Assembly: GCA_018394295.1 (NCBI GenBank)
Contig: CP074573.1
Span: 2,363,156 to 2,427,155, forward strand
Source of the DNA: Mycoplasmatota bacterium
GTDB taxonomy: Bacteria; Bacillota_I; Bacilli_A; Haloplasmatales; Haloplasmataceae
Length of the DNA stretch: 64,000 nucleotides
Direction: 5' to 3'
Part shown: piece by piece, positions 1 through 64,000 of the stretch
How the letters are laid out: every line of letters starts with the position of its first letter
Numbering within the stretch: position 1 is the first letter of the stretch
The notes under the pieces: model-generated
Told to the model about the DNA's origin: nothing
Databases searched by the model: none
What the model saw: only the letters and a program-made list of their open reading frames with translations
Program-made: the position numbers and the translations under genes

Positions 1-40
1 TTGAAATAAAATTTAAAAACTTAGTAAGGAGAACAACTTT

Positions 41-538
41 ATGGCAAGATACTCAAAGGATTATAAGTTATCATTAATACAAAGAATGATGCCACCACAT
101 AATGAATCAGTCAAAGAATTATCAAGAGAATCAGGAATACCAGAAATAACACTTTTTACTTGGAAAAAGAAAGCGAAAGAAAATGGAATCCCTGTTAACG
201 AACAACCTTTAAAATCAGAAGAATGGAGTACACAAGATAAGTTTCATATTGTCTTAGAAACTGCAACATTAAGTGAAGTAGAATTATATAAGTATTGTAG
301 AAATAAAGGACTATATGTTAATCAAGTTAAAGAATGGCGAGATGCATGTATGCAGGCTAATGGTGGTGTAGCTAAACAAGCAACAGAACTACAAAAGCAG
401 TTAAGAGAAAAAAATCAAGAACTTAAGAAATTAAATAAAGAACTACAAAGAAAAGAATCAGCACTTGCAGAAGCAGCAGCCCTTCTTGTACTTAGAAAAA
501 AGGCAAGTGCGATTTGGGGGGAAGACGAGGAAGATTAA
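41..538 (+). CDS. IS3-family transposase OrfA
   Basis: 165-residue OrfA. Residues 1-55 look like a helix-turn-helix (ESVKELSRESGIPEITLFTW) and residues 60-110 like a second one. Residues 115-150 form a Leu/Lys/Glu-rich coiled coil, as in IS3 OrfA proteins that bind the inverted repeats and dimerise. The ATG follows AAGGAG with 8 bases between. The last codons hold an A AAA AAG heptamer (496-502), the usual IS3 -1 slippage motif. A shift there fuses OrfA to the 514-726 frame. In the second copy this gene is broken by a one-base deletion, so this copy is the intact one. Confidence 0.9.
   Translation: MARYSKDYKLSLIQRMMPPHNESVKELSRESGIPEITLFTWKKKAKENGIPVNEQPLKSEEWSTQDKFHIVLETATLSEVELYKYCRNKGLYVNQVKEWRDACMQANGGVAKQATELQKQLREKNQELKKLNKELQRKESALAEAAALLVLRKKASAIWGEDEED
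496..502 (+). promoter_or_regulatory. slippery heptamer A_AAA_AAG, OrfA to middle frame
   Basis: In the OrfA reading frame the bases read A AAA AAG just before GCA. A -1 slip continues as GGC AAG TGC into the frame that holds residues GGRRGRL of the next open frame. This is the standard IS3-family frameshift sequence. It is also present in copy 2 at 50360-50366. Confidence 0.7.
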
Positions 539-726
539 TCAGTGCCACAGATCGCAAAAAAGCAATATCACTGATAAGAGAAGCTGTAGATAATGGAGCA
601 AGACAAGAAAAAGCATGTGAAGAAATAGGAATTAGTTTACGAACACTTCAACGATGGAGAAGTGATTCATCACCAAATGAAGATCAAAGACCAATTAGTA
701 AAAAAAAGTACCCAAAAATAGATTAA
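514..726 (+). CDS. IS3-family transposase, OrfB N-terminal part (HTH)
   Basis: A 70-residue frame overlapping OrfA by 25 bases. It holds a helix-turn-helix (KACEEIGISLRTLQRW), the DNA-binding start of many IS3 OrfB proteins. It could start at TTG 514 by translational coupling or be reached by the -1 slip at 496-502. It ends at 726, but a second A AAA AAG heptamer at 702-708 lets the ribosome slip -1 and continue as VPKNRLTKKE into the large catalytic frame. So it is probably not an independent protein. It is identical in copy 2, which argues that the frame breaks are programmed rather than damage. Confidence 0.75.
   Translation: MGGRRGRLISATDRKKAISLIREAVDNGARQEKACEEIGISLRTLQRWRSDSSPNEDQRPISKKKYPKID
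702..708 (+). promoter_or_regulatory. slippery heptamer A_AAA_AAG, middle frame to catalytic frame
   Basis: An eight-A run followed by G. In the 514-726 frame it reads AGT AAA AAA AAG TAC. Slipping -1 gives GTA CCC AAA and continues open into the DDE domain frame. The same bases are found in copy 2 at 50566-50572. Confidence 0.7.
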
Positions 727-800
727 CTAAAAAAGAACGAGAAGAAATTTTAAAAGTCGTAAATCAGCCTGAATATAAAAACTTATCTCCTAATGAAATT

Positions 801-1601
801 GTGCCACTCCTAGCTGATAAAGGAATATATTTAGCATCTGAATCAACAATATATAGAATCTTAAGAGAAGAAAAACAACTAAAACATAGAGGAAATACTA
901 AAAAGCCCCAAAATAGACCTATATCAACACATTATGCCACAGGTCCTAATCAAGTATGGATGTGGGATATTACTTATCTAAAGGGACCAATAAAAGGGAT
1001 ATATTATTATTTATATTTGATCCTAGATTTATTTAGTAGAAAAGTAGTAGGATGGGAAATATGGTCTGAACAATCTGCTCAACACGCTAGTGAACTAGTT
1101 AAAAGAGCAGTATTAGCAGAAAATATACTTTTACATAAAAAACCTTTAGTGCTTCATTCTGACAATGGAAGTCCGATGAAAGGAGCCACTCTTTTAGAGA
1201 CCCTTTATCAACTAGGTATTACTCCATCAAATAGTAGACCTAGAGTAAGTAATGATAATCCTTATGCGGAGTCTATATTTAAAACATTCAAATATTGTCC
1301 AGGTTACCCAGATAAGGGCTTTGAGACTATTAAACAAGCAAGAACTTGGTCATTACAGTTTATAAACTGGTATAACTATGAACATCTTCATAGTGGGATA
1401 AAATATTTAACTCCACATCAAAGGCATTCCGGTTTATCTAATAAAATATTAAAAAAGCGAATTAAAGTCTATGAACAAGCACAACTTAAACACCCAGAAA
1501 GATGGTCGAGAAACATAAGAAATTGGAGTGTGGAAAACATAGTTTGGTTAAACCCAGAAAAATCATCAATTTTGGAAAAAGAAGAAACAAAATCTTCTTA
1601 A
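801..1601 (+). CDS. IS3-family transposase, OrfB catalytic domain (rve/DDE)
   Basis: 266 residues from a GTG at 801, but the frame is open back to 709, so the natural N-terminus is probably the -1 frameshift junction. The integrase-like core is clear: first Asp in WDITYL, second Asp in HSDNGS, Glu in YAES, and the C-terminal NWYNYEHLHSG helix typical of IS3/IS150-type enzymes. Length matches the catalytic half of OrfB. It should cut and join DNA together with OrfA sequences in a frameshift fusion. There is no ribosome binding site before 801, which supports frameshift expression. Copy 2 encodes the identical protein at 50665-51465. Confidence 0.9.
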   Translation: MPLLADKGIYLASESTIYRILREEKQLKHRGNTKKPQNRPISTHYATGPNQVWMWDITYLKGPIKGIYYYLYLILDLFSRKVVGWEIWSEQSAQHASELVKRAVLAENILLHKKPLVLHSDNGSPMKGATLLETLYQLGITPSNSRPRVSNDNPYAESIFKTFKYCPGYPDKGFETIKQARTWSLQFINWYNYEHLHSGIKYLTPHQRHSGLSNKILKKRIKVYEQAQLKHPERWSRNIRNWSVENIVWLNPEKSSILEKEETKSS

Positions 1602-1641
1602 AAAAATTAAAAATATGCGACAACTACCTTGACATTAAGCG

Positions 1642-2142
1642 CCATAATAATATTATACTTCTTATATCTGGAAAAATCTACTTGTATTGTTAAAAATTGT
1701 AAATATTTCAATTTTGGAATATTAAAAGGAAGTTATTTGATTAAAACAAATACATTTTTCTACTACTACTTTTTCATTCAGAACCAAAATTATAACCAAA
1801 AATATCTCACCTTTTAAATTTTTTTTATTTTTTACCAGCTATATATCAGCAATTACCTTTTAGAATTAGTAGATGAAAGTAACAAAAATGAATAATACAA
1901 CATAAAAAGTCATTACAAATTACTTTTTATTATTTTTGTTAAAAAGAAGGTTAGTTTAAAATTAAAATTCTTTTTAGATGAAATATAATATATACATTAC
2001 AAACTAAATTAATATAAAAAAAACTGATATGAAAATCGTTATAGAAAAAAAATCAGGTAGAGTTATTCAATATATATAATAACTGTTATAAAAATTTACT
2101 AAATTTATTAATAAACTTTAGAATTAGAGGATTGAATTTAAA
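1642..2142. other. AT-rich intergenic region after IS copy 1
   Basis: About 500 bases between the IS end and the terminator of the next gene. Only short frames without ribosome binding sites are present. I see no conserved gene, RNA or clear repeat here. Confidence 0.5.
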
Positions 2143-2194
2143 AAAATGCACCCTAATTTTCTCATAGGTTACTATGAAGAAAAAGGTGCATTTT
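2143..2194 (-). terminator. hairpin terminator downstream of the coiled-coil protein gene
   Basis: A perfect 10-bp stem, AAAATGCACC with GGTGCATTTT, and a 32-base loop. In the minus direction the stem is followed by T-rich sequence. It sits 20 bases past the stop of the gene at 2214-3062. Confidence 0.65.
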
Positions 2195-2213
2195 ATATAT
2201 AATTAATTAAATA

Positions 2214-3062
2214 TCAATTACTTAATGGAATCAATATGTTATTCCCAAATGTATTATTTGAAATATATCCATCATATAATTCTTTTAATAAAACTGTATC
2301 AAAAGGCATAGGTGTCAACTCATCAGCTGTATTATTATAAACATCTGAATTATTAGAAATTCCAAAAGTACCGTTGATTACATCATCTAATGTGAAATCA
2401 GCATGAGCTAGTATAGGTGATGGAATTGAAATAGTGATATTATAATATTTATCATCTATGTCATAAGAATAATGAATGTTAATGTTTGATTGGTTCATTA
2501 AATATTGATCGTATTGAGACAATTCTTGTAGTAGCATATAAATTCTTGCTAATATTATTTCATTTGACAAATCTGATGATGTCGAATAAAACGAAATATC
2601 TCCAAATGTAGAATCTGCCATTATATTATCTTCTATTATGTAACCTGTAAAATACTTATTCGCAAATGAACGAACAAGTTCTTCAAAGGATAAATATTTA
2701 CCCGATTGATCTAACATAATAGTGAAATTAGCTGCATCTGTATTTGCTCCTTTAAGCACAGTTACTTCAGCTTCTAATTGTGCAATCTTATCTAGTAATT
2801 CAGTGTTGTCAATAGTTTCTACTGCCTCTAATGCAGTTTCAAGTTCTGCAATTTTTGCTAATAATTCAGTGTTATCAGTAGTTTCTACTGCCTCTAATGC
2901 AGTTTCAAGTTCTGTGATTTTAGCAAGTAATTCAGTATTGTCATTATCTTCAATTGCGGATACTTTGCTATTTAACTTTACAAGGGTTTCACCAACAACA
3001 AAACCGAATGCTAGTAAAACTATAACTACAATAATTCCTGATAATTTTAGTAATTTTCCCAT
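2214..3062 (-). CDS. membrane-anchored coiled-coil repeat protein, function unknown
   Basis: 282 residues. Residues 7-24 form one hydrophobic segment (uncleaved anchor or signal), followed by three tandem 22-residue repeats at 41-62, 63-84 and 85-106. These begin DNTELL and carry heptad-like Leu/Ile/Ala spacing, so a trimeric or dimeric coiled-coil stalk is likely. The remaining 170 residues are rich in Ser, Asn, Tyr and Asp and probably form an extracellular domain. I do not recognise the family. The start follows AGGAGGAAAAGAG and a good promoter lies 35-62 bases upstream. The hairpin at 2143-2194 ends the unit, so it is probably monocistronic. It may be a surface protein. Confidence 0.75.
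   Translation of the reverse strand: MGKLLKLSGIIVVIVLLAFGFVVGETLVKLNSKVSAIEDNDNTELLAKITELETALEAVETTDNTELLAKIAELETALEAVETIDNTELLDKIAQLEAEVTVLKGANTDAANFTIMLDQSGKYLSFEELVRSFANKYFTGYIIEDNIMADSTFGDISFYSTSSDLSNEIILARIYMLLQELSQYDQYLMNQSNINIHYSYDIDDKYYNITISIPSPILAHADFTLDDVINGTFGISNNSDVYNNTADELTPMPFDTVLLKELYDGYISNNTFGNNILIPLSN
2745..2942 (-). repeat. three tandem 66-bp in-gene repeats
   Basis: Three consecutive 66-base units (2942-2877, 2876-2811, 2810-2745) encode the 22-residue coiled-coil repeats. The first two are almost identical at protein level (T/A and T/I differences) and the third is diverged, which suggests recent duplication of the first two. Confidence 0.8.
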
Positions 3063-3096
3063 CTCTTTTCCTCCTATAATTTTAAAACATCACTTT

Positions 3097-3124
3097 ATTA
3101 TACTACATTAGAAAGAATTGTAAA
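3097..3124 (-). promoter_or_regulatory. sigma-A type promoter of the coiled-coil protein gene
   Basis: On the minus strand, TTTACA (3119-3124) and TATAAT (3097-3102) are separated by 16 bases, upstream of the gene starting at 3062. Confidence 0.6.
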
Positions 3125-3317
3125 ATATTACCACAATAAATATGAAATATTTATCGAATATTACTTTTATCTTATCTTCAATTAGTGAATTTTTTATCAA
3201 TACAATAAAATGTTCTGGTTTTATAGGAACTATTGAATCATCAGTTTTTAATTTTTCAATAACATCATACCATTTTTCAATTGCATCTCGTATTAAATAA
3301 TTATTACAAAAAATCAC
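3108..3317 (-). pseudogene. possible small gene remnant, unknown
   Basis: A 69-codon frame with a protein-like middle (EKWYDVIEKLKTDD) but only a GTG start with no well-placed ribosome binding site, and a hydrophobic end. It overlaps the promoter of the neighbouring gene. It may be the tail of a lost gene or a chance frame. I do not recognise it. Confidence 0.2.
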
Positions 3318-3659
3318 CTACAAAGATACTAAGTTTTTAAAGTGTATACTCTATAGGTGAAATTTTATTAAATATTTTTTTCTAATGTAAAAATAATATA
3401 ATTATTAAAATAATAGTAATAATTATCCTATATTTTTTTCTAACTTTTTTTAAGAATCACTATTTCATTTAATATATAAACAAAAGAGGGATAGCAATCA
3501 AATAAAAGATAGATAAAAAATAAAATTTGTTATTAGAAAAAATATTTATAACAAAACTAAAAAATAAATGTAATAATTGATTTTTATTCTTATCATTCAC
3601 ATGCATTATATATACCAATACTAATAACTAACATCAAATATTGTATTATAATCAAACTA
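3318..3659. other. AT-rich intergenic region
   Basis: No gene, RNA or strong repeat recognised. Very AT-rich, with no ribosome binding site followed by an open frame. Confidence 0.4.
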
Positions 3660-3800
3660 TTACTTTTTAAGTATAAATTTATCATAATCTTCCTATAAAG
3701 AAATATATTTTATAGATTTTCCGTCCCAATCAACTTCATATAAAGTTGTAGATTGAGGATAATCTACTTTATACAAAGTAATCCTAAAAGGTACGTTATA
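3660..3800 (-). pseudogene. protein-coding remnant downstream of the metalloprotease gene
   Basis: Directly after the TAA stop of the metalloprotease gene, in the same frame, the minus strand reads YNVPFRITLYKVDYPQ and on to GKSIKYISL, then TAG, then EDYDKFILKK and TAA. The residue composition is protein-like, but there is no start. It is most likely a decayed separate gene or a lost C-terminal domain. Readthrough is possible but less likely because a second stop interrupts it. Confidence 0.4.
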
Positions 3801-5075
3801 TTAATTCGAGAAGATAGTATCGTTATATAATAAATTAAAATCCTCTTTCTCTTCTACAGAAAACATTCCATTAACAGGATAACTACATCCAACCTTATGA
3901 GCATCTAGTATTGGATTAAGTAATCCAGTTCCGTAATATTTTGTATTGCATCTACCTGTTGCAAAAACTGGTGCTTCATTGATAACATGTCCATTATGAC
4001 CTAGTGCATGACCTAATTCATGCGCTATTACTTCTACTACATTACTATTACTATAATATTGCAGATTATCATTCTCATCTAATCCCTGCATATTTAATAA
4101 GTCTATTATGTAAATATTTGATACATCAGTTGTTTGATTAACTTTATTTATTCTATAGCAAGCACCTGAAGTATTATCACAAAAACTATAGTGATTTGGT
4201 AAAATGCTTGTATAAGCATCATCGGTAACACCGTGTGTTCCTGATTTATATCCTAACGCAAGATATTCACCCTGTGTTATAAAATGAATAACTATTTCTG
4301 CTTCACTTTTGTAATAGGATCTTACAAAATCAAAACCAAACTGCATCTCCCAAATATTAATCGCATCTAATGTATATTGTTCATAAAAAGCTGCATTTGC
4401 AAGACTTGATTCAATGTAATAAGTTACAATCTTATCATTCATTCTATATACTGTAGAAACATCTCCAGAAAAATCATTTATATTATTTGTTACGTCAATC
4501 TCAAACTTATTAATAAAGACTCTTCCTTCACTATCCATAGCACAAGCTGTTAACTGATATGTTCCTGTAGTACCCATATTTACATTCTCTGTAACAACAT
4601 ATTGTCCAGTAATCTGAGAGTTATTAGAGTTCGCAATAATTCTATTTACCCAATTAGGTTCCGTTGAATTAGTGGCAAATACGTTATTAAACAAAGCTAG
4701 TTGAACAGTTGGTGCATCATTAACAACTTCAACATTATAAGTTCTAAAAATTTTGTGACCATTTACATCTCTCACAGTATAGGTAACTGTATAATTACCT
4801 AGTAATGTTACATCAACATTTTCAGTAATGGTAATTTTACTAATTGGAGAACCACCTGGTATAATATATACCATATTTCTCCAATCCTCAATCGAATTAA
4901 TTCCCAATTTATAAGGAAAATACTCCTTAGGTGTAATTGTAGGTGGTAAGTTCGTGGTATCACATATTTCTGTCGCAGGATCACACGGCTGAACTACATA
5001 CGCTTTAGCGTTAAGCGCTGTACCCAAAAGCATTACAGTAAAAATTGTTAATAAAAATAATTTACTTCTTTTCAT
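3801..5075 (-). CDS. secreted zinc metalloprotease, metzincin-like, with Ig-like repeats
   Basis: 424 residues. A signal peptide ends near AKA at residue 25. Two Ig-like (HYR/DUF5011-type) domains follow at about 50-118 and 120-195, recognised by the TLLGNYTVTYTVRDVNG pattern. The protease domain (210-424) holds HELGHALGHNGH at 352-363: HExxH supplies two zinc ligands and the Glu, while the third ligand is H360 or H363, one residue off the standard metzincin HExxHxxGxxH spacing. GLLNP (384-388) sits where the Met-turn is expected but has Leu instead of Met. Six or more Cys residues could form disulfides. The start follows GGGAGGAATTTTTT. It probably acts on extracellular or surface proteins; the substrate is unknown. 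Confidence 0.75.
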   Translation of the reverse strand: MKRSKLFLLTIFTVMLLGTALNAKAYVVQPCDPATEICDTTNLPPTITPKEYFPYKLGINSIEDWRNMVYIIPGGSPISKITITENVDVTLLGNYTVTYTVRDVNGHKIFRTYNVEVVNDAPTVQLALFNNVFATNSTEPNWVNRIIANSNNSQITGQYVVTENVNMGTTGTYQLTACAMDSEGRVFINKFEIDVTNNINDFSGDVSTVYRMNDKIVTYYIESSLANAAFYEQYTLDAINIWEMQFGFDFVRSYYKSEAEIVIHFITQGEYLALGYKSGTHGVTDDAYTSILPNHYSFCDNTSGACYRINKVNQTTDVSNIYIIDLLNMQGLDENDNLQYYSNSNVVEVIAHELGHALGHNGHVINEAPVFATGRCNTKYYGTGLLNPILDAHKVGCSYPVNGMFSVEEKEDFNLLYNDTIFSN

Positions 5076-5229
5076 AAAAAATTCCTCCCATAAAATATTT
5101 ACTACATAAGAAGTATAACACTTTATAGAAGGTATATCATATAATTTATAAAAAGTATTGTTTCATGTCTCGTATGAGAGTAAACTCTTAATGATTTATA
5201 TGTCTTTGGATATTTCTCAACTGACTATA

Positions 5230-5669
5230 CTGCTACCAGTTGCTTAAGTTCATAATTATTTGTCGGTTTTGCATTGTCAAATCAGGTTTCAATTCCTTTT
5301 TTATATAGTCTTTTGCGTATGTAGTAAGATTTTCAGTAAATGAAATCATTCTCTGACTTGAATAGTTTTTAGATGTACATCAGTAATCGTTTTTGATAGG
5401 TAATTGATCCATCACTTGACACTACTTTTAAATTTGGATATGATTTCAACCAATCTACCACGTCTTCATATTCTCTTAATTTTATCATATCTATAATTTG
5501 GTGCGTTCTAACATCTATCATTATCGTCCCATAGGATTCTCTCTTTTTTTAGGCAAAGATAATATACTTCTTTGCAATTAGATACAACGCTTATGTAACA
5601 TACAGAGTCAATAATTTCATGACTTACATAATCAAGATTTCAATCTAATAATTTAATAAATTCGTCCAT
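5230..5669 (-). pseudogene. decayed ISL3-family transposase fragment
   Basis: Read on the minus strand from ATG 5669, the sequence gives MDEFIKLLD, stop, NLDYVSHEIID, then after frame changes GTIMIDVRTHQIIDM, REYEDVVDWLKSYPN, VVSSDGSITY and LTTYAKDYIKKELKP. These are the ISL3 transposase catalytic core with the MID and SDGS Asp positions. Several stops and frame changes interrupt it and the C-terminal half is missing, so it is a dead copy. No intact ISL3 element is present in the window. Confidence 0.75.
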
Positions 5670-5908
5670 TATAAATCCTCGATTCTTTACTTTACGACTC
5701 TTTAATTATACCATTATTTTCTAAGTGAACCAACTAACTTTGGAAGGAACCAAGTTACAATTGACATGTACATGTTCTTTTATTCGATTAATCCCTCCTA
5801 TAATATTATCATAATTATAATACTTATAAGTTTTGTAATACCATTATAAATATTTTAATTTGTTTATAATTTCGTAGGCTTGTCTCTATATTATTTTCTC
5901 CATGAAGT
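5670..5908. other. intergenic region, no gene seen
   Basis: The AT-rich spacer between the ASCH gene and the ISL3 remnant. A GGAGGGATT sequence near 5787-5796 on the minus strand may be the ribosome binding site of a lost gene. No open frame of note. Confidence 0.35.
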
Positions 5909-6385
5909 CTATACTTGATATATTACTTCAAAATCTTCAAAAATCACTGGCATATCATCGCTAAACTCATACCCAAGTTCATTTCCTTCTTCCTTGAAAA
6001 AACGAATATGTCCCTTACGCCAGGATTCTAATGTATCATCCTCACCCTCACGCTTACAAAGATCATAAGTAATATCTGAAAATGGAAGAATTGTTACCGC
6101 AATTGTTTCAATAACACAGCGTGGTACACCTTCCCAATCAGTGACAATACTTAAATCACCAACCTCAGGTACACGCGCACCTTCAATTTCATATCCCCAT
6201 AAACTACTAGCTGTAGCCTTCTTTTGTCCAATTAACACTAAATGCAATAATTCATTGACCCATTTTTCAGTTAATTCAAAATGAAATACATCTAAATACT
6301 TGGTTGTTTTATCTCTACTTGTTTCTCTTAAAAAAGATTTCCAAAACATTTCTATTTTTTCTTGCGAATACTTTTCATTTTCCAT
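5909..6385 (-). CDS. ASCH domain-containing protein
   Basis: 158 residues, matching small bacterial ASCH proteins (COG4405 type). The conserved core is visible: GQKKATASSLWGYE (about 53-66), then PEVGDLSIVTDW and CVIETIAVTILPFSDI. A WRKGHIRFF segment and an acidic-to-aromatic tail follow. ASCH folds resemble PUA domains and are thought to bind RNA or modified nucleosides; some members have amidohydrolase or nuclease activity. No membrane segment, so it is cytoplasmic. The start follows GGGAGGTAGTATTA. Neighbours are unrelated, so it appears to be a single-gene unit. The exact substrate is unknown. Confidence 0.85.
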   Translation of the reverse strand: MENEKYSQEKIEMFWKSFLRETSRDKTTKYLDVFHFELTEKWVNELLHLVLIGQKKATASSLWGYEIEGARVPEVGDLSIVTDWEGVPRCVIETIAVTILPFSDITYDLCKREGEDDTLESWRKGHIRFFKEEGNELGYEFSDDMPVIFEDFEVIYQV

Positions 6386-6760
6386 TAATACTACCTCCCT
6401 TGAGCTTTATACATCATAAACTAATGTTTAATAGAAATATTACCTATTATAATAAATCTACATCACTGATTATTCATGCTATATCATAAAAAATTATACC
6501 ATGATTTATCATTTCTTTACAGAATTTAATTAAATAGTTATTTTGTAATTATATTTTTCTTTATCTTTTCAATTCTTTAAAAATATATGAAGTTAAATTT
6601 ACCTGGATTTTATTTCTTGGATTTTGGTTACACTATATTTCACTACCATTACTAGTATCATTTTTGTATATATTACTATATTACTTGCGTTTTTTAGAAG
6701 ATTTTGTCTTTAGAACATGATATAATAATATTATATAAAATAATAATAGGATGGTAAATC
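6386..6760. other. intergenic region between divergent genes
   Basis: 375 bases separating the ASCH gene from the next plus-strand gene. TATAAT at 6721-6726 is a possible -10 box for the plus gene but no good -35 box lies 16-18 bases upstream. No other structure recognised. Confidence 0.4.
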
Positions 6761-7459
6761 ATGAATATTAAGCTACTGAATTTTAATTCAAATCAAAATA
6801 TTTTAAATTATATTACCACAGGCTTGAAGACTAATTATAACTCTCATTCATTTTCTATAAATGAAAAAAGCATTGAACTATTTCATAAAAAAGATGGATT
6901 TTTTTTAAAACAACACTCACTTTTTTGTATTATAAAAACAAGTGATTTATCGCATGAGAACCTAGAAGTGATAAAAAAGCATATCTATTTTAAAATGACT
7001 GAGTTAAATCTTTTTAAATCTTTATATAGACCTGGATCAAATGTCATGTTAAGACTAATTATAGAGACTGAAAGTAATTCAGAGGCTATTATTAAGGCTT
7101 ATAAAGAAAATAGAGATTTAAATATTGATTATGTTTTTATTTGTAAAGATGAGCTGTATTACAAGAATAACAAATCACTAAGTAATATCTATAATTTAAA
7201 TACCCTAGATTTTCTTTCATTACTTGATTCAATTAGTAACAATATATGTAATAAGAAATTATATCAGATACTCAATATAATAGGATATAAGTATTATGTT
7301 TTACTTCAGATTCTTTTTGTCATCACAACACCTTTTATAGCTTCCTCTTTAAACTTAAATAGACCTTGGCTGACCGCTTTTTTATTACTACCAAGTATAT
7401 TTATGTTTATGTTTATTATACTTTCGAATATTTTTAGAATGGAATTAAAAAAAGATTAA
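6761..7459 (+). CDS. hypothetical protein with two C-terminal membrane helices
   Basis: 232 residues, not recognised. The N-terminal 170 residues are polar, Asn/Lys-rich and mixed alpha/beta. Residues about 178-200 and 205-228 are hydrophobic and should form a hairpin of two membrane helices, leaving the large domain in the cytoplasm. The ATG follows AGGATGG with 7 bases between. A strong hairpin terminator (7473-7507) follows directly, so it is a single-gene unit. Neighbours (ASCH protein, ABC-F ATPase) give no functional clue. Confidence 0.7.
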   Translation: MNIKLLNFNSNQNILNYITTGLKTNYNSHSFSINEKSIELFHKKDGFFLKQHSLFCIIKTSDLSHENLEVIKKHIYFKMTELNLFKSLYRPGSNVMLRLIIETESNSEAIIKAYKENRDLNIDYVFICKDELYYKNNKSLSNIYNLNTLDFLSLLDSISNNICNKKLYQILNIIGYKYYVLLQILFVITTPFIASSLNLNRPWLTAFLLLPSIFMFMFIILSNIFRMELKKD

Positions 7460-7472
7460 CAGAGAAAAGTTT

Positions 7473-7507
7473 ACAACCAACACCAATGGTGCTGGTTGTT
7501 TTTTTTC
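7473..7507 (+). terminator. rho-independent terminator
   Basis: ACAACCAACACC pairs with GGTGCTGGTTGT around an AAT loop (one mismatch), followed by eight T residues. Ends the gene at 6761-7459. Confidence 0.85.
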
Positions 7508-7651
7508 ATCAAGTAATATCCAACTTCTCCCTTATAATTAAAATAATTCCCAACAAAGTGGATGAATGGTATTTTTTACCCTGCTCCATTTTATTTTTTT
7601 GTAGTTTTTAGTTTTATATTATGTTACTATATATTGATAGGAGTTGTTAGA

Positions 7652-9268
7652 ATGATTACAGTATCAAATTTAGATTTAATATTTTCAGATAAAAAAATAT
7701 TTAAAAACGTCAATTTAAAATTTACACCAGGTAATTGTTACGGTGTAATTGGAGCAAATGGAGCAGGTAAATCTACATTTTTGAAGATTTTGTCCGGTGA
7801 AATGGATTCAACAAAAGGCGAAGTTATTATTGAAAAAGGGAAAAGAATGGCTGTTTTAAAACAAGACCATTACGAATACGAAGACTTTGCGGTTATTGAT
7901 ACAATTATCATGGGTCATAAAAGGTTATATGATATTATGAAAGAAAAGGAATTATTGTATGCAAAAGTTCCTTTTACTGAAGAAGATGGAATAAAAACAG
8001 CAAATCTAGAAATGGAATTTGCTGAGCTAGATGGATGGAATGCTGAGTTTGAAGCTGAAAAGTTATTACATGGATTAAATGTAGATAAAGTTAATTTCCA
8101 AAAAAAAATGAGCGAAGTAACTGGTCAAGATAAAGTCAAAATTTTACTAGCGCAAGCATTATTTGGAAACCCTGACATTTTATTACTTGATGAACCGACA
8201 AACCACTTAGATTTTGAAACCATTCGGTGGTTAGAAAATTTCTTGCTTCATTATGAAAACACTGTCATTACTGTCTCCCATGATAGACATTTTCTAAATA
8301 AAGTTTGTACACATATAGTAGATATTGATTTTGGAGTAGCCAAACTTTACCCAGGAAATTATGACTTTTGGAGAGAATCATCACAATTAGCACAAAAATT
8401 AATGCTTGATGCAAATAAGAAAAAAGAAGAAAAGGTGAAAGAATTAAAATCTTTTATTGCTAGGTTTAGTGCGAATGCTTCAAAATCATCGCAAGCAACA
8501 TCACGAAAAAAATCTCTTGAAAAAATTAATCTTGACGAAATTGTTCCTTCTTCGAGAAAATATCCATTTGTTGGGTTTGAATTAAGTAGAGATTTAGGGA
8601 AAGATGTTTTAACAGTTGAAAATTTATCCGCTTCTTTTGAAGGAAAAAAAGTATTTGAAAATGTCTCATTCACCATATACCGTGATGATAAAATTGCTTT
8701 ACTAGGAAAAAATGATTTGGCAAGAACCGTACTATTACGCATTTTAGCTGGTGAGTTATTACCAGATAGTGGTACATTTAAATGGGGACAAACTGTTGTA
8801 CACGCTCATTTACCAATTGATAACACAAGTTATTTTAATAATTGTGATCTAAACTTGATCGATTGGTTGAGACAATATTCAAAAGACCCAGCTGAAGTTT
8901 ATATTCGAGGGTTTTTAGGTAGAATGTTATTTTCCGGAAATCAACCACTTAAAAAGGTACAAGTACTATCAGGTGGAGAGAAAATGCGTTGTATGTTGTC
9001 TAAACTGATGTTAGCACATGCAAATACTTTACTGATTGACCAACCAACAAATCATCTGGATTTAGAATCAATTCAGTCTGTAAATACCGGATTAAAAGAA
9101 TTTAAGGGATCTCTTATTTTAACATCCCACGATCATTCATTATTATCAAGTGTTTCCAATAAAGTGATAGAAATTGGGGATAAAGGATCCTATACATTTG
9201 AAGGATCATTTGAAGAATATTTAGACAATACAATGGCAAAGAATTTAGTAAATAAACTATATATCTAA
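7652..9268 (+). CDS. ABC-F family ATPase, YkpA/YbiT type
   Basis: 538 residues from ATG 7652, chosen because AGGAG lies 8 bases upstream; the frame is open further back but that part is a hydrophobic run without a binding site. Two ATPase domains are joined by a charged linker (FSANASKSSQATSRKKSLEK), with no membrane segments, as in ABC-F translation factors. Domain 1 has GANGAGKST and LLLDEPTNHLD, but the signature is reduced to TGQDK. Domain 2 has an altered Walker A (GKNDLART), a normal LSGGEK signature and LLIDQPTNHLD, where Gln replaces the catalytic Glu. Only one of the two composite sites is likely to hydrolyse ATP normally. Probable role: ribosome-associated factor or stress protein. 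It sits alone between terminators. Confidence 0.88.
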   Translation: MITVSNLDLIFSDKKIFKNVNLKFTPGNCYGVIGANGAGKSTFLKILSGEMDSTKGEVIIEKGKRMAVLKQDHYEYEDFAVIDTIIMGHKRLYDIMKEKELLYAKVPFTEEDGIKTANLEMEFAELDGWNAEFEAEKLLHGLNVDKVNFQKKMSEVTGQDKVKILLAQALFGNPDILLLDEPTNHLDFETIRWLENFLLHYENTVITVSHDRHFLNKVCTHIVDIDFGVAKLYPGNYDFWRESSQLAQKLMLDANKKKEEKVKELKSFIARFSANASKSSQATSRKKSLEKINLDEIVPSSRKYPFVGFELSRDLGKDVLTVENLSASFEGKKVFENVSFTIYRDDKIALLGKNDLARTVLLRILAGELLPDSGTFKWGQTVVHAHLPIDNTSYFNNCDLNLIDWLRQYSKDPAEVYIRGFLGRMLFSGNQPLKKVQVLSGGEKMRCMLSKLMLAHANTLLIDQPTNHLDLESIQSVNTGLKEFKGSLILTSHDHSLLSSVSNKVIEIGDKGSYTFEGSFEEYLDNTMAKNLVNKLYI

Positions 9269-9388
9269 TTAGTATTATTGATATAAATTTTCTGTTTATA
9301 AAGTTTAAATATGTTGTACATTATCTTTTTATAAAAACAAAGAAAATATGAACTATATTAATAAATAATTAGAAAAATTCGAATCAAA

Positions 9389-9427
9389 AATCCCACCTTA
9401 TTTCAGGTGGGATTTCAAATTTTTTTG
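9389..9427. terminator. terminator between convergent genes
   Basis: AATCCCACCT pairs with AGGTGGGATT around a six-base loop, with A-rich sequence before and seven T residues after. Can serve the ABC-F gene and, in reverse, the amidase gene. Confidence 0.8.
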
Positions 9428-9487
9428 TCTTTATATTTATTATTAATTTTTATATAGATTTTGTCATCAGACTAACTAGAAAACAAT

Positions 9488-12109
9488 TTATTGTTCAGCT
9501 GTTAAACTATTATATAACACTTCAACATCATGTTTGAAATCTTCAAAACTATATCCTCGTCCTGCTAAACCATTTTGAATCATTGTTGATGGACATGGTT
9601 TATCCCAACTACTAGCCATTTGATGAGTTACAACACGATCTAATGGAACATTTAACTCAATCATTAATTGTACAGTTAATTTAACCGCATTTTGAACTGC
9701 TACATCATAATCCCCATCAATGTTAACACAAATCTCAATTCCAACTGAATTACTATTAGAGATTCCTAGTTCTTCTTTGTAAGTACCAACATGCCATCCT
9801 TTATCATCTAAATCTAAATATTGGAAAACACTTGTTTCATCAACCCCAAAGTGTGCTGATGTTCCCCGATAATCATTGTTCCAATATCTATAATGTAAAT
9901 AAGCATCAGCACCAACATTACGATTGGCTGTCTCATGAATTACTATAGCTGTTGGTGTTATCGCATCTTTAACAAAATTTTGGCTAATATGATCATAAAT
10001 CATTGCTAAACCAGTATTTAAATTAATATTGATTGTATTAGTGTAACCATCTGACATTGTATAATTAGCTAAATAAGTGTTATTCTCAGCATCAAATGTT
10101 ACATCATTCATAACACCTGAACCACGATAATTATATGAATAAACATCAGTATAATCCCATTTTCCATCTGTTATTTTAGGGAAAACAAAATATGGACTAC
10201 CATTATTTTGTCCTAATAACATCATTTTTCCATCTAATTCTTTAACATCTAATATGTTTGTTGCTTGCGCTTCATTATTTGTTCCTCTTGAGACATCTTG
10301 TAATTTTCCATCCTTATCAAACAACATTAATAATAAATGATCATTTTCATCTTTAACAATCTTTACTGTTAATTGTGAGGCTTCATCAATATATTCCTTA
10401 AATACACTTGTATATTCAAAATCCATTTCATCATTCTCCATATTAATTATCATTGTATTTGTACAGATAGATGATTCTTCTTGATATTGAGCTTTTATTG
10501 TATTATTTTCTTGGTCATAAGTAATACCAACAATTGCTCCATCATTATGAAAATCATTCCAATAGTAATCTTTCACATCAACTAATTCTCTATTTTGATT
10601 TAATGACTTAATTTCAATCATTGGTTTATGATTATTTTCGCCATAAATAAAGAGTAACCCATTTTGAAATGAAACATAATTATTATACTGTGAATGAGAA
10701 ACTAGTTCATTATTTTCATCAAAGAGTAAAACTTCAGGTACTTCTGGTTCTAATGTCCAAATTACAACATCAGTATTTGAATTTTCATCATGTCCTCTAG
10801 AAAAAATAGGTCCAAAACTTAGTTCAGGAGAAATGCTAATAACCTCATCTTCTACAGCTAAACTAATCATCTTTTCTGTAAATCCATCAATAATTTTATT
10901 ATATACAGAATTAACTTCTAAAGTTGGACAATCATTTAACTCAAAATCTAATTGATACATCTGTTCAATATAATTTTGACTTTCAATAAAATAACCAGCT
11001 AAATAATAAGGGGTATCCCCATAAATATTTGAATTTTTAACATTGAAACCATTCGTAGAAAAATGATAATTCGTCTTATCTGTAACTAAACTGTTCGTTA
11101 AGTTTTCTTGTACAAATGTTAAATCATGATTTAAACCTAATTCAAATCTTGATTCATTTATAATCGCATTTCGCCAATTTTTAATGTTGTTAAGCGTTAT
11201 CCCATTATAACTATAAGATTCCTCTTCTCCCTCAAACGACATTGCTTTATAAATTGTTCCATTTCGCTTATTAAATACTTCATAATCTATAATAGTTGTT
11301 TGTGGCTTTTCTAATTTACTAAATATTGCACCATTCCGTTTATCACCATAGAAATATAAATTTTGTTCAGATGATTCTGTTGAATTAGCTTTTTCTATTC
11401 TGATTAATTGATTTCCATCTTCATCATTTTGAATAGTAAAAGAAACACCTTCATTATCAAGGTTATAACCTGCTTCTATCTTATTTTCAATCAAATCAAT
11501 TTTAAGATTTAAAACCTCATCCTTACTTACATTATTTTGCATACTTATCTTAAAAAGTTGTTCATTAAAAACAATATTAATCTTTACCTCATCAGTTAAA
11601 TGATTAGATTTAACTAATTCATGATTGGTTGTTAAAGTGATATCTGCCTCAATTTTTTCTATCAAAGAGGTATCACTTAATTCATAAGAATTAATATCAA
11701 GTGTTAGATTATCTAAAGATAAATCAATTGAATTATCCTCATAAAAAACGGTCTTAGATAGTGCTTCATTAAATAATACTTGTATATCTAAAGACAATTG
11801 ATTAACCTTCTCTAAAGGTGTCATTATCTCATTTTGTAGTGGTGTATTATTAAATGTTATTAAGTTTTTAGTAACTTCAACATCAGTTAATCCAGTCACA
11901 GATGACCCATTAGATAGATTAATTGACTCACTAATACCTGACATTATGTCATAATCAATAGCTTCTGTACTTACTTGAATCACTTCTTTTTTTTGGGTTG
12001 TTTCAGTGGCTTCAGTTGTTGTTTCAGTTGTTGTTTGGGTTTCTGTTTTATCACAAGCAACTAAAATAAACACCAAAAAAAAGGCGATTACTATAGATTT
12101 AAATTTCAT
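9488..12109 (-). CDS. large lipoprotein with C-terminal N-acetylmuramoyl-L-alanine amidase (Amidase_2) domain
   Basis: 873 residues. The signal ends in a lipobox (LVAC, Cys at about 19), then a Thr/Glu-rich linker (20-45), so it is anchored on the outer face. Residues 50 to about 710 are a long, mostly beta-strand region rich in Asn, Asp and Tyr that I do not recognise; it may be a propeller or a set of binding domains. The C-terminus (about 715-870) is an Amidase_2/PGRP fold with zinc ligands in IVIHETAN, VTHQM and the DKPCPSTM Cys, plus SVGIEICVN. It should cut the bond between MurNAc and the stem peptide. The start follows AGAGGGAGGATAAT. Monocistronic, with terminators on both sides. The long N-terminal part is unusual for amidases. 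Confidence 0.85.
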   Translation of the reverse strand: MKFKSIVIAFFLVFILVACDKTETQTTTETTTEATETTQKKEVIQVSTEAIDYDIMSGISESINLSNGSSVTGLTDVEVTKNLITFNNTPLQNEIMTPLEKVNQLSLDIQVLFNEALSKTVFYEDNSIDLSLDNLTLDINSYELSDTSLIEKIEADITLTTNHELVKSNHLTDEVKINIVFNEQLFKISMQNNVSKDEVLNLKIDLIENKIEAGYNLDNEGVSFTIQNDEDGNQLIRIEKANSTESSEQNLYFYGDKRNGAIFSKLEKPQTTIIDYEVFNKRNGTIYKAMSFEGEEESYSYNGITLNNIKNWRNAIINESRFELGLNHDLTFVQENLTNSLVTDKTNYHFSTNGFNVKNSNIYGDTPYYLAGYFIESQNYIEQMYQLDFELNDCPTLEVNSVYNKIIDGFTEKMISLAVEDEVISISPELSFGPIFSRGHDENSNTDVVIWTLEPEVPEVLLFDENNELVSHSQYNNYVSFQNGLLFIYGENNHKPMIEIKSLNQNRELVDVKDYYWNDFHNDGAIVGITYDQENNTIKAQYQEESSICTNTMIINMENDEMDFEYTSVFKEYIDEASQLTVKIVKDENDHLLLMLFDKDGKLQDVSRGTNNEAQATNILDVKELDGKMMLLGQNNGSPYFVFPKITDGKWDYTDVYSYNYRGSGVMNDVTFDAENNTYLANYTMSDGYTNTININLNTGLAMIYDHISQNFVKDAITPTAIVIHETANRNVGADAYLHYRYWNNDYRGTSAHFGVDETSVFQYLDLDDKGWHVGTYKEELGISNSNSVGIEICVNIDGDYDVAVQNAVKLTVQLMIELNVPLDRVVTHQMASSWDKPCPSTMIQNGLAGRGYSFEDFKHDVEVLYNSLTAEQ

Positions 12110-12213
12110 ATTATCCTCCCTCTAATCATCTATTAATCAAAATGAAAACTTCTACCCTATTATAACACAAATTATGAAAATTTTTTGCATTTATTTAAGA
12201 TATTTTGAGTAAA

Positions 12214-12240
12214 AAAACAGTTTAGCAACTAAACTGTTTT
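12214..12240. terminator. bidirectional terminator
   Basis: A perfect 12-bp stem, AAAACAGTTTAG with CTAAACTGTTTT, and a three-base loop, flanked by A and T runs. It follows the small membrane protein gene directly. Confidence 0.8.
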
Positions 12241-12244
12241 TCCA

Positions 12245-12430
12245 TTAAACAAATAACCTAAATATCGTCAAAATACCAACTAAAAACATTATTACTAAAA
12301 TGATGAACATTAGAACACTGAAGACATGTTTGATCACAAGTCGAATCACCGAAAAGAAAAGGATACCGAAAACTATCATATAAACAAAAATAGGAATTTC
12401 TGCTAAAAATTGATTTAACAAATTATTCAT
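12245..12430 (-). CDS. small membrane protein, two helices
   Basis: 61 residues from the ATG at 12430, preferred because AAGGGTG lies 5-6 bases upstream; a GTG at 12439 overlaps that binding site. Residues about 13-33 and 38-58 are hydrophobic, giving a helical hairpin with little else. The family is not recognised. A strong terminator follows immediately. Its neighbours are a cell-wall amidase and a flavoprotein. Possibly a small envelope or stress protein; the function cannot be read from the sequence. Confidence 0.6.
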   Translation of the reverse strand: MNNLLNQFLAEIPIFVYMIVFGILFFSVIRLVIKHVFSVLMFIILVIMFLVGILTIFRLFV

Positions 12431-12439
12431 TTTTATCAC

Positions 12440-12881
12440 CCTTATTATTTTGGTTAATTATGGAATATTTATAAGTAATTTCCTATTTTTACCAAATTAT
12501 ATATTCATATGACAATATATTACAATCAAATATCTTAACTGACGTAGAAATATATTTCTCAAGTTATTGAAATAAAAAAAAGCAAATAATGTGAATAATT
12601 TTATATTATGTAATTGATAATGATACTGAAGAAAGGAAGGGAAATAAATTATGAAACGAATACTGAAATTTAATATCAGTATTTAGGGATTTACTATATT
12701 ATAAAATCTTATTCATTATGTCTTGTTCCCACCTCAAAAAATAATGAATACTGTTGATTAGTAAATCCAATTTAAGGATATAATAACATTTAATCTTTAT
12801 CATGAAGGGAAAATCAATTTTTTATAAGTCGGAGATTTAATTTAGATTTTCTATCATGCCTAATGATTATATGAGTATAAA
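12440..12881. other. intergenic region with a short hairpin and a strong orphan ribosome binding site
   Basis: At 12633-12644 a GAAAGGAAGGGA sequence precedes an ATG with only 11 codons (12651-12686). A hairpin overlaps it (AATACTGA with TCAGTATT). This may be the start of a lost gene or a leader peptide. Nothing else recognised. Confidence 0.3.
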
Positions 12882-12914
12882 AAAGAATCTTACAAAATTT
12901 AAGTAAGATTCTTT
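12882..12914. terminator. terminator of the flavoprotein gene
   Basis: A perfect 12-bp stem, AAAGAATCTTAC with GTAAGATTCTTT, and a nine-base loop, ending 23 bases past the stop of the minus-strand gene at 12938. Confidence 0.8.
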
Positions 12915-12937
12915 CCTTATTTATGAGTCCATTATAG

Positions 12938-14185
12938 TTAATATTCACTCATATTTTTTCCTGCTAGATAACCACTACTCCATGCCCACTGAAGATTATA
13001 ACCTCCACAGTCTCCATCAACATCTAATACCTCTCCAGAAAAATATAATCCTTCAACAAGCTTTGATTGTAATGTTTTATCATATACTTCAGTGGTATCT
13101 ACTCCACCAATTGTTGATTGTGCATTTTTAAAACCATTTGTTCCATTACAAATAAAAGTCCAATTTTTCAAAGTTTGGTAAAGTTTAATTTTTTCTTGAT
13201 ATGTTAAACTATCACAAGTTTTATGAATATCAGTAATACCACTATTTTTTAAAATAACTGGTATTAATTTTTTATGTAAAACGCCAATTAAAGATTGAAA
13301 AACCGTTCTGTGACCAAATAAAGCAAAACGGGCATCAAAATAGTCTTTCATTTCCTGTTTTGATTGTTTAGAAAATAAATCAAGCGAAATTTTCACTTCT
13401 TGATTATGAGAAAGCCCAACAGAAGCATATCTACTCAGTTGTAAAATAGCAGGACCTGAAATACCATAATCTGTAAATAATACTTCATCATATTCTTGCC
13501 GTTTCATTTCTTGATTAACCATAATCGAAGCTAAAGCATCAAATCGAACGCCTGATATAGCCTTCAAGTGCTTATACTCAAGTTTTAACTGAACAATTGT
13601 CGGAAGTGGTTTTATGATGTTATGACCGAATTGCTTGATTATTCGATTAATACTACCATCAGAACCTGTATTAGGTGCAGCACTCCCTCCACAAGCAATC
13701 AATACTTTATTCGCTAGAAAATACTGATTATCTGAATTTGTGGATTCAACTAAAAACTTGTTATTTTGTTTCTTTATATTAATTACCTTACTATTTAAAT
13801 AAACAGGAATATCTCTTTCCTCAATATTCATTAAAAAAAGATTAACAACACTAGATGCTTGTAGTGATTTTGGATACATTTTCCCATCATTTAGTGTCGT
13901 AAGGGGTAACCCATATATATTAAATAAATTAATTGTATCTTCAACAGTAAATTGATTTAATACAGATTGAAAAAAAGTTGGGTTTTGTCCATGAAATGTC
14001 TGATAAGGCATTTTGATTTTATGATTAGTAATATTACAACGACCATTACCTGTTGTTAGTATCTTTTTTGCGATCCGATTTGCACCTTCTACAATTACAA
14101 CTTGTTTTCCTAAATCACAAGCAGCAAGTCCTGCTAGTAACCCAGAAGCGCCCCCACCTATAATTAGGACATCTGTAGAAATCAT
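12938..14185 (-). CDS. HI0933/YhiN (BaiN-like) family FAD-dependent oxidoreductase
   Basis: 415 residues, normal for this family. The N-terminal Rossmann motif is IIGGGASGLLAG, followed by KKILTTGNGRCNITN, the family signature. CGGSAAPNTGSDG and the C-terminal VDGDCGGYNLQWAWSSG loop bind FAD. These soluble flavoproteins are often called YhiN or BaiN-like; proposed roles include reduction of steroid-type or other unsaturated substrates, but the physiological substrate is usually unknown. The ATG is preceded by AGGAG and 7 bases. It lies 16 bases after the ankyrin gene stop (14202), so the two are probably co-transcribed, ankyrin first. A clear terminator follows at 12882-12914. Confidence 0.9.
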   Translation of the reverse strand: MISTDVLIIGGGASGLLAGLAACDLGKQVVIVEGANRIAKKILTTGNGRCNITNHKIKMPYQTFHGQNPTFFQSVLNQFTVEDTINLFNIYGLPLTTLNDGKMYPKSLQASSVVNLFLMNIEERDIPVYLNSKVINIKKQNNKFLVESTNSDNQYFLANKVLIACGGSAAPNTGSDGSINRIIKQFGHNIIKPLPTIVQLKLEYKHLKAISGVRFDALASIMVNQEMKRQEYDEVLFTDYGISGPAILQLSRYASVGLSHNQEVKISLDLFSKQSKQEMKDYFDARFALFGHRTVFQSLIGVLHKKLIPVILKNSGITDIHKTCDSLTYQEKIKLYQTLKNWTFICNGTNGFKNAQSTIGGVDTTEVYDKTLQSKLVEGLYFSGEVLDVDGDCGGYNLQWAWSSGYLAGKNMSEY

Positions 14186-14201
14186 TCAATCACTCCTATA
14201 T

Positions 14202-15887
14202 TTAACTATTTTCAGAATAACTTCTTAATAATTTCGCTATCTCAAAGTCTTCAATTTCTAAAGCGAAGAAAATGGCAGCATCTCCTTTATTATCTTTTAG
14301 ATTACTATCTGCACCACATTTTAATAAAGCTTCCACAACTCTAATATTACCACTTTTAATCGCGTGCATTAACGCTGTCATCCCAGAATCATCTTGAAGA
14401 TCAACATCAAAATTAGGATGCTCAAAAATTTTAGCAATAAATCTTTTCTTTTGCATTTGAAGAGCAATCATTAATAGTGTCTTACCCTCTTTGTATTTAA
14501 GATTTAAATTTGCTCCATAATTTAATAATTCATCAAATAATTCTAAATTATCATCAAATAAACTTAACAATATTAAAGAATTTTGGTTTTTATCTATCGT
14601 ATTAATCTCTGCCTTACGTGAACGGATTATCTTTTGTAAGGTGTTTGAGTCATGATTTTGGTAAGCAATCAATAAAGCGTTTAATCCCTCATTATTCATT
14701 ATGTTGATATCTATTAGGGGGTATTCAATTAATCGATCAATAATTAGGTTTTGCTTATTTTTAATTGCAACCAGTAGGATGGTGTTTCCCTCATTATCTT
14801 GACAATTGACATCAACTCTTCGCTCTAATAATTCATTAAATAATAATTTATATTCTTCCTGATGTGTTTTATCACCACTTATATCATTTAACTGTTCATT
14901 AAGCGTAAATAGGATAGTTTTATTATTTGAATCTTTTAAATTCAAATTACTATCTAAATATATTATCTTTCTTGCACAAATAAACATACCGAACTCAACA
15001 CAATACATAAGAAGCGATTTTCCACGATAATCAATATTATTTAACAAATCATTTTTCCGCAAAATCTTATCAAAGATAAATTTATTATTATATTTAATTG
15101 AAAAAACAGCAATTAAAAATGGAATATTAAATCGACAATAATCTTCTACATCCTCATATTCAAGTAATAATTCAAGTAATTTATCATGATCTTTATCTTT
15201 AAAATGTTTATCAATAATTTCAATTATTTTATTAATTAAAGGCGTATCAATTCCTAATCCATTGGCAATGTCTAAAGCTGTTTCATGATTATAATTTTTA
15301 ATAAATGGATCAGCACCATAATCAATTAATAATAATGAAAAATCAATGTCTTCATTTTTAACTGCGTAGTGTAAAATAGTATTACCATCTTTATTAATAT
15401 GATTGATGAACACATTCTTTTCTAATAAATATAAGCAAATTTCTTTCCGATCATGCTTATATGCATATATTAAAGTATTTTCACCTTGTAAATTAAATCC
15501 CTTAATGTCAATTTCTTTTTCAATTATTAGTTCAAAATATTCTGAATTAGGATTATTAATCACATAAAATAACACCGATTCACGTTTATTATCAATAAAA
15601 TCTAATTTAATATCTGTTTCTAATAATTTTTTAAACATCGGTAAGTTATCATACTTAATCGCAGTCATTAGATAACTCATATTATTTTTATTCAAATGAT
15701 TGATATTTGAACAATAGGTAATAGCAGCTTCAGCGATTGTATTTTTATGATTTTTAATACTCTTTTCAATCAAATCTTCGTCATCTTTAAATATTTCATT
15801 GAGATCCATTTTTTTAGATTCCAGATAAAAAACAATTTTAGGTTCATCATCTTCAAACATTTTTTTTACTTTTGAATTTTTAAACAC
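14202..15887 (-). CDS. ankyrin-repeat protein
   Basis: 561 residues with no signal peptide or membrane helix, so probably cytoplasmic. After a 40-residue N-terminus, nearly the whole chain is ankyrin-like repeats of about 33 residues. The clearest are near 165-195 (NKDGNTILHYAVKN) and at the C-terminus (DSGMTALMHAIKSGNIRVVE, DNKGDAAIFFALE); I count at least ten units of varying quality. The start is GTG, five bases after GGGGAGGT. Ankyrin arrays bind proteins; the partner here is unknown. The gene precedes the HI0933-type flavoprotein by 16 bases and probably shares its transcript. Long bacterial ankyrin proteins occur in free-living as well as host-associated bacteria, so an effector role cannot be assumed. 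Confidence 0.85.
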   Translation of the reverse strand: MFKNSKVKKMFEDDEPKIVFYLESKKMDLNEIFKDDEDLIEKSIKNHKNTIAEAAITYCSNINHLNKNNMSYLMTAIKYDNLPMFKKLLETDIKLDFIDNKRESVLFYVINNPNSEYFELIIEKEIDIKGFNLQGENTLIYAYKHDRKEICLYLLEKNVFINHINKDGNTILHYAVKNEDIDFSLLLIDYGADPFIKNYNHETALDIANGLGIDTPLINKIIEIIDKHFKDKDHDKLLELLLEYEDVEDYCRFNIPFLIAVFSIKYNNKFIFDKILRKNDLLNNIDYRGKSLLMYCVEFGMFICARKIIYLDSNLNLKDSNNKTILFTLNEQLNDISGDKTHQEEYKLLFNELLERRVDVNCQDNEGNTILLVAIKNKQNLIIDRLIEYPLIDINIMNNEGLNALLIAYQNHDSNTLQKIIRSRKAEINTIDKNQNSLILLSLFDDNLELFDELLNYGANLNLKYKEGKTLLMIALQMQKKRFIAKIFEHPNFDVDLQDDSGMTALMHAIKSGNIRVVEALLKCGADSNLKDNKGDAAIFFALEIEDFEIAKLLRSYSENS

Positions 15888-16050
15888 ACTATACCTCCCC
15901 TGAAACTCCGTTTATAAACTTACTATTATTTTACTTGTCGAAAACAAGTAAATCAATAGGAACCGTATGATTTATTGATAAAATATGTAATATTGTTTGT
16001 TTAATAAGTTTTATACATGTTATAATAAATAAAAACAAATGGGGGATAAG

Positions 16051-16764
16051 ATGGATATTAAAAGTTTTATTCTTGGATTTTTACTTGGTATTCTATTTTT
16101 ATTTTTTATTTTCTTATTAACTATATATATCACTAATAAACGTTTTTTAAAAAAGACTCTTAATGCTTCAAACATTGAAAATCAAACAATACGTCAATTA
16201 ATCGCAAATAAATCAAAGCAAATTATTAAATCACCTCGAATTGGTTTTACTAATAATCTAGCATTAATGCAAGAATTAACGAAAGATTTAGTTCAAGAAA
16301 TCGCAACCTACTATTACCCTGATAGTAAGTATCCACATTTAGAAATTAATATTATTGAAGCCATCGAAATGAATGAACGCGTTTTAGAACGTTTAAAACA
16401 AATTTTAGATTATAAAGTTATTGGTTTACTGAAAACAATTCGTATTTCACAAATTATTACTATTTTAGAAACGAAAAAAAATATCGAAAGCCATAAACTC
16501 TATCAGTTATCAAAAAAATATCACTTTGATAAAGTCGTTCGTTTTGGATACACAGCCCTAAATTGTGCCAATATAGGTTACTGGATTAGACGTTTAATTT
16601 TTACTTCTACATTAGAAACCACCTTAAGAAGTGTTGCAGTAATGACATTAAATATTGTAGGTGAAGAATCTTCACAATTATATAGTAAAAAAATCTTAGA
16701 TAATAGTGATAAAATTCTTGACAAAGAATTAGATAAATTTGTGAAAACAATTGAAGCTAGTTAA
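16051..16764 (+). CDS. membrane-anchored protein of unknown function
   Basis: 237 residues from ATG 16051; GGGGG lies five bases upstream, so this ATG is preferred over the in-frame one at 16039, which overlaps it. A single strong membrane helix at about 6-28 is followed by a cytoplasmic, mostly helical domain with many Ile, Leu and Lys, containing a hydrophobic patch (VIGLLKTIRISQIITIL). It vaguely resembles the helical parts of DUF697-type membrane proteins, but I cannot assign it. A perfect 14-bp hairpin terminator follows at 16784-16818. It is divergent from the ankyrin gene across a 150-base gap. Confidence 0.65.
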   Translation: MDIKSFILGFLLGILFLFFIFLLTIYITNKRFLKKTLNASNIENQTIRQLIANKSKQIIKSPRIGFTNNLALMQELTKDLVQEIATYYYPDSKYPHLEINIIEAIEMNERVLERLKQILDYKVIGLLKTIRISQIITILETKKNIESHKLYQLSKKYHFDKVVRFGYTALNCANIGYWIRRLIFTSTLETTLRSVAVMTLNIVGEESSQLYSKKILDNSDKILDKELDKFVKTIEAS

Positions 16765-16783
16765 TAAATTTCAACTTAAAAGT

Positions 16784-16818
16784 AAAAAGTCTTTATTCAA
16801 TCACAATAAAGACTTTTT
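16784..16818. terminator. terminator between convergent genes
   Basis: AAAAAGTCTTTATT pairs perfectly with AATAAAGACTTTTT around a seven-base loop. It can end both the plus gene at 16764 and the extended minus DUF362 frame that closes at 16822. Confidence 0.85.
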
Positions 16819-16821
16819 TAT

Positions 16822-16968
16822 CTATTTATCAATAGCGATATTATTATGATACACTTTTTGACTAAAAATTAACTCTGCATCTCTTAAAGAAAGTCCTTTT
16901 ATATTTATTTTATTGACATCAGTCTCTTTCATATTAGCTTTTTCCAATTGATATAAATAATTAATCGC
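16822..16968 (-). pseudogene. C-terminal continuation of the DUF362 gene beyond an in-frame TAA
   Basis: After the TAA at 16969-16971 the same frame stays open for 48 codons: AINYLYQLEKANMK, DVNKINIKGLSLRDAELIF and SQKVYHNNIAIDK, ending at TAG 16822. This looks like the usual C-terminal end of DUF362 proteins (GFKPxAIxYLYxAEKA...IKGLS). The ancestral codon was probably CAA (Gln). A nonsense mutation, or readthrough, separates the two parts. The transcription terminator lies just after the distal TAG, not after the internal TAA, so the gene was once 297 codons. Confidence 0.75.
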
Positions 16969-17715
16969 TTAAGGCTTAAATCCTAACAAACGAGCAGCAA
17001 TTGTATCACTACCAATCGGATTATTCCCACAGATTACAAGACCAGTATGATAAGGGATACCTTTTGAAGGTCCTGTTCCTACCATTGCTGGATTACAACT
17101 TATAATAGATAAATCTATGGGGATTTTTAATGCCATCTTACTAATAAAGCCATGTAAATCTTCATGAATACCTAAATTCTTTTTAGGTGATCCATGTTCC
17201 TCTGTCGATGGAATTGATAACATAACATTTTTAATCGAAGCAGACATTGTAGCTTCTTCATGTTGTTTTAATTGTGTAAAAGATATTAACTTCGTTTTCT
17301 CATTCATAATTTTATTCATTTTAAGCGAATGAATAATAGGATGTTCAATAACTAGTTCCTCATATGGACCTTGATTAAAATCAATAAATTCAATTTTTTC
17401 TTCTTGGATTATTTTTTCATATCCAACCGTACGCATTACATCTAATGTATCTCCACCACCAGAACCTGTTGCGATTATAATACGTTTCGGGTTTTTAATT
17501 TTCACCCATTGAATAATGGTTCGTAAAGTATTAGGTCCAACAGTAATCCCACTTGAAGGACTTGGCTTATCTTTATTAACCCAATTTGGAATAATAACCA
17601 CTATATCATTCGTTGTAATTAGAGATTTTGCATTAATTAGATCCAAGCCTTCTAATACTGCCATACTTTCATTTTCGTGTTGAATAATAGCCACATCACT
17701 TGAATTATAATCCAT
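16969..17715 (-). CDS. DUF362 domain-containing protein (truncated by in-frame stop)
   Basis: 248 residues of a DUF362 protein, a family often linked to Fe-S proteins and found in anaerobes. Visible features are IIPNWVNKDKPSPSSGITVGP near the N-terminus, IIIATGSGGGDTLDVMRT and the C-terminal CNPAMVGTGPSKGIP. It ends in RLLGFKP, where homologues run on for another 40-50 residues; the missing part is encoded in frame just after the TAA (16822-16968). No ferredoxin Cys cluster is present. A terminator lies between it and the upstream synthase gene, so it is transcribed separately. Whether the shortened product works is uncertain. Confidence 0.75.
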   Translation of the reverse strand: MDYNSSDVAIIQHENESMAVLEGLDLINAKSLITTNDIVVIIPNWVNKDKPSPSSGITVGPNTLRTIIQWVKIKNPKRIIIATGSGGGDTLDVMRTVGYEKIIQEEKIEFIDFNQGPYEELVIEHPIIHSLKMNKIMNEKTKLISFTQLKQHEEATMSASIKNVMLSIPSTEEHGSPKKNLGIHEDLHGFISKMALKIPIDLSIISCNPAMVGTGPSKGIPYHTGLVICGNNPIGSDTIAARLLGFKP

Positions 17716-17772
17716 AATTTTCCTCCTTTTAATTATTATTATTTCTAATTGAAAGAAAGAATATACTAAAAA

Positions 17773-17791
17773 AAATTCCCTAAGGGAATTT
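17773..17791 (-). terminator. terminator of the SDR/synthase transcript
   Basis: On the minus strand AAATTCCC, a short loop, GGAATTT and a run of T residues follow the stop of the synthase gene at 17820. Confidence 0.7.
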
Positions 17792-17819
17792 ACTCACCTC
17801 AAGAAATTTTTAATCTTTA

Positions 17820-19004
17820 TTAACGTATTAAATTAGCATTAGTAAATACCTTTTTAAATTTATCTAACGCATAATCTAATTGTTCAGTTGTATGCGTTGC
17901 AGTATAACTTGTTCGAAGCAATGCTTCTCCTGGGTTAACAGCTGGAGAAATAACAGGATTTACATAGACACCTTCTTCAAGTAATTGTTTTGCGATTATA
18001 AAAGTAGCGATATCCTCATATGTCATAACTGGAATAATTGGCGTTTCAGAATTACCTATTTCTAATCCTAATTCAGTATAACCTTTTCTCATATAGTTAC
18101 CATTATCCCATAATTGTTTAACTCTTTGTGGTTCAGCTTCTAATATTTTTAAGGCTTCTAAAGCTGCAGCTGCATTAGATGGTGAAATTGAAGCACTAAA
18201 GATAAACGGACGGGACACATGTCTAATATAATGAATAACATCACTACTAGCCGCTACGAATCCGCCTAAACTAGCAAGAGATTTACTAAATGTCCCAACG
18301 ATGATATCAACTTTATCTTCTAGTCCATAATATTCAGCAGTACCACGACCAGTTTTACCCATGACTCCCACACCATGCGCATCATCAATCATGATTCGTG
18401 CACCATATTTCTCAGCTAATTTCACCATTTCTGGAAGATTACATATATCTCCTTCCATACTAAACACACCATCAGATAATATTAATTTACCACGGTTCTC
18501 TGGAACTGCTTTTAATGCTCTTTCTAAATCTTCCATATCATTATGATTGTATTTAATCATTCTTGCAAAACTTAAACGGCATCCATCGACAATACTAGCA
18601 TGATTTCCACGATCACTAATAATATAATCATTTCTACCCGCTATTGCTGATATTAGTCCTAAATTAGCTTGAAAACCAGTACTAAAAGCCATAGCATCAT
18701 CCTTATGTAAAAATCTTGCGAGATTTTTTTCTAATTCAACATGTAAATCAAGTGTACCATTTAAAAAACGTGATCCAGAACAACCAGTTCCATATTTTTT
18801 AACTGCATCAATTGCCGCTTGTTTAACACGCTCGTCACTGGTTAATCCTAAGTAGTTATTTGATCCAATCATAATGGTCCTTTTTCCATTCATTAAAACT
18901 TCTGTATCTTGACCAGATGTTAACATATGGAAATATGGATAAACGCCTTGTTTTATCGCTTCTTTTGCATCTGTATAATTATAACATTTTTGAAAGATAT
19001 CCAT
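17820..19004 (-). CDS. alpha-oxoamine synthase (serine palmitoyltransferase-like / KBL-like PLP enzyme)
   Basis: 394 residues of the PLP alpha-oxoamine synthase group, which condenses an amino acid with an acyl thioester and releases CO2. Conserved blocks: GSNNYLGLT, GTGCSGSRFLNGT, HLE-type LDLHVELE, DRGNHASIVDG, LSDGVFSMEGD, the PLP-phosphate DDAHGVGVMG and the Schiff-base Lys in GTFSKSLASLGG. The opening MLTSGQDTEVLMNGK and the FLNGTLDLH block resemble serine palmitoyltransferase-type members more than biotin synthase KAPA (BioF), but glycine C-acetyltransferase is an alternative. It follows the SDR gene by 17 bases; the pair would fit condensation then ketone reduction. The start follows GAAGAGGAGTAATACC. 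Cytoplasmic. Substrate not proven. Confidence 0.88.
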   Translation of the reverse strand: MDIFQKCYNYTDAKEAIKQGVYPYFHMLTSGQDTEVLMNGKRTIMIGSNNYLGLTSDERVKQAAIDAVKKYGTGCSGSRFLNGTLDLHVELEKNLARFLHKDDAMAFSTGFQANLGLISAIAGRNDYIISDRGNHASIVDGCRLSFARMIKYNHNDMEDLERALKAVPENRGKLILSDGVFSMEGDICNLPEMVKLAEKYGARIMIDDAHGVGVMGKTGRGTAEYYGLEDKVDIIVGTFSKSLASLGGFVAASSDVIHYIRHVSRPFIFSASISPSNAAAALEALKILEAEPQRVKQLWDNGNYMRKGYTELGLEIGNSETPIIPVMTYEDIATFIIAKQLLEEGVYVNPVISPAVNPGEALLRTSYTATHTTEQLDYALDKFKKVFTNANLIR

Positions 19005-19021
19005 GGTATTACTCCTCTTCT

Positions 19022-19825
19022 TTAATAAATTTTCGATATCACATATTCTACTACTTTTGCTGGCAATAGTCGTTTAAGTAATCCGACTAATTTATATTGC
19101 CAACCCACTACTCTTCTAATTGAAGGATTCTTCTTGTTTATTATCTTTTTTAATTCTTTTACCACAACATCAGCACTTGGTCCTTTAGACTCTGATTTAA
19201 TCATCTCATTAACTGCTTTATCACATTTTTCTTTATAAACTGAATTTATTGAATTTCTAGCATGCACCCTTTCAAAATTAGTCTTCATATCCCCAGGTGC
19301 TATCATAGAAACCCTCACATTAAATGGTTTTACCTCTATTCTTAACGCTTCTGTCATTGCTTCTAAAGCATATTTACTTGAGCTATACATAGATTGATAG
19401 GGGATTGAGATAAATCCAGCAACAGAACTGATATTAATAATCAATCCATTTCTTTGCTTTCTCATCATTGGCAAAACCTCTCGGCAACAAGACATTATTC
19501 CAAAGAAATTCGTATTAAATAATTCTTTAGCTTCTTCAGTAGTAATATCTTCTACACTCCCAGCTAGTCCATATCCTGGACAGTTAATTAAAACATGTAT
19601 CGCTCCCTCTTTTTCTTCAATATATTGAACAGCCTTTTTAATTGAATCTTCATTGGTTACATCTAATGGTATCATTTTAATTTTTCCTTCAATTTGTTCG
19701 AAGGATGCCTTACGGGAAGTGCCATAAACGGTATATCCTTTATTAACTAGATAATTAGCACAAACTTTTCCCACACCAGAAGATGCACCTACTACTAGGG
19801 CTATTTTACCATAAATTCCGATCAT
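19022..19825 (-). CDS. short-chain dehydrogenase/reductase, 3-ketosphinganine reductase-like candidate
   Basis: 267 residues, classical SDR length. The cofactor motif is GASSGVGKV (TGxxxGxG variant, about 14-22), then NCPGYGLAG in place of NNAG. The catalytic Ser is in INISSVAGF and Tyr-Lys in YSSSK. R/K-rich positions after the second strand suggest NADPH use. The C-terminal 40 residues (RRVVGWQYKLVGLLKRLLP) are basic and amphipathic and may touch the membrane, as in lipid-acting SDRs. It is first in a two-gene transcript with the alpha-oxoamine synthase. The start is ATG after AAAGGAGGATAAA. A different ketone substrate is possible. Confidence 0.85.
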   Translation of the reverse strand: MIGIYGKIALVVGASSGVGKVCANYLVNKGYTVYGTSRKASFEQIEGKIKMIPLDVTNEDSIKKAVQYIEEKEGAIHVLINCPGYGLAGSVEDITTEEAKELFNTNFFGIMSCCREVLPMMRKQRNGLIINISSVAGFISIPYQSMYSSSKYALEAMTEALRIEVKPFNVRVSMIAPGDMKTNFERVHARNSINSVYKEKCDKAVNEMIKSESKGPSADVVVKELKKIINKKNPSIRRVVGWQYKLVGLLKRLLPAKVVEYVISKIY

Positions 19826-19995
19826 TTTATCCTCCTTTTAATGAAAAAAATAAAAAATTACCATTTCTAAACCAATTAGAAAAAAATAATATTAATTTTT
19901 ATATACATTTAACTTTTTTATTATAACAAATTTCCATTATTTTTCATACTTAAATTTAAAAATCATGACAATTTTCATAAAATATCAAAAAATCG

Positions 19996-20023
19996 TTGCA
20001 AAATCAAAAAGAAGTGATATAAT
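19996..20023 (+). promoter_or_regulatory. promoter of the bactofilin-like gene
   Basis: TTGCAA at 19996-20001 and TATAAT at 20018-20023 with a 16-base spacer, 51 bases before the start codon. The -10 box overlaps the first bases of the palindromic operator. Confidence 0.75.
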
Positions 20024-20051
20024 ATGTGTAACATAACATTGTTACACATAT
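20022..20051. promoter_or_regulatory. 30-bp palindromic operator over the -10/start site
   Basis: ATATGTGTAACA and TGTTACACATAT are perfect 12-bp arms around a six-base centre. The site begins inside the -10 box and covers the expected transcription start, the classic position for a repressor dimer. No regulator gene is adjacent, so the protein that binds is unknown. Confidence 0.7.
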
Positions 20052-20073
20052 TATAAAATAAAGGAGGAACGAT

Positions 20074-20763
20074 ATGAATAATATTAATGTTTTTGCATCT
20101 TCAACGATTTCAGGCGGAAATTATGATAATATCCGTATATTTGGATCGGCTGAAATTAATGGTGATGTTGTTGTTACAAACATGGATGTTTACGGTTCAA
20201 CTGTATTTAATGGGACATCAGAGATTATTAATTTGAAAGTATTTGGCTCTTGTCATTTTAAATCTTATACTTGTGTAAAGGAAATGGATATTAAAGGTTC
20301 CTGTACATTTAAAAGTGATGTGAAAGTAGATATACTTAAAGTTTACGGTTCTGTAGATTTTAAAGAAAACATCTCTCGTGCTAAGGAAGTTAGTATTTAT
20401 GGTGATGTAGATACAAAAATATTAGAAGCAGATAAAATCAGCATAAAAGGCTATATCAATTGTACAGAACAATTAAATGGTGAAACCATTGAAGTATCAA
20501 CAAACTCCGGATCAAAAATAAAAGAAATAGTCGGTAGTGATATTCATATTAGACCTGATAAAAAATCTTTTTCTAGAAAAATAAAATCAATCCATGTTGA
20601 TATAATTGAGGGTGATAATATTTATTTAGAATATGTAACCGCAAATATAGTTCGTGGAAATAATATTAAAATTGGTCCTCATTGTAAAATAACATCCATT
20701 GAATATAAAGATTCACTAGAGGCCTCTGATAAAAGTCAAGTTGAAAAATCAAATCAATTATAA
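20074..20763 (+). CDS. bactofilin-like polymer-forming protein
   Basis: 229 residues built of short repeating beta-strand turns: IFGSAEINGDV, VYGSTVFNG, VFGSCHF, IKGSCTF, VYGSVDF, IYGDVD. The recurring GS/GD turn every 16-20 residues is the beta-helix pattern of bactofilin (polymer-forming cytoskeletal) proteins such as YhbE/YhbF. The C-terminal third is less regular, with a charged tail. There is no signal peptide, so it is probably a cytoplasmic or membrane-associated scaffold. It has its own promoter, a 30-bp palindrome at the -10 box, an AAAGGAGGAACGAT binding site and a terminator 6 bases past the stop, so it is singly regulated. Confidence 0.8.
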   Translation: MNNINVFASSTISGGNYDNIRIFGSAEINGDVVVTNMDVYGSTVFNGTSEIINLKVFGSCHFKSYTCVKEMDIKGSCTFKSDVKVDILKVYGSVDFKENISRAKEVSIYGDVDTKILEADKISIKGYINCTEQLNGETIEVSTNSGSKIKEIVGSDIHIRPDKKSFSRKIKSIHVDIIEGDNIYLEYVTANIVRGNNIKIGPHCKITSIEYKDSLEASDKSQVEKSNQL

Positions 20764-20768
20764 ATACT

Positions 20769-20794
20769 AGACCTGAAAATATCAGGTCTTTTTT
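20769..20794 (+). terminator. terminator of the bactofilin-like gene
   Basis: AGACCTGA pairs with TCAGGTCT around a five-base loop, followed by six T residues. Confidence 0.85.
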
Positions 20795-20811
20795 ATTTAT
20801 CATTAATTAAA

Positions 20812-20840
20812 TTGACTTTTTAGAATTATAATCTTATAAT
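20812..20840 (+). promoter_or_regulatory. promoter of the NifX-like/DUF134 unit
   Basis: TTGACT at 20812-20817 and TATAAT at 20835-20840 with a 17-base spacer, 39 bases before the start codon at 20880. Confidence 0.75.
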
Positions 20841-20879
20841 GTAATTAGCATATGCCAATAATTATTAGGAGGTTTTTTT

Positions 20880-21227
20880 ATGAAAGTTGCTCTTGTATTT
20901 CAAAATAATCAAATATCTCAGCAGTTTGGACATAGTGAAGGTTTTAAAATATATAACTTAGATGAAAACAAACAAATTCTTTCAACGAAAACAATTATGA
21001 ATAGTGGGATAAAAGGTGGAGAAATAGCTCATCTATTATCATCATATGAGGTGGATATTATTATTGTAGGGGGGATAGGAGAGAACGCAAAAAGCAATTT
21101 AGAAGCACAAAACATTGATGTGATTCTTGGAGCTTTCGGTGAAGTATCGAAAGTGATAGATGATTATTGTCATAATTCACTTCAATTAAAAAAGGATATG
21201 TTGCATAAAAAACGTTGTTGTCAATAA
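20880..21227 (+). CDS. NifX/NafY-type (dinitrogenase iron-molybdenum cofactor) domain protein
   Basis: 115 residues. The start KVALVFQNNQISQQFGHSEGFKIY matches the NifB_NifX-NafY fold, in which HFGHS-like residues help hold metal clusters. LLSSYEVDIIIVGGIG and a Cys-containing end (KKRCCQ) follow. Outside nitrogen fixers these small proteins are common in anaerobes next to DUF134 and ParA/Mrp-type ATPases and are thought to carry Fe-S or other metal clusters. There are no nif genes here. It has a promoter and AGGAGG 7 bases upstream, and precedes the DUF134 gene by 45 bases, so the two are probably one transcript. Confidence 0.85.
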   Translation: MKVALVFQNNQISQQFGHSEGFKIYNLDENKQILSTKTIMNSGIKGGEIAHLLSSYEVDIIIVGGIGENAKSNLEAQNIDVILGAFGEVSKVIDDYCHNSLQLKKDMLHKKRCCQ

Positions 21228-21272
21228 GCTATAGATACATGTTTTAATTTTAAAATAGTAAGGATGATTAGG

Positions 21273-21674
21273 ATGCCAAGACCCATAAAACCAAGAAAAA
21301 TTGGATACATACCCCAAAATAAGATGTTTGTCCCTTATGGTAAAAAAATAGAGTTCAATGATTACATCATTTTATTACATGATGAATTAGAAGCCATCCG
21401 ATTAAAAGATATTGAAAATCTACATCAAAATGAATGTGCAGAAATTATGGATGTATCAAGGCAGACGTTCCAATTAATCATAGATTCAGCTCGAAAAAAG
21501 GTTGCACGTGCCCTCATTGAAGGAAATCCAATTAAAATTGAGGGAGGACATTATACACTCTCAAAATATACACAAAAATGTCCTGAATGTGGTAAAATTC
21601 ATAAAACAGAATCCTTTAGCAATCATAAAAGAAGATGTTGTGGTAATTGTCAAAATAATAAAAAAACTCATTAA
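21273..21674 (+). CDS. DUF134 (UPF0251) family protein
   Basis: 133 residues from ATG 21273, chosen because AAGGATG lies upstream and the family begins MPRPxKxRxI. A sigma-like helix-turn-helix (ECAEIMDVSRQTFQLIIDSA, about 55-75) suggests DNA binding. The C-terminal part holds a Cys cluster (CPECGK then RRCCGNC) that may bind metal. DUF134 proteins often sit beside NifX-like proteins, as here; a regulatory role for cluster metabolism is inferred. The stop codon lies inside a bidirectional terminator and overlaps the end of the opposing cysteine desulfurase gene by four bases. Confidence 0.85.
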   Translation: MPRPIKPRKIGYIPQNKMFVPYGKKIEFNDYIILLHDELEAIRLKDIENLHQNECAEIMDVSRQTFQLIIDSARKKVARALIEGNPIKIEGGHYTLSKYTQKCPECGKIHKTESFSNHKRRCCGNCQNNKKTH

Positions 21675-21683
21675 TATGAGTTT
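21662..21683. terminator. shared bidirectional terminator over both stop codons
   Basis: AAAACTCAT pairs with ATGAGTTTT around a four-base TAAT loop. The hairpin contains the ends of both convergent genes (21674 and 21671). Confidence 0.75.
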
Positions 21684-22813
21684 TTATTTATATAAGCAAT
21701 AATCGATTGACTAATCACTTCAATATCATCTATAGTTGTATCTTTTCCTAATGTAATACGAATCGTTCCTTTAATATATTCATCTGGCACTTGAATTGCC
21801 TGTAAAACATGACTTGGTTCAATAGATCCTGAATTACAAGCACTGCCAGTTGATACAGCAATACCTTCTTTATTTAGTTCATAACTCATTAAGGCACCAT
21901 CAATTCCCTTAAAAGACAAGTTTAGATTTCCAGGTAATCGATTGTTTCCAATTTCAGGTCCATTTAACTTTATATCTTTAATTTTTTCTTTTAATAACGC
22001 ATAAAGTTTTTGTGACAAAAATCTTTCTTTCATATTATGTTCATGGATATCCTGATATATTAATTCCAAAGCTTTCCTCATGCCGACAATATAAGCAACA
22101 TTTTCTGTACCTGCTCTTTTACCTTTTTCTTGTCCACCACCATGAATCAAGTTTTCAATCTCAATTCCATTTTGAATATATAAACATCCAATGCCTTTTG
22201 GTCCATAAAACTTATGAGCTGAAATCGATAATAAATCAATATGTAATGCTTCAACATCAAGCTGTATATGAGGAATTGCTTGAACCGCATCTGTGTGAAA
22301 AATAACATTTTTCTCTTTACATAATTTCCCAATTTTTTTAATATTTTGAATCGTTCCGATTTCATTATTTGCCATCATAATAGATACCATTAATGTATTA
22401 TCGTTGATGGTTTTTTCTAATTCATCAATATCAATAAAACCTTCTTCATTTACATTTAAATAATGAACAATATATCCAATCTTTTCTAAGAAAGAACAAG
22501 TATGTAGTACTGCGTGATGTTCAATTTTTGTAGTTATAATTTCTTTTTTTGTTGACGATGAAAAAGCAATTCCTTTTAACGCCCAATTATTAGCTTCACT
22601 ACCACCAGAACAAAAATAAATTTCATTTCCTTTTGCGTTTAATAAAGATGCTATTTTTTTACGACACTGATTAATCACTTTTTTATTATTAATACCTATT
22701 TCATATAATGATGATGGATTCCCATACTCATTATGTAAATAGGGAATCATCTCTTCATAAACTTCTTTTCGAATTTGTGTTGTTGATGCATAATCAAAAT
22801 AAAAATCTCTCAT
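21671..22813 (-). CDS. cysteine desulfurase (NifS/IscS class)
   Basis: 380 residues. PLP aminotransferase class V: FDYASTTQ at the start, SGGSEANNWALKG, the His of IEHHAVLH, TDAVQAIP, and the PLP Lys in SAHKFYGPKGIG. The persulfide Cys is in STGSACNSGS on the group I type loop. It should take sulfur from cysteine for Fe-S clusters or thiolated tRNA. No scaffold gene (iscU/sufU) is adjacent. Instead the upstream gene, overlapping by four bases (ATGA), encodes a 96-residue protein, preceded by the thioredoxin/CcdA fusion, so these three form an operon. Paralogues with this layout also serve tRNA thiolation. Confidence 0.93.
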   Translation of the reverse strand: MRDFYFDYASTTQIRKEVYEEMIPYLHNEYGNPSSLYEIGINNKKVINQCRKKIASLLNAKGNEIYFCSGGSEANNWALKGIAFSSSTKKEIITTKIEHHAVLHTCSFLEKIGYIVHYLNVNEEGFIDIDELEKTINDNTLMVSIMMANNEIGTIQNIKKIGKLCKEKNVIFHTDAVQAIPHIQLDVEALHIDLLSISAHKFYGPKGIGCLYIQNGIEIENLIHGGGQEKGKRAGTENVAYIVGMRKALELIYQDIHEHNMKERFLSQKLYALLKEKIKDIKLNGPEIGNNRLPGNLNLSFKGIDGALMSYELNKEGIAVSTGSACNSGSIEPSHVLQAIQVPDEYIKGTIRITLGKDTTIDDIEVISQSIIAYINKNSY

Positions 22814-23100
22814 TTTTTACCAACTAAATAAATAATTGTATCTTTTACTTCAAAATCTAAGTAATCTAATTGGTCTTTATAATTAGTTAGATTCACTTCT
22901 TTTTTTTCTTTTAAGTTGGTTTTATCTAATAAATCATCAACAAACTGTTTCACAACATAAGACTTATGAATTACACAAGGATCATCATCATCAAAAACTT
23001 CAATACTTTTTTGAATAATAAATTCATTTTTAATTGGTATATCTAAAATATTACCTTGAAAGATTATCTCTTCATTCTTTTTAATAATAACTTTACTCAT
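22810..23100 (-). CDS. conserved-looking small protein, unknown function
   Basis: 96 residues, acidic, with no membrane helix and one Cys (in DDDDPCVIH). Predicted beta-rich start (VIIKKNEEIIFQGNI) and charged middle. I do not recognise it. It begins one base after the end of the thioredoxin/CcdA fusion gene and its stop overlaps the cysteine desulfurase start by four bases, so translation of the three genes is likely coupled. A small partner of the desulfurase or of the thiol relay is a reasonable guess but not shown by sequence. Confidence 0.7.
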   Translation of the reverse strand: MSKVIIKKNEEIIFQGNILDIPIKNEFIIQKSIEVFDDDDPCVIHKSYVVKQFVDDLLDKTNLKEKKEVNLTNYKDQLDYLDFEVKDTIIYLVGKK

Positions 23101-23101
23101 C

Positions 23102-24835
23102 TTATATCACTCCAAATACTTTAAGAATATAATAAACCGCAATCACTAAGAAAAATATACTTGTAACTAATTTGATCAAATAAAGTTTTTCTCTAATTTT
23201 ATTAGAAGTCTCCATCGTTGATTGCGTCTTAATCGCAAGAATCGCAAGAACAATCAGTGGAAGAACAAACATTATATTATAAAAAAATAATTTAATCAAT
23301 CCACTTAATCCACCTGTTTGGGCAATAATTAATATTGTTGGTAAATAGACTTGTCCTGTACATAGAAATTCAGTCAAGGAGATAACAACACCTAAAATAA
23401 AACTAATCATATAAACAATGACAATATTTTTATCATTTAAACTTTTAGTAAAAATTTTAATTAATTTCTTATTGAATTTTTGTATTCCTTTAGGTAATTG
23501 ATTTTTAATTTTACCAAACTCTTCATTTTTTGATACGAAGTAATCGTGTAAATTAAAGAAAAATAAGAATATAGATAAAGCGATTATAAATATATTGATA
23601 TAGAAAGTAAGATTTTGAATATATGGTTCAAACTTTTCAAAAGTATGAATCAAAAAGGCACCTAAAAGAAAATACGTTACAAATAAACCTAGTATATACG
23701 CTACTGAAACACTAATCAAAGTCGATTTTTTTGATGATAGACCAACTAATAATGAAATAAACAATATTAACATAGCCATCGCACATGGATTAACACCATC
23801 GAGTAATCCTGCGAACAAAATCAAAATAAATCCGAAAAATCCTTCATATTTCTCTAAATCTCTCTCAGCTAAATGGATGTCATTTAATGCCAGTGAAGAT
23901 GCATTATTGACAATTTCCTTTAAAGAAGATGAAATGGTTTTGGCAGAATGATAATATTTACTTCCTGAAAACACCATAGGGGTCGTTATATCGTCAGTAA
24001 CATTATAAGATTTACTATAACTATAAAACAGATCAGAGTTTTCAAGATGAGATACATCAACCTTAACCACCTTAATTTTCTTATCGTCAATTAACTTCTG
24101 TATTTTGGGATTTACTTCTTTACAACCTGTACAAAATGGCGAATAAAAATAAACAATCATTTTTATATCAATTTGGCTGATATCTTTCAATTCGTTTTCT
24201 GAATTTTCATCAATATCTTGTAAAGATGAATTTATCTCTTCATTACCAGAAAAATATGAATCTCCTGATAGAACAATTGGTAATTTCTGATTTTCTTCTT
24301 CAATATCAAAAGCAGCATTTGTTAAGTATAAGTACTTCATATAATCAAATTTTGTTACATCAATAGAAGTGATATTTATCCCCCGACTTCTAAGTTCAGT
24401 AATGATCGAATCAGATAATGGATTGTCTGGAGAATATAAATTAACAATCATTTTAATATCAATATTTTTTATATCTTTAAGTGGAGTAGAGGCATTTTGT
24501 ATAATGTCCTCTAAAGAATTAGTAATTTCTTCATCATCTCCTGAAAAATATGAATCTCCTGAAAAGATTACTGGTAATTCCTGATGTTCAATATCAATAT
24601 TATAAGCTGTATTATAACGGTAATAGTCTTTCATATTACCTAATTTCGTAACATCAATTGAATTAATATTTATCCCATTATCTTCTAATTCATCCAGAAT
24701 CGATTCAGACAAATGGTTTGTTAAAGAATATATATATATAATTGTTTTTTCTCTATCTTCAGCTCGTGATAATAACGATACATTAAATAATAAAACAAAT
24801 ATTAATCCAATAAAAATTAATAATTTCTTTTTCAT
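23102..24835 (-). CDS. triple thioredoxin-fold/CcdA (DsbD-like) membrane fusion
   Basis: 577 residues. A signal or anchor (5-24) is followed by three tandem thioredoxin-like domains: about 30-118, 125-215 and 222-320. Each has the IYSLT/LYSPD/FYSPF strand-turn and an FSGDSYFSG or FSGSKYY segment. Only the third keeps the active site, CTGC at 235-238; the first two have NHLS and NPLS there, so no redox Cys. Six or more membrane helices (331-577) follow, with NPC (349-351) and TEFLC (Cys 492), the Cys pair of CcdA/DsbD transporters. It should move electrons from cytoplasmic thioredoxin to the outside. First gene of an operon with a cysteine desulfurase. The start follows GGAGGCACAAC. Confidence 0.85.
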   Translation of the reverse strand: MKKKLLIFIGLIFVLLFNVSLLSRAEDREKTIIYIYSLTNHLSESILDELEDNGININSIDVTKLGNMKDYYRYNTAYNIDIEHQELPVIFSGDSYFSGDDEEITNSLEDIIQNASTPLKDIKNIDIKMIVNLYSPDNPLSDSIITELRSRGINITSIDVTKFDYMKYLYLTNAAFDIEEENQKLPIVLSGDSYFSGNEEINSSLQDIDENSENELKDISQIDIKMIVYFYSPFCTGCKEVNPKIQKLIDDKKIKVVKVDVSHLENSDLFYSYSKSYNVTDDITTPMVFSGSKYYHSAKTISSSLKEIVNNASSLALNDIHLAERDLEKYEGFFGFILILFAGLLDGVNPCAMAMLILFISLLVGLSSKKSTLISVSVAYILGLFVTYFLLGAFLIHTFEKFEPYIQNLTFYINIFIIALSIFLFFFNLHDYFVSKNEEFGKIKNQLPKGIQKFNKKLIKIFTKSLNDKNIVIVYMISFILGVVISLTEFLCTGQVYLPTILIIAQTGGLSGLIKLFFYNIMFVLPLIVLAILAIKTQSTMETSNKIREKLYLIKLVTSIFFLVIAVYYILKVFGVI

Positions 24836-24904
24836 GTTGTGCCTCCGAATGTAGATTATACTTCTATTATAAACTTATTAGAGTCAAAAATCTATACCTT
24901 TAAA

Positions 24905-24930
24905 AAAAAGGTATCACATGATACCTTTTT
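24905..24930 (-). terminator. terminator of the DUF3137-like gene
   Basis: AAAAAGGTATCA pairs with TGATACCTTTTT around a very small loop. Located directly after the stop of the gene at 24933. Confidence 0.75.
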
Positions 24931-24932
24931 CA

Positions 24933-25865
24933 TTAATCAAATGCTTTAAGTAATAATTTAATTAATCTTTGTTCATCATTATATCCTTTTAAAAGACTTT
25001 CAAGGACAATATGATTACTATGTGTAAGATTTATTAAATCTTCAATTTCTTCAATAATGATATGTATTTCATTATTTTTAATGTAAATAGCAAAAATAGA
25101 ATTATAAACAATCATATCATCATTCAATGTTTTTAATATTTTTTCAGTCGTATAATTTCGATATTCATTTAAATCTTTTAGATATAAATTCAACTCTAAA
25201 TCACTATTTAAACTTACACGACAGTTCATAAAGTCAAATCGATGAAAATTTTTAATTAATCTTCCATCATAACTATCAAATTTTGATATTAAATATAATG
25301 CCTCAACTGGATATTCCTTATTTAATTTAAATGTATACCAATGATAATTAATTTTATTTTCTATATTATTGTTTAATATTTTATTTCCTGATGTATCATA
25401 TTCAACTAAATTACTAAACATTACTTCACTAAAAGTGAAATCATGATTTTCTAATTGTCCATTATAATTAAAATATGATTTATAATCGGTAAAATTATTA
25501 AATAATTGTAAATCATCAATTAATTCAGAATCAATCATTTTATTTTTATCATATTTAATACTAGGATTATCTTTTACTAATAATTTAGGAACAATTTCAT
25601 TTTGGAAATATTCATTTAATTGCGAATAGGATTGATGAATCTTGATTGTAATTTTATTATCAAATATGTAACCACCAATAATTAAAAAGATTAATAAAAC
25701 TAAAATAATAATCGTAAACTCAGTTAAATTAGTCTTTGATGTAAGAAATAAAATAATAATTAATGAAAATATCGAAATTAAAGGAATAATCCAAGAGAAC
25801 ATTTCTAATCGTTGTTTATCTTTCAAAAGTTTTTTTAACTTTTCATCTTTTAACACATCTCTCAT
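24933..25865 (-). CDS. DUF3137-like membrane protein
   Basis: 310 residues. Two adjacent membrane helices (about 24-42 and 48-66) are preceded by a charged N-terminus, and the rest is a soluble domain with many Asn, Tyr and Phe. The order (charged start, helix hairpin, then a domain with YFNYNGQLENHDFTFSEV) resembles DUF3137 proteins, whose function is unknown. There is a good terminator after the gene. The stop of the upstream M42 peptidase gene is 41 bases away, so co-transcription is possible. The start follows GGGGGAGAG. Family assignment is moderate. Confidence 0.65.
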   Translation of the reverse strand: MRDVLKDEKLKKLLKDKQRLEMFSWIIPLISIFSLIIILFLTSKTNLTEFTIIILVLLIFLIIGGYIFDNKITIKIHQSYSQLNEYFQNEIVPKLLVKDNPSIKYDKNKMIDSELIDDLQLFNNFTDYKSYFNYNGQLENHDFTFSEVMFSNLVEYDTSGNKILNNNIENKINYHWYTFKLNKEYPVEALYLISKFDSYDGRLIKNFHRFDFMNCRVSLNSDLELNLYLKDLNEYRNYTTEKILKTLNDDMIVYNSIFAIYIKNNEIHIIIEEIEDLINLTHSNHIVLESLLKGYNDEQRLIKLLLKAFD

Positions 25866-25906
25866 TTCTCTCCCCCATTCTTGTTTAAAAATATATTTTA
25901 ATAGAT

Positions 25907-26938
25907 TTATTTAGTTAGATAATGTGCCAGTAATTTCATAGAGGCCAAACAGGCATTATAATGAGTTCTTTCCATGCCGTGTGAAGCATGTACGCCAGGA
26001 CCTATGAGCGCTGCTTTAATATTATTACCACCACGTAAAGCTGCAGATGCATCACTTCCATAAAATGGATAAATATCAACAGCATGACTTAAATTTTCTG
26101 ATTTCGCGATATCTATTAAACGACTAGTCATAAAATAATCGTATGGTCCACTTGAATCTTTAGCACATATAGATACATCATATTCTGTACATGCTAAATC
26201 TTTACCAATACATCCCATATCAACTGCGATTAATTCTTCGATTTGACAAGGAATATGGCTTGAACCATGTCCTACTTCTTCGTAAGTAGATATGATAAAT
26301 TTTATTGTATTTTTTGGTTTTATTTTTTCATCGATAAAGGCTTTAAAAAGTGTAAAAATAATCGCAACTGATATCTTATCATCAATATGACGAGATTTGA
26401 TAAAATCATTTTCCGTAATGGTAGTTTTAGGATCAATTGCGATAAAATCACCATTACAAATCCCTAAATCTAATACATCTTGTTTATTTTTAACCATTTC
26501 ATCTATTCGAATCATTAAGTCATCGAATTTAGAACCTAATTTGTTAGCATTATCATAAACATGTGATGAATATGATGTAGTTAAAATGGTGCCTGAAAAT
26601 GTTTTATTATCACGGTTAAATATTGTACAATATTCTCCAATTAATGAATTGGGTTGATTTCCACCGATTGTAGTTATTTTCAAAGTCCCGTTTTGATTAA
26701 CCGAACGTACCATCAACCCTAACGTATCTACATGAGCTGATAATCCCACTGTATAATCTTTATTCTCTCCTTCAAACGTGATAATCGCATTACCCTTATT
26801 CGTTTTTTCTAAATGAAGATTTAATTCATTTGCATAATGTTCAATTTTTGTCATGATATTGTGACAATAACCACTAGGACTTGGAGTAGTTAATAATTCT
26901 TTCGCTAAATTTAAAAAATATGTTTTATTAAATTCCAT
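25907..26938 (-). CDS. M42 family metallopeptidase (glutamyl aminopeptidase/endoglucanase-type)
   Basis: 343 residues, the usual length. Metal ligands of the co-catalytic M42 centre are visible: His-Asp in LSAHVDTLG, Asp in SRHIDDK, Glu-Glu in STYEEVGHG, Asp in AVDMG and His in GVHASHGMERT. An inserted PDZ-like domain occupies about 75-165. Cytosolic enzymes of this family remove N-terminal residues from peptides, often forming large tetrahedral complexes. No signal peptide. The ATG is preceded by AGAGGTGATATAA. Upstream lies a block of 21-bp palindromic repeats. Confidence 0.9.
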   Translation of the reverse strand: MEFNKTYFLNLAKELLTTPSPSGYCHNIMTKIEHYANELNLHLEKTNKGNAIITFEGENKDYTVGLSAHVDTLGLMVRSVNQNGTLKITTIGGNQPNSLIGEYCTIFNRDNKTFSGTILTTSYSSHVYDNANKLGSKFDDLMIRIDEMVKNKQDVLDLGICNGDFIAIDPKTTITENDFIKSRHIDDKISVAIIFTLFKAFIDEKIKPKNTIKFIISTYEEVGHGSSHIPCQIEELIAVDMGCIGKDLACTEYDVSICAKDSSGPYDYFMTSRLIDIAKSENLSHAVDIYPFYGSDASAALRGGNNIKAALIGPGVHASHGMERTHYNACLASMKLLAHYLTK

Positions 26939-27103
26939 TTATATCACCTCTTTAATATTGTTAGAATAACTAATTACATCATGTATATATTCTAATCTTT
27001 CTTTTGAATATACAATGCTAGTAAATGTATAAGTATCAATAAACAACTATTATAAAAAATCAGCTGAATTATCTTCTTATTACATATATTATTTCAATTA
27101 TAT

Positions 27104-27188
27104 ATCATCTATGATAATATTTCAAATTATCTATGATAATACATAAATTATCTCTGATAATAGCTGAATTATCTTTGATAATACCTGA
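27104..27188. repeat. four tandem 21-22 bp units, each a TTATCNNTGATAA palindrome
   Basis: Units start at 27104, 27126, 27147 and 27168. The core is ATTATCTATGATAAT with changes mainly in the centre (TA, TC, TT) and in the spacer. Each is an inverted repeat (TTATC with GATAA), spaced close to two helical turns, so protein dimers would bind on one face. The block lies upstream of the M42 peptidase gene and just beyond the pyrR terminator. Confidence 0.75.
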
Positions 27189-27223
27189 ATTCAAATACAT
27201 AAAAGTTACAGGTATTAAATAAA

Positions 27224-27249
27224 AAAACTAGTGAACAATCACTAGTTTT
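27224..27249 (-). terminator. terminator of pyrR
   Basis: AAAACTAGTGA pairs perfectly with TCACTAGTTTT around a four-base loop, overlapping the end of the pyrR gene; A-rich before, T-rich after in the minus direction. Confidence 0.8.
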
Positions 27250-27772
27250 ATAACTTTTTAATATATACACCATCTTCAAGATCATTTTCTTGAAGAGAAA
27301 CAATAACTAACTCGCTATTAGCTGTAGGAATATTTTTCCCTACATAATCGCTTCTTATCGGTAATTCTCTATGTCCACGATCAATTAATGTCGCTAGTTG
27401 AATTTCTTTTGGTCGACCATAACTTAAGATGGCATCAAGTGCTGCTCGCACTGATCGTCCTGTGTATAAAACATCATCAACTAAAATAACTTTTTTATTT
27501 TCAACACTAAAATCAATGGTTGATGTATTAATGTCTTTTTTCGCAAAATCATCACGATAAGCTGTTATATCTAACTCACCAATTGGTAATTGAACACCTT
27601 CAATTTGATTTATGTTATCGCAAATCCTTTTTGCGATAACAGTGCCTTTATTTTTAATCCCGATGATTACTAAATCATCTGTTCCTTTATTTTTCTCCAA
27701 TATTTCATGAGCCATTCTTTTTAATGATCTAGATAAAGTACTTGCATCAATGATTAGCTTTAAATCATTCAT
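27248..27772 (-). CDS. pyrR: bifunctional pyrimidine regulator/uracil phosphoribosyltransferase PyrR
   Basis: 174 residues, matching PyrR. The PRPP loop is [18 protein letters not shown] (about 95-112), and the N-terminal [19 protein letters not shown] and DITAYRDD and the C-terminal [11 protein letters not shown] blocks are typical. PyrR binds UMP and attenuator RNA of pyrimidine genes and has weak uracil phosphoribosyltransferase activity. No pyr biosynthetic genes are in the window and I see no anti-antiterminator leader here, so any target is elsewhere. It follows the LtaS-like gene by 16 bases with GGAGGACTCT before the ATG, and is terminated immediately afterwards. Confidence 0.93.
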
Positions 27773-27788
27773 AGAGTCCTCCTTAATA

Positions 27789-29795
27789 TCAATTTCCGGT
27801 TAAATCTTCTTTTGATTTTGCTTCATAATAAGCAATTAAATCATATTTATTTATCATGTTTGACATATCAATTATACGATTTACTTTTTCACTTTGAAGA
27901 TTAATATAATCATTATTATCAATCATTTGATCAATCATTTCCTGTGTATAATGAGGATTCATAATATAATAATCATGATCACGGAATGAATAATAAATAA
28001 TTCCATCTGTCCAGTCACCATTTACAAATGGTACGATATTATTTTCAATTGAAAACATATCATGTCCTAAAGCAAACTCATTTTTGATTCCAAGCATGTT
28101 TTGTAAAGTTGGACCTACATCATATTCACCCATAATTGTCTTTATTTCTCTAGGTTTAATTTCTTCATTCCAAATAATAAATGGAACATGTGCTGTTGAT
28201 TTATATTGAACACGTGTTAAATCTTCTTGATAATAAAGTTCCATTTCATTAGATGGCAATTTAGCTGGATGGTCTCCATATAAAACAATTGACGTATCTT
28301 CTAATAATCCTCTTTCTTCTAAGAGTTTAATAAATTGTCCCAAGGACCAATCAGTATAACGAACTGCTTTAAGATAACGACATACTGTGGTATCTTCTAA
28401 ACCTATTGCCCCACAATCAATTGCTGGTTCTTCTACGCCTAATTCATCTTTTGTAATATATTTATCAACATCATTCCATGGTGTGTGATTTGTTAAGGTA
28501 ATTAATGTAGCAAGATATGGAGTCGTTGCATTTGCGATAATATCAGCAGACTGGTTGAAGAAATCATAATCACTGATACCTAATCCTATGGTTTGGTTTT
28601 CATTAAAATGATACTCATTTTTAGAAAAGAATACATCATAACCCATTACTTTATGCATAATATCTCGATTCCAAAATGAACCATTATTCCCGTGCATATA
28701 CATCGTTAAATATCCCTCTTTTTGAAGAAGATTTTGTGTTGTGGTATATGTTCTATCAAAATGGGTTAAAAATACTGTTCCGTTATTTACAGGTAGAAGT
28801 GATGAATTAAATACAAACTCACTATCAGCACTTGTACCGATACTTTGTTGAGTATAAAAATTACTAAAATATAATCCTTCATTAGCAAGTTTATTTAAGT
28901 TCGGTGTGATTTCTATCTCATTTCCATCAACATCTTGAACTTTTTGATTTACAACAAAATTTTCAATGCTTTCTGCATGAATAATTATAATATTTTTCCC
29001 TTTTAAAATATCTGTGTATTGATTCGTTTTATCAGTACTATTTTTTTCTTCAAAATAATCTAAAAATTCCTTATATTCAGATTCATTTGGTTTATGTTCA
29101 ATAAATACACCAATTGATTTATAAATATCAATTACATGATAATTATATAGCCCAAAATCTTGAACAACAATTGGACGATTCCATAATTTCTGTGCTTGTG
29201 AATAATTCGCTGGTGCAAGTGTAATTATCCCTGTAATAAATGCGATTAAAGCTAAACGTATAAAGTTTAAGCGATTAAAAACTCTAATCTTACTGTTTTC
29301 ATAATCAAAATTATTATATTTAAACACTGTTAAAGTAATAATTAAAGCAATTGATAATGTTAATAATACCCAATATAATATATCAAAAAATGACATTCCT
29401 ACTTGTGTGGCATCAGCAACATCTGAAAATAAGGTTAATTGTTTAATTAATGATAATGATAAAAATGTATCATAATAACGGTAATACATAATGTTTGAAT
29501 AATTTAATACGTATACAATGAAAGTTACAATAGAAAAATACACTATTCGTGTTTTCTTTTTCTTATAATTATAACTTAAAGCAACCACAAGGCAATACCA
29601 AGCAAAATTAAATAATAATGAACGTAAATTAAATATACTCATATCACTGGTTGCCTTTATAATCACATTAGGTATAAAGGCCGCAATTAAAAACCCTAGT
29701 AATAGTAAGTCTTCCCCTATTGCTGAGACACAACTTTCTACTACGAACATAATAAAGGTAATAAATTTATTTATTGTTTTAGATATTTGCTTCAT
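27789..29795 (-). CDS. LtaS-family lipoteichoic acid synthase-like sulfatase/phosphoglycerol transferase
   Basis: 668 residues from ATG 29795, chosen because GAAGGTGAG precedes it; the frame stays open for 20 more codons without a binding site. Five N-terminal membrane helices are followed by an extracellular sulfatase domain (about 245-620). Catalytic features: [13 protein letters not shown], the Thr nucleophile in [22 protein letters not shown] and YGDHPAKLP, which together bind the Mn ion and phosphate. LtaS polymerises glycerol phosphate from phosphatidylglycerol onto a glycolipid. The csbB-yfhO-gtrA set nearby suggests decoration of such a polymer. It may instead be a YfnI/YqgS-type paralogue. 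It shares a transcript with pyrR. Confidence 0.88.
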
Positions 29796-29931
29796 CTTAC
29801 TCACCTTCTTTAATTTATATATCCAAAATAATTGTTTACATTCACTGAAAACCAATATAAAATTATAACAAATAATATTTCTTTTTTAAATACCAAAAAA
29901 CAAATTAATTAAATTGATAAGGATGATTTTC

Positions 29932-31617
29932 ATGAATTCACTACTCGTTGGAATAAACGCTAAATATATTCACACAAATTTAGCCATCAGATACCTCTAT
30001 ACCTATACTAAAGATACACACGATGTTGACTTTATTGAATTTACAATTAAAGACGACATCGAAAATATCATTGATAAAATTTTATCACTAAATCCATCAT
30101 TAATTGGTTTTAGTTGTTATATATGGAACATCGAATTAATTAAACAACTTGTAAAAATATTAAAATCTAAATCTAGTAAGATTAAAATATTATTAGGGGG
30201 ACCTGAAGTTAGTTATGATATAAACTATTGGTTTAATGCATTGCCGATTGATTTCATTATATCAGGTGAAGGAGAATATCCATTTAAAAAATTATTAGAA
30301 ACTTTAAAATCTAATGCTCCTTTTAATAAAGTACCTCAACTACATTATCGTCATAATCAAAAAATATATACCAGTCATGAAGAATATGTGATTGATTTAG
30401 ATACTTTAAAATCACCTTATCGTATAAAAGAAGACACATTAAGTCTTCCTAATCGAATTCAATATATTGAATCAAGCAGAGGTTGTCCTTACCGATGTAG
30501 CTATTGTTTAGCTTCATTAGAAAAACATGTTCGTTTTTTCAATATTGATACCATTAAACAAGAAATCTTGTACTTAATGAATCATGGAGGAAAAGTTTTT
30601 AAATTCTTAGACCGAACCTTTAATGCACGAATTGATTATGCGTTAGATTTATTTGAATTTATTATTAACAATCCTAAGGACGGTTGTGTTTTCCAATTTG
30701 AAATAACTGGTGAATTATTAGATGAGGAAATAATCTGTTACTTAAATGAACAAGCCCCACCTCATTTAATCCGTTTCGAAATAGGAATTCAATCAACAAA
30801 TGATTTTACCAATCGACTAGTTATGCGAAAACAAAATTATCAAAAACTAAAACATAATATAGAACTCATACAACAAGGTCGAAAGATTGATTTACATCTT
30901 GATTTGATTGCTGGACTTCCAAAGGAAGATTATACGTCTTTTATGAAAACTTTTAATGATGTATTTTTACTTCAGCCGCATGAATTACAATTAGGTTTCT
31001 TAAAAATGTTACGTGGAACAAAATTAAGAAAAGATGCTAGTCTTTATCAATATACGTTTCATAATACAGCACCTTATGAAATCATTGAACATATGGATTT
31101 ATCACAAAGTGATATTTATAAGATTCACTTAGCAGAAGACATGTTAGAAAAATATTATAATAGTCATCGCTTTAAAAAAAGCATCACTTATATTATAAAT
31201 TCTTATTATAAAAATAACAACTATAAATTCTTTGAAAATTTTGGGTTATTTTATTATAACCATCATCAACAAATGGCTTATCAAGTACATGATTTATGTT
31301 TAAGACTTCTAGCATTCTTAGAAAATGAAAGCTTCGATACCACCCATGTTCAATCACTTCTTATTTATGACTATCTAGAAAGAGCCAAAACACGGCCTAA
31401 AATTTGGTATCAAACACATCTTAATAAAAAAGACAAACACATACTTTTTAAATATATCGTTGACAATTATCAAGGTTATAATTTTGATTTACTATTTCGT
31501 TATGGTTTAATAGAAAAATTAACAATCCATCCACAAACCTATGAAATAGGAAATTATTATTTATTAAAAATGTTTACCCAATACAATCAAGAAATCATCA
31601 TTTTTTCAATAGAGTAA
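29932..31617 (+). CDS. B12-binding domain radical SAM protein (DUF4080 type)
   Basis: 561 residues from ATG 29932 (AAGGATG is 7 bases upstream). The N-terminal 130 residues are a cobalamin-binding-like Rossmann domain (LIGFSCYIWN, LLGGPEVSYD, ISGEGEYPF). The radical SAM core holds CPYRCSYC for the 4Fe-4S cluster, followed by FLDRTFN and GIQSTNDF. The C-terminal part (about 370-561) fits DUF4080. Proteins of this layout occur in anaerobes; the substrate is unknown and could be a tRNA, lipid or small-molecule methylation. No membrane segments. It is divergent from the LtaS-like gene and converges on the glycosyltransferase gene with a 16-base gap. Confidence 0.9.
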   Translation: MNSLLVGINAKYIHTNLAIRYLYTYTKDTHDVDFIEFTIKDDIENIIDKILSLNPSLIGFSCYIWNIELIKQLVKILKSKSSKIKILLGGPEVSYDINYWFNALPIDFIISGEGEYPFKKLLETLKSNAPFNKVPQLHYRHNQKIYTSHEEYVIDLDTLKSPYRIKEDTLSLPNRIQYIESSRGCPYRCSYCLASLEKHVRFFNIDTIKQEILYLMNHGGKVFKFLDRTFNARIDYALDLFEFIINNPKDGCVFQFEITGELLDEEIICYLNEQAPPHLIRFEIGIQSTNDFTNRLVMRKQNYQKLKHNIELIQQGRKIDLHLDLIAGLPKEDYTSFMKTFNDVFLLQPHELQLGFLKMLRGTKLRKDASLYQYTFHNTAPYEIIEHMDLSQSDIYKIHLAEDMLEKYYNSHRFKKSITYIINSYYKNNNYKFFENFGLFYYNHHQQMAYQVHDLCLRLLAFLENESFDTTHVQSLLIYDYLERAKTRPKIWYQTHLNKKDKHILFKYIVDNYQGYNFDLLFRYGLIEKLTIHPQTYEIGNYYLLKMFTQYNQEIIIFSIE

Positions 31618-31633
31618 TTTTAGAAAGGAATGC

Positions 31634-32611
31634 TTAATTGGTTTTTTCATCCAGCATTTCTTTTTTATTATTAACAATTTCATCAACAATATAAATTGGA
31701 CGATGCTTTACTTCTCCATAGATTCTTCCAATATATTCTCCTAGTAGTCCTAGAGAAATCAATGTGATTCCCCCAAGGAACAAAATAATAGACACAATAG
31801 TAGCCCATCCTGATACCTCAGTACCATTTACAATTCGATCAACAATAATATATACCATATAAACAAATGATAAGAAGGCACTAAACACCCCAAGTATCCC
31901 TGAAAATTTTAAGGGAATACTTGAAAATGAAGTTATCCCTTCAATTGCGTAATTGAATAGCTTAAAGAAACTCCAAGAACTGCTTCCCACAACACGATTG
32001 ACATTTTCATATCCTACATAGGTGGTTTTAAATCCAACCCATTCAAATAATCCTTTAGAAAAGCGATTATATTCTTGTAATTCTAATAATGCATCCACCA
32101 CTTTTCTTCTCATCATACGATAATCAGTTGCATTCTCTTTTATTTTAACATCACTCATTTTATTAATAAATCGATAAAAAAGTTTTGAATATAGGACTCG
32201 AAAAAATGATTCACTTTTATGATTTTTGCTTCTTCCTAATCGGTAGGCCCCTACTGAATCAAAACCTTCTTCTTTAATTAAACGTAACATTTCAGCCAAT
32301 AAGTGAGGGGGGTGTTGCAAATCAGCATCCATCACAACCACATAATCACCAGAAGATTCTGTTAATCCTGCTAACATGGCAGCTTCTTTACCAAAGTTTC
32401 TTGAGAAATTAATCGCCTTAATATGTTTATCTGAAGTTGTTAGTTTTTTTAATTCTAACCAGGTATTATCTTTTGAACCATCATTAACTAATAATATTTC
32501 ATAATCATAATTAGTAAATTCATGCATATATCGAGTAATTTCTTGATAAAATATAGGTATCATTTTTTCTTCGTTATAACAAGGAACAACTAATGTTATT
32601 TTTTCTTTCAT
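31634..32611 (-). CDS. GT2 family polyprenyl-phosphate glycosyltransferase (CsbB/GtrB-like)
   Basis: 325 residues from ATG 32611; GGTGTGGTGAG lies upstream, and the extra 15 codons before it lack a site. GT-A fold: VVPCYNEE at the start, VNDGSKDNTW, the metal-binding MDADLQHPP and the SRNFGKEAAMLAG block. Two C-terminal membrane helices (about 225-250 and 260-290) match CsbB, GtrB and dolichol-phosphate-mannose synthase types. It should transfer a sugar (often GlcNAc or glucose) from a nucleotide donor to undecaprenyl phosphate on the inner face. The divergent yfhO-like and gtrA-like genes complete a three-part envelope glycosylation set. Confidence 0.9.
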   Translation of the reverse strand: MKEKITLVVPCYNEEKMIPIFYQEITRYMHEFTNYDYEILLVNDGSKDNTWLELKKLTTSDKHIKAINFSRNFGKEAAMLAGLTESSGDYVVVMDADLQHPPHLLAEMLRLIKEEGFDSVGAYRLGRSKNHKSESFFRVLYSKLFYRFINKMSDVKIKENATDYRMMRRKVVDALLELQEYNRFSKGLFEWVGFKTTYVGYENVNRVVGSSSWSFFKLFNYAIEGITSFSSIPLKFSGILGVFSAFLSFVYMVYIIVDRIVNGTEVSGWATIVSIILFLGGITLISLGLLGEYIGRIYGEVKHRPIYIVDEIVNNKKEMLDEKTN

Positions 32612-32752
32612 TTTAATCTCACCACACCTTTTTAATGTCATTATTATATCACACATTATGGGATTATTTCATGAATATAATTCTTTTTTATACCTTTACT
32701 ACTATTTTTGCCAATGTTATAATTAACCTAAGTATTACAAATGGAGGACAAC

Positions 32753-35593
32753 ATGAAAAAATCTAATATAAATAAATCCCAAAACTATATCACAGGATAT
32801 AAAATCAATGATAAAGTAAATAACGCTTTTAAATTTTTTACTGATATATCTTCTTTTAAAAAAACTATGTTTCTTAGTTTACTTTTCGTTTTTTTATTTT
32901 ATCTTCCCTTTACATTTATCACTTTATTTTTAAATAAAGTTGTTTTTTTTCAACTAGATTATGTATATCAATTTTCAACAATTGTTTTTGACTTTCGTAA
33001 CCGGTTAATGGATTTAAACTTTTCTACATGGGATTTCAAAAATAGTATAGGATATGATTACTTTGCGAATTTTTACTATATTCCTCTAGATATTACCTTA
33101 CTTCCATACTTTTTATTTCCTTTCTTAGCTTATAGTAAATTAATGTGGCTATCCTTTATCTTTAAAGTAATGCTTGGAACAGCTGCTTTTTGTTATTTAT
33201 TAAAATTATATAAGATGAATCATAAAACCATATTGCTTGTATCCGTACTATATGGAACAGCTGATTTGTTTTTTGCACAAAATGTCTTCCCCTCGTATAC
33301 AGGATTAACTTTTTATATTCCACTTGTTTTAATCTCCATTGAATTGATGTTTCAAAAAAATAATTTTCTTGTATTCTCTCTTGTCATCTTCCAAATTTTC
33401 TTATTTAACTCCTATTGGGCTTGGGGATTATCACTCTTTATGGCATTCGCTTTATTAGTCCGTACAATCTATCATTTCTTCACATTTAAAAATTTGAATA
33501 ATCTTGACCCTTATATTAAATCCTGTTTGTTTATAGGAAAGAGTATTCTCTATTATTTACTAGGATTAGGTATTGCAGCATTCTTCTTTTTACCAACTTT
33601 AGGTATCATGCAAAATGAACCTCGCATGGAAATGAGTCAAACAGGAATTTTTAATATCATCCTATCCATATTTAAGACCTATAAGTTAGAATTTGGCGAT
33701 ATGGTCTACTACAAAGAGTTCTTTAAAATGCTTGTACCAAATCTTTATATGTATAGTGGTTTCTTCCATGATATAAAAGCAGATTATTGGTTAACCACAA
33801 ATCATGTTATTATTTATTCAAGTATACTAGCCTCATTTAGTTTATTCTTTTTGATTTTATATCCTACATTTCTAGCGAGTGAAAAATTAACAAAAGAACA
33901 ACTAAAAACATTTATCACCTTAAAAGTCGTCACATTTATCGCAACAATGATGGTATTATTCCCATTTACCGCTTATCTCTTTTCAATGAATTCAGGACCT
34001 TACCTTCGATGGCTTATCTTTTATGGGGTTTTACTTGTCATCGATTTTGCATTTATCTATCAATATAAATTATTTAACAATATATTGTTTGCTTCCTTTT
34101 TAGTAATATCAATAGGCTATCTAATCTTTAGTATTCAATACAACAGAAACTTTGTCGCTAAATACAAAGAAACTCACAACAACAAAGGACCTAATATTTT
34201 TACAGGGATTGATGAAAATGTAGCTTACACCATGATAATTGCTTTCATAGTAATTTTATTTTTGGTAATCTTTTTAGATAAATATATGCAGGCATCTATA
34301 ACTTTACTTATTGAAAGAGCGGTTGCCATTGGCTTAATCTTTTCTGTTTGTGTATCCCCTCATTTTACACGTGGTGTGAGACATGCAGACTTGTATCCAA
34401 GTGAAATCAATAAAATGATGAAAAAGGTTGAATTAGAAGACTACTACACAATGACTGAATATCTCTTTTATGATGATAATTCTTCTGTTGAAACCATGCA
34501 GGACATGACTTATTTATTTGATTTCCCTGTTTATAATAATTTTAATATCTTTCACTCTTTGATTAATCCATACTTTACTTTTCATTCATCAAACGATAAT
34601 CATAAACGCTACTATCGTTCATTAGATATTCCTTACCTCTACTATTATTACATGGACCCTTCCTTGTTCATTTTATCTGATTCTAAAGAAAATCCAATTA
34701 ATAATGGTATGTATGATCCAGATAGTGAATTAGTCGGTTATAAAGATATTGATGAATTAAATTCATTTTTATCTATTTATCAAAAGAAACCACAGTTTTC
34801 AATTGGTAATGGATTTACTACTTATTATAATTTAGAAAACAGAAATGAGTTTGATTACTTATGGTTAGAATCCTTATATGTCAATAATAGAGATGACAGA
34901 AATCAGGCGCTCATCAAATATTTAGAAGATAATGATTTCAAAGAAGAAGATGCTGTGAAAAATTCTTTTATTCACTATCTCAGATTTAATTTAAGTGACG
35001 CTACAGAATACGACATGAAATATTATCCTGGAGATTTTAATGAATTTCCAATTAATATTTCAAAAGCTGATACAGACGCTGTAATCATTGGTACTGTTTC
35101 TAAAAAGGTCTTTTCAATTGATAATGATGGAAATGTCAAACGTTGTTTCAATCGTTTTTGTTTAGTTCCAGATAGTGGTCTTAAAAGTATTGTTATTGAT
35201 AAAGAATACCCAACCTTCTATACAGTTGACAAAGAATACCTTAATGAAAAAACAGAACAAATCCTTAAATATTCTACTTATGATGTTAAAATAAATGGCA
35301 ATCATATATCCTCAAAAGTCGATAATGATCAACCAATCATTATGACTTATAAAGTAGGTTACGCGAAAGGATGGAATGTTTATGTTGACAATCAAAAGGT
35401 TAAAACTTTCCCATCCTATAATGGACAGATTAGTTTTATTATAAATGATGTTGGCACACATAAAATTGAATTAAATTATGAAACACCAAATTTGAAAAAA
35501 GGTATTTATATATCTACAGCATCAATTGTTATATTTGGTTCATTAACTTACTTAAAAATTCGTAAAAGAGGTAAAAGATGTATAAATTCGTAG
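32753..35593 (+). CDS. YfhO-family multi-pass membrane glycosyltransferase (GT-C)
   Basis: 946 residues from ATG 32753; GGAGG at 32743-32747 decides this start over the in-frame ATG at 32741 that contains it. About 12-14 membrane helices fill residues 40-540 and the last helix is near 915-935, with a large outer domain between. The acidic start of the first outer loop (FQLDYVYQF) and SYTGLTFYIPLVLI resemble YfhO proteins. In Bacillus-type bacteria YfhO uses undecaprenyl-phosphate sugar made by CsbB to decorate lipoteichoic acid. Here the divergent csbB-like gene and the gtrA-like gene, overlapping by 16 bases, support the same role. Confidence 0.85.
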   Translation: MKKSNINKSQNYITGYKINDKVNNAFKFFTDISSFKKTMFLSLLFVFLFYLPFTFITLFLNKVVFFQLDYVYQFSTIVFDFRNRLMDLNFSTWDFKNSIGYDYFANFYYIPLDITLLPYFLFPFLAYSKLMWLSFIFKVMLGTAAFCYLLKLYKMNHKTILLVSVLYGTADLFFAQNVFPSYTGLTFYIPLVLISIELMFQKNNFLVFSLVIFQIFLFNSYWAWGLSLFMAFALLVRTIYHFFTFKNLNNLDPYIKSCLFIGKSILYYLLGLGIAAFFFLPTLGIMQNEPRMEMSQTGIFNIILSIFKTYKLEFGDMVYYKEFFKMLVPNLYMYSGFFHDIKADYWLTTNHVIIYSSILASFSLFFLILYPTFLASEKLTKEQLKTFITLKVVTFIATMMVLFPFTAYLFSMNSGPYLRWLIFYGVLLVIDFAFIYQYKLFNNILFASFLVISIGYLIFSIQYNRNFVAKYKETHNNKGPNIFTGIDENVAYTMIIAFIVILFLVIFLDKYMQASITLLIERAVAIGLIFSVCVSPHFTRGVRHADLYPSEINKMMKKVELEDYYTMTEYLFYDDNSSVETMQDMTYLFDFPVYNNFNIFHSLINPYFTFHSSNDNHKRYYRSLDIPYLYYYYMDPSLFILSDSKENPINNGMYDPDSELVGYKDIDELNSFLSIYQKKPQFSIGNGFTTYYNLENRNEFDYLWLESLYVNNRDDRNQALIKYLEDNDFKEEDAVKNSFIHYLRFNLSDATEYDMKYYPGDFNEFPINISKADTDAVIIGTVSKKVFSIDNDGNVKRCFNRFCLVPDSGLKSIVIDKEYPTFYTVDKEYLNEKTEQILKYSTYDVKINGNHISSKVDNDQPIIMTYKVGYAKGWNVYVDNQKVKTFPSYNGQISFIINDVGTHKIELNYETPNLKKGIYISTASIVIFGSLTYLKIRKRGKRCINS

Positions 35594-35985
35594 TCAATTT
35601 AATAAAAAAATATAAACTTGAAGAATTTATAAAATTTGTCATCATAGGATTAATGGCAACTGGAATCAGTTACCTAATATACATTTCTCTAATCAAATTA
35701 ATGGATAAAAGTATTGCCTACTCCATTGGTTATGCCATCAGTTTTTGTTTTAACTTAATCGCCTCAAATTTATTTACCTTTAAAACTAAAGTAAATGTAG
35801 AAAATGGTATACGTTTTGGATTAGCCCATTTAACAAATATTATTATTCAACTCATTTTATTAAATCTATTTACCTTTATAGGGATTCCTGAATTATATGC
35901 CCCTATCCCAGTCTATGTTATCGCAGTTCCTGTAAATTTCTTTGTTGTAAGGTTTGCATTAAAGGGTAATAAGTTCAGAAAATAA
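35578..35985 (+). CDS. GtrA family membrane protein (putative lipid-linked sugar flippase)
   Basis: 135 residues, four membrane helices at about 17-37, 45-68, 80-100 and 105-127. Typical GtrA features: EFIKFVIIGLMATGISYLIY at the start, SYxxSFxxNFxxxKFxTF-type block (SFCFNLIASNLFTFK) and a basic C-terminus. GtrA/GtcA proteins are thought to flip undecaprenyl-phosphate sugar across the membrane. The start overlaps the yfhO-like gene by 16 bases, so translation is coupled. Together with the divergent CsbB-like enzyme this completes loading, flipping and transfer steps. A hairpin terminator follows at 35997-36031. Confidence 0.88.
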   Translation: MYKFVVNLIKKYKLEEFIKFVIIGLMATGISYLIYISLIKLMDKSIAYSIGYAISFCFNLIASNLFTFKTKVNVENGIRFGLAHLTNIIIQLILLNLFTFIGIPELYAPIPVYVIAVPVNFFVVRFALKGNKFRK

Positions 35986-35996
35986 AGAATTCTATA

Positions 35997-36031
35997 AAAG
36001 CGCAAATATCACTTTTGATAATCTGCGCTTT
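35997..36031. terminator. terminator of the yfhO-gtrA transcript
   Basis: AAAGCGCA pairs with TGCGCTTT across a 19-base loop, T-rich afterwards. Located 11 bases after the gtrA stop. Confidence 0.65.
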
Positions 36032-36066
36032 ATTAAATTTTACCAATAGACAATAACTAATTTAAG

Positions 36067-36095
36067 TTGTACTCATATTTTATTTATGATAAAAT
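36067..36095 (+). promoter_or_regulatory. promoter of the aldo/keto reductase gene
   Basis: TTGTAC at 36067-36072 and TAAAAT at 36090-36095 with a 17-base spacer, about 33 bases before the ATG at 36129. Confidence 0.6.
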
Positions 36096-36128
36096 TATCA
36101 TTAGCAAGCAATTTAGTGGGAGGTCAAT

Positions 36129-37244
36129 ATGAAAAAAGTACAAATGAAAAGCGATGTAAACAACTCTCTATTAGGGTTTGGATGCATGCGTTTTCCAACG
36201 AAAAACGGAAAAATAGATCGCGAATTATCAACCAAAATGTTAGAATATGCCTATCAAAATGGTGTTACTCACTTTGATACCGCTTATCCCTATCATGAGG
36301 GTGAAAGTGAATTATTTCTCGGAGAATTCCTGAAAAAACTTGATCGTAATAGTTTTACATTATCAACAAAATTACCTGTTTGGAAAGTTGAAAAATATGA
36401 AGACTTTGAAGCATATCTAGATGAACAATTAAATAAACTACAAGTAGATTATTTTGATTTTTATTTACTACATGCTTTAAATAAAAATACTTGGAAAAAA
36501 ATTAAGGAACTTGACGTCTTTAAGTTTATTGAAGAAGCAAGAGCTAAAGGGAAATTTCGCTATATTGGTTTTTCTTATCATGATGATAAAGAAACATATC
36601 AAGAGATTGGAACAAGTTATGATTGGGACTTCTGTCTCCAACAAATAAACTACGTTGACTATAAAAGTCAACAAGGCGTTGAAGGATATCAATTAATGGC
36701 TGATCGGAATATCCCAATTTGGGTTATGGAACCATTAAAAGGCGGGCAACTAACGACACTTCCTGAGGACATAATGAATGAATTTAAAACAGTTAAACCT
36801 GATGATAGTAGTGTAGAGTGGGCGTTTAGATGGATACACTCTTTACCTGGTGTTAAATTAATTTTAAGTGGTATGTCTACATTAGAACAAGTTGAAGAAA
36901 ATGTTAAAATATTTGACAAGATTGAACCATTAAATGAAAATGAATTCAAAGCAATTGATCGAGTAAGAGATATGCTTAATAAACGTGTAAAAATTGCTTG
37001 TACAGGATGTAATTATTGCATGCCATGCCCTCAAGGGATACAAATACCAAGAAACTTTAAAATATATAATAATACTTATATGTACAATAACCTAGATTCA
37101 GGTAAATTTGCCTATAAACATTATTTAAAAGAAGAAGAAAAAGCAGTAAATTGTATTGAATGCGGTGAATGCTTAACTAAATGTCCACAACAACTTGAAA
37201 TTCCTACACTATTACATGAAGTTGTTGACAATATTGGTGAGTAA
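36129..37244 (+). CDS. aldo/keto reductase with C-terminal 4Fe-4S ferredoxin domain
   Basis: 371 residues. AKR barrel: LGFGCMRFP, the catalytic Asp and Tyr in HFDTAYPYHEGESE, Lys in LSTKLP and His in YLLHAL. The C-terminus adds two Cys clusters: CTGCNYCMPCP (about 292-302) and CIECGECLTKCP (about 344-355), giving one or two 4Fe-4S clusters. These fused proteins are common in anaerobic Bacillota and may reduce aldehydes with ferredoxin-linked electrons; the substrate is unknown. The start is ATG after GGGAGGTCAAT. It has its own promoter and a terminator 28 bases past the stop, so it is a single-gene unit. Confidence 0.92.
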   Translation: MKKVQMKSDVNNSLLGFGCMRFPTKNGKIDRELSTKMLEYAYQNGVTHFDTAYPYHEGESELFLGEFLKKLDRNSFTLSTKLPVWKVEKYEDFEAYLDEQLNKLQVDYFDFYLLHALNKNTWKKIKELDVFKFIEEARAKGKFRYIGFSYHDDKETYQEIGTSYDWDFCLQQINYVDYKSQQGVEGYQLMADRNIPIWVMEPLKGGQLTTLPEDIMNEFKTVKPDDSSVEWAFRWIHSLPGVKLILSGMSTLEQVEENVKIFDKIEPLNENEFKAIDRVRDMLNKRVKIACTGCNYCMPCPQGIQIPRNFKIYNNTYMYNNLDSGKFAYKHYLKEEEKAVNCIECGECLTKCPQQLEIPTLLHEVVDNIGE

Positions 37245-37272
37245 CAATTAAATAAACGTTTTAAAAATAAAT

Positions 37273-37302
37273 AAAAAAATACCACAAGATGGTATTTTTT
37301 TT
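37273..37302. terminator. terminator between convergent genes
   Basis: AAAAATACC pairs with GGTATTTTT around a short loop, with A and T tracts on either side; serves the reductase gene and the opposing lipoprotein gene. Confidence 0.75.
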
Positions 37303-37332
37303 ATTTAAATACTCAATTAAGTATGATCAAAA

Positions 37333-37839
37333 TCATTCATTAGTTAATGTGTGTGTGACTAGAAGCTCGATACAATCAGTATATCCCACTTTGATAGATA
37401 CATGATAACTTTCATCTGATTGCTTCTCTATATTAATCATGGTTGGTACTGCATCTACTTTGGTTTTTTCAAGAAAAACATCTGTAATATCAACGGTATT
37501 TATTAGATATAACTTAATTTTGGGGTTTGAAACAAAATTTTCATATTCACTACTTGTTAGAACTTGATGACAATGATTACAATATGGACTGTAAATAAAA
37601 ATGATATAATCACTCGCGTCTGCATCAATTTTACTTTCTGCTAATGTATTTAGGTACTCTTCCGTTAAAACATCATCTAAATTAGTAGTAGTATATTCTG
37701 TAACTACTTCCTCGGTTGTAGTTGTTGATTCTGTTTCTACTTCCTTAGTGGTAGTTGTAAGTTCTGATAGTTCACATCCTGATAAAAATGTAAGTGCAAT
37801 CATCAATAAAAAAGATACAATAAAATAGTTTTTTTTCAT
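37333..37839 (-). CDS. thioredoxin-like lipoprotein
   Basis: 168 residues. Signal with lipobox FLSGC (Cys about 22), a Thr/Glu-rich linker (27-55), then a thioredoxin-like domain (about 75-165). The active site is SPYCNHCH, a CxxC preceded by YSPY as in the third domain of the CcdA fusion at 23102-24835. VPTMINIE carries the cis-Pro region. It should act outside the membrane, reducing or oxidising protein thiols, and could accept electrons from the CcdA fusion; that partnership is inferred. The start follows AAAGGAGGAGACTT. Single gene. Confidence 0.85.
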   Translation of the reverse strand: MKKNYFIVSFLLMIALTFLSGCELSELTTTTKEVETESTTTTEEVVTEYTTTNLDDVLTEEYLNTLAESKIDADASDYIIFIYSPYCNHCHQVLTSSEYENFVSNPKIKLYLINTVDITDVFLEKTKVDAVPTMINIEKQSDESYHVSIKVGYTDCIELLVTHTLTNE

Positions 37840-37987
37840 AAGTCTCCTCCTTTCAACTAAGATTTTTCTTTTTTAATTAATTATACTTATTATATAATAC
37901 CATAACTTATGTAATTTAAAAATATTATCAAAAAAATTACGACTTTGAATTATCGGTATGGTAGACTCGAGCAATTATATCACGAAA

Positions 37988-38035
37988 AAAGAACTGGCTA
38001 AAAATCCTTAAAAAAAGGAATTTTTAACTAGTTCT
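37988..38035 (-). terminator. long hairpin terminator after bceB-like gene
   Basis: GAACTGGCTAAAAATCCTT pairs with AAGGAATTTTTAACTAGTTC with a few mismatches around an A-rich loop; lies 42 bases beyond the permease stop. Confidence 0.6.
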
Positions 38036-38076
38036 TAATATATTATCTTTAAAATTTAGAAGAAGGGAATAAGATT

Positions 38077-40035
38077 TTAATGAATTATCTGTTTAATATA
38101 TTTATTTTTAGTAATAAAATAGAAGGTGAAATGAATAACAATAAATACAAGCATCATCATTAGGCTATACCACATCACTCGATAATAAAATGTAAAATTC
38201 ATTGCGGTTAACATAATATAGAGAAAACCAATTAATAATCCAAGGATCATTGGAATAAAAAAGATGACTTTTAATTCGCTGAAAATTGGTTTCTTCATTT
38301 CTACATCAGATGATCCTATTTTTTTAATTTTTTCATAGCGTTTCTTTTGATTAGGTAAATCGTTAAATAATTTTAGAGTTATCACTACCCCGATAGAAAT
38401 AGAAAACGTAATTCCAATAAAACACATAACAAACAAGTTGCAAGATGCATTCCGCATATTATTTTCATAAGCAAGAACTCTAGATGATGGCATCAGAGAC
38501 CAATCATTATATAATTGTTGTAACGTTTGATTCTCTATTTTTTCAGGATTTTTTGCTTTTACTGCGTTAACAAAATCAAGAACTAAAGGTTTTGAATTCA
38601 TCCAATGATCTAACTTAAACATTCGAAACCGTTCAATTCTATCACTTCCTAATTCTCTGACAATCTGATTGTAGTTGGCATCATCGATAATAATCATAAA
38701 TTGTAGTTGATAATTATTTATATTATAATGATACCCTATTTTTTCTTCTTGAAACTTAAACTGGAAGTTTCGATTTGTTTGCTGGTCTTTAAAAACAATA
38801 TCTTCTTCTTTTTCAAACCATTTCAACGATCCATCTTCAAAAGAGATAGCAACCGCATGATCTTTTTTAACATCTAAATTTTTTTGACTTAGTTGATTAT
38901 ACATGTTTTCAGAGACAATAACTGTATCGCCCCAAATCCCATACTGATTCGTTGTGGTTTTATATAAAATCATATGCATAAATTCCATTGTTTTTTCTTC
39001 TTTATCAATGTGATGCTTTTCAAATATTTGTGTAATCTCTTCATCACTTAGAGACTTGCTCCATCCTGTTTCTATAAGCATGAGATCATAAGGATATACC
39101 TTTTTCACCTCTTCAAGCTGAGTTGCATAGACCGAAAAAGTCAATCCAATAAAATAAATCGCAACAGCAATTAATAAAGTTGTAACAAATAGGATGTTCT
39201 TATATTGTTTAAAATGCTGTTTTAACTCAGAATAAAATAATATATTCTGATGATATTTCTCTTTTTTTATTAATCTTAAAATAATTTGTCCAAATTCTTT
39301 AATTATTAGGTATAATCCAATTAAATTCATAGTAAAAAATAATATTAAGAAAAGTAGAGGGTTATTAACTACATTTTTAACTAATAATAGATAGGTTAAT
39401 AGATAAGAGACAATAATTAATAGAATTCCAATGAAACCTAATAACGGATTATTCGAATCATTAATTTCACTCATTTTCTCTTTTTTCAATAACTCAATTA
39501 CTTGAAACTTATTTATCTTAAAGTGTGAGATAATTAACACAACTGTAAATATGAAAGAGAATAAGATAATTGTTAATAAAAAACTTTTATAATTTAAAAT
39601 AAAGGGAATATCCTTTAAATCAATGATGGAAAGAAATATCATATAAAATAACTTAGAAAATACAACACCACTTATAATCGCAGCTACAATTGATATACAC
39701 ATAATGATAAAATATTCAATTCTATTCATTCGATTAATCTCTTTACTTGTCATTCCAAGTGTTATAAAAAGCCCTATTTCATGATATTTTGACTTAATAA
39801 ATGCCTGATATGCATAATGAATGAAAAAAACAGAGAAGATACCAATAATAAATAATGCCATTTTCATTACTTCATCAATAGTAGTATATCTAATGGTTTC
39901 ATATAATGCAGGATTATAATAGATGATTGAATAGATGAAGAAAACCATAATTGAAAAACTAATACATAAAAAGAAAGCTAAATATTGTTTTATATGATAA
40001 ATAAAATTTTTTCGAATCATGCTTTTAAAATTCAT
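38077..40035 (-). CDS. BceB-type ABC transporter permease (FtsX-like)
   Basis: 652 residues from ATG 40035; AGGTGGTGAG lies upstream inside the end of the ATPase gene. Ten membrane helices: one near the N-terminus, then a cluster to about 300, a large outer domain of about 200 residues (310-515), and the last three helices with the FtsX domain. This 1+3+..+3 layout with a big loop between helices 7 and 8 is the BceB/VraG type that senses and counters peptide antibiotics such as bacitracin. It overlaps the BceA-like gene by 11 bases and follows the kinase and regulator genes, making a complete four-gene module. Confidence 0.9.
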   Translation of the reverse strand: MNFKSMIRKNFIYHIKQYLAFFLCISFSIMVFFIYSIIYYNPALYETIRYTTIDEVMKMALFIIGIFSVFFIHYAYQAFIKSKYHEIGLFITLGMTSKEINRMNRIEYFIIMCISIVAAIISGVVFSKLFYMIFLSIIDLKDIPFILNYKSFLLTIILFSFIFTVVLIISHFKINKFQVIELLKKEKMSEINDSNNPLLGFIGILLIIVSYLLTYLLLVKNVVNNPLLFLILFFTMNLIGLYLIIKEFGQIILRLIKKEKYHQNILFYSELKQHFKQYKNILFVTTLLIAVAIYFIGLTFSVYATQLEEVKKVYPYDLMLIETGWSKSLSDEEITQIFEKHHIDKEEKTMEFMHMILYKTTTNQYGIWGDTVIVSENMYNQLSQKNLDVKKDHAVAISFEDGSLKWFEKEEDIVFKDQQTNRNFQFKFQEEKIGYHYNINNYQLQFMIIIDDANYNQIVRELGSDRIERFRMFKLDHWMNSKPLVLDFVNAVKAKNPEKIENQTLQQLYNDWSLMPSSRVLAYENNMRNASCNLFVMCFIGITFSISIGVVITLKLFNDLPNQKKRYEKIKKIGSSDVEMKKPIFSELKVIFFIPMILGLLIGFLYIMLTAMNFTFYYRVMWYSLMMMLVFIVIHFTFYFITKNKYIKQIIH

Positions 40036-40786
40036 TAGGCTCACCACCTAATACCGCAAGATTATCTAAAATCTGATCAAAAAAGGCTTTTCTATTCCCC
40101 TTTCTAACCATTTCTAAATGAATTTTCCCATCTTTAATAAAGATTATTCGCTTACAAAAGCTTGCAGCTAACGCATCATGAGTAACTAATAAAATAGTAC
40201 TTTCTTTTTCTTGATTCAACTTTTCTAAAGATTGCATAATAGAAATTGAAGATTTAGAATCTAAATTACCCGTTGGTTCATCGGCAAGTAAAATACTTGG
40301 TTCATTTATTAAAGCTCGGGCAATTGAAGTTTTTTGCTTTTGTCCCCCAGATATTTGATATGGATATTTATTTTCTAAGGCTTGAATGGATAAGTACTGG
40401 ATTAATTCATTTGCCTTTTCTTTCATCAAACTTTCTTCTTTATGGTCTAATATCATTGGTAACATAATATTTTCTTTAACTGTTAAACTATCTAATAAAT
40501 TGAAATCCTGAAAAATAAATCCAATATGTTTTCTTCTAAATAAGGCTAATTCATTTTGATTCATTTTTGATAAATCATAATTCATTAACTCAACTTGTCC
40601 AGAAGTAGGTTCATCTAATCCACCTAACATGTTTAATAAAGTGGTTTTACCACTACCTGAAGGACCCATTATCCCTACAAATTCACCTTTTTGTATTTTT
40701 AAATTCATGTCTTTTAGTGCATGTGTAGCACTAATATCATTTTTTCCACCATAAATCTTTTCTAAATTACGAGTTACTAATAACAT
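40025..40786 (-). CDS. BceA-type ABC transporter ATP-binding protein
   Basis: 253 residues from ATG 40786; AAAAGGAGTGGAATT sets this start, the further 16 codons upstream lacking a site. Walker A GPSGSGKTT, Q-loop FIFQDFNLL, signature ISGGQKQKTSIARAL, Walker B LLADEPTGNLDSKS and the switch His in VTHD. This is the MacB/LolD-like class that works with FtsX-type permeases. It drives the BceB-like permease encoded next. The 81-base gap to the kinase gene may carry its own BceR-type promoter, as is usual for such modules. Confidence 0.92.
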   Translation of the reverse strand: MLLVTRNLEKIYGGKNDISATHALKDMNLKIQKGEFVGIMGPSGSGKTTLLNMLGGLDEPTSGQVELMNYDLSKMNQNELALFRRKHIGFIFQDFNLLDSLTVKENIMLPMILDHKEESLMKEKANELIQYLSIQALENKYPYQISGGQKQKTSIARALINEPSILLADEPTGNLDSKSSISIMQSLEKLNQEKESTILLVTHDALAASFCKRIIFIKDGKIHLEMVRKGNRKAFFDQILDNLAVLGGEPNEF

Positions 40787-40867
40787 AATTCCACTCCTTT
40801 TCTCAATGATCGATTTTATTATACGAGACTTCATCTTATATAGAAATCGAATGAGATGACATGAATC

Positions 40868-41857
40868 TTACAAATTTGTAAGATAAGTAATGGTGACTTC
40901 TGTACCTACTCCAACTTCTGATTCAATTGAAATATGATGGTTTAACTTATCACATATTTGTTTAACCACAAACAATCCAATACCCGATGAATTATTGGAT
41001 TGCCGACCGTTACTTCCAGTGAAAAAGGGTTCAAATAACCTATATAAATCATATTCTGGAATACCAATTCCTTCATCTTTTATTGATAGAGTTACTTTTT
41101 GATTGTTTTGATTGATTTCAAAGATAAGTTTTTTTTCAGGGTTACTATATTTTAATGCATTATTAATAAGCTGATCAATAATGATACGATTCCACTTTAC
41201 ATCAGTTGTGATATCTATTTTTTTATCTGAAACATTTACCTTAGGATAAATATTTTTATAAATAAATTCTTTCTTTCTTTCATTAATCATCAAATGAATC
41301 AATGACACCAAGTCAATTGTTTCTAATTGAAAATCAGTTTCAAAATCATCTAAACGAATTAGATTAAGAACTTGTTCTAATAAGTTTAATAATTTTTTAT
41401 TTTCCAAGTCGATATCACTTATATCAAGTGATTCTCCACTTTTAATTTTCTGAATTATTAAATCAATTACTGAAATCGGTGTTTTCATCGTATGTATCCA
41501 GTGTGAAAAGAACTGTTTATTATTATTCAATTTTGTTGTCATAGCTCTTTGTTCTTCAAAAGTTTCTTTACGGAGCTTTTTAATTAGATCACTCACACTC
41601 TTTTGAAGATTATTAAAAGATTCCACCTCATGTAAATTATTTACTATCACCTGATTAAGACTCTTTCTAAAGGTATCGTACTGATAATATCTGATACCTA
41701 AAAAAATGATGAGGAGAAATAATGAAATACCAATTGGATAAATAACGCTACTTATATTTGTTTCTAAATAAAAATAGAGAATCATACAAAAAGTACTTAT
41801 AAAATAAACTAAAATAAAACCCAAATAATCTTTGATAAATTCTTTAAATAGTTTCAT
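40868..41857 (-). CDS. BceS-type sensor histidine kinase
   Basis: 329 residues from the ATG of MKLFKEF at 41857; in-frame ATG codons just before it overlap the regulator stop. Two membrane helices (about 14-33 and 38-55) are separated by only a few residues, so no outer sensor domain: an intramembrane-sensing kinase that listens to its transporter. The phospho-His is in SHWIHTMKTPIS. N box NNALKYS, G1 DEGIGIP and G2 GIGLFVVKQ bind ATP. Overlaps the response regulator gene by 14 bases, showing tight coupling. A BceS partner of the neighbouring BceAB-like transporter is well supported. Confidence 0.92.
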   Translation of the reverse strand: MKLFKEFIKDYLGFILVYFISTFCMILYFYLETNISSVIYPIGISLFLLIIFLGIRYYQYDTFRKSLNQVIVNNLHEVESFNNLQKSVSDLIKKLRKETFEEQRAMTTKLNNNKQFFSHWIHTMKTPISVIDLIIQKIKSGESLDISDIDLENKKLLNLLEQVLNLIRLDDFETDFQLETIDLVSLIHLMINERKKEFIYKNIYPKVNVSDKKIDITTDVKWNRIIIDQLINNALKYSNPEKKLIFEINQNNQKVTLSIKDEGIGIPEYDLYRLFEPFFTGSNGRQSNNSSGIGLFVVKQICDKLNHHISIESEVGVGTEVTITYLTNL

Positions 41858-42539
41858 CATCATCACCAAAACTTAGTTGATACCCTACAGCTCTTTTTGT
41901 TTTCACAACATCTTCTAAAGTAATATCTTTTAATTTCTGTTTCACTCTTGAAACATTTACTGTTAATGTGTTTTCATCAACAAAGGTTGAATCATTCCAA
42001 AGTATTTCCAGTAAAGTTTCTCTTTTCACATATGTATTTTTATTTTCAAGTAAACATTTCATTAATTTAAATTCATTTTTAGATAATTCAACACTATGAT
42101 TTTCATACATCATTTTAAAGGTGTTTTCATCTAAACATAAGCCATTTACATTGATAATTGATTGTTTGACATATGACCCTTGAAACCTTCTTAAACAAGC
42201 TTTAATTTTCGCTAAAAGCAGTGATAAATTAAAAGGTTTTACAAGATAGTCATCAGCTCCTAATTCAATCCCCATCACCTGTTCTATGTCACTACTAAGA
42301 GCAGAGATTATAATGATTGGAATATTTGTTTTTTTTCTTAATAAACGACATAAATAAAAGCCATCATAATATGGTAAATTGATGTCTAATAAAACTAAAT
42401 CCGGTTGAATTTTTTCAAATTCTTGTATGACTTCACTAAAATCATTTACAGTAAATACTGTATAATCATATTTTATTAAGTGTTCTTTTATCAATACTTC
42501 TAATTTATTATCATCTTCAATTAAAAATATCTTAACCAT
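41844..42539 (-). CDS. BceR-type OmpR-family response regulator
   Basis: 231 residues from ATG 42539 with GAGGTG upstream. The receiver domain (1-120) shows EDDN, the phospho-Asp in LVLLDINLPYYDG, Ser/Thr in IIIISA and Lys in YLVKPF. The C-terminal winged helix (140-228) includes LSKNEFKLMKCL and NVSRVKQKL. It should activate the transporter genes when the kinase is stimulated. First gene of the four-gene module. The gap to the upstream ychF-like gene is 86 bases, so its own promoter is likely, though I see no clear BceR box there. Confidence 0.92.
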   Translation of the reverse strand: MVKIFLIEDDNKLEVLIKEHLIKYDYTVFTVNDFSEVIQEFEKIQPDLVLLDINLPYYDGFYLCRLLRKKTNIPIIIISALSSDIEQVMGIELGADDYLVKPFNLSLLLAKIKACLRRFQGSYVKQSIINVNGLCLDENTFKMMYENHSVELSKNEFKLMKCLLENKNTYVKRETLLEILWNDSTFVDENTLTVNVSRVKQKLKDITLEDVVKTKRAVGYQLSFGDDDETI

Positions 42540-42625
42540 CCTTTTCACCTCTATAATCACTTTAAAATCAATTGTATAAATACCCTTGTAAAAATAAGTA
42601 TAGGTCAAAACCTATACTTATTTTT

Positions 42626-43726
42626 TTATACATTAAAACGGAAATGCATGACGTCCCCATCTTTAACAATATACTCTTTTCCTTCAAGTCGCATTTTACC
42701 AGCTTCTTTAACAGCCAGTTCAGTCTTATAATGAACATAATCATCATAACTAATTGTTTCTGCACGAATAAACCCTTTTTGAAAATCAGTATGAATAACA
42801 CCTGCACACATTGGTGCTGTCATTCCTTTTTTAAACGTCCATGCCCGTACTTCTTTCGGTCCTGCGGTAAAGAATGTTTCTAATCCTAATAAATGATAAG
42901 ATGCTTTAATTAGTTTATCTAGCCCACTTTCTGTGATGCCTAAATCCTCTAAAAACATGATTCTTGATTCATCATCTAATTCAGCTAGTTCAGCCTCTAT
43001 TTTTGCGCATAATGCGATGACTTCAGCACCTTCATTTAAGGCTAATTCTTTTACTTGTTGATACTGAGGATTAGCTTCATAATCTAATACATTATCTTCA
43101 GAAATATTAGCAACATAAAGCATATGTTTTAATGTTAATAATTGTAAGTGTTTCACTGATTGAATTTCATCATCAGTTAATTCAAGTAATCGTGCTGGAA
43201 TTCCCTTATGAAATCCCGCTTTTATTTTTTCAAGTGTATGATATTCATCTTTACTATCTTTTTCATTCATTTTTGCTTGACGTTCGATTCGACCTAATCG
43301 CTTTTCAATTTGATCTAAATCAGCAAAGATGAGTTCTAAATTAATCGTTTCAATGTCTCTTATTGGATCCACTGCTTCATCAACATGTGTGATATTTGAA
43401 TCTTCAAAACAACGAACAACTTGACAAATTGCATCAACTTCTCGGATATTAGCTAAAAATTGATTTCCTAACCCTTCACCCTTACTTGCTCCACGTACTA
43501 AACCCGCTATATCAGTAAATTCAAAAGCAGCTGCAATGACCTTTTGTGGATTAACAAGTTTTGTTAATTCTATTAATCGTGTATCAGGTACTTCTACAAC
43601 TCCAACATTAGGACTAATTGTCGCAAATGGATAATTAGCTGCTTCAACTTTTGATTTTGTTATGGCATTAAAAAGTGTTGATTTACCAACATTTGGTAAA
43701 CCGACAATTCCAGCTGTTAATGGCAT
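42626..43726 (-). CDS. ychF: redox-regulated ribosome-binding ATPase YchF (OLA1 family)
   Basis: 366 residues, the standard length. G1 GLPNVGKST (8-16), NYPFATISPNVG, G3 DIAGLVRGASKGEGLGNQFL start, a coiled-coil insertion (about 130-200), then VANISEDN in place of NKxD (giving ATP rather than GTP preference), and a C-terminal TGS domain ending KDGDVMHFRFNV. YchF binds the ribosome and is involved in stress and translation control. Cytoplasmic. The start follows ATGGAGGAATATGT. It is monocistronic between the Bce module and the divergent PBP gene. Confidence 0.96.
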   Translation of the reverse strand: MPLTAGIVGLPNVGKSTLFNAITKSKVEAANYPFATISPNVGVVEVPDTRLIELTKLVNPQKVIAAAFEFTDIAGLVRGASKGEGLGNQFLANIREVDAICQVVRCFEDSNITHVDEAVDPIRDIETINLELIFADLDQIEKRLGRIERQAKMNEKDSKDEYHTLEKIKAGFHKGIPARLLELTDDEIQSVKHLQLLTLKHMLYVANISEDNVLDYEANPQYQQVKELALNEGAEVIALCAKIEAELAELDDESRIMFLEDLGITESGLDKLIKASYHLLGLETFFTAGPKEVRAWTFKKGMTAPMCAGVIHTDFQKGFIRAETISYDDYVHYKTELAVKEAGKMRLEGKEYIVKDGDVMHFRFNV

Positions 43727-43830
43727 ACATATTCCTCCATATTAAATACAAATTTTTACTATATTAATATATCATATTTTTTAAAAAAGATAAAACACTA
43801 AAAAGGAAAAAGATAAGAAGGTGATTGAAT

Positions 43831-45786
43831 TTGAAGATATTTTCAAGAAAAAAGCAGTTGTTATTAGAAAACAAAACAATTCTCATCGCATTTAGTATTA
43901 TTATCTTTATTATCATATCTATTACATCTTCACTTTTTTACATTAAAAAACAAAAACTTCCCGCTATTAGTGATTTAAAGACAATTGAATTTTATAGTCA
44001 AGATCAAGTTAAATTTTTTGAGTTAAATAATGAACAAACTCAAACCTATGTAACCTTACCTGACATCTCACAACATATGATAAGTGCAATATTAAGCATA
44101 GAAGACCAACACTTTTATGAACATAATGGCTTTGATTACCGTCGCATTGTAAAATCAATTATTGATAATGTTTCAAGCATGAGTAAAAAATATGGTGCAT
44201 CAACAATTACCCAGCAATATGCACGGAATTTATACCTTAGCCATAAAAAATCTATTGAAAGAAAAGTGAAAGAAGCTTATTACACCCTTCTTTTAGAACA
44301 AAATTATACAAAAGATGAAATTTTAGAAGGTTATTTAAATACGATATATTTTGGCCATGGTATCTATGGAATTGGGGATGCCTCACAATTTTATTTTGGT
44401 AAAGACCCTAAAGATTTAACAATTGCTGAATCGGCCGTATTAGCATCAATTCCAAAAGCGCCAACTTTCTATTCCCCTATTACTCACTTTGAAAAAAATA
44501 CCATAAGGAAAGAATTAGTCTTAGCTCAAATGCTTTCTCAAAATAAAATAACACAAGAAGAATACGATGAAGCACTGAATGAAGAAATAGTCATTATTGG
44601 TAAACATCCCCAAAGTGTTAATAACATGGCACCTTACTTTCAAGATATCGTTATGCATGAATTAGAAAAATTTGATTTAGTTCAAGATCAATTCTTCAAA
44701 GGTATTAAAGTATACACTACCTTAGATACGCACTTAAATCATATTGTTGAAGAAGCGATTAATAAAACATATTCTCCTTATTCTGAAATTGAAACAGCTG
44801 TATTTGCGATGGATCCACAAACAGGGTTTGTAAAAGCAGTTATCGGAGGAAGAGATTATCGTTCATCACAATATAATCGGGCAGTAACCGCAAAACGTCA
44901 AACTGGTTCAACGATTAAACCTTTACTTTATTATTCAGCTTTAGAATATGGATTTACACCAACCACTACGTTTAGAAGTGAACCAACAACCTTTTACATT
45001 AATAAGGGTTCAGAAAAATATGCACCAGGTAATTTCGCTAATATTTACGCAAATGAAGATGTGACAATGGCATATGCTTTGGCTGTATCAGATAATATTT
45101 ACGCGGTTAAAACCCATTTATTTTTAGGTGAAGACACACTGATTAAAACAGCTCATCGCCTAGGAATTACATCAGATATGTTAGCTGTTCCCTCTTTAGC
45201 ATTAGGTACAACAGAAATAAAATTAAGTGAAATGACAAATGCCTATGCTCACTTTGCAAACCTTGGAAAAAAAGTACGTCCTGTTTACATTACAAAAATA
45301 ACCGATTTAAACGATCAAGTATTATATGAATACGTTCCAATCAAACAACAGATTTTAAATCCTGATTTGTGTTTTATAATGAATCATATGTTAAGGGGAA
45401 TGTTTGATACTAATATGAGTTATAGAGCCTCCGTCACTGGATTATCAATCGCTTATCGTATAACCCATCCTTATGCTGGAAAAAGTGGTTCTACAGATTA
45501 TGATAATATTATGATTGGTTATAATCCTAATTTAGTTCTTGGTGTATGGACGGGTTATGATACTCAAAAACCAATTGAGTTATATGATGAAAAAACTTAC
45601 TCTAAACGTTTATGGGTTGAAATAATGGAGGATTATTTTAAACATCAAAAGACAAGTTGGTATCAACCTTCAAAAAATATATCTACATTAGTTGTTAACC
45701 CTATTACAGGAGAAGTCGCGAACCGATATACAAAAGAGTATACAAAATTGATGTATTATATCAAAGGAACAGAACCAATTTATTAA
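43831..45786 (+). CDS. class A penicillin-binding protein (PBP1A type)
   Basis: 651 residues from TTG 43831, preferred because AAGGTG lies seven bases upstream; the in-frame TTG at 43825 is too close to it. One N-terminal membrane helix (about 17-38), a GT51 glycosyltransferase domain (SIEDQHFYEHNGFD with catalytic Glu, GASTITQQYARN, and ESAVLASIPKAP) and a transpeptidase domain with SxxK in RQTGSTIKP, SDN in AVSDNIYAVK and KSG in AGKSGSTDYDN (Ser in place of the usual Thr). It builds and crosslinks peptidoglycan outside the membrane. Its presence shows that the organism makes, or recently made, a wall. A terminator follows at 45785. Confidence 0.93.
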   Translation: MKIFSRKKQLLLENKTILIAFSIIIFIIISITSSLFYIKKQKLPAISDLKTIEFYSQDQVKFFELNNEQTQTYVTLPDISQHMISAILSIEDQHFYEHNGFDYRRIVKSIIDNVSSMSKKYGASTITQQYARNLYLSHKKSIERKVKEAYYTLLLEQNYTKDEILEGYLNTIYFGHGIYGIGDASQFYFGKDPKDLTIAESAVLASIPKAPTFYSPITHFEKNTIRKELVLAQMLSQNKITQEEYDEALNEEIVIIGKHPQSVNNMAPYFQDIVMHELEKFDLVQDQFFKGIKVYTTLDTHLNHIVEEAINKTYSPYSEIETAVFAMDPQTGFVKAVIGGRDYRSSQYNRAVTAKRQTGSTIKPLLYYSALEYGFTPTTTFRSEPTTFYINKGSEKYAPGNFANIYANEDVTMAYALAVSDNIYAVKTHLFLGEDTLIKTAHRLGITSDMLAVPSLALGTTEIKLSEMTNAYAHFANLGKKVRPVYITKITDLNDQVLYEYVPIKQQILNPDLCFIMNHMLRGMFDTNMSYRASVTGLSIAYRITHPYAGKSGSTDYDNIMIGYNPNLVLGVWTGYDTQKPIELYDEKTYSKRLWVEIMEDYFKHQKTSWYQPSKNISTLVVNPITGEVANRYTKEYTKLMYYIKGTEPIY

Positions 45787-45813
45787 AACCGTGAAAATCT
45801 ATTTCACGGTTTT
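45785..45813. terminator. terminator between pbp and htrA-like genes
   Basis: AAACCGTGAAA pairs with TTTCACGGTTT around a five-base loop, followed by T residues; overlaps the end of the PBP gene and precedes the opposing protease gene by five bases. Confidence 0.85.
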
Positions 45814-45817
45814 TTCT

Positions 45818-46918
45818 TTAAAAATCTATATGAGGTTCTAAATTAAACTTTATTTCAATTCTTTTATTTCCTCGTATAATAGTTAACTTTATTTCATCTC
45901 CTAGTTCATGTTGATAGATTTTGTATCGGAAGTCTGTTACATCTTTTACCTCATCTTCATTCACTTTAACAATCACATCATCGATTTCAATTCCAGATTT
46001 TTGAGCTGATGAATTAGGAGTCACATCATTGACATAAATTCCTTTTGTTAAGTAATCAATCCCTAACCCTTTTTTCTCTTCTGTACTTAATTTACTTATA
46101 CTAATTGGATGAATACCGATAAATGGTCTTTTAACACTTCCATAGTTCTCTAAATCATTGACTACTTGATAAACAATATTTGATGGAATGGAAAAACCAA
46201 TGCCCTCGACTTGTGTACTTGAGATTTTCATTGAATTAATACCTATGAGTTTCCCATCGACATTCACTAATGCCCCACCACTATTTCCTGGGTTAATCGC
46301 AGCATCCGTTTGGATAACATGTGCAAACCAATCACTTTCACCGTCTTTATCAATATCAATTGGAATTAGTCGTTCTATAGAAGAGACTATTCCTAAGGTT
46401 GCACTACCATAAAAATTTAATCCCAATGGATTTCCTATCGCAAAAACAAATTCTCCTACATTTAACTCGCCAGAATCTGAAAAATCCATATACTCAGTTA
46501 AATTTCCTTTTGGAATTGAGATAACAGCTAAATCAGTTATCACATCATCACCAATTACTTCAGCTTCAACGCGTTCTTCATTTTGAAAAGCTACTTCTAC
46601 TTTACTACCATCTTTAATAACATGATAATTAGTTACAATATAAGCCCTATCTTTTGTTAATTTATATACAACACCAGAACCGGTTCCACTTTCTCTATTA
46701 TTTTTAAATCGGACAATCCCAACAACACTTGGACTAGCCTTTTTAATTGCTTGGTTAATCACACTATCTACATTGACTTGATAAGAAATTTTATTTATTG
46801 GTGTTTTTGATTTTTCTCCATCAAAATGATAAACAACATAGACAAGGACAAATAAAAAAACACCAACTAATCCACCAATTACTGTTCCAACTAAAAAAAT
46901 CTGCTTTCTTTCCTGCAT
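45818..46918 (-). CDS. HtrA/DegP-like S1C serine protease with PDZ domain
   Basis: 366 residues: N-terminal membrane helix (about 10-30), trypsin-like domain with His in VTNYHVI, Asp in VITDLAVIS and Ser in NPGNSGGALV, and one C-terminal PDZ domain (about 265-360; SAQKSGIEIDDVIVKVN). The protease faces outside and should degrade misfolded surface proteins, as HtrA/YyxA proteins do. The start follows GGAAGTGTGTCTTT. Convergent with the PBP gene, 70 bases downstream of the tatD-like gene. Confidence 0.94.
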   Translation of the reverse strand: MQERKQIFLVGTVIGGLVGVFLFVLVYVVYHFDGEKSKTPINKISYQVNVDSVINQAIKKASPSVVGIVRFKNNRESGTGSGVVYKLTKDRAYIVTNYHVIKDGSKVEVAFQNEERVEAEVIGDDVITDLAVISIPKGNLTEYMDFSDSGELNVGEFVFAIGNPLGLNFYGSATLGIVSSIERLIPIDIDKDGESDWFAHVIQTDAAINPGNSGGALVNVDGKLIGINSMKISSTQVEGIGFSIPSNIVYQVVNDLENYGSVKRPFIGIHPISISKLSTEEKKGLGIDYLTKGIYVNDVTPNSSAQKSGIEIDDVIVKVNEDEVKDVTDFRYKIYQHELGDEIKLTIIRGNKRIEIKFNLEPHIDF

Positions 46919-46988
46919 AAAGACACACTTCCTTTATTTTATATACAGTAATAGTATGTAATTTTTGATGTTTTTTATCACTTTTAAT

Positions 46989-47759
46989 TTACTTGATATT
47001 AAATAATCGCTTCGCATTTTGCGTAGTTGCAGAAGCTATTTCCTCAATAGAAACTTCTTTGATTTTCGCTATTTCATCAGCGATTAATGTGACATACGCT
47101 GGTTTGTTTTGTTTTCCTCGATAAGGATGAGGAGCTAAATAGGGACAATCTGTCTCTATTAATAGTCTATCTAATGGTACTATTTTAGCGACTTCTTTAG
47201 GAGCTTTCGCATTTTTAAAAGTAACTGGTCCACCTAATGAAATATATAATCCTAAATCTAGAAACTGTTTTGCCATTTCGCTGCTCCCGCTAAAACAATG
47301 CATAACCCCTTTTAGTAACCCATCTTTACTTGCTTCTTTTAAAACTTCGTAACTATCAGAAAGTGCATCCCGAACATGAATAATCAGTGGTTTTTGATAT
47401 TTCTTAGATAGTTCAATCTGTTTTTTAAAATAATCGATTTGTTTATCCCTAGTTTCTTTATGCCAATAATAATCTAATCCACATTCACCAACAGCAACCG
47501 TTATTTCTTGTTTTAAATAAAATTCCAATTGTTTTAAATTATCTTCTGTATGCAAATGAATATCTGAAGGATGTAGTCCACAAGTAGCGTATAAATTATC
47601 ATATTTTAAAGCTATTTCATTCGCTAAAGCGTTGGTTTTAGGATCAAATCCAACCACATTTATATAATTCACCTTATTTTCTCTCGCTCCATTAATAATT
47701 TCAGTTAAATTATCTTTATAATTATCTGCATTTATATGAGCATGTGTATCGTAAAACAT
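46989..47759 (-). CDS. TatD family metal-dependent hydrolase
   Basis: 256 residues. Metal ligands: THAHIN near the N-terminus, Glu in GECGLDYYW, His in IIHVRDA, His in VMHCFSGS and Asp in ETDCPYLAPHP. TatD proteins are TIM-barrel nucleases, often 3'-5' exonucleases acting on DNA or RNA in repair or quality control. RGKQNKPAYV and the C-terminal ATTQNAKRLF helix are family hallmarks. The start follows GAAAGTGGTGATAAT. The gap to the htrA-like gene is 70 bases, so co-transcription is possible. Confidence 0.95.
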   Translation of the reverse strand: MFYDTHAHINADNYKDNLTEIINGARENKVNYINVVGFDPKTNALANEIALKYDNLYATCGLHPSDIHLHTEDNLKQLEFYLKQEITVAVGECGLDYYWHKETRDKQIDYFKKQIELSKKYQKPLIIHVRDALSDSYEVLKEASKDGLLKGVMHCFSGSSEMAKQFLDLGLYISLGGPVTFKNAKAPKEVAKIVPLDRLLIETDCPYLAPHPYRGKQNKPAYVTLIADEIAKIKEVSIEEIASATTQNAKRLFNIK

Positions 47760-47938
47760 ATTATCACCACTTTCTTTACTTATTATTTTACAGATTAAAA
47801 TGGTATATGTCTATTATTTAACAAACAATTATTTTCCATTAAACTATTAGTTTAAATTATTAACTGTCGTTAAATAATTAATTTACTTTTTTATATTAAT
47901 GATGTTATAATATGAGTAACATTAAACGAGGTGAAAGC

Positions 47939-48661
47939 ATGGAAGAGAAACAAGGTTTGCCTAAAGATATGATTAATTTTTTTACAGAGCATTTAAAACA
48001 TCATAAAATAGAAAAAGAGAAAAAAAAGCTTTTAGAAATTAATAAAGATTTTACCTTGGGTGAAGAATTATTTAATTCTATATCTCATGGAATTGGTGCA
48101 TTACTATCAATTGCTGGATTAGTTTTACTTACTGTTTGGTCAGACCATCCTAATCAAGTAGTTGGTATGTCTCTATTTGGGGCATCAGCCATTTTGATGT
48201 ATTTAATGAGCACACTCTATCATGCCTTTCCACGTGGAAAAACAAAAAAAGTATTTGAACGGTTTGATCATTCTTCAATGTACATTTTGATTGCAGGATC
48301 ATATACCCCTCTATGTTTTATCGCATTCCCTGATACAATTGGTTGGGTATTATTTGGTATTCAATGGGGATTAGCTATAATTGGCGTTATATTAAAATCC
48401 ATATGGGTTGATAAATTTGAATTTATCCATGTAATTTTATTTTTATTAATGGGTTGGTCATTCGTTTTCTTTATTGGACCTTTATTACTAGGAATGCCAA
48501 TTCTAGGATTTATCTTATTAACCGTTGGCGTAGCATGTTACAGCATAGGACTTTTATTTTATATTTTCACATGGTTTAAGTTCCATCATGGCCTTTGGCA
48601 CTTATTTGTTTTAGCCGGCACTATCCTCTATTTCTTCTCCATGTATACTTTAGTATCATAA
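47939..48661 (+). CDS. hemolysin III / PAQR family membrane protein (YqfA-like)
   Basis: 240 residues from ATG 47939, set by CGAGGTGAAAGC; the in-frame ATG nine codons earlier has no site. A cytoplasmic 45-residue start rich in Lys and Glu is followed by seven membrane helices. Family residues: EELFNSISHGIGALL, the Ser-His of MSTLYHAF, and the C-terminal HHGLWHLFVLAG with the metal-type His residues. PAQR/YqfA proteins affect membrane lipid homeostasis; some are called hemolysin III, but toxicity should not be assumed. TATAAT at 47906-47911 may be its -10 box. A GC-richer hairpin follows. Confidence 0.9.
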   Translation: MEEKQGLPKDMINFFTEHLKHHKIEKEKKKLLEINKDFTLGEELFNSISHGIGALLSIAGLVLLTVWSDHPNQVVGMSLFGASAILMYLMSTLYHAFPRGKTKKVFERFDHSSMYILIAGSYTPLCFIAFPDTIGWVLFGIQWGLAIIGVILKSIWVDKFEFIHVILFLLMGWSFVFFIGPLLLGMPILGFILLTVGVACYSIGLLFYIFTWFKFHHGLWHLFVLAGTILYFFSMYTLVS

Positions 48662-48676
48662 AAAAGAATTAAGATT

Positions 48677-48703
48677 TAGCAGGAGTTGCTTCGACTCCTG
48701 CTA
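48677..48703 (+). terminator. possible terminator after the hemolysin III gene
   Basis: TAGCAGGAGT pairs with ACTCCTGCTA around a seven-base loop. Strong stem but a weak T tract follows, so the efficiency is uncertain. Confidence 0.5.
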
Positions 48704-48738
48704 TCTTCATCAACATAAAATAACCCAAATATAACCAG

Positions 48739-49139
48739 AATAAGATTAAAATAGAAAATAATGACTCAAGTATAGGTTCTTATAGTACAAATATAAACAA
48801 TATAGGAAGTAGGCTATATAACCCAGAATGTGTCAAAATGATGTACCTAGATGAAGCTAGACAAATTTATGAAAATGTAATAAATGGAGTAATAGATCTT
48901 GGTACAGCTTATTTGGCATCTGGTTGGATTTGAAGCGTCAGCAAGATTTGGTAAATAAGTATACAAAATTAAAACAACATATATGGATACTTATTTCTTT
49001 GGCTTAGACGCAAGACTATATTGATTTTTTGTAAATGGTATGTTGATTTTAATAAAAATGAGTTTAAAAAATTTTGTGGTGGTTGGGAAGACAGTGGAGA
49101 TAATTACTGTAATAATGGAGTAATATTAACTGTTGTATG
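48739..49139 (+). pseudogene. decayed gene fragments, original family unknown
   Basis: From about 48760 one frame reads NDSSIGSYSTNINNIGSRL, YNPECVKMMYLDEARQIYE and NVINGVIDLGTAYLASGWI before a stop. A second frame near 48930 gives FEASARFGK and a third near 49043 gives NKNEFKKFCGGWEDSGDNY, closing at 49139 just before a clear terminator. The pieces look like the C-terminal third of one secreted or toxin-like protein broken by frameshifts. I do not recognise the family. Confidence 0.45.
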
Positions 49140-49168
49140 AACGGTATGGGTATCAACAGTTTTTTTTG
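49128..49168 (+). terminator. terminator of the decayed gene
   Basis: AACTGTTG pairs with CAACAGTT around an 18-base loop, followed by eight T residues. It marks the original end of the decayed gene upstream. Confidence 0.75.
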
Positions 49169-49232
49169 ACTCATTCACTCCATTCATGTATCCATCCTTA
49201 ATATAACTTCATGTTTTAAGGAGATAATTGAA

Positions 49233-49463
49233 ATGGAAAAAATTTTCGATTTTTTACTAGGGTTAATTGTTATATTTGCATCAATTTTCATGATTAGATT
49301 GTTAAGAGAAAAGAAATTATTATTTGTTATATTTAGTGTTGTTTTTTGGATAGGGATTTGCGCATTACATTATTTAGATCATGAGAATAAAGCTATGGCA
49401 TTAATGTTACTCTATTTTTTAAATTTTAGAGAGAAAAATGATAATAGTGATGCTAATATTTAA
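49233..49463 (+). CDS. small two-helix membrane protein
   Basis: 76 residues with helices at about 6-24 and 30-48 and a short third hydrophobic stretch (AMALMLLYFLNF); the C-terminus is polar (REKNDNSDANI). The ATG is seven bases after AAGGAGATA, a good site, so it is probably expressed. It lies just after a terminator in an accessory region full of gene pieces. The family is not recognised. Small membrane proteins beside broken toxin-like genes can be immunity proteins, but nothing in the sequence proves that. Confidence 0.6.
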   Translation: MEKIFDFLLGLIVIFASIFMIRLLREKKLLFVIFSVVFWIGICALHYLDHENKAMALMLLYFLNFREKNDNSDANI

Positions 49464-49592
49464 TAATTGATATTTTGATATAGTTTATTATATTTTTAAT
49501 ATCAAGGATGTGAGATAAAAACAAAAATAACACCTAAGAAAAAATATTGTAGAGCAAGAAATAACTTGTCTTTTTAATTTTCACAGATATAG

Positions 49593-49690
49593 ATCATACA
49601 AGTTACAGCTACTAGATACTCAGGGAAATTGACTAAATATGATGATGATGATATAATAGCCCGAATAATGAATGAAATGGTGGAAGGATG
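49593..49690 (+). pseudogene. C-terminal gene remnant
   Basis: After a TAG the frame reads IIQVTATRYSGKLTKYDDDD and IIARIMNEMVEG, then TGA. It has no start and is protein-like, so it is probably the tail of a lost gene whose end overlaps the binding site of the next small frame. Confidence 0.35.
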
Positions 49691-49695
49691 ATTTT

Positions 49696-49818
49696 TTGAA
49701 TTTGATTGATTTTAATAAAAGATTTAATATTTTTAAGTTCATGCTTGTGTTATATGGAATTATCGAATTTATTTTATTAATGTCCCTCTGTGTTAGAATA
49801 GTTGTCATGGAACTCTAA
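49696..49818 (+). CDS. very small membrane protein (40 residues), tentative
   Basis: A TTG start eight bases after GGAAGGA, then MNLIDFNKRFNIF and one hydrophobic helix (FMLVLYGIIEFILLMSLCV). It stops 25 bases before the IS terminus. It could be a complete small protein or the start of a gene cut by the IS, but it has its own stop before the element. Family unknown. Confidence 0.35.
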   Translation: MNLIDFNKRFNIFKFMLVLYGIIEFILLMSLCVRIVVMEL

Positions 49819-49842
49819 AAATAGTATAGTAGACATAGTAAG

Positions 49843-49874
49843 TTATTTCAAGACAACTAGTTGTCTTGAAATAA
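49843..49874. repeat. 32-bp perfect palindrome at the IS left end
   Basis: TTATTTCAAGACAAC, TA, GTTGTCTTGAAATAA: 15-bp arms around two bases. It sits at or just inside the left terminus, 32 bases before the OrfA start. It could be a transposase or OrfA binding site, or a transcript hairpin that blocks reading-in from outside promoters. Copy 1 begins inside its right arm, at the window edge. Confidence 0.8.
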
Positions 49875-49905
49875 AATTTAAAAACTTAGTAAGGAGAACA
49901 ACTTT

Positions 49906-50298
49906 ATGGCAAGATACTCAAAGGATTATAAGTTATCATTAATACAAAGAATGATGCCACCACATAATGAATCAGTCAAAGAATTATCAAGAGAATCAGG
50001 AATACCAGAAATAACACTTTTTACTTGGAAAAAGAAAGCGAAAGAAAATGGAATCCCTGTTAACGAACAACCTTTAAAATCAGAAGAATGGAGTACACAA
50101 GATAAGTTTCATATTGTCTTAGAAACTGCAACATTAAGTGAAGTAGAATTATATAAGTATTGTAGAAATAAAGGACTATATGTTAATCAAGTTAAAGAAT
50201 GGCGAGATGCATGTATGCAGGCTAATGGTGGTGTAGCTAAACAAGCAACAGAACTACAAAAGCAGTTAAGAGAAAAAATCAAGAACTTAAGAAATTAA
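49906..50298 (+). pseudogene. IS3-family OrfA, truncated by one-base deletion
   Basis: Identical to OrfA of copy 1 for 126 codons. A run of seven A at 408-414 in copy 1 is six A here (50273-50278). The frame then reads KIKNLRN and stops, so the product is 130 residues and lacks the end of the coiled coil and the A AAA AAG slip site in the right frame. The copy probably cannot make a normal OrfA or OrfA fusion, although downstream frames are intact. A sequencing error in the homopolymer is also possible. Confidence 0.85.
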
Positions 50299-50377
50299 AT
50301 AAAGAACTACAAAGAAAAGAATCAGCACTTGCAGAAGCAGCAGCCCTTCTTGTACTTAGAAAAAAGGCAAGTGCGAT

Positions 50378-50590
50378 TTGGGGGGAAGACGAGGAAGATT
50401 AATCAGTGCCACAGATCGCAAAAAAGCAATATCACTGATAAGAGAAGCTGTAGATAATGGAGCAAGACAAGAAAAAGCATGTGAAGAAATAGGAATTAGT
50501 TTACGAACACTTCAACGATGGAGAAGTGATTCATCACCAAATGAAGATCAAAGACCAATTAGTAAAAAAAAGTACCCAAAAATAGATTAA
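50378..50590 (+). CDS. IS3-family transposase, OrfB N-terminal part (HTH), copy 2
   Basis: 70 residues identical to 514-726 in copy 1, with helix-turn-helix KACEEIGISLRTLQRW and the A AAA AAG heptamer at 50566-50572 leading by -1 slippage into the catalytic frame. It starts at TTG or through an upstream slip. Because OrfA of this copy is frameshifted before the first heptamer, OrfA-fused product would not form in the usual way. Confidence 0.75.
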   Translation: MGGRRGRLISATDRKKAISLIREAVDNGARQEKACEEIGISLRTLQRWRSDSSPNEDQRPISKKKYPKID

Positions 50591-50664
50591 CTAAAAAAGA
50601 ACGAGAAGAAATTTTAAAAGTCGTAAATCAGCCTGAATATAAAAACTTATCTCCTAATGAAATT

Positions 50665-51465
50665 GTGCCACTCCTAGCTGATAAAGGAATATATTTAGCA
50701 TCTGAATCAACAATATATAGAATCTTAAGAGAAGAAAAACAACTAAAACATAGAGGAAATACTAAAAAGCCCCAAAATAGACCTATATCAACACATTATG
50801 CCACAGGTCCTAATCAAGTATGGATGTGGGATATTACTTATCTAAAGGGACCAATAAAAGGGATATATTATTATTTATATTTGATCCTAGATTTATTTAG
50901 TAGAAAAGTAGTAGGATGGGAAATATGGTCTGAACAATCTGCTCAACACGCTAGTGAACTAGTTAAAAGAGCAGTATTAGCAGAAAATATACTTTTACAT
51001 AAAAAACCTTTAGTGCTTCATTCTGACAATGGAAGTCCGATGAAAGGAGCCACTCTTTTAGAGACCCTTTATCAACTAGGTATTACTCCATCAAATAGTA
51101 GACCTAGAGTAAGTAATGATAATCCTTATGCGGAGTCTATATTTAAAACATTCAAATATTGTCCAGGTTACCCAGATAAGGGCTTTGAGACTATTAAACA
51201 AGCAAGAACTTGGTCATTACAGTTTATAAACTGGTATAACTATGAACATCTTCATAGTGGGATAAAATATTTAACTCCACATCAAAGGCATTCCGGTTTA
51301 TCTAATAAAATATTAAAAAAGCGAATTAAAGTCTATGAACAAGCACAACTTAAACACCCAGAAAGATGGTCGAGAAACATAAGAAATTGGAGTGTGGAAA
51401 ACATAGTTTGGTTAAACCCAGAAAAATCATCAATTTTGGAAAAAGAAGAAACAAAATCTTCTTAA
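50665..51465 (+). CDS. IS3-family transposase, OrfB catalytic domain, copy 2
   Basis: 266 residues, identical to the protein at 801-1601. DDE residues in WDITYL, HSDNGS and YAES. The frame is open upstream to the -1 slip site, which is probably the real N-terminal junction. This part is intact, so the element might still be mobilised by OrfA supplied from the first copy. Confidence 0.9.
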   Translation: MPLLADKGIYLASESTIYRILREEKQLKHRGNTKKPQNRPISTHYATGPNQVWMWDITYLKGPIKGIYYYLYLILDLFSRKVVGWEIWSEQSAQHASELVKRAVLAENILLHKKPLVLHSDNGSPMKGATLLETLYQLGITPSNSRPRVSNDNPYAESIFKTFKYCPGYPDKGFETIKQARTWSLQFINWYNYEHLHSGIKYLTPHQRHSGLSNKILKKRIKVYEQAQLKHPERWSRNIRNWSVENIVWLNPEKSSILEKEETKSS

Positions 51466-51505
51466 AAAAATTAAAAATATGCGACAACTACCTTGACATT
51501 AAGCG

Positions 51506-51775
51506 ATGTTTAATCCAATTATTTCTTCTATTTTTTCTTTTATTCTTAATATAATACTGATTTTATGTAGTACTACTATTTTATATATTAAAAATAAATT
51601 TTCTATTCATGAGTATAACATTAAATTTATGTATTTTACTTTTGGAATTTATATATTACTATATTTCATATTTTTCAATAAAATATTAGATTATCATATG
51701 ATACATTATTCTTCTGTCTTTTTTCTTGTTTATATAGTAGAGTTATGTACAATTAATGCCATAATAAAGAAGTAA
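51506..51775 (+). CDS. small three-helix membrane protein starting at the IS edge
   Basis: 89 residues, ATG at the first base after the IS. Helices at about 4-26, 38-58 and 65-86; little else. No ribosome binding site of its own is seen (the bases before it are the IS end), so the gene may have lost its true 5' end to the insertion and the visible frame may be a fragment. Family unknown. Confidence 0.4.
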   Translation: MFNPIISSIFSFILNIILILCSTTILYIKNKFSIHEYNIKFMYFTFGIYILLYFIFFNKILDYHMIHYSSVFFLVYIVELCTINAIIKK

Positions 51776-52067
51776 TTATCTAATTGTTTTTAGGAAAGTA
51801 GATATATCAGTAGATTCACTATATTTCAGAATAGGTAGTTGTTAATTATTAAATAAAAAAAACAAGAAAATGCTTTTTCTTATAAACTCATTAATGCTAA
51901 AATAAAAGACACGAATGAAGGTGGAAATATTTTACAGTAACGAAAAGCCCAGTAAAAAGATTCCCGCCATCTCTACCAATAAAAATTAACCTATAAATAA
52001 CTAGATTATTCGTAAAAATATTTGCAAAACACGAATTTAACACGAAAAATTTAAAAAAGTCATTGTG
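51776..52067. other. intergenic region, no gene recognised
   Basis: AT-rich with only short frames. Short repeated ACACGAATT/AACACGAAAA sequences occur near 52030-52050. Probably remains of an accessory gene whose terminator follows at 52068. Confidence 0.3.
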
Positions 52068-52099
52068 AGAGGTTATCGATTAGTCGATAATCTCTTTTT
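52068..52099 (+). terminator. terminator-like hairpin without a visible gene
   Basis: AGAGGTTATCGA pairs with TCGATAATCTCT (one G-T pair) around a four-base loop, followed by five T. No intact gene ends here, which suggests a deleted or decayed gene upstream. A second hairpin (ACCCAGGG with CCCTGGGT) lies at 52197-52218. Confidence 0.55.
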
Positions 52100-52253
52100 C
52101 TTTACTCAGAAACATGTGAGAATAGTAGACCAGATTTGTTTGCTGAGATGCATTATAGGATACAGAAGTTGGAAAAAGTTGTATATAAAGATCAAACCCA
52201 GGGTTAGTTCCCTGGGTCTAAAATATAAAACACGATTTATTCCTTAATATTTT

Positions 52254-52676
52254 TCAATTTAAAATATAATTCTTTAACAAATCTTTATATTCCTTAAAGA
52301 ATAGCTTATTTTTTTTACGAAATGCTAAGTATATTATTAATATTAAAATAAACAGTAATATTAATGTTGAAAATACATATACATTAAAAATTCTAAATAT
52401 AATTGATGATATTAGAATAATATCTCCTATCACAGACATTATTACCAAAAAAATTATATGAGTATATACCAAATTTTTATTTTTCTTAAAAAAGTCTGTT
52501 TTTAAAACTTTAAAAAATAATAATAAATAAAATAAATGTACATTTCCAAGATAAATAATACATACAATTTTCATCGTTGAATTTAACAAAGTATTATCAA
52601 ACTCGCCACTAATAATTAAAGTTAAAATAAATAAAAATCTTAGTATTTTTTCAAAATTATCAGTTTTCTTAAGCAT
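52254..52676 (-). CDS. hypothetical four-helix membrane protein
   Basis: 140 residues from ATG 52676, set by AAGGAGGGTAAT. Hydrophobic helices at about 11-27, 36-58, 72-92 and 98-120; the ends are Lys-rich. No family recognised. On the same strand, upstream, lies a C-terminal gene remnant (52709-52815), so the gene may have been second in a two-gene unit of which the first partner is lost. Could be an immunity-type or transport accessory protein; not shown by sequence. Confidence 0.6.
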   Translation of the reverse strand: MLKKTDNFEKILRFLFILTLIISGEFDNTLLNSTMKIVCIIYLGNVHLFYLLLFFKVLKTDFFKKNKNLVYTHIIFLVIMSVIGDIILISSIIFRIFNVYVFSTLILLFILILIIYLAFRKKNKLFFKEYKDLLKNYILN

Positions 52677-52708
52677 ATTACCCTCCTTATTTTGATACAA
52701 TAAAAATA

Positions 52709-52815
52709 TTAATAATCTTTTAATTTATCAATAGTTGTTCTAACAATTTCTTGTGCGCCTTCCCGGGTACTTATATAGGATATATTACCATAAGAATAAT
52801 TGCTTGTATACTGTC
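52709..52815 (-). pseudogene. C-terminal gene remnant upstream of the membrane protein
   Basis: The minus strand reads YTSNYSYGNISYISTRE and GAQEIVRTTIDKLKDY before TAA. No start or N-terminal part exists. It is protein-like and ends 33 bases before the next gene start, as in an operon, so it is probably the tail of a lost partner gene. Confidence 0.4.
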
Positions 52816-53091
52816 AATCAATAGTATCTTCTTTCTTTAAGGATAAATAATTTTTAGGTAATATTAAAATCATTTAAGGATAATTTGAATTCAATTTGGA
52901 AGTAATTTAACTGACTTCCTTTTTTCTTTACCAATTGTCACCATCATCCCCTAAAAAGTGTTTAAAGAATTATTTTAGAAAACATATGATGCAGGAAAAA
53001 CTGCAGTTTCTTTATACATTAAAATAAGTAAATATGTACTAAAAAATAATTATGTAGCATGATTTTGGAATCTATTTTGTGATTTCTATTA
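52816..53091. other. intergenic region, possible weak terminator
   Basis: GGAAGT pairs with ACTTCC near 52898-52919, followed by seven T. Otherwise no gene recognised. Confidence 0.3.
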
Positions 53092-53199
53092 CATCATGGG
53101 ATATGCTCTAGTTGTATTTAATAATGATTTGCTAGGTTATTCAAACGAATATACTAGTGTTTCTATTGATAAAGGAAATTCCTCATCGCTCCTTTAAAA
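53092..53199 (+). pseudogene. short coding remnant
   Basis: The plus strand reads YYIMGYALVVFNNDLLGYSN then EYTSVSIDKGNSSSLL and a stop. No start signal; composition is protein-like. Probably the tail of a lost gene. Family not recognised. Confidence 0.3.
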
Positions 53200-53334
53200 A
53201 TATTCTATAATGATTATTATGGCTTTATTTGCAATCAGAATTTACCATAATGATTTTAGTTTTAAATCAAAAAACGAGCACTAGCATTTTGCAAGTTTTG
53301 CTTGTTTTTTTATATACCTCATATTATTGAATTA

Positions 53335-53343
53335 TGGTATAAT
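53335..53343 (+). promoter_or_regulatory. extended -10 promoter of the radical SAM pair
   Basis: TGGTATAAT, an extended -10 box (TGn before TATAAT), lies 130 bases before the start codon, leaving a leader of about 120 bases with some inverted sequence (CAATTTATAG with CTATAATTG). Confidence 0.55.
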
Positions 53344-53472
53344 ATTACCGAAGATATAATTTAAGTTAAATTTTAACAACTCTGGGAAGCTGTATTTACT
53401 CAATTTATAGACAATAAAACTATAATTGCGATATGGGTAAGACATGCCATCAATTATACGAGGAGAGATTGT

Positions 53473-54376
53473 ATGAAACTAAGCAATTTGATGAAATTTT
53501 CACTATTTGGAGCATCTACTGTAATTTTTAAAAGAAAAAAGCCTATCTTAGGAACAATTATTGTAACAGATAAATGTAATTTAACTTGTAAGCATTGCGC
53601 AGTAAATAATATCAATTCTAAAATATATTCATACATAAATATAAGAAAAGAAATGATAGATTTATATGGTAAAGGGATTAGAATTCTTTTTTTTTTGTGG
53701 AGGAGAGACTTTTTTATGGTCAGATAATGGTAAGACAGTTAGAGATTTAGTTATAGAAGCAAAAAAAATGGGATTTTTAATTGTTAATGTAGTAACCAAT
53801 GGTACTCATAAAATTGATTTACCTGAGGCTGATTTAATATTATTGAGTTTAGATGGAAATAGAAGAAATCATAATAATATTCGTGGAGAAACATTTGATT
53901 TAATTTTAGATAACATAAAAAATGCAACAAAAGATAATATTTGTTTATATATGGCAATTAATAATATAAATAAAGCAGATATTAGGTCTGTAAGTGATAT
54001 AGCAAAAAATATGAAAAATATTAGAGCAATTTCTTTTAATTTTCACACACCATACAAAGGGACAGAAAATCTAAAACTTACAAAGGAAGAAAAAGAAAAT
54101 GCTTGTAAAGAAATATCTCATTTGATAAAGGAAAAATATCCGATTTTTAATTTAGAAAGTGCTTTTAAATACATTATAAATAATGATTTTAAAACACCCT
54201 GTTATCAGTGTGTTGTTGTAGAAGATGGAAAAGAATATATATGTGGAAGATGCATAAATGAAGAAGGTTTATGCGAAGAATGTGGCTACTTTTTTGCGGC
54301 AGAATATGCACTTATTTTTGACGGTAAAATAAAAGTTATTTTGGACATGTTAAGGACATATCTAAAATACATATAG
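53473..54376 (+). pseudogene. radical SAM protein, frameshifted at a poly-T run
   Basis: Two frames (53473-53727 and 53666-54376) make one 300-residue protein if one T is removed from the ten-T run at 53687-53696: the text then reads RILFFCGGETFLW. The radical SAM cluster is CNLTCKHC (Cys 35, 39, 42); CGGET follows the second strand as usual. The C-terminus has a Cys cluster (CYQC, CGRC, CEECGYFF) that may hold an extra Fe-S cluster, as in SPASM-like enzymes. The ATG follows GAGGAGAGATTGT. It precedes the second radical SAM gene by 8 bases, so they form an operon. Substrate unknown. The run could be a phase-variable switch, a decay event or an error. Confidence 0.7.
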
Positions 54377-54384
54377 GAGGAGTT

Positions 54385-55635
54385 ATGTTTACAAAACTAT
54401 TAAGTATTGCGACAACTAGATCGTTTAAACCATTTAAATTCAAGAATAACTATAGTAATAATCTTGAATATGAAAATTTAGATTCGCTTGGATTGTATGT
54501 TCATATTCCATTTTGTAAAAGTATATGTTCTTTTTGTCCTTATTCAAAGCAATTAATGGATGAAGAAGTTTCTTTACAATATAAAGAAGCACTTTTAAAA
54601 GAAATTGAACTTGTAACATTAAATCAAATTGAAAAAAAAGATGTTACATCTCTATATTTTGGTGGAGGAACGCCATCTTTAATGATAAAACACATTGAAG
54701 ACATTATTAATAAATTAAAAGAACATTTTAATATATTAGGTGGTATAGGTTTAGAATTGCACCCAGAAGACATTAATGATTACATATTAACGAAGTTGAA
54801 AAAGATAGGGATTACAATGATTAGTATTGGATTTCAATCTTTTGATAATGAATTGCTTGCAAATATAGGCAGAAAAGAAGATAAATTCATTGAGAAACTA
54901 AAATTAGTGGATCGTTATAATTTTGATGTGGTAGATGTAGATTTGATATTTGCATTACCCGGTCAAACACAAGAGATGTTAACAAGTGATTTTAAGAAAG
55001 CATTTACTTATGGAGCAACACAAGTATCAACATATCCGTTCATAGATTTTACTTTTGTAAACAACATCAAAAAGCCACTTTCAAGTAAGATGAAAAAGAA
55101 AATGCTTAAACATTTGAATGATTTGACAGAAATAATGGAATTAGATAGAACATCAGTTTGGACTTTTTCAAAAAAAGGTACAGAGAAATATTCTTCAGTA
55201 ACAAGAGATAATTTTTTAGGATTTGGTACTTCTGCTACAACATTACTAAGAAAATCATTTAAAATAAATACTTTTTCTATTGATGGATATATAGAAAGAA
55301 TAAAGAATGATAATTTACCTACATCTTTAACACTTGATTTCTCATTAAGACAAAGGGCTGTATATTTTCTGTTTTGGAGTTCTTATGGACTTAAAATAAA
55401 CGAGAATACCTATTTTAATTTAATAGGTAAAAAATTGAATAATATGTACTCTTTTGAAATGTTGGTTGCTAGAATTTTGGGTTATATAAAGAAAACTAAC
55501 TATGGGTATGTTTTAACATCAAAAGGAGCTCTGGTCTATCATGATATTGAACAAAAGTACACACATGCCTATATTGATAAGATGTGGAATATTTCAAGAG
55601 TTGTACCATTTCCAAATGAAATAGAATTGTTATAA
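54385..55635 (+). CDS. HemW-like (coproporphyrinogen III oxidase family) radical SAM protein
   Basis: 416 residues. After a 35-residue N-terminus comes LYVHIPFCKSICSFCPY (Cys 44, 48, 51 for the 4Fe-4S cluster, with the extra Cys-free Phe of HemN/HemW types), then SLYFGGGTPSL, GIGLELHPED, SIGFQSFDNE and DVDLIFALPGQT. The C-terminal winged-helix-like part (330-416) resembles HemW. True HemW handles haem; this one lies beside another radical SAM gene and has an unusual N-terminus, so its substrate may differ. The start follows AGGAGGAGTT. No terminator is visible directly after it. Confidence 0.85.
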   Translation: MFTKLLSIATTRSFKPFKFKNNYSNNLEYENLDSLGLYVHIPFCKSICSFCPYSKQLMDEEVSLQYKEALLKEIELVTLNQIEKKDVTSLYFGGGTPSLMIKHIEDIINKLKEHFNILGGIGLELHPEDINDYILTKLKKIGITMISIGFQSFDNELLANIGRKEDKFIEKLKLVDRYNFDVVDVDLIFALPGQTQEMLTSDFKKAFTYGATQVSTYPFIDFTFVNNIKKPLSSKMKKKMLKHLNDLTEIMELDRTSVWTFSKKGTEKYSSVTRDNFLGFGTSATTLLRKSFKINTFSIDGYIERIKNDNLPTSLTLDFSLRQRAVYFLFWSSYGLKINENTYFNLIGKKLNNMYSFEMLVARILGYIKKTNYGYVLTSKGALVYHDIEQKYTHAYIDKMWNISRVVPFPNEIELL

Positions 55636-55716
55636 TTATGGCTTTTTTTATTTAAACTCAACTCAAACTTTGTAATGATTATATAGTTAGGCATTGTTTT
55701 ATAATAAATATAATAG

Positions 55717-55842
55717 TTATACCCTAATAATCCACCCTTTGTTGGACGGTCACTGTATTATCCTGACTTTTATAAGCTTGAGTTGGTGTATCAGGATAAT
55801 CCATTATTAATGAGAACTTACATTGAAGAATTAAAAAATTAA
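55717..55842 (+). pseudogene. C-terminal gene remnant
   Basis: After a TAG, the frame reads LYPNNPPFVGRSLYYPDF and YKLELVYQDNPLLMRTYI then EELKN and TAA. No start; protein-like. It ends just before a good terminator, so it is the tail of a lost gene. Family not recognised. Confidence 0.45.
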
Positions 55843-55855
55843 GTCTAATATTAAT

Positions 55856-55890
55856 ACAAAGTCACTTAATAAGATGACTTTGTTTTTTTA
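55856..55890 (+). terminator. terminator of the lost gene/radical SAM region
   Basis: ACAAAGTCA pairs with TGACTTTGT around a ten-base loop, followed by seven T residues. Confidence 0.8.
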
Positions 55891-56245
55891 TTATATATTG
55901 TAAAAAGCAATTATTAATATATTACAATGTTAACCTCGTATAAGAGGACTAGAATAATTAAATATTACAATAGAATTGATTTTATCCAATAGTTGGAAAT
56001 AAAATAAATCTGTTCAACAACAAAAGAACCAGAACAAGTAAGTAGCACTAATATTACTATTATCCTAATAAGAATATCTTGAAGGATCAACTAGAGGAAA
56101 AGAAAATACCCGCAATTTCCATTACGGGTTAATATGATTTTACTATAATGATTTAAATATAAGTATAGAAAAGAGAATGTGTTTCGTTTATAATTAAACT
56201 TAGGATATTATTTATATATAACAATAGTTTGTAGGATAAAAGATT
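55891..56245. other. intergenic region before the WYL regulator
   Basis: AT-rich. A small hairpin (ACCCG with CGGGT) occurs at 56108-56129. No clear promoter pair or gene seen. Confidence 0.35.
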
Positions 56246-56259
56246 AGAAGGTGAATAAG

Positions 56260-57231
56260 ATGAATAAGATTGAGAGATTAATGGCAATAATCCTTGTATT
56301 AAACAAAAATAAAAGAATGACTGCAAGTGATTTAGCAAGAAAATTTGAAGTAGATATCAGAACAATTTATAGGGATATACAGGCACTAAGTGAGATGAAT
56401 GTACCAATTGTATCACAGGTTGGACCTGATGGTGGATATTCTGTTTTAAGTAAATTTTTTATACCCCCTATCATGTTTAATAAGGAAGAAATATTTTCTT
56501 TGCTGTTATCAAAAAAATCTATTGATGAAGTATCTATACCTGGATATTCTAAAAATATTGAATCTGCCTTCTTAAAGATAGAAAGTGTGATGGATGAGGA
56601 TAATACAAAGGAATTTAATCAAATAAAAAAGAGGATTTTATTTGAGAAAACGAGCAGGAATACAATAAAAAAAGAATATGATTATTTTGAAATGATTAAA
56701 AAAAGTCTTGAGTTAAATTTAAAGATTAAGATAAAAGCTTTTCTTTCTAGTGATATGATAAATACTGAAATGATAATCCAACCCTACGGTATTTTATACG
56801 TTGATGATGATTGGTTGGTGATCAGTTATTGTGAGTCAGTAGGACAAGTAGAAAGTTTACCTATATTTTTAATTAGTGATGCACAATTAATAAATGAAAC
56901 CTTTACAGTACCAGATGATTTTGATATAGATGAATATTATTGTAAGAAACATTGTATAATGAAGTGCTTAAATAAAGATACCCAAACTGTGAAGCTAAAA
57001 GTTAACAAAGAAAGTTATTATAGAATTAAAGATTATATCTTTTTTCATAGAGCAGAAGTAATTGAAGAAGAGAACCACTATCTATTAAACATGCAAGCAG
57101 GTGATCCTGGCTGTTATATCCAACTAGCTTTTAGGTTTAAAGATTTTATTGAAATATTAGAACCTCAATGGTTAAGAGAGGAAATTTTAAGAAATCTAAA
57201 AAATTTAATCAATAAATATGAAAGATACTGA
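56260..57231 (+). CDS. YafY-like transcriptional regulator (HTH_11 plus WYL domain)
   Basis: 323 residues from ATG 56260 (AGAAGGTG lies seven bases upstream; a GTG at 56251 is inside that site). N-terminal DeoR-like helix-turn-helix (MTASDLARKFEVDIRTIYRD, about 24-43) and GPDGGYSV wing. The WYL domain starts near residue 140, with the ligand segment reading QPYGILYVDDDWLVISYC, where the WYL motif itself is degenerate (WLV). Such proteins are usually repressors or activators sensing nucleic-acid or small ligands. It precedes an alpha/beta hydrolase and an ABC exporter, which it may control. A hairpin at its stop separates the transcripts. Confidence 0.85.
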   Translation: MNKIERLMAIILVLNKNKRMTASDLARKFEVDIRTIYRDIQALSEMNVPIVSQVGPDGGYSVLSKFFIPPIMFNKEEIFSLLLSKKSIDEVSIPGYSKNIESAFLKIESVMDEDNTKEFNQIKKRILFEKTSRNTIKKEYDYFEMIKKSLELNLKIKIKAFLSSDMINTEMIIQPYGILYVDDDWLVISYCESVGQVESLPIFLISDAQLINETFTVPDDFDIDEYYCKKHCIMKCLNKDTQTVKLKVNKESYYRIKDYIFFHRAEVIEEENHYLLNMQAGDPGCYIQLAFRFKDFIEILEPQWLREEILRNLKNLINKYERY

Positions 57232-57254
57232 CAGGTTTGTGTCAGTATCTTTTT
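57223..57254 (+). terminator. terminator overlapping the regulator stop codon
   Basis: AGATACTGACA pairs with TGTCAGTATCT around a six-base loop, followed by T4. The TGA stop lies inside the stem. Confidence 0.75.
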
Positions 57255-57302
57255 GTTATTATGTGATTAAAGTATTAAAAAGTAATGAAAGGAGAAATAT
57301 TT

Positions 57303-58193
57303 ATGACTAAAATTATTGAAGAAGGTTTTAAAGAAATAAATGGTATAAAAATTTATTATAAGAGTATAGGAGAAGGAGAACCTTTATTTGTACTACATGG
57401 TGGTCCAGGGTTAGCACATAATTATTTATTTCCCCATTTTAGTAAGTTAGCAGAAGATTATGAAGTGATTTTTTTTGACCAACGTTCCTGTGGAAAATCA
57501 TCAGGAGATGAAATACCTCATGATATAACAATGGATAATCTTGTTAAGGATTTAGAAGAATTACGTCAATCATTTAATATCGAAAAGATAAATGTATTAG
57601 GACAATCTTTTGGAGGATTATTAGCTTTAAATTATGCTATTAAATATCCAGAAAGACTTAAAACTCTTTTAATTCTTGAATCTACTGGTGCAAGATCAGA
57701 TTTTATAAAAAAATTTCAGGAAAATATTAATTCAAGAGTAACTGAAGATATTCAAAAAGAATTATCTGAAACAAATAAGAAATTAAATGAACTTACAAGT
57801 TCCAAAGTTATTAAAAATGGAGTTGGAAAGGTATTTAGTCGTTACCTATCAATAATAAACAAACTATATTTCTATAATACTAGCTATATGAAAAATTTAG
57901 ATATGGAATATTTTGATGATGAAATGGTTAGAAAATCTTTCACAATCCAGAAACAACTACATAGTTATTTAATACATTATAATTTACTAAATCAATTACC
58001 TAGGATAACTTGTCCAACACTTATTATTCATGGTGATTACGATCCAATTCCATACGAAGAAATAGAACTAATACATAAAACAATTAATGGGTCTGAAATC
58101 TTTTTAATAAAAGAATGTGGACACTTCGCACATATAGAAAAACCTATAGAGTATTTCCACATTATCAGAGATTTTCTTTATAAAAATACATAA
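57303..58193 (+). CDS. alpha/beta hydrolase, proline iminopeptidase (S33)-like
   Basis: 296 residues from ATG 57303 (GAAAGGAGAAATATTT upstream). Oxyanion motif FVLHGGPGLAH, FDQRSCGKSSG, nucleophile Ser in LGQSFGGLLAL, Asp in IIHGDYDPIP and His in KECGHFAHIEKP. The DQRSCGKS block is typical of proline iminopeptidases, which remove N-terminal Pro; lipase or esterase activity is also possible. Cytoplasmic. It precedes the ABC exporter gene by 24 bases, so the two are one transcript, possibly for handling or detoxifying a compound under the WYL regulator. Confidence 0.88.
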   Translation: MTKIIEEGFKEINGIKIYYKSIGEGEPLFVLHGGPGLAHNYLFPHFSKLAEDYEVIFFDQRSCGKSSGDEIPHDITMDNLVKDLEELRQSFNIEKINVLGQSFGGLLALNYAIKYPERLKTLLILESTGARSDFIKKFQENINSRVTEDIQKELSETNKKLNELTSSKVIKNGVGKVFSRYLSIINKLYFYNTSYMKNLDMEYFDDEMVRKSFTIQKQLHSYLIHYNLLNQLPRITCPTLIIHGDYDPIPYEEIELIHKTINGSEIFLIKECGHFAHIEKPIEYFHIIRDFLYKNT

Positions 58194-58217
58194 TAAAATC
58201 TAAGGAGGTATTAAAAT

Positions 58218-59954
58218 ATGTTAAGAAAATTCATATCTTATTATAAACCACATAAGAAACTATTTATACTAGATATTGGAAGTGCATTTTTAGCTGCTGG
58301 GATTGACCTTATCTTTCCAATGGCAACTAGGACTATATTAGATGATGTAATACCAAAAGGTAACATAAGAACATTATATATACTAGCTGGGACATTAGTT
58401 TTCCTCTTTATTCTAAGAGCGCTATTGAATTATATTGTTGACTATTGGGGACATGTTTTAGGGACAAGAATGCAGCATGATATGAGAAAAGATTTATTCA
58501 AACGATTTCAGAAATTATCATTTAAATATTATGATAAGAATAAAACAGGTAATTTGATGTCTAGAATAGTAAATGATTTATTTCAAATATCAGAACTAGC
58601 ACATCATGGCCCTGAAGATATATTTTTGTCTTTTATACTACTAATAGGTTCATTTATAATTCTTGTTACAATCAACTGGAAACTTACTCTTATTATGTTT
58701 GCTTTCATACCTATTATGTTATTATTTGGAATCAAGAAACGTAGAAAGATAGGTTTTGCTTTTAAGAGTATCCAGAAGAAAATAGCTGAAGTAAATTCTC
58801 AAATCGAAAATAGTATATCAGGAATAAGGGTCACAAAATCATTTACCAATGAAAAATACGAAATAGAGAAATTTGGTAAAGGTAATAGGGAATTTAAGGA
58901 AGCTAATGAATTTGCGTTTAAATCAGTAGCTGAATTAGGTACAGGTATTAGTTTAATTTCTAATATACTAAATGTTATTGTTCTAACTGTCGGAGGATAT
59001 TTAGTCTATAGTAAGGCTATGAGGATAGGAGATTTAGTAGCTTACTTATTATACACAAATTATTTTTTCAAACCTATTATGAGACTAATAGCATTCACAC
59101 AACAATATGAAGCAGGTATGGCAGGTTTTGAAAGATTCATAGAAGTTCTGAACACTGAACCAGAAATATTAGACAAGGAGGATGCTTTTGAACTTAAGAA
59201 CATAAGAGGAAGCATTAGTGTTAATAATGTAACATTTGGCTATAATGAAAAAGTACCAATTTTGTCAGATATAAGTATCCACATCCAAAAAGGCAAAACT
59301 TTGGCGTTAGTTGGTCCTTCAGGAGGTGGGAAATCTACCCTTTGTCATTTGATTCCAAGGTTCTATGATGTAGATAATGGGAAGATTATGATAGATGGTA
59401 TTGACATAAAGGATGTAACACAAGAATCATTAAGAAGGAACATAGGATTAGTCTCTCAAGATGTATTTCTATTCACTGGAACAATAAAAGAAAATATCTT
59501 ATATGGAAATCCAGCTGCAAATGATGAAGAAATTATTGACGCAGCAAAGAAAGCTGAAATTCACGAGTTTATTACTAGGCTTCCAGAAGGCTACAATACA
59601 TATATAGGAGAAAAAGGAGTAAAACTTTCAGGGGGTCAAAAACAAAGAATATCAATTGCTAGAGTATTCTTGAAAAATCCTTCAATTTTAATATTAGATG
59701 AAGCAACCTCGGCCCTAGATAATGAAACTGAATCAAAGATACAGAAGTCTTTAGAAATCTTATCTGTAGGAAGAACAACTCTTGTAATAGCCCATAGACT
59801 TTCAACGATTCAGAATGCAGATGAAATCGTTGTTTTAACGAAAGAAGGTATAATAGAAAGAGGGAAACATGAGGAACTTATTATTAGAAGCGGATTATAC
59901 TCTAAGTTATATAATTCACAATTTAAAGAAAAAAATTCGAGTAAAATAGCATAG
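58218..59954 (+). CDS. ABC exporter half-transporter (MsbA/LmrA-like)
   Basis: 578 residues: six membrane helices in residues 12-310 and an ATPase domain (about 335-575). Walker A VGPSGGGKST, Q-loop LVSQDVFLFTGTI, signature KLSGGQKQRISIARVFL, Walker B ILILDEATSALDNE and the switch His in VIAHRLSTI. It forms a homodimer that exports lipids or drugs or, less likely, peptides (no C39 peptidase domain). The start follows AAGGAGGTATTAAAAT. Downstream of the hydrolase gene in the same unit. A terminator follows at 60047. Confidence 0.93.
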   Translation: MLRKFISYYKPHKKLFILDIGSAFLAAGIDLIFPMATRTILDDVIPKGNIRTLYILAGTLVFLFILRALLNYIVDYWGHVLGTRMQHDMRKDLFKRFQKLSFKYYDKNKTGNLMSRIVNDLFQISELAHHGPEDIFLSFILLIGSFIILVTINWKLTLIMFAFIPIMLLFGIKKRRKIGFAFKSIQKKIAEVNSQIENSISGIRVTKSFTNEKYEIEKFGKGNREFKEANEFAFKSVAELGTGISLISNILNVIVLTVGGYLVYSKAMRIGDLVAYLLYTNYFFKPIMRLIAFTQQYEAGMAGFERFIEVLNTEPEILDKEDAFELKNIRGSISVNNVTFGYNEKVPILSDISIHIQKGKTLALVGPSGGGKSTLCHLIPRFYDVDNGKIMIDGIDIKDVTQESLRRNIGLVSQDVFLFTGTIKENILYGNPAANDEEIIDAAKKAEIHEFITRLPEGYNTYIGEKGVKLSGGQKQRISIARVFLKNPSILILDEATSALDNETESKIQKSLEILSVGRTTLVIAHRLSTIQNADEIVVLTKEGIIERGKHEELIIRSGLYSKLYNSQFKEKNSSKIA

Positions 59955-60046
59955 TTGTTGATATTATTTTTAATAAATATATTTATATTATGTAGTTTAT
60001 TAGTTTACTAATATACAATATATACATGCTAAAGTTTTAGTAAAAA

Positions 60047-60087
60047 AGGTGAATTTCACTATAAAGACAGTGAATTTCACCTATTTT
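60047..60087 (+). terminator. terminator of the hydrolase/exporter transcript
   Basis: AGGTGAATTTCACT pairs with AGTGAATTTCACCT (one central mismatch) around an eight-base loop, followed by a T tract. Confidence 0.75.
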
Positions 60088-60146
60088 TATGAAAGTTTCT
60101 TATTGATTGAATAGGTGCTAAACAAGTAACTAAAAAGTTACAATCC

Positions 60147-60181
60147 ACTCTATTTAAGTATGTTATAATCTTAAATAGAGT
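60147..60181. promoter_or_regulatory. 12-bp inverted repeat around a TATAAT
   Basis: ACTCTATTTAAG and CTTAAATAGAGT are perfect arms around TATGTTATAAT. Either an operator around a -10 box or a transcript hairpin. No intact gene follows directly; a coding remnant starts near 60270. Confidence 0.45.
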
Positions 60182-60269
60182 AAATATGTAAATTATGTAT
60201 CTCAACTCGTAGTTTATGAAATAACTGTTCTCAGAAAATATTTATTATGATATTCTTTTTGTAGTAGAA

Positions 60270-60555
60270 AGAAGACATAAAATTCTTTATACAATCATTT
60301 TGGGGATTAGACTACAGTAGTAGATCAAGACAAGAAGCCAAAGAATTAGTTTTTGAGGAAGAATGGGGAATACGATATAAGGTAAAATTAAGAGAACTAA
60401 CTGAAGAAAATGAATATGGATTAACTGGGAGAAATTTATTTACAATTGATGTTTATGATAATCAAACATATATCAATTCACCTCGTAAGATATATTACTA
60501 TGTTGAATTACCCGAAGATTTAAGAGAATTCATATTTAATGGAGATGGAAACTAA
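60270..60555 (+). pseudogene. C-terminal remnant of an unknown protein
   Basis: After a TAG the frame stays open for about 93 codons: KEDIKFFIQSFWGLDYSSRS, then RQEAKELVFEEEWGIRYKV, LTEENEYGLTGRNLFTIDV, YDNQTYINSPRKIYYYVEL and PEDLREFIFNGDGN, TAA. No start codon with a binding site exists at its N-terminus. It looks like a real, recently truncated cytosolic protein, with an open frame and normal composition. Family not recognised. Confidence 0.5.
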
Positions 60556-60668
60556 ATATTTCTCATTCAGCTCTATAAAACCTAATATAAAATAATTTTT
60601 CTAGATTGGTAAAAACTTGTATATTCAATAAAATCTTGATATACTATAAATTAAGAGGTGATTTATAT

Positions 60669-60881
60669 ATGAAATATATTGCCCCAGCTATTTTTGGATT
60701 TATAGGCTTCATCATTATTGGAGGATATTTTTTACTCATAACTTTTGCGTTTGAAACAATATTAGCAAAAATAATTGGTGGTATTATAGCATTAGCTATT
60801 TTAATTAGTATTATTTTTGTTTATATTCAAAGAATTAATGAAATGAAGGAGGAAGAAAAAAATGATTATAGTCAATACTGA
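60669..60881 (+). CDS. small membrane protein preceding ybjQ-like gene
   Basis: 70 residues from ATG 60669; AAGAGGTGATTTATAT upstream sets this start. Two helices at about 3-25 and 32-52, then a charged tail (RINEMKEEEKNDYSQY). Its end overlaps the YbjQ-like gene by 20 bases, so translation is coupled. No family recognised. Such pairs of a small membrane protein plus YbjQ suggest a shared envelope or metal-related role; inference only. Confidence 0.65.
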   Translation: MKYIAPAIFGFIGFIIIGGYFLLITFAFETILAKIIGGIIALAILISIIFVYIQRINEMKEEEKNDYSQY

Positions 60882-61173
60882 TTTTGTATCTGGAAAAACG
60901 CTTGAAACAATTTCTTTAGTTAGAGGTTCAACTATTAGATCTAAGCATTTAGGAAAAGATATATTAAGTGGATTAAAAACTTTGGTTGGTGGAGAAATAA
61001 CTTCATATAGTAAAATGTTAAATGAAGCACGTCAAATCGCTACCCAAAGAATGGTCGAAGAAGCAGAAAGATTGGATGCTGATGCTATTATTAATGTTAG
61101 ATATTCAACAAGTAATGTAATGTCAGGGGCTGCTGAAGTACTTGTTTATGGGACAGCTGTTAAATTTAAATAA
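60862..61173 (+). CDS. YbjQ/UPF0145 family protein
   Basis: 103 residues, the usual length. Conserved parts: VSGKTLETISLVRGSTIRS at the start (the VxG motif), GGEITSYSKMLNEARQIA, and DADAIINVRYSTSNV near the C-terminus. These proteins form pentameric rings; they have been called heavy-metal-binding domains but the function is unproven. The ATG follows GGAGGAAGAAAAA and overlaps the small membrane protein gene by 20 bases. A terminator follows at 61216. Confidence 0.9.
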   Translation: MIIVNTDFVSGKTLETISLVRGSTIRSKHLGKDILSGLKTLVGGEITSYSKMLNEARQIATQRMVEEAERLDADAIINVRYSTSNVMSGAAEVLVYGTAVKFK

Positions 61174-61456
61174 TTAAAGTTTACCTTTCCTAAATAAAAA
61201 TTTACTGTTAAAAATAACTGCTTTAAGAGATGTATCTTAAGGCAGTTTGTTATATATTATTACATCAGTTCTCCTTACGCTATTTTTGATGCATTTATTA
61301 ATTACCTGGTCATATAAAGATAAAATTAGGAATTATTATCAGCGTAAGTTGAGTATTTGTACTTAAAATATTAAAGAATTATAAAGTGTTTTTACTTTTT
61401 TATAAAATCTAATTTATTTATTTAACATATTATTTATAATAAAATTGGAGAGGTTT
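61174..61456. other. intergenic region with terminator
   Basis: Holds the hairpin at 61216-61252 and then AT-rich sequence leading to the M50 gene. No other gene seen. Confidence 0.35.
61216..61252 (+). terminator. terminator of the ybjQ-like transcript
   Basis: AACTGCTTTAAGA pairs with TCTTAAGGCAGTT (one G-T) around a six-base loop, followed by a short T-rich stretch. Confidence 0.65.
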
Positions 61457-62542
61457 ATGGAAAAAAAATCTAAAGTTAAGAATGGTAAAATATTTAAGCG
61501 TTTAAAATTATTGTTTTATATGATCATTGTACTATTTTATGCCCTTTTAATAATAGGTGGAGGAACTAATGCTATTAAATTAATACTATTAATATTTTTA
61601 CAGATTATTGTTATCTGTATATTGATTATTAATATCCATGAATTCGGACATCTTATAATCGGTAAATTATTTGGATATAAACTCTTATCCTATCGAATTG
61701 GATTTTTTTCATGGAGTAAAGAAAATGGTAAAATGAAATTTTTAATAATTAAAAATAGAGGATATAGTGGATTATGTGGAATGATTCCACCTGAAAAAGA
61801 ATTACCTAATTATAAACTTGTATTATTTTATGCCAGTGGAATTCTATTCAATGTCATTTCAGGTACATTTTTTTTAATACTATCTTTAATTAATGGATCA
61901 CTTAGTCAATTTTTTAGTTTTTTAGGAATATCCTCTATACTTATAGGTGTTTTAAATTTATTGCCGATTATGACAAGTAATAATCCCTCAGATGGAAAAG
62001 TGATTTGGAGTATGTTGTTAAAGAAACCATTTGCGGAGAAATTACTTGTAATGAAAAGATTATTAACTAAATTATCAGCGGGTATTCGTCCTAATCATTT
62101 AGATATACCAAATTTAAATTTAGATAATCTTACTTCATTTGATTTATACATTATCATATATGCTTATTTTCAAGCATTAGATAAAAATTATGATGATAAA
62201 ATATTTTTATATGCTAACTTATTAGAAGAAAACATTGATAACTTTCCCACTCCAACATTACCTGTGGTATACTATGAACTCTGTTATGTAGGATGTATTA
62301 CGAATGATATAGATAGAGCTAAGAAATATTATAAGCATGGTGGAAATATCTTAAAAAAAGATAAAGATATTAATGGTTGTCGTGTAAAAGCATATTACGA
62401 GTTTTATGTGAATCATAACCCTGATACTGCATTAGAGTTATGTTATAAAGGGTTAGCTGTTTTAGATAAATTTCCGATTAAGGGTCAAGCCTTTATGGAA
62501 AAAGATTTGATACACTCATTGATTCGGTTAATTAACCTTTAA
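61457..62542 (+). CDS. M50-like membrane zinc metalloprotease with helical C-terminal domain
   Basis: 361 residues from ATG 61457 (GGAGAGGTTT upstream). Membrane helices at about 18-35, 40-60, 120-142 and 152-172. The zinc motif HEFGH is at 61-65, and the second motif, normally NPDG, appears as NNPSDGK at 175-181. The last 170 residues (190-361) are soluble and helical with a TPR-like look (YFQALDKNYDDKIFLY, DIDRAKKYYKHG). M50 proteases cut within membranes; this shape resembles small M50 members seen with peptide or antibiotic gene sets. The substrate is unknown. No immediate partner gene. Confidence 0.75.
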   Translation: MEKKSKVKNGKIFKRLKLLFYMIIVLFYALLIIGGGTNAIKLILLIFLQIIVICILIINIHEFGHLIIGKLFGYKLLSYRIGFFSWSKENGKMKFLIIKNRGYSGLCGMIPPEKELPNYKLVLFYASGILFNVISGTFFLILSLINGSLSQFFSFLGISSILIGVLNLLPIMTSNNPSDGKVIWSMLLKKPFAEKLLVMKRLLTKLSAGIRPNHLDIPNLNLDNLTSFDLYIIIYAYFQALDKNYDDKIFLYANLLEENIDNFPTPTLPVVYYELCYVGCITNDIDRAKKYYKHGGNILKKDKDINGCRVKAYYEFYVNHNPDTALELCYKGLAVLDKFPIKGQAFMEKDLIHSLIRLINL

Positions 62543-62697
62543 CCACAGTAGGTATCCAAGAAGAGTTTCAATTGGAAAGAGATGAATTAATGGTTATGAG
62601 ATGTTCGGTTAGGAAATGTACTGTGTTTTAAGAGAACCATAATAAAAGTAACACATTTGAAATTAATTTGTTGAGAAAAATATTATGAGGTGATATA

Positions 62698-63243
62698 ATG
62701 GCAATTTTCAAGTTTTATCAAATTTATCGTAGTATTAAAGAAGTTTTAGGAGAAGAGATGGTTAAAGAAATTTTTCCTGAATATGCTGATCTTCCAGATA
62801 AAATGCCTGCGAAAGAACAAGCAGAATTAGGAAAAATTATCATGGATAGAATGGATATATTACTTGATGAAAACACTATCAAAAAAATAAGGCAAATGCA
62901 TACTTGTAATCCATCAAAAGAACAAGTCGCTAAAATAAATGAGCTAAAAGAAAAGACTAATAACCTAGATGAATTTTTACATGAATACTCAAAGTTCTTA
63001 GCACCTGGATACGTTAAAAGAGATGGTGATACACTCTATGTATCCTTTGGATTAGAAAAATGTGTTTGTGGAATGTTTCGAAAGTTGGAAACATATGAAC
63101 CTGTGTCTAAAACATGGTGTGAATGTTGTAATGGACATGTAATTAAAATGTATCGTATGATTTGTGAAAATATTAAATCTTCTGAGATTGTAGAAGCTGT
63201 AGCTTGTGGAGGAAATGACTGTATATTTAAAATAACAATCTAA
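62698..63243 (+). CDS. Cys-rich protein of a DUF6144-like group
   Basis: 181 residues, no membrane helix. The C-terminal 75 residues carry a Cys cluster: CVCGMF, WCECCNGH and VACGGNDCIF, spaced as in V4R/vinyl-reductase-related and DUF6144 proteins, where the last Cys motif ends the chain. The cluster could bind metal. The N-terminus is helical and charged. The start is ATG (GAGGTGATAT upstream). It follows the M50 gene by 155 bases. A strong terminator closes it at 63292. Function unknown. Confidence 0.65.
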   Translation: MAIFKFYQIYRSIKEVLGEEMVKEIFPEYADLPDKMPAKEQAELGKIIMDRMDILLDENTIKKIRQMHTCNPSKEQVAKINELKEKTNNLDEFLHEYSKFLAPGYVKRDGDTLYVSFGLEKCVCGMFRKLETYEPVSKTWCECCNGHVIKMYRMICENIKSSEIVEAVACGGNDCIFKITI

Positions 63244-63291
63244 TATAAACATGATTTTATCATTATTTGGATAATACTATTAATATGTACA

Positions 63292-63334
63292 AAAAGACTA
63301 TTGTTGGAATACCTATCCTTCAATAGTCTTTTAT
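63292..63334. terminator. terminator between convergent genes
   Basis: AAAAGACTATTG pairs perfectly with CAATAGTCTTTT around a 17-base loop, with A and T tracts. Serves the Cys-rich gene and possibly the opposing binding-protein gene. Confidence 0.8.
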
Positions 63335-63451
63335 ATACAATCAAACCATTATTATTTTAAACTAGCTTTGTCAGAAACTAGAGATCTTAATATATATAAT
63401 CATACTTTAATATAGTTTTTATTACCAAATGGTATCCATAGTCATATATTA

Positions 63452-64000
63452 TTAATCAAACCATTTTTTAACTAATTCATCTATCTTACCATTTTCTTGT
63501 AATTTAACAATTGCTTTATTAAATTCTTCTACATATTCGCTTCCTTTAGTAAAGGCAATTGCGTTTCCATATTTTGAATCTAAGGTATAATCAAAAATTT
63601 CCTTACTTAAATTATCATTTACTTCTAAAATTGATTCAGCAACAAGACTCTCAACAACTAATACATCTATTCTTCCAGCGTTAATCTCTTCTACTATTTG
63701 TGTATTATAATTTCTTAGATCAACTGTAAAATTATATTTACTAGCTAATTCGCTTATTAAATTGGCTTGAACAGTACCAAGTTGGGCACCAACTACTAAC
63801 CCATCTAAATCCTCTAAAGATTTTATTGGATTTGATGATTTAGAAACAAAATAATTAACAAGTCCATCTTCACTATTATAATATATTTCACTAAAATCAA
63901 CATATAAAGCTCTTTTAGGACTTGGTGTTATACCAGCAATCGCTATTTCAGCTTGACCGGATTGTAAAGAAGCACGAATTCCATCAAAATCAACATCCTT
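63452..64000 (-). CDS. amino-acid ABC transporter substrate-binding protein, partial (runs off right edge)
   Basis: 182 C-terminal residues of a family 3 solute-binding protein. In the minus direction: DGIRASLQSGQAEIAIAGIT, PSPKRALYVDFS, LVVGAQLGTVQANLI, GRIDVLVVESLVAES, AIAFTKGSEYVEEFNKAI, ending ELVKKWFD. GxxxA/ITxTxxR and VGVQxGT-like elements are the periplasmic-binding type of polar amino acid importers (HisJ/GlnH class). The N-terminus with its signal and lipobox lies beyond the window. Partner permease and ATPase genes are expected further right. The ligand cannot be told from this part. Confidence 0.85.
   Translation of the reverse strand, partial: KDVDFDGIRASLQSGQAEIAIAGITPSPKRALYVDFSEIYYNSEDGLVNYFVSKSSNPIKSLEDLDGLVVGAQLGTVQANLISELASKYNFTVDLRNYNTQIVEEINAGRIDVLVVESLVAESILEVNDNLSKEIFDYTLDSKYGNAIAFTKGSEYVEEFNKAIVKLQENGKIDELVKKWFD

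Follow-up and report, generated by a model that had tools for sequence, protein, structure and literature searches.

A DUF362 gene carrying one in-frame TAA at a conserved glutamine codon: a probable recent nonsense mutation in a Haloplasmataceae genome

The window analysed here, a stretch of 64,000 nucleotides from a genome of 3.29 Mb in two contigs, contains a minus-strand DUF362 gene whose coding frame ends at a TAA and then runs on in the same frame. This arrangement raises the question of what the TAA stands for: a gene that has recently been broken, a stop codon that is read as an amino acid, the natural end of a shorter protein, or a wrong base in the assembly.

The interrupted frame and its flanks

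The minus-strand frame at 17715..16825 comprises 248 codons, the TAA and 48 further codons in the same frame, and is closed by a TAG at 16822-16824. The initial annotation had described a DUF362 frame, a single in-frame TAA, 48 protein-like codons and a TAG, and both its coordinates and its description were exact. Neither a further stop nor a frameshift was found within the 48 tail codons. The features of the locus are as follows.

16972..17715, minus strand: DUF362 coding frame before the stop, ATG start, 248 codons (reading frame and Pfam PF04015)
16969..16971, minus strand: in-frame TAA, at a codon that is Gln in intact homologues (frame and homologue alignment)
16825..16968, minus strand: continued frame of 48 codons, whose product is homologous to the C-terminal end of DUF362 relatives (alignment, blastp and profile match)
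16822..16824, minus strand: TAG, the expected end of the gene (frame; homologues end from 1 codon before to 11 codons after it)
17722..17727, minus strand: Shine-Dalgarno-like AGGAGG ahead of the ATG (sequence reading)
16784..16818, no strand assigned: perfect 14-bp inverted repeat with T runs, arms 16784-16797 and 16805-16818 (sequence reading)
17773..17791, minus strand: terminator-like hairpin between the upstream serine-palmitoyltransferase-like (SPT-like) gene and the DUF362 gene (terminator scan)

In a window of 28% GC, the open run after the TAA would mean little if taken alone. At least 30 open in-frame codons follow the stop in 8 of the 51 window ORFs, the DUF362 ORF included, and two of these eight runs enter the next gene.

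The window frame matched Pfam PF04015 with 113 bits against a cut-off of 24, over the whole profile (1-200 of 200), and DUF362 was the only Pfam family found in the protein. Since this match reaches only residue 242 and thus ends upstream of the TAA, a Pfam scan gives no sign of the truncation. The 48 tail residues alone matched no Pfam family. NCBIfam returned one match for the protein, to the Npun_F2552 family; its 34 bits fall so far short of the cut-off of 500 that the protein cannot be counted as a member.

A terminator had also been proposed right behind the TAG, and the perfect 14-bp inverted repeat indeed begins 3 bases past it. This repeat is a probable two-way terminator, common to the DUF362 gene and the convergent gene at 16039-16764; it is not listed by the terminator scan because the scan demands at least three G-C pairs and the repeat falls below that. 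The scan found one site, the hairpin at 17773..17791, against a shuffle mean of 0.3 (sd 0.6). Promoter-like sites around the DUF362 gene were not in excess (8, against 8.2 in shuffles).

The tail in homologues, its predicted fold and its constraint

Homologues were collected by tblastn at E < 1e-20, which gave 28 loci and, as four pairs were the same contigs, 24 distinct homologues; the identity of the window copy to them is 47% or more. Fourteen weaker matches of the 22 in one search (L009-L022, E 1e-8 to 3e-4) were kept outside the tail comparison. All 24 homologues, which belong to a subfamily of ~300 residues, have the tail as a translated part, with 48-60 residues from position 249 onward, whereas the window frame ends at 248. 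Not one of them ends naturally at GFKP, the last residues before the TAA; every homologue runs through this region, and the residue aligned to the TAA is Gln in each. The codon is CAA or CAG in 23 of them, and for L026 the residue was read from the alignment. Among the 25 sequences, the window's and those of the 24 homologues, the TAA is present in one. Gln-249 is likewise invariant in a 22-row alignment, which omits L006 and L007.

The 48-residue tail, used on its own as a blastp query against the 28-protein set, matched the C-terminus of all 24 homologues (E 6e-23 to 4e-7), and a profile built from relatives aligned with the window's genome along positions 2-292 of 293, one TAA lying within the match; the homology thus exceeds chance. 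Given that every homologue continues through the TAA position with Gln and that the tail alone matches each of them, the 48 codons past the TAA are, by sequence homology, the true C-terminus of the DUF362 gene.

The structural place of this tail was assessed on an AlphaFold2 model of the intact same-genus homologue L023 (pLDDT 90.0, pTM 0.91). Its tail is predicted to form helices at 252-259 and 277-288 and a strand at 271-274, with block pLDDT means of 82-97. The predicted fold of the homologue resembles that of lactate racemase LarA, more precisely of the LarA N-terminal domain. VIA-align of the model with LarA-type racemases gave Z-scores of 15.4-17.6 over 206-220 residues at 11-16% identity, the best row having Z up to 17.6 and an rmsd of 2.9 over 211 residues; rows at Z 6.2 or less (eIF2B-like and others) were taken as common arrangements. 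Foldseek gave a best E of 2e-6, but TM-scores of only 0.37-0.47 by query length. The DUF362 homologues have ~300 residues in contrast to the 400-480 of LarA, and the model has neither the size nor the C-terminal domain of LarA, 10 of the 11 racemase rows aligning only up to chain residue 265-287. According to PMC11770544, DUF362 and DUF2088 are in one Pfam clan, which DUF362 also shares with the LarA superfamily.

In a weak HMM alignment (E 0.025), H152 and K162 were paired with H174 and K184 of 2yjg, which we take to be a catalytic His and the cofactor-bearing Lys of LarA; this pairing is only a lead. A nickel-pincer enzyme was considered and rejected. The profile of the nickel insertase LarC (PF01969) matched none of the 10 genomes searched, two of which are listed at 85% and 55% completeness, and it matched in 6 of 14 control genomes; a nickel-pincer role, or cofactor synthesis by the known route, is therefore unlikely here. 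TIGR00268, presumably a LarE-type model, gave sub-cut-off matches only in all 10 genomes and matched all 14 controls, and is hence uninformative.

The window copy keeps all 36 other invariant columns of the 22-row alignment, as well as every other column conserved at ≥90%. For dN/dS, 6 of the 15 aligned sequences were used. The tail dN/dS between the window and the same-genus genome G001 was 0.15, below all six finite values among the five intact relatives (0.18-0.34). Against L003, L004 and L005, the window tail gave 0.30, 0.29 and 0.56; the pairs with L006, including that with the window, were saturated. Window-specific and relative-specific amino-acid changes numbered 15 and 9 in the head, as compared with 4 and 2 in the tail (Fisher p = 1). 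These comparisons suggest that the tail is still constrained, without excess change on the window's branch. Such constraint would also fit readthrough of the stop or an error in the assembly.

The tail comparison has 11 differences in 47 columns, at most nine of which (four assigned and five unassigned) can lie on the window's branch. When neutral tail decay was simulated at 0.1 substitutions per site, 41% of the runs ended with nine or fewer changed residues; the share was 0.7% at 0.2, and no run ended so at 0.3 or more (at 0.3, none of 2,000). By halving the silent divergence, the branch of the window since G001 comes to roughly 0.4-0.65. With this branch length, the simulations suggest that any period without selection on the tail covers less than about one third to one half of the time since G001, and there may have been no such period.

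The gene in the family and its neighbourhood

Six of the eight genomes compared in the family, with that of the window among them, carry the DUF362 gene. The window's genome yielded no other DUF362 gene, and a backup paralogue was accordingly discarded as a candidate. PMC3855842 reports that the Haloplasma contractile type strain was reassembled into 34 contigs, against the two contigs of the window's genome. Two sister genera, represented by G003 and G004, lack the gene, and both genomes are listed at 100% completeness. In G004, the SPT-like gene directly adjoins mem241, a relative of the window gene at 16039-16764, and the DUF362 slot is empty. The G003 slot is empty as well, although there the mem241 match is limited to residues 5-49 and the SPT-like gene carries a break of its own. 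Since the SPT-like protein of G004 is closer (87%) than that of G002 (82%), which has the DUF362 gene, we infer that the absence in G004 reflects loss of the gene rather than a late gain elsewhere. The interruption of the SPT-like gene in G003 (L094, G003:C15:137266-138413) involves a frame change near residues 302-305, and both a TAG and a TAA are flagged by the search, so that erosion of this neighbourhood may not be confined to a single lineage.

Nine of the window's neighbour genes were looked for in 24 loci. The SDR-SPT pair was seen ahead of the DUF362 gene in L023 and L024 only, and L025 begins too near a contig end to show it. The other loci yielded only a weak SDR match (33-34%), in two Anaerocolumna loci. 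Because the DUF362 gene has a terminator-like site on its upstream side, we do not claim that this gene belongs to the sphingolipid-like pair.

The SPT-like enzyme encoded at 17820-19825 on the minus strand scored 588.6 bits with NCBIfam SerpalmtaseCFB, the cut-off of 640 being unreached, and the SDR beside it had 3-ketodihydrosphingosine reductase as its best match, at 267 bits with a cut-off of 400 unreached. The two genes could possibly open the sphingolipid pathway of Haloplasma by supplying its first two steps; among papers that combine Haloplasma and sphingolipid, none was found that by its listing concerns this.

Other differences and landmarks were noted around the locus. In L023, from the same-genus genome, the SPT-like and DUF362 genes are separated by a 307-codon ORF (3008-3931), and a 1244-codon ORF (4934-8668) stands on the other side; the window has neither there. 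A 561-residue ankyrin-repeat protein is encoded at 14202-15887 on the minus strand and is kept beside an HI0933-like gene in L024 and L025. On the plus strand at 49906-51465, two transposase ORFs, HTH_Tnp_1 followed by an rve integrase core, have a layout that we take to be like that of IS3-type elements.

Explanations for the stop

We consider it probable, at about 0.72, that the TAA is a very recent, lineage-specific nonsense mutation at the Gln-249 codon of a probably dispensable gene. The initial annotation had offered a one-base nonsense change as one of its possibilities, which agrees with the Gln (CAA/CAG) found at the TAA in the homologues; the very recent pseudogene that it had named as another is the same event, and the tail still looks constrained. 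The DUF362 gene would have been intact until very recently, when a single nonsense change hit the Gln-249 codon. Initiation would presumably be normal, from a good ribosome-binding site, and translation would halt at 248 residues and leave the last 48 unmade. With the tail gone, the predicted LarA-like fold would be short of two helices and one strand, and the product would therefore probably be unstable or inactive. The break would have been tolerated because the gene is apparently dispensable in this bacterial family, and the locus would be a pseudogene at its first step. Seen in this way, the break looks like an ordinary event and not a new way of reading stops.

The main rival is an assembly or sequencing error, in which case the organism's gene would be intact and the TAA a wrong base call. 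The rest of the gene is intact and constrained exactly as an error predicts, and the organism is represented by a single sequence. However, the change is a substitution and not a length error. Moreover, when 26 genes of the window, which has 51 ORFs of ≥90 codons, were aligned to two G001 contigs, 25 matched along most of their length without a stop, the DUF362 gene being the sole exception (a weak match of 25% identity at window 39998-40720, whose aligned translation contains one stop, was set aside as a distant paralogue). The stretch is thus not generally error-prone, and we regard an error as unlikely and the TAA as probably a real base. The chance is much smaller that the protein of 248 residues works in its shortened form, the tail being dispensable and the truncation neutral or adaptive. 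Such a protein would have the complete Pfam DUF362 model ahead of the stop and all of the conserved K150, H152, K162 and H184, but it would lack a part that none of the 24 homologues lacks, that holds three invariant residues (Q249, Y253 and G274, in the 22-row alignment) and that is predicted to form two helices and a strand in the same-genus homologue.

A recoded stop, also suggested in the initial annotation, is not supported by the tRNAs found, by the use of stop codons, by the relatives or by RNA folding. Each of the 65 tRNA genes found in the genome carries a sense anticodon and none reads UAA, although a tRNA may have been missed since 150 of 267 candidates were scored. The 51 non-overlapping window ORFs of ≥90 codons end with TAA in 40 cases (DUF362 included), TGA in 7 and TAG in 4, which speaks against a code change making TAA sense. 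The RNA at and past the stop (16990 to 16860) is unstructured, 199 of 200 shuffles being more stable (z = +2.06), and the stop is shared by 0 of the 24 homologues. This evidence makes it very improbable that an amino acid is inserted at the UAA at low or regulated frequency to give two protein forms, even though readthrough would account for the constraint kept on the tail, and even though a survey of bacterial in-frame stops (PMC7918605) reports them as widespread, with many keeping dN/dS < 1 (0.74 around TAA), and suggests frequent readthrough. The slimmest chance of all is given to readthrough of the UAA that reaches a useful rate with no suppressor tRNA devoted to it. The product would then mostly have 248 residues, a small share would be the full-length LarA-like protein, and selection on the latter would keep the tail.

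With a nonsense mutation as the preferred explanation, the locus is a case in which a fresh nonsense break can be separated from a recoded stop by comparison, and it warns that a structural tail may be missing despite a full-length Pfam domain match. Provided that the base is real, the gene has been caught as its loss begins, beside a possible sphingolipid gene pair and in a family that includes two relatives without the DUF362 gene.

The closest known systems are nonsense-interrupted bacterial genes and young pseudogenes, such as those surveyed in PMC7918605. That survey counted only stops common to at least two genomes, whereas the DUF362 stop is known from one genome only. In other respects the likeness is direct: a single in-frame stop, an otherwise constrained gene, and a sense codon at the same position in the orthologues.
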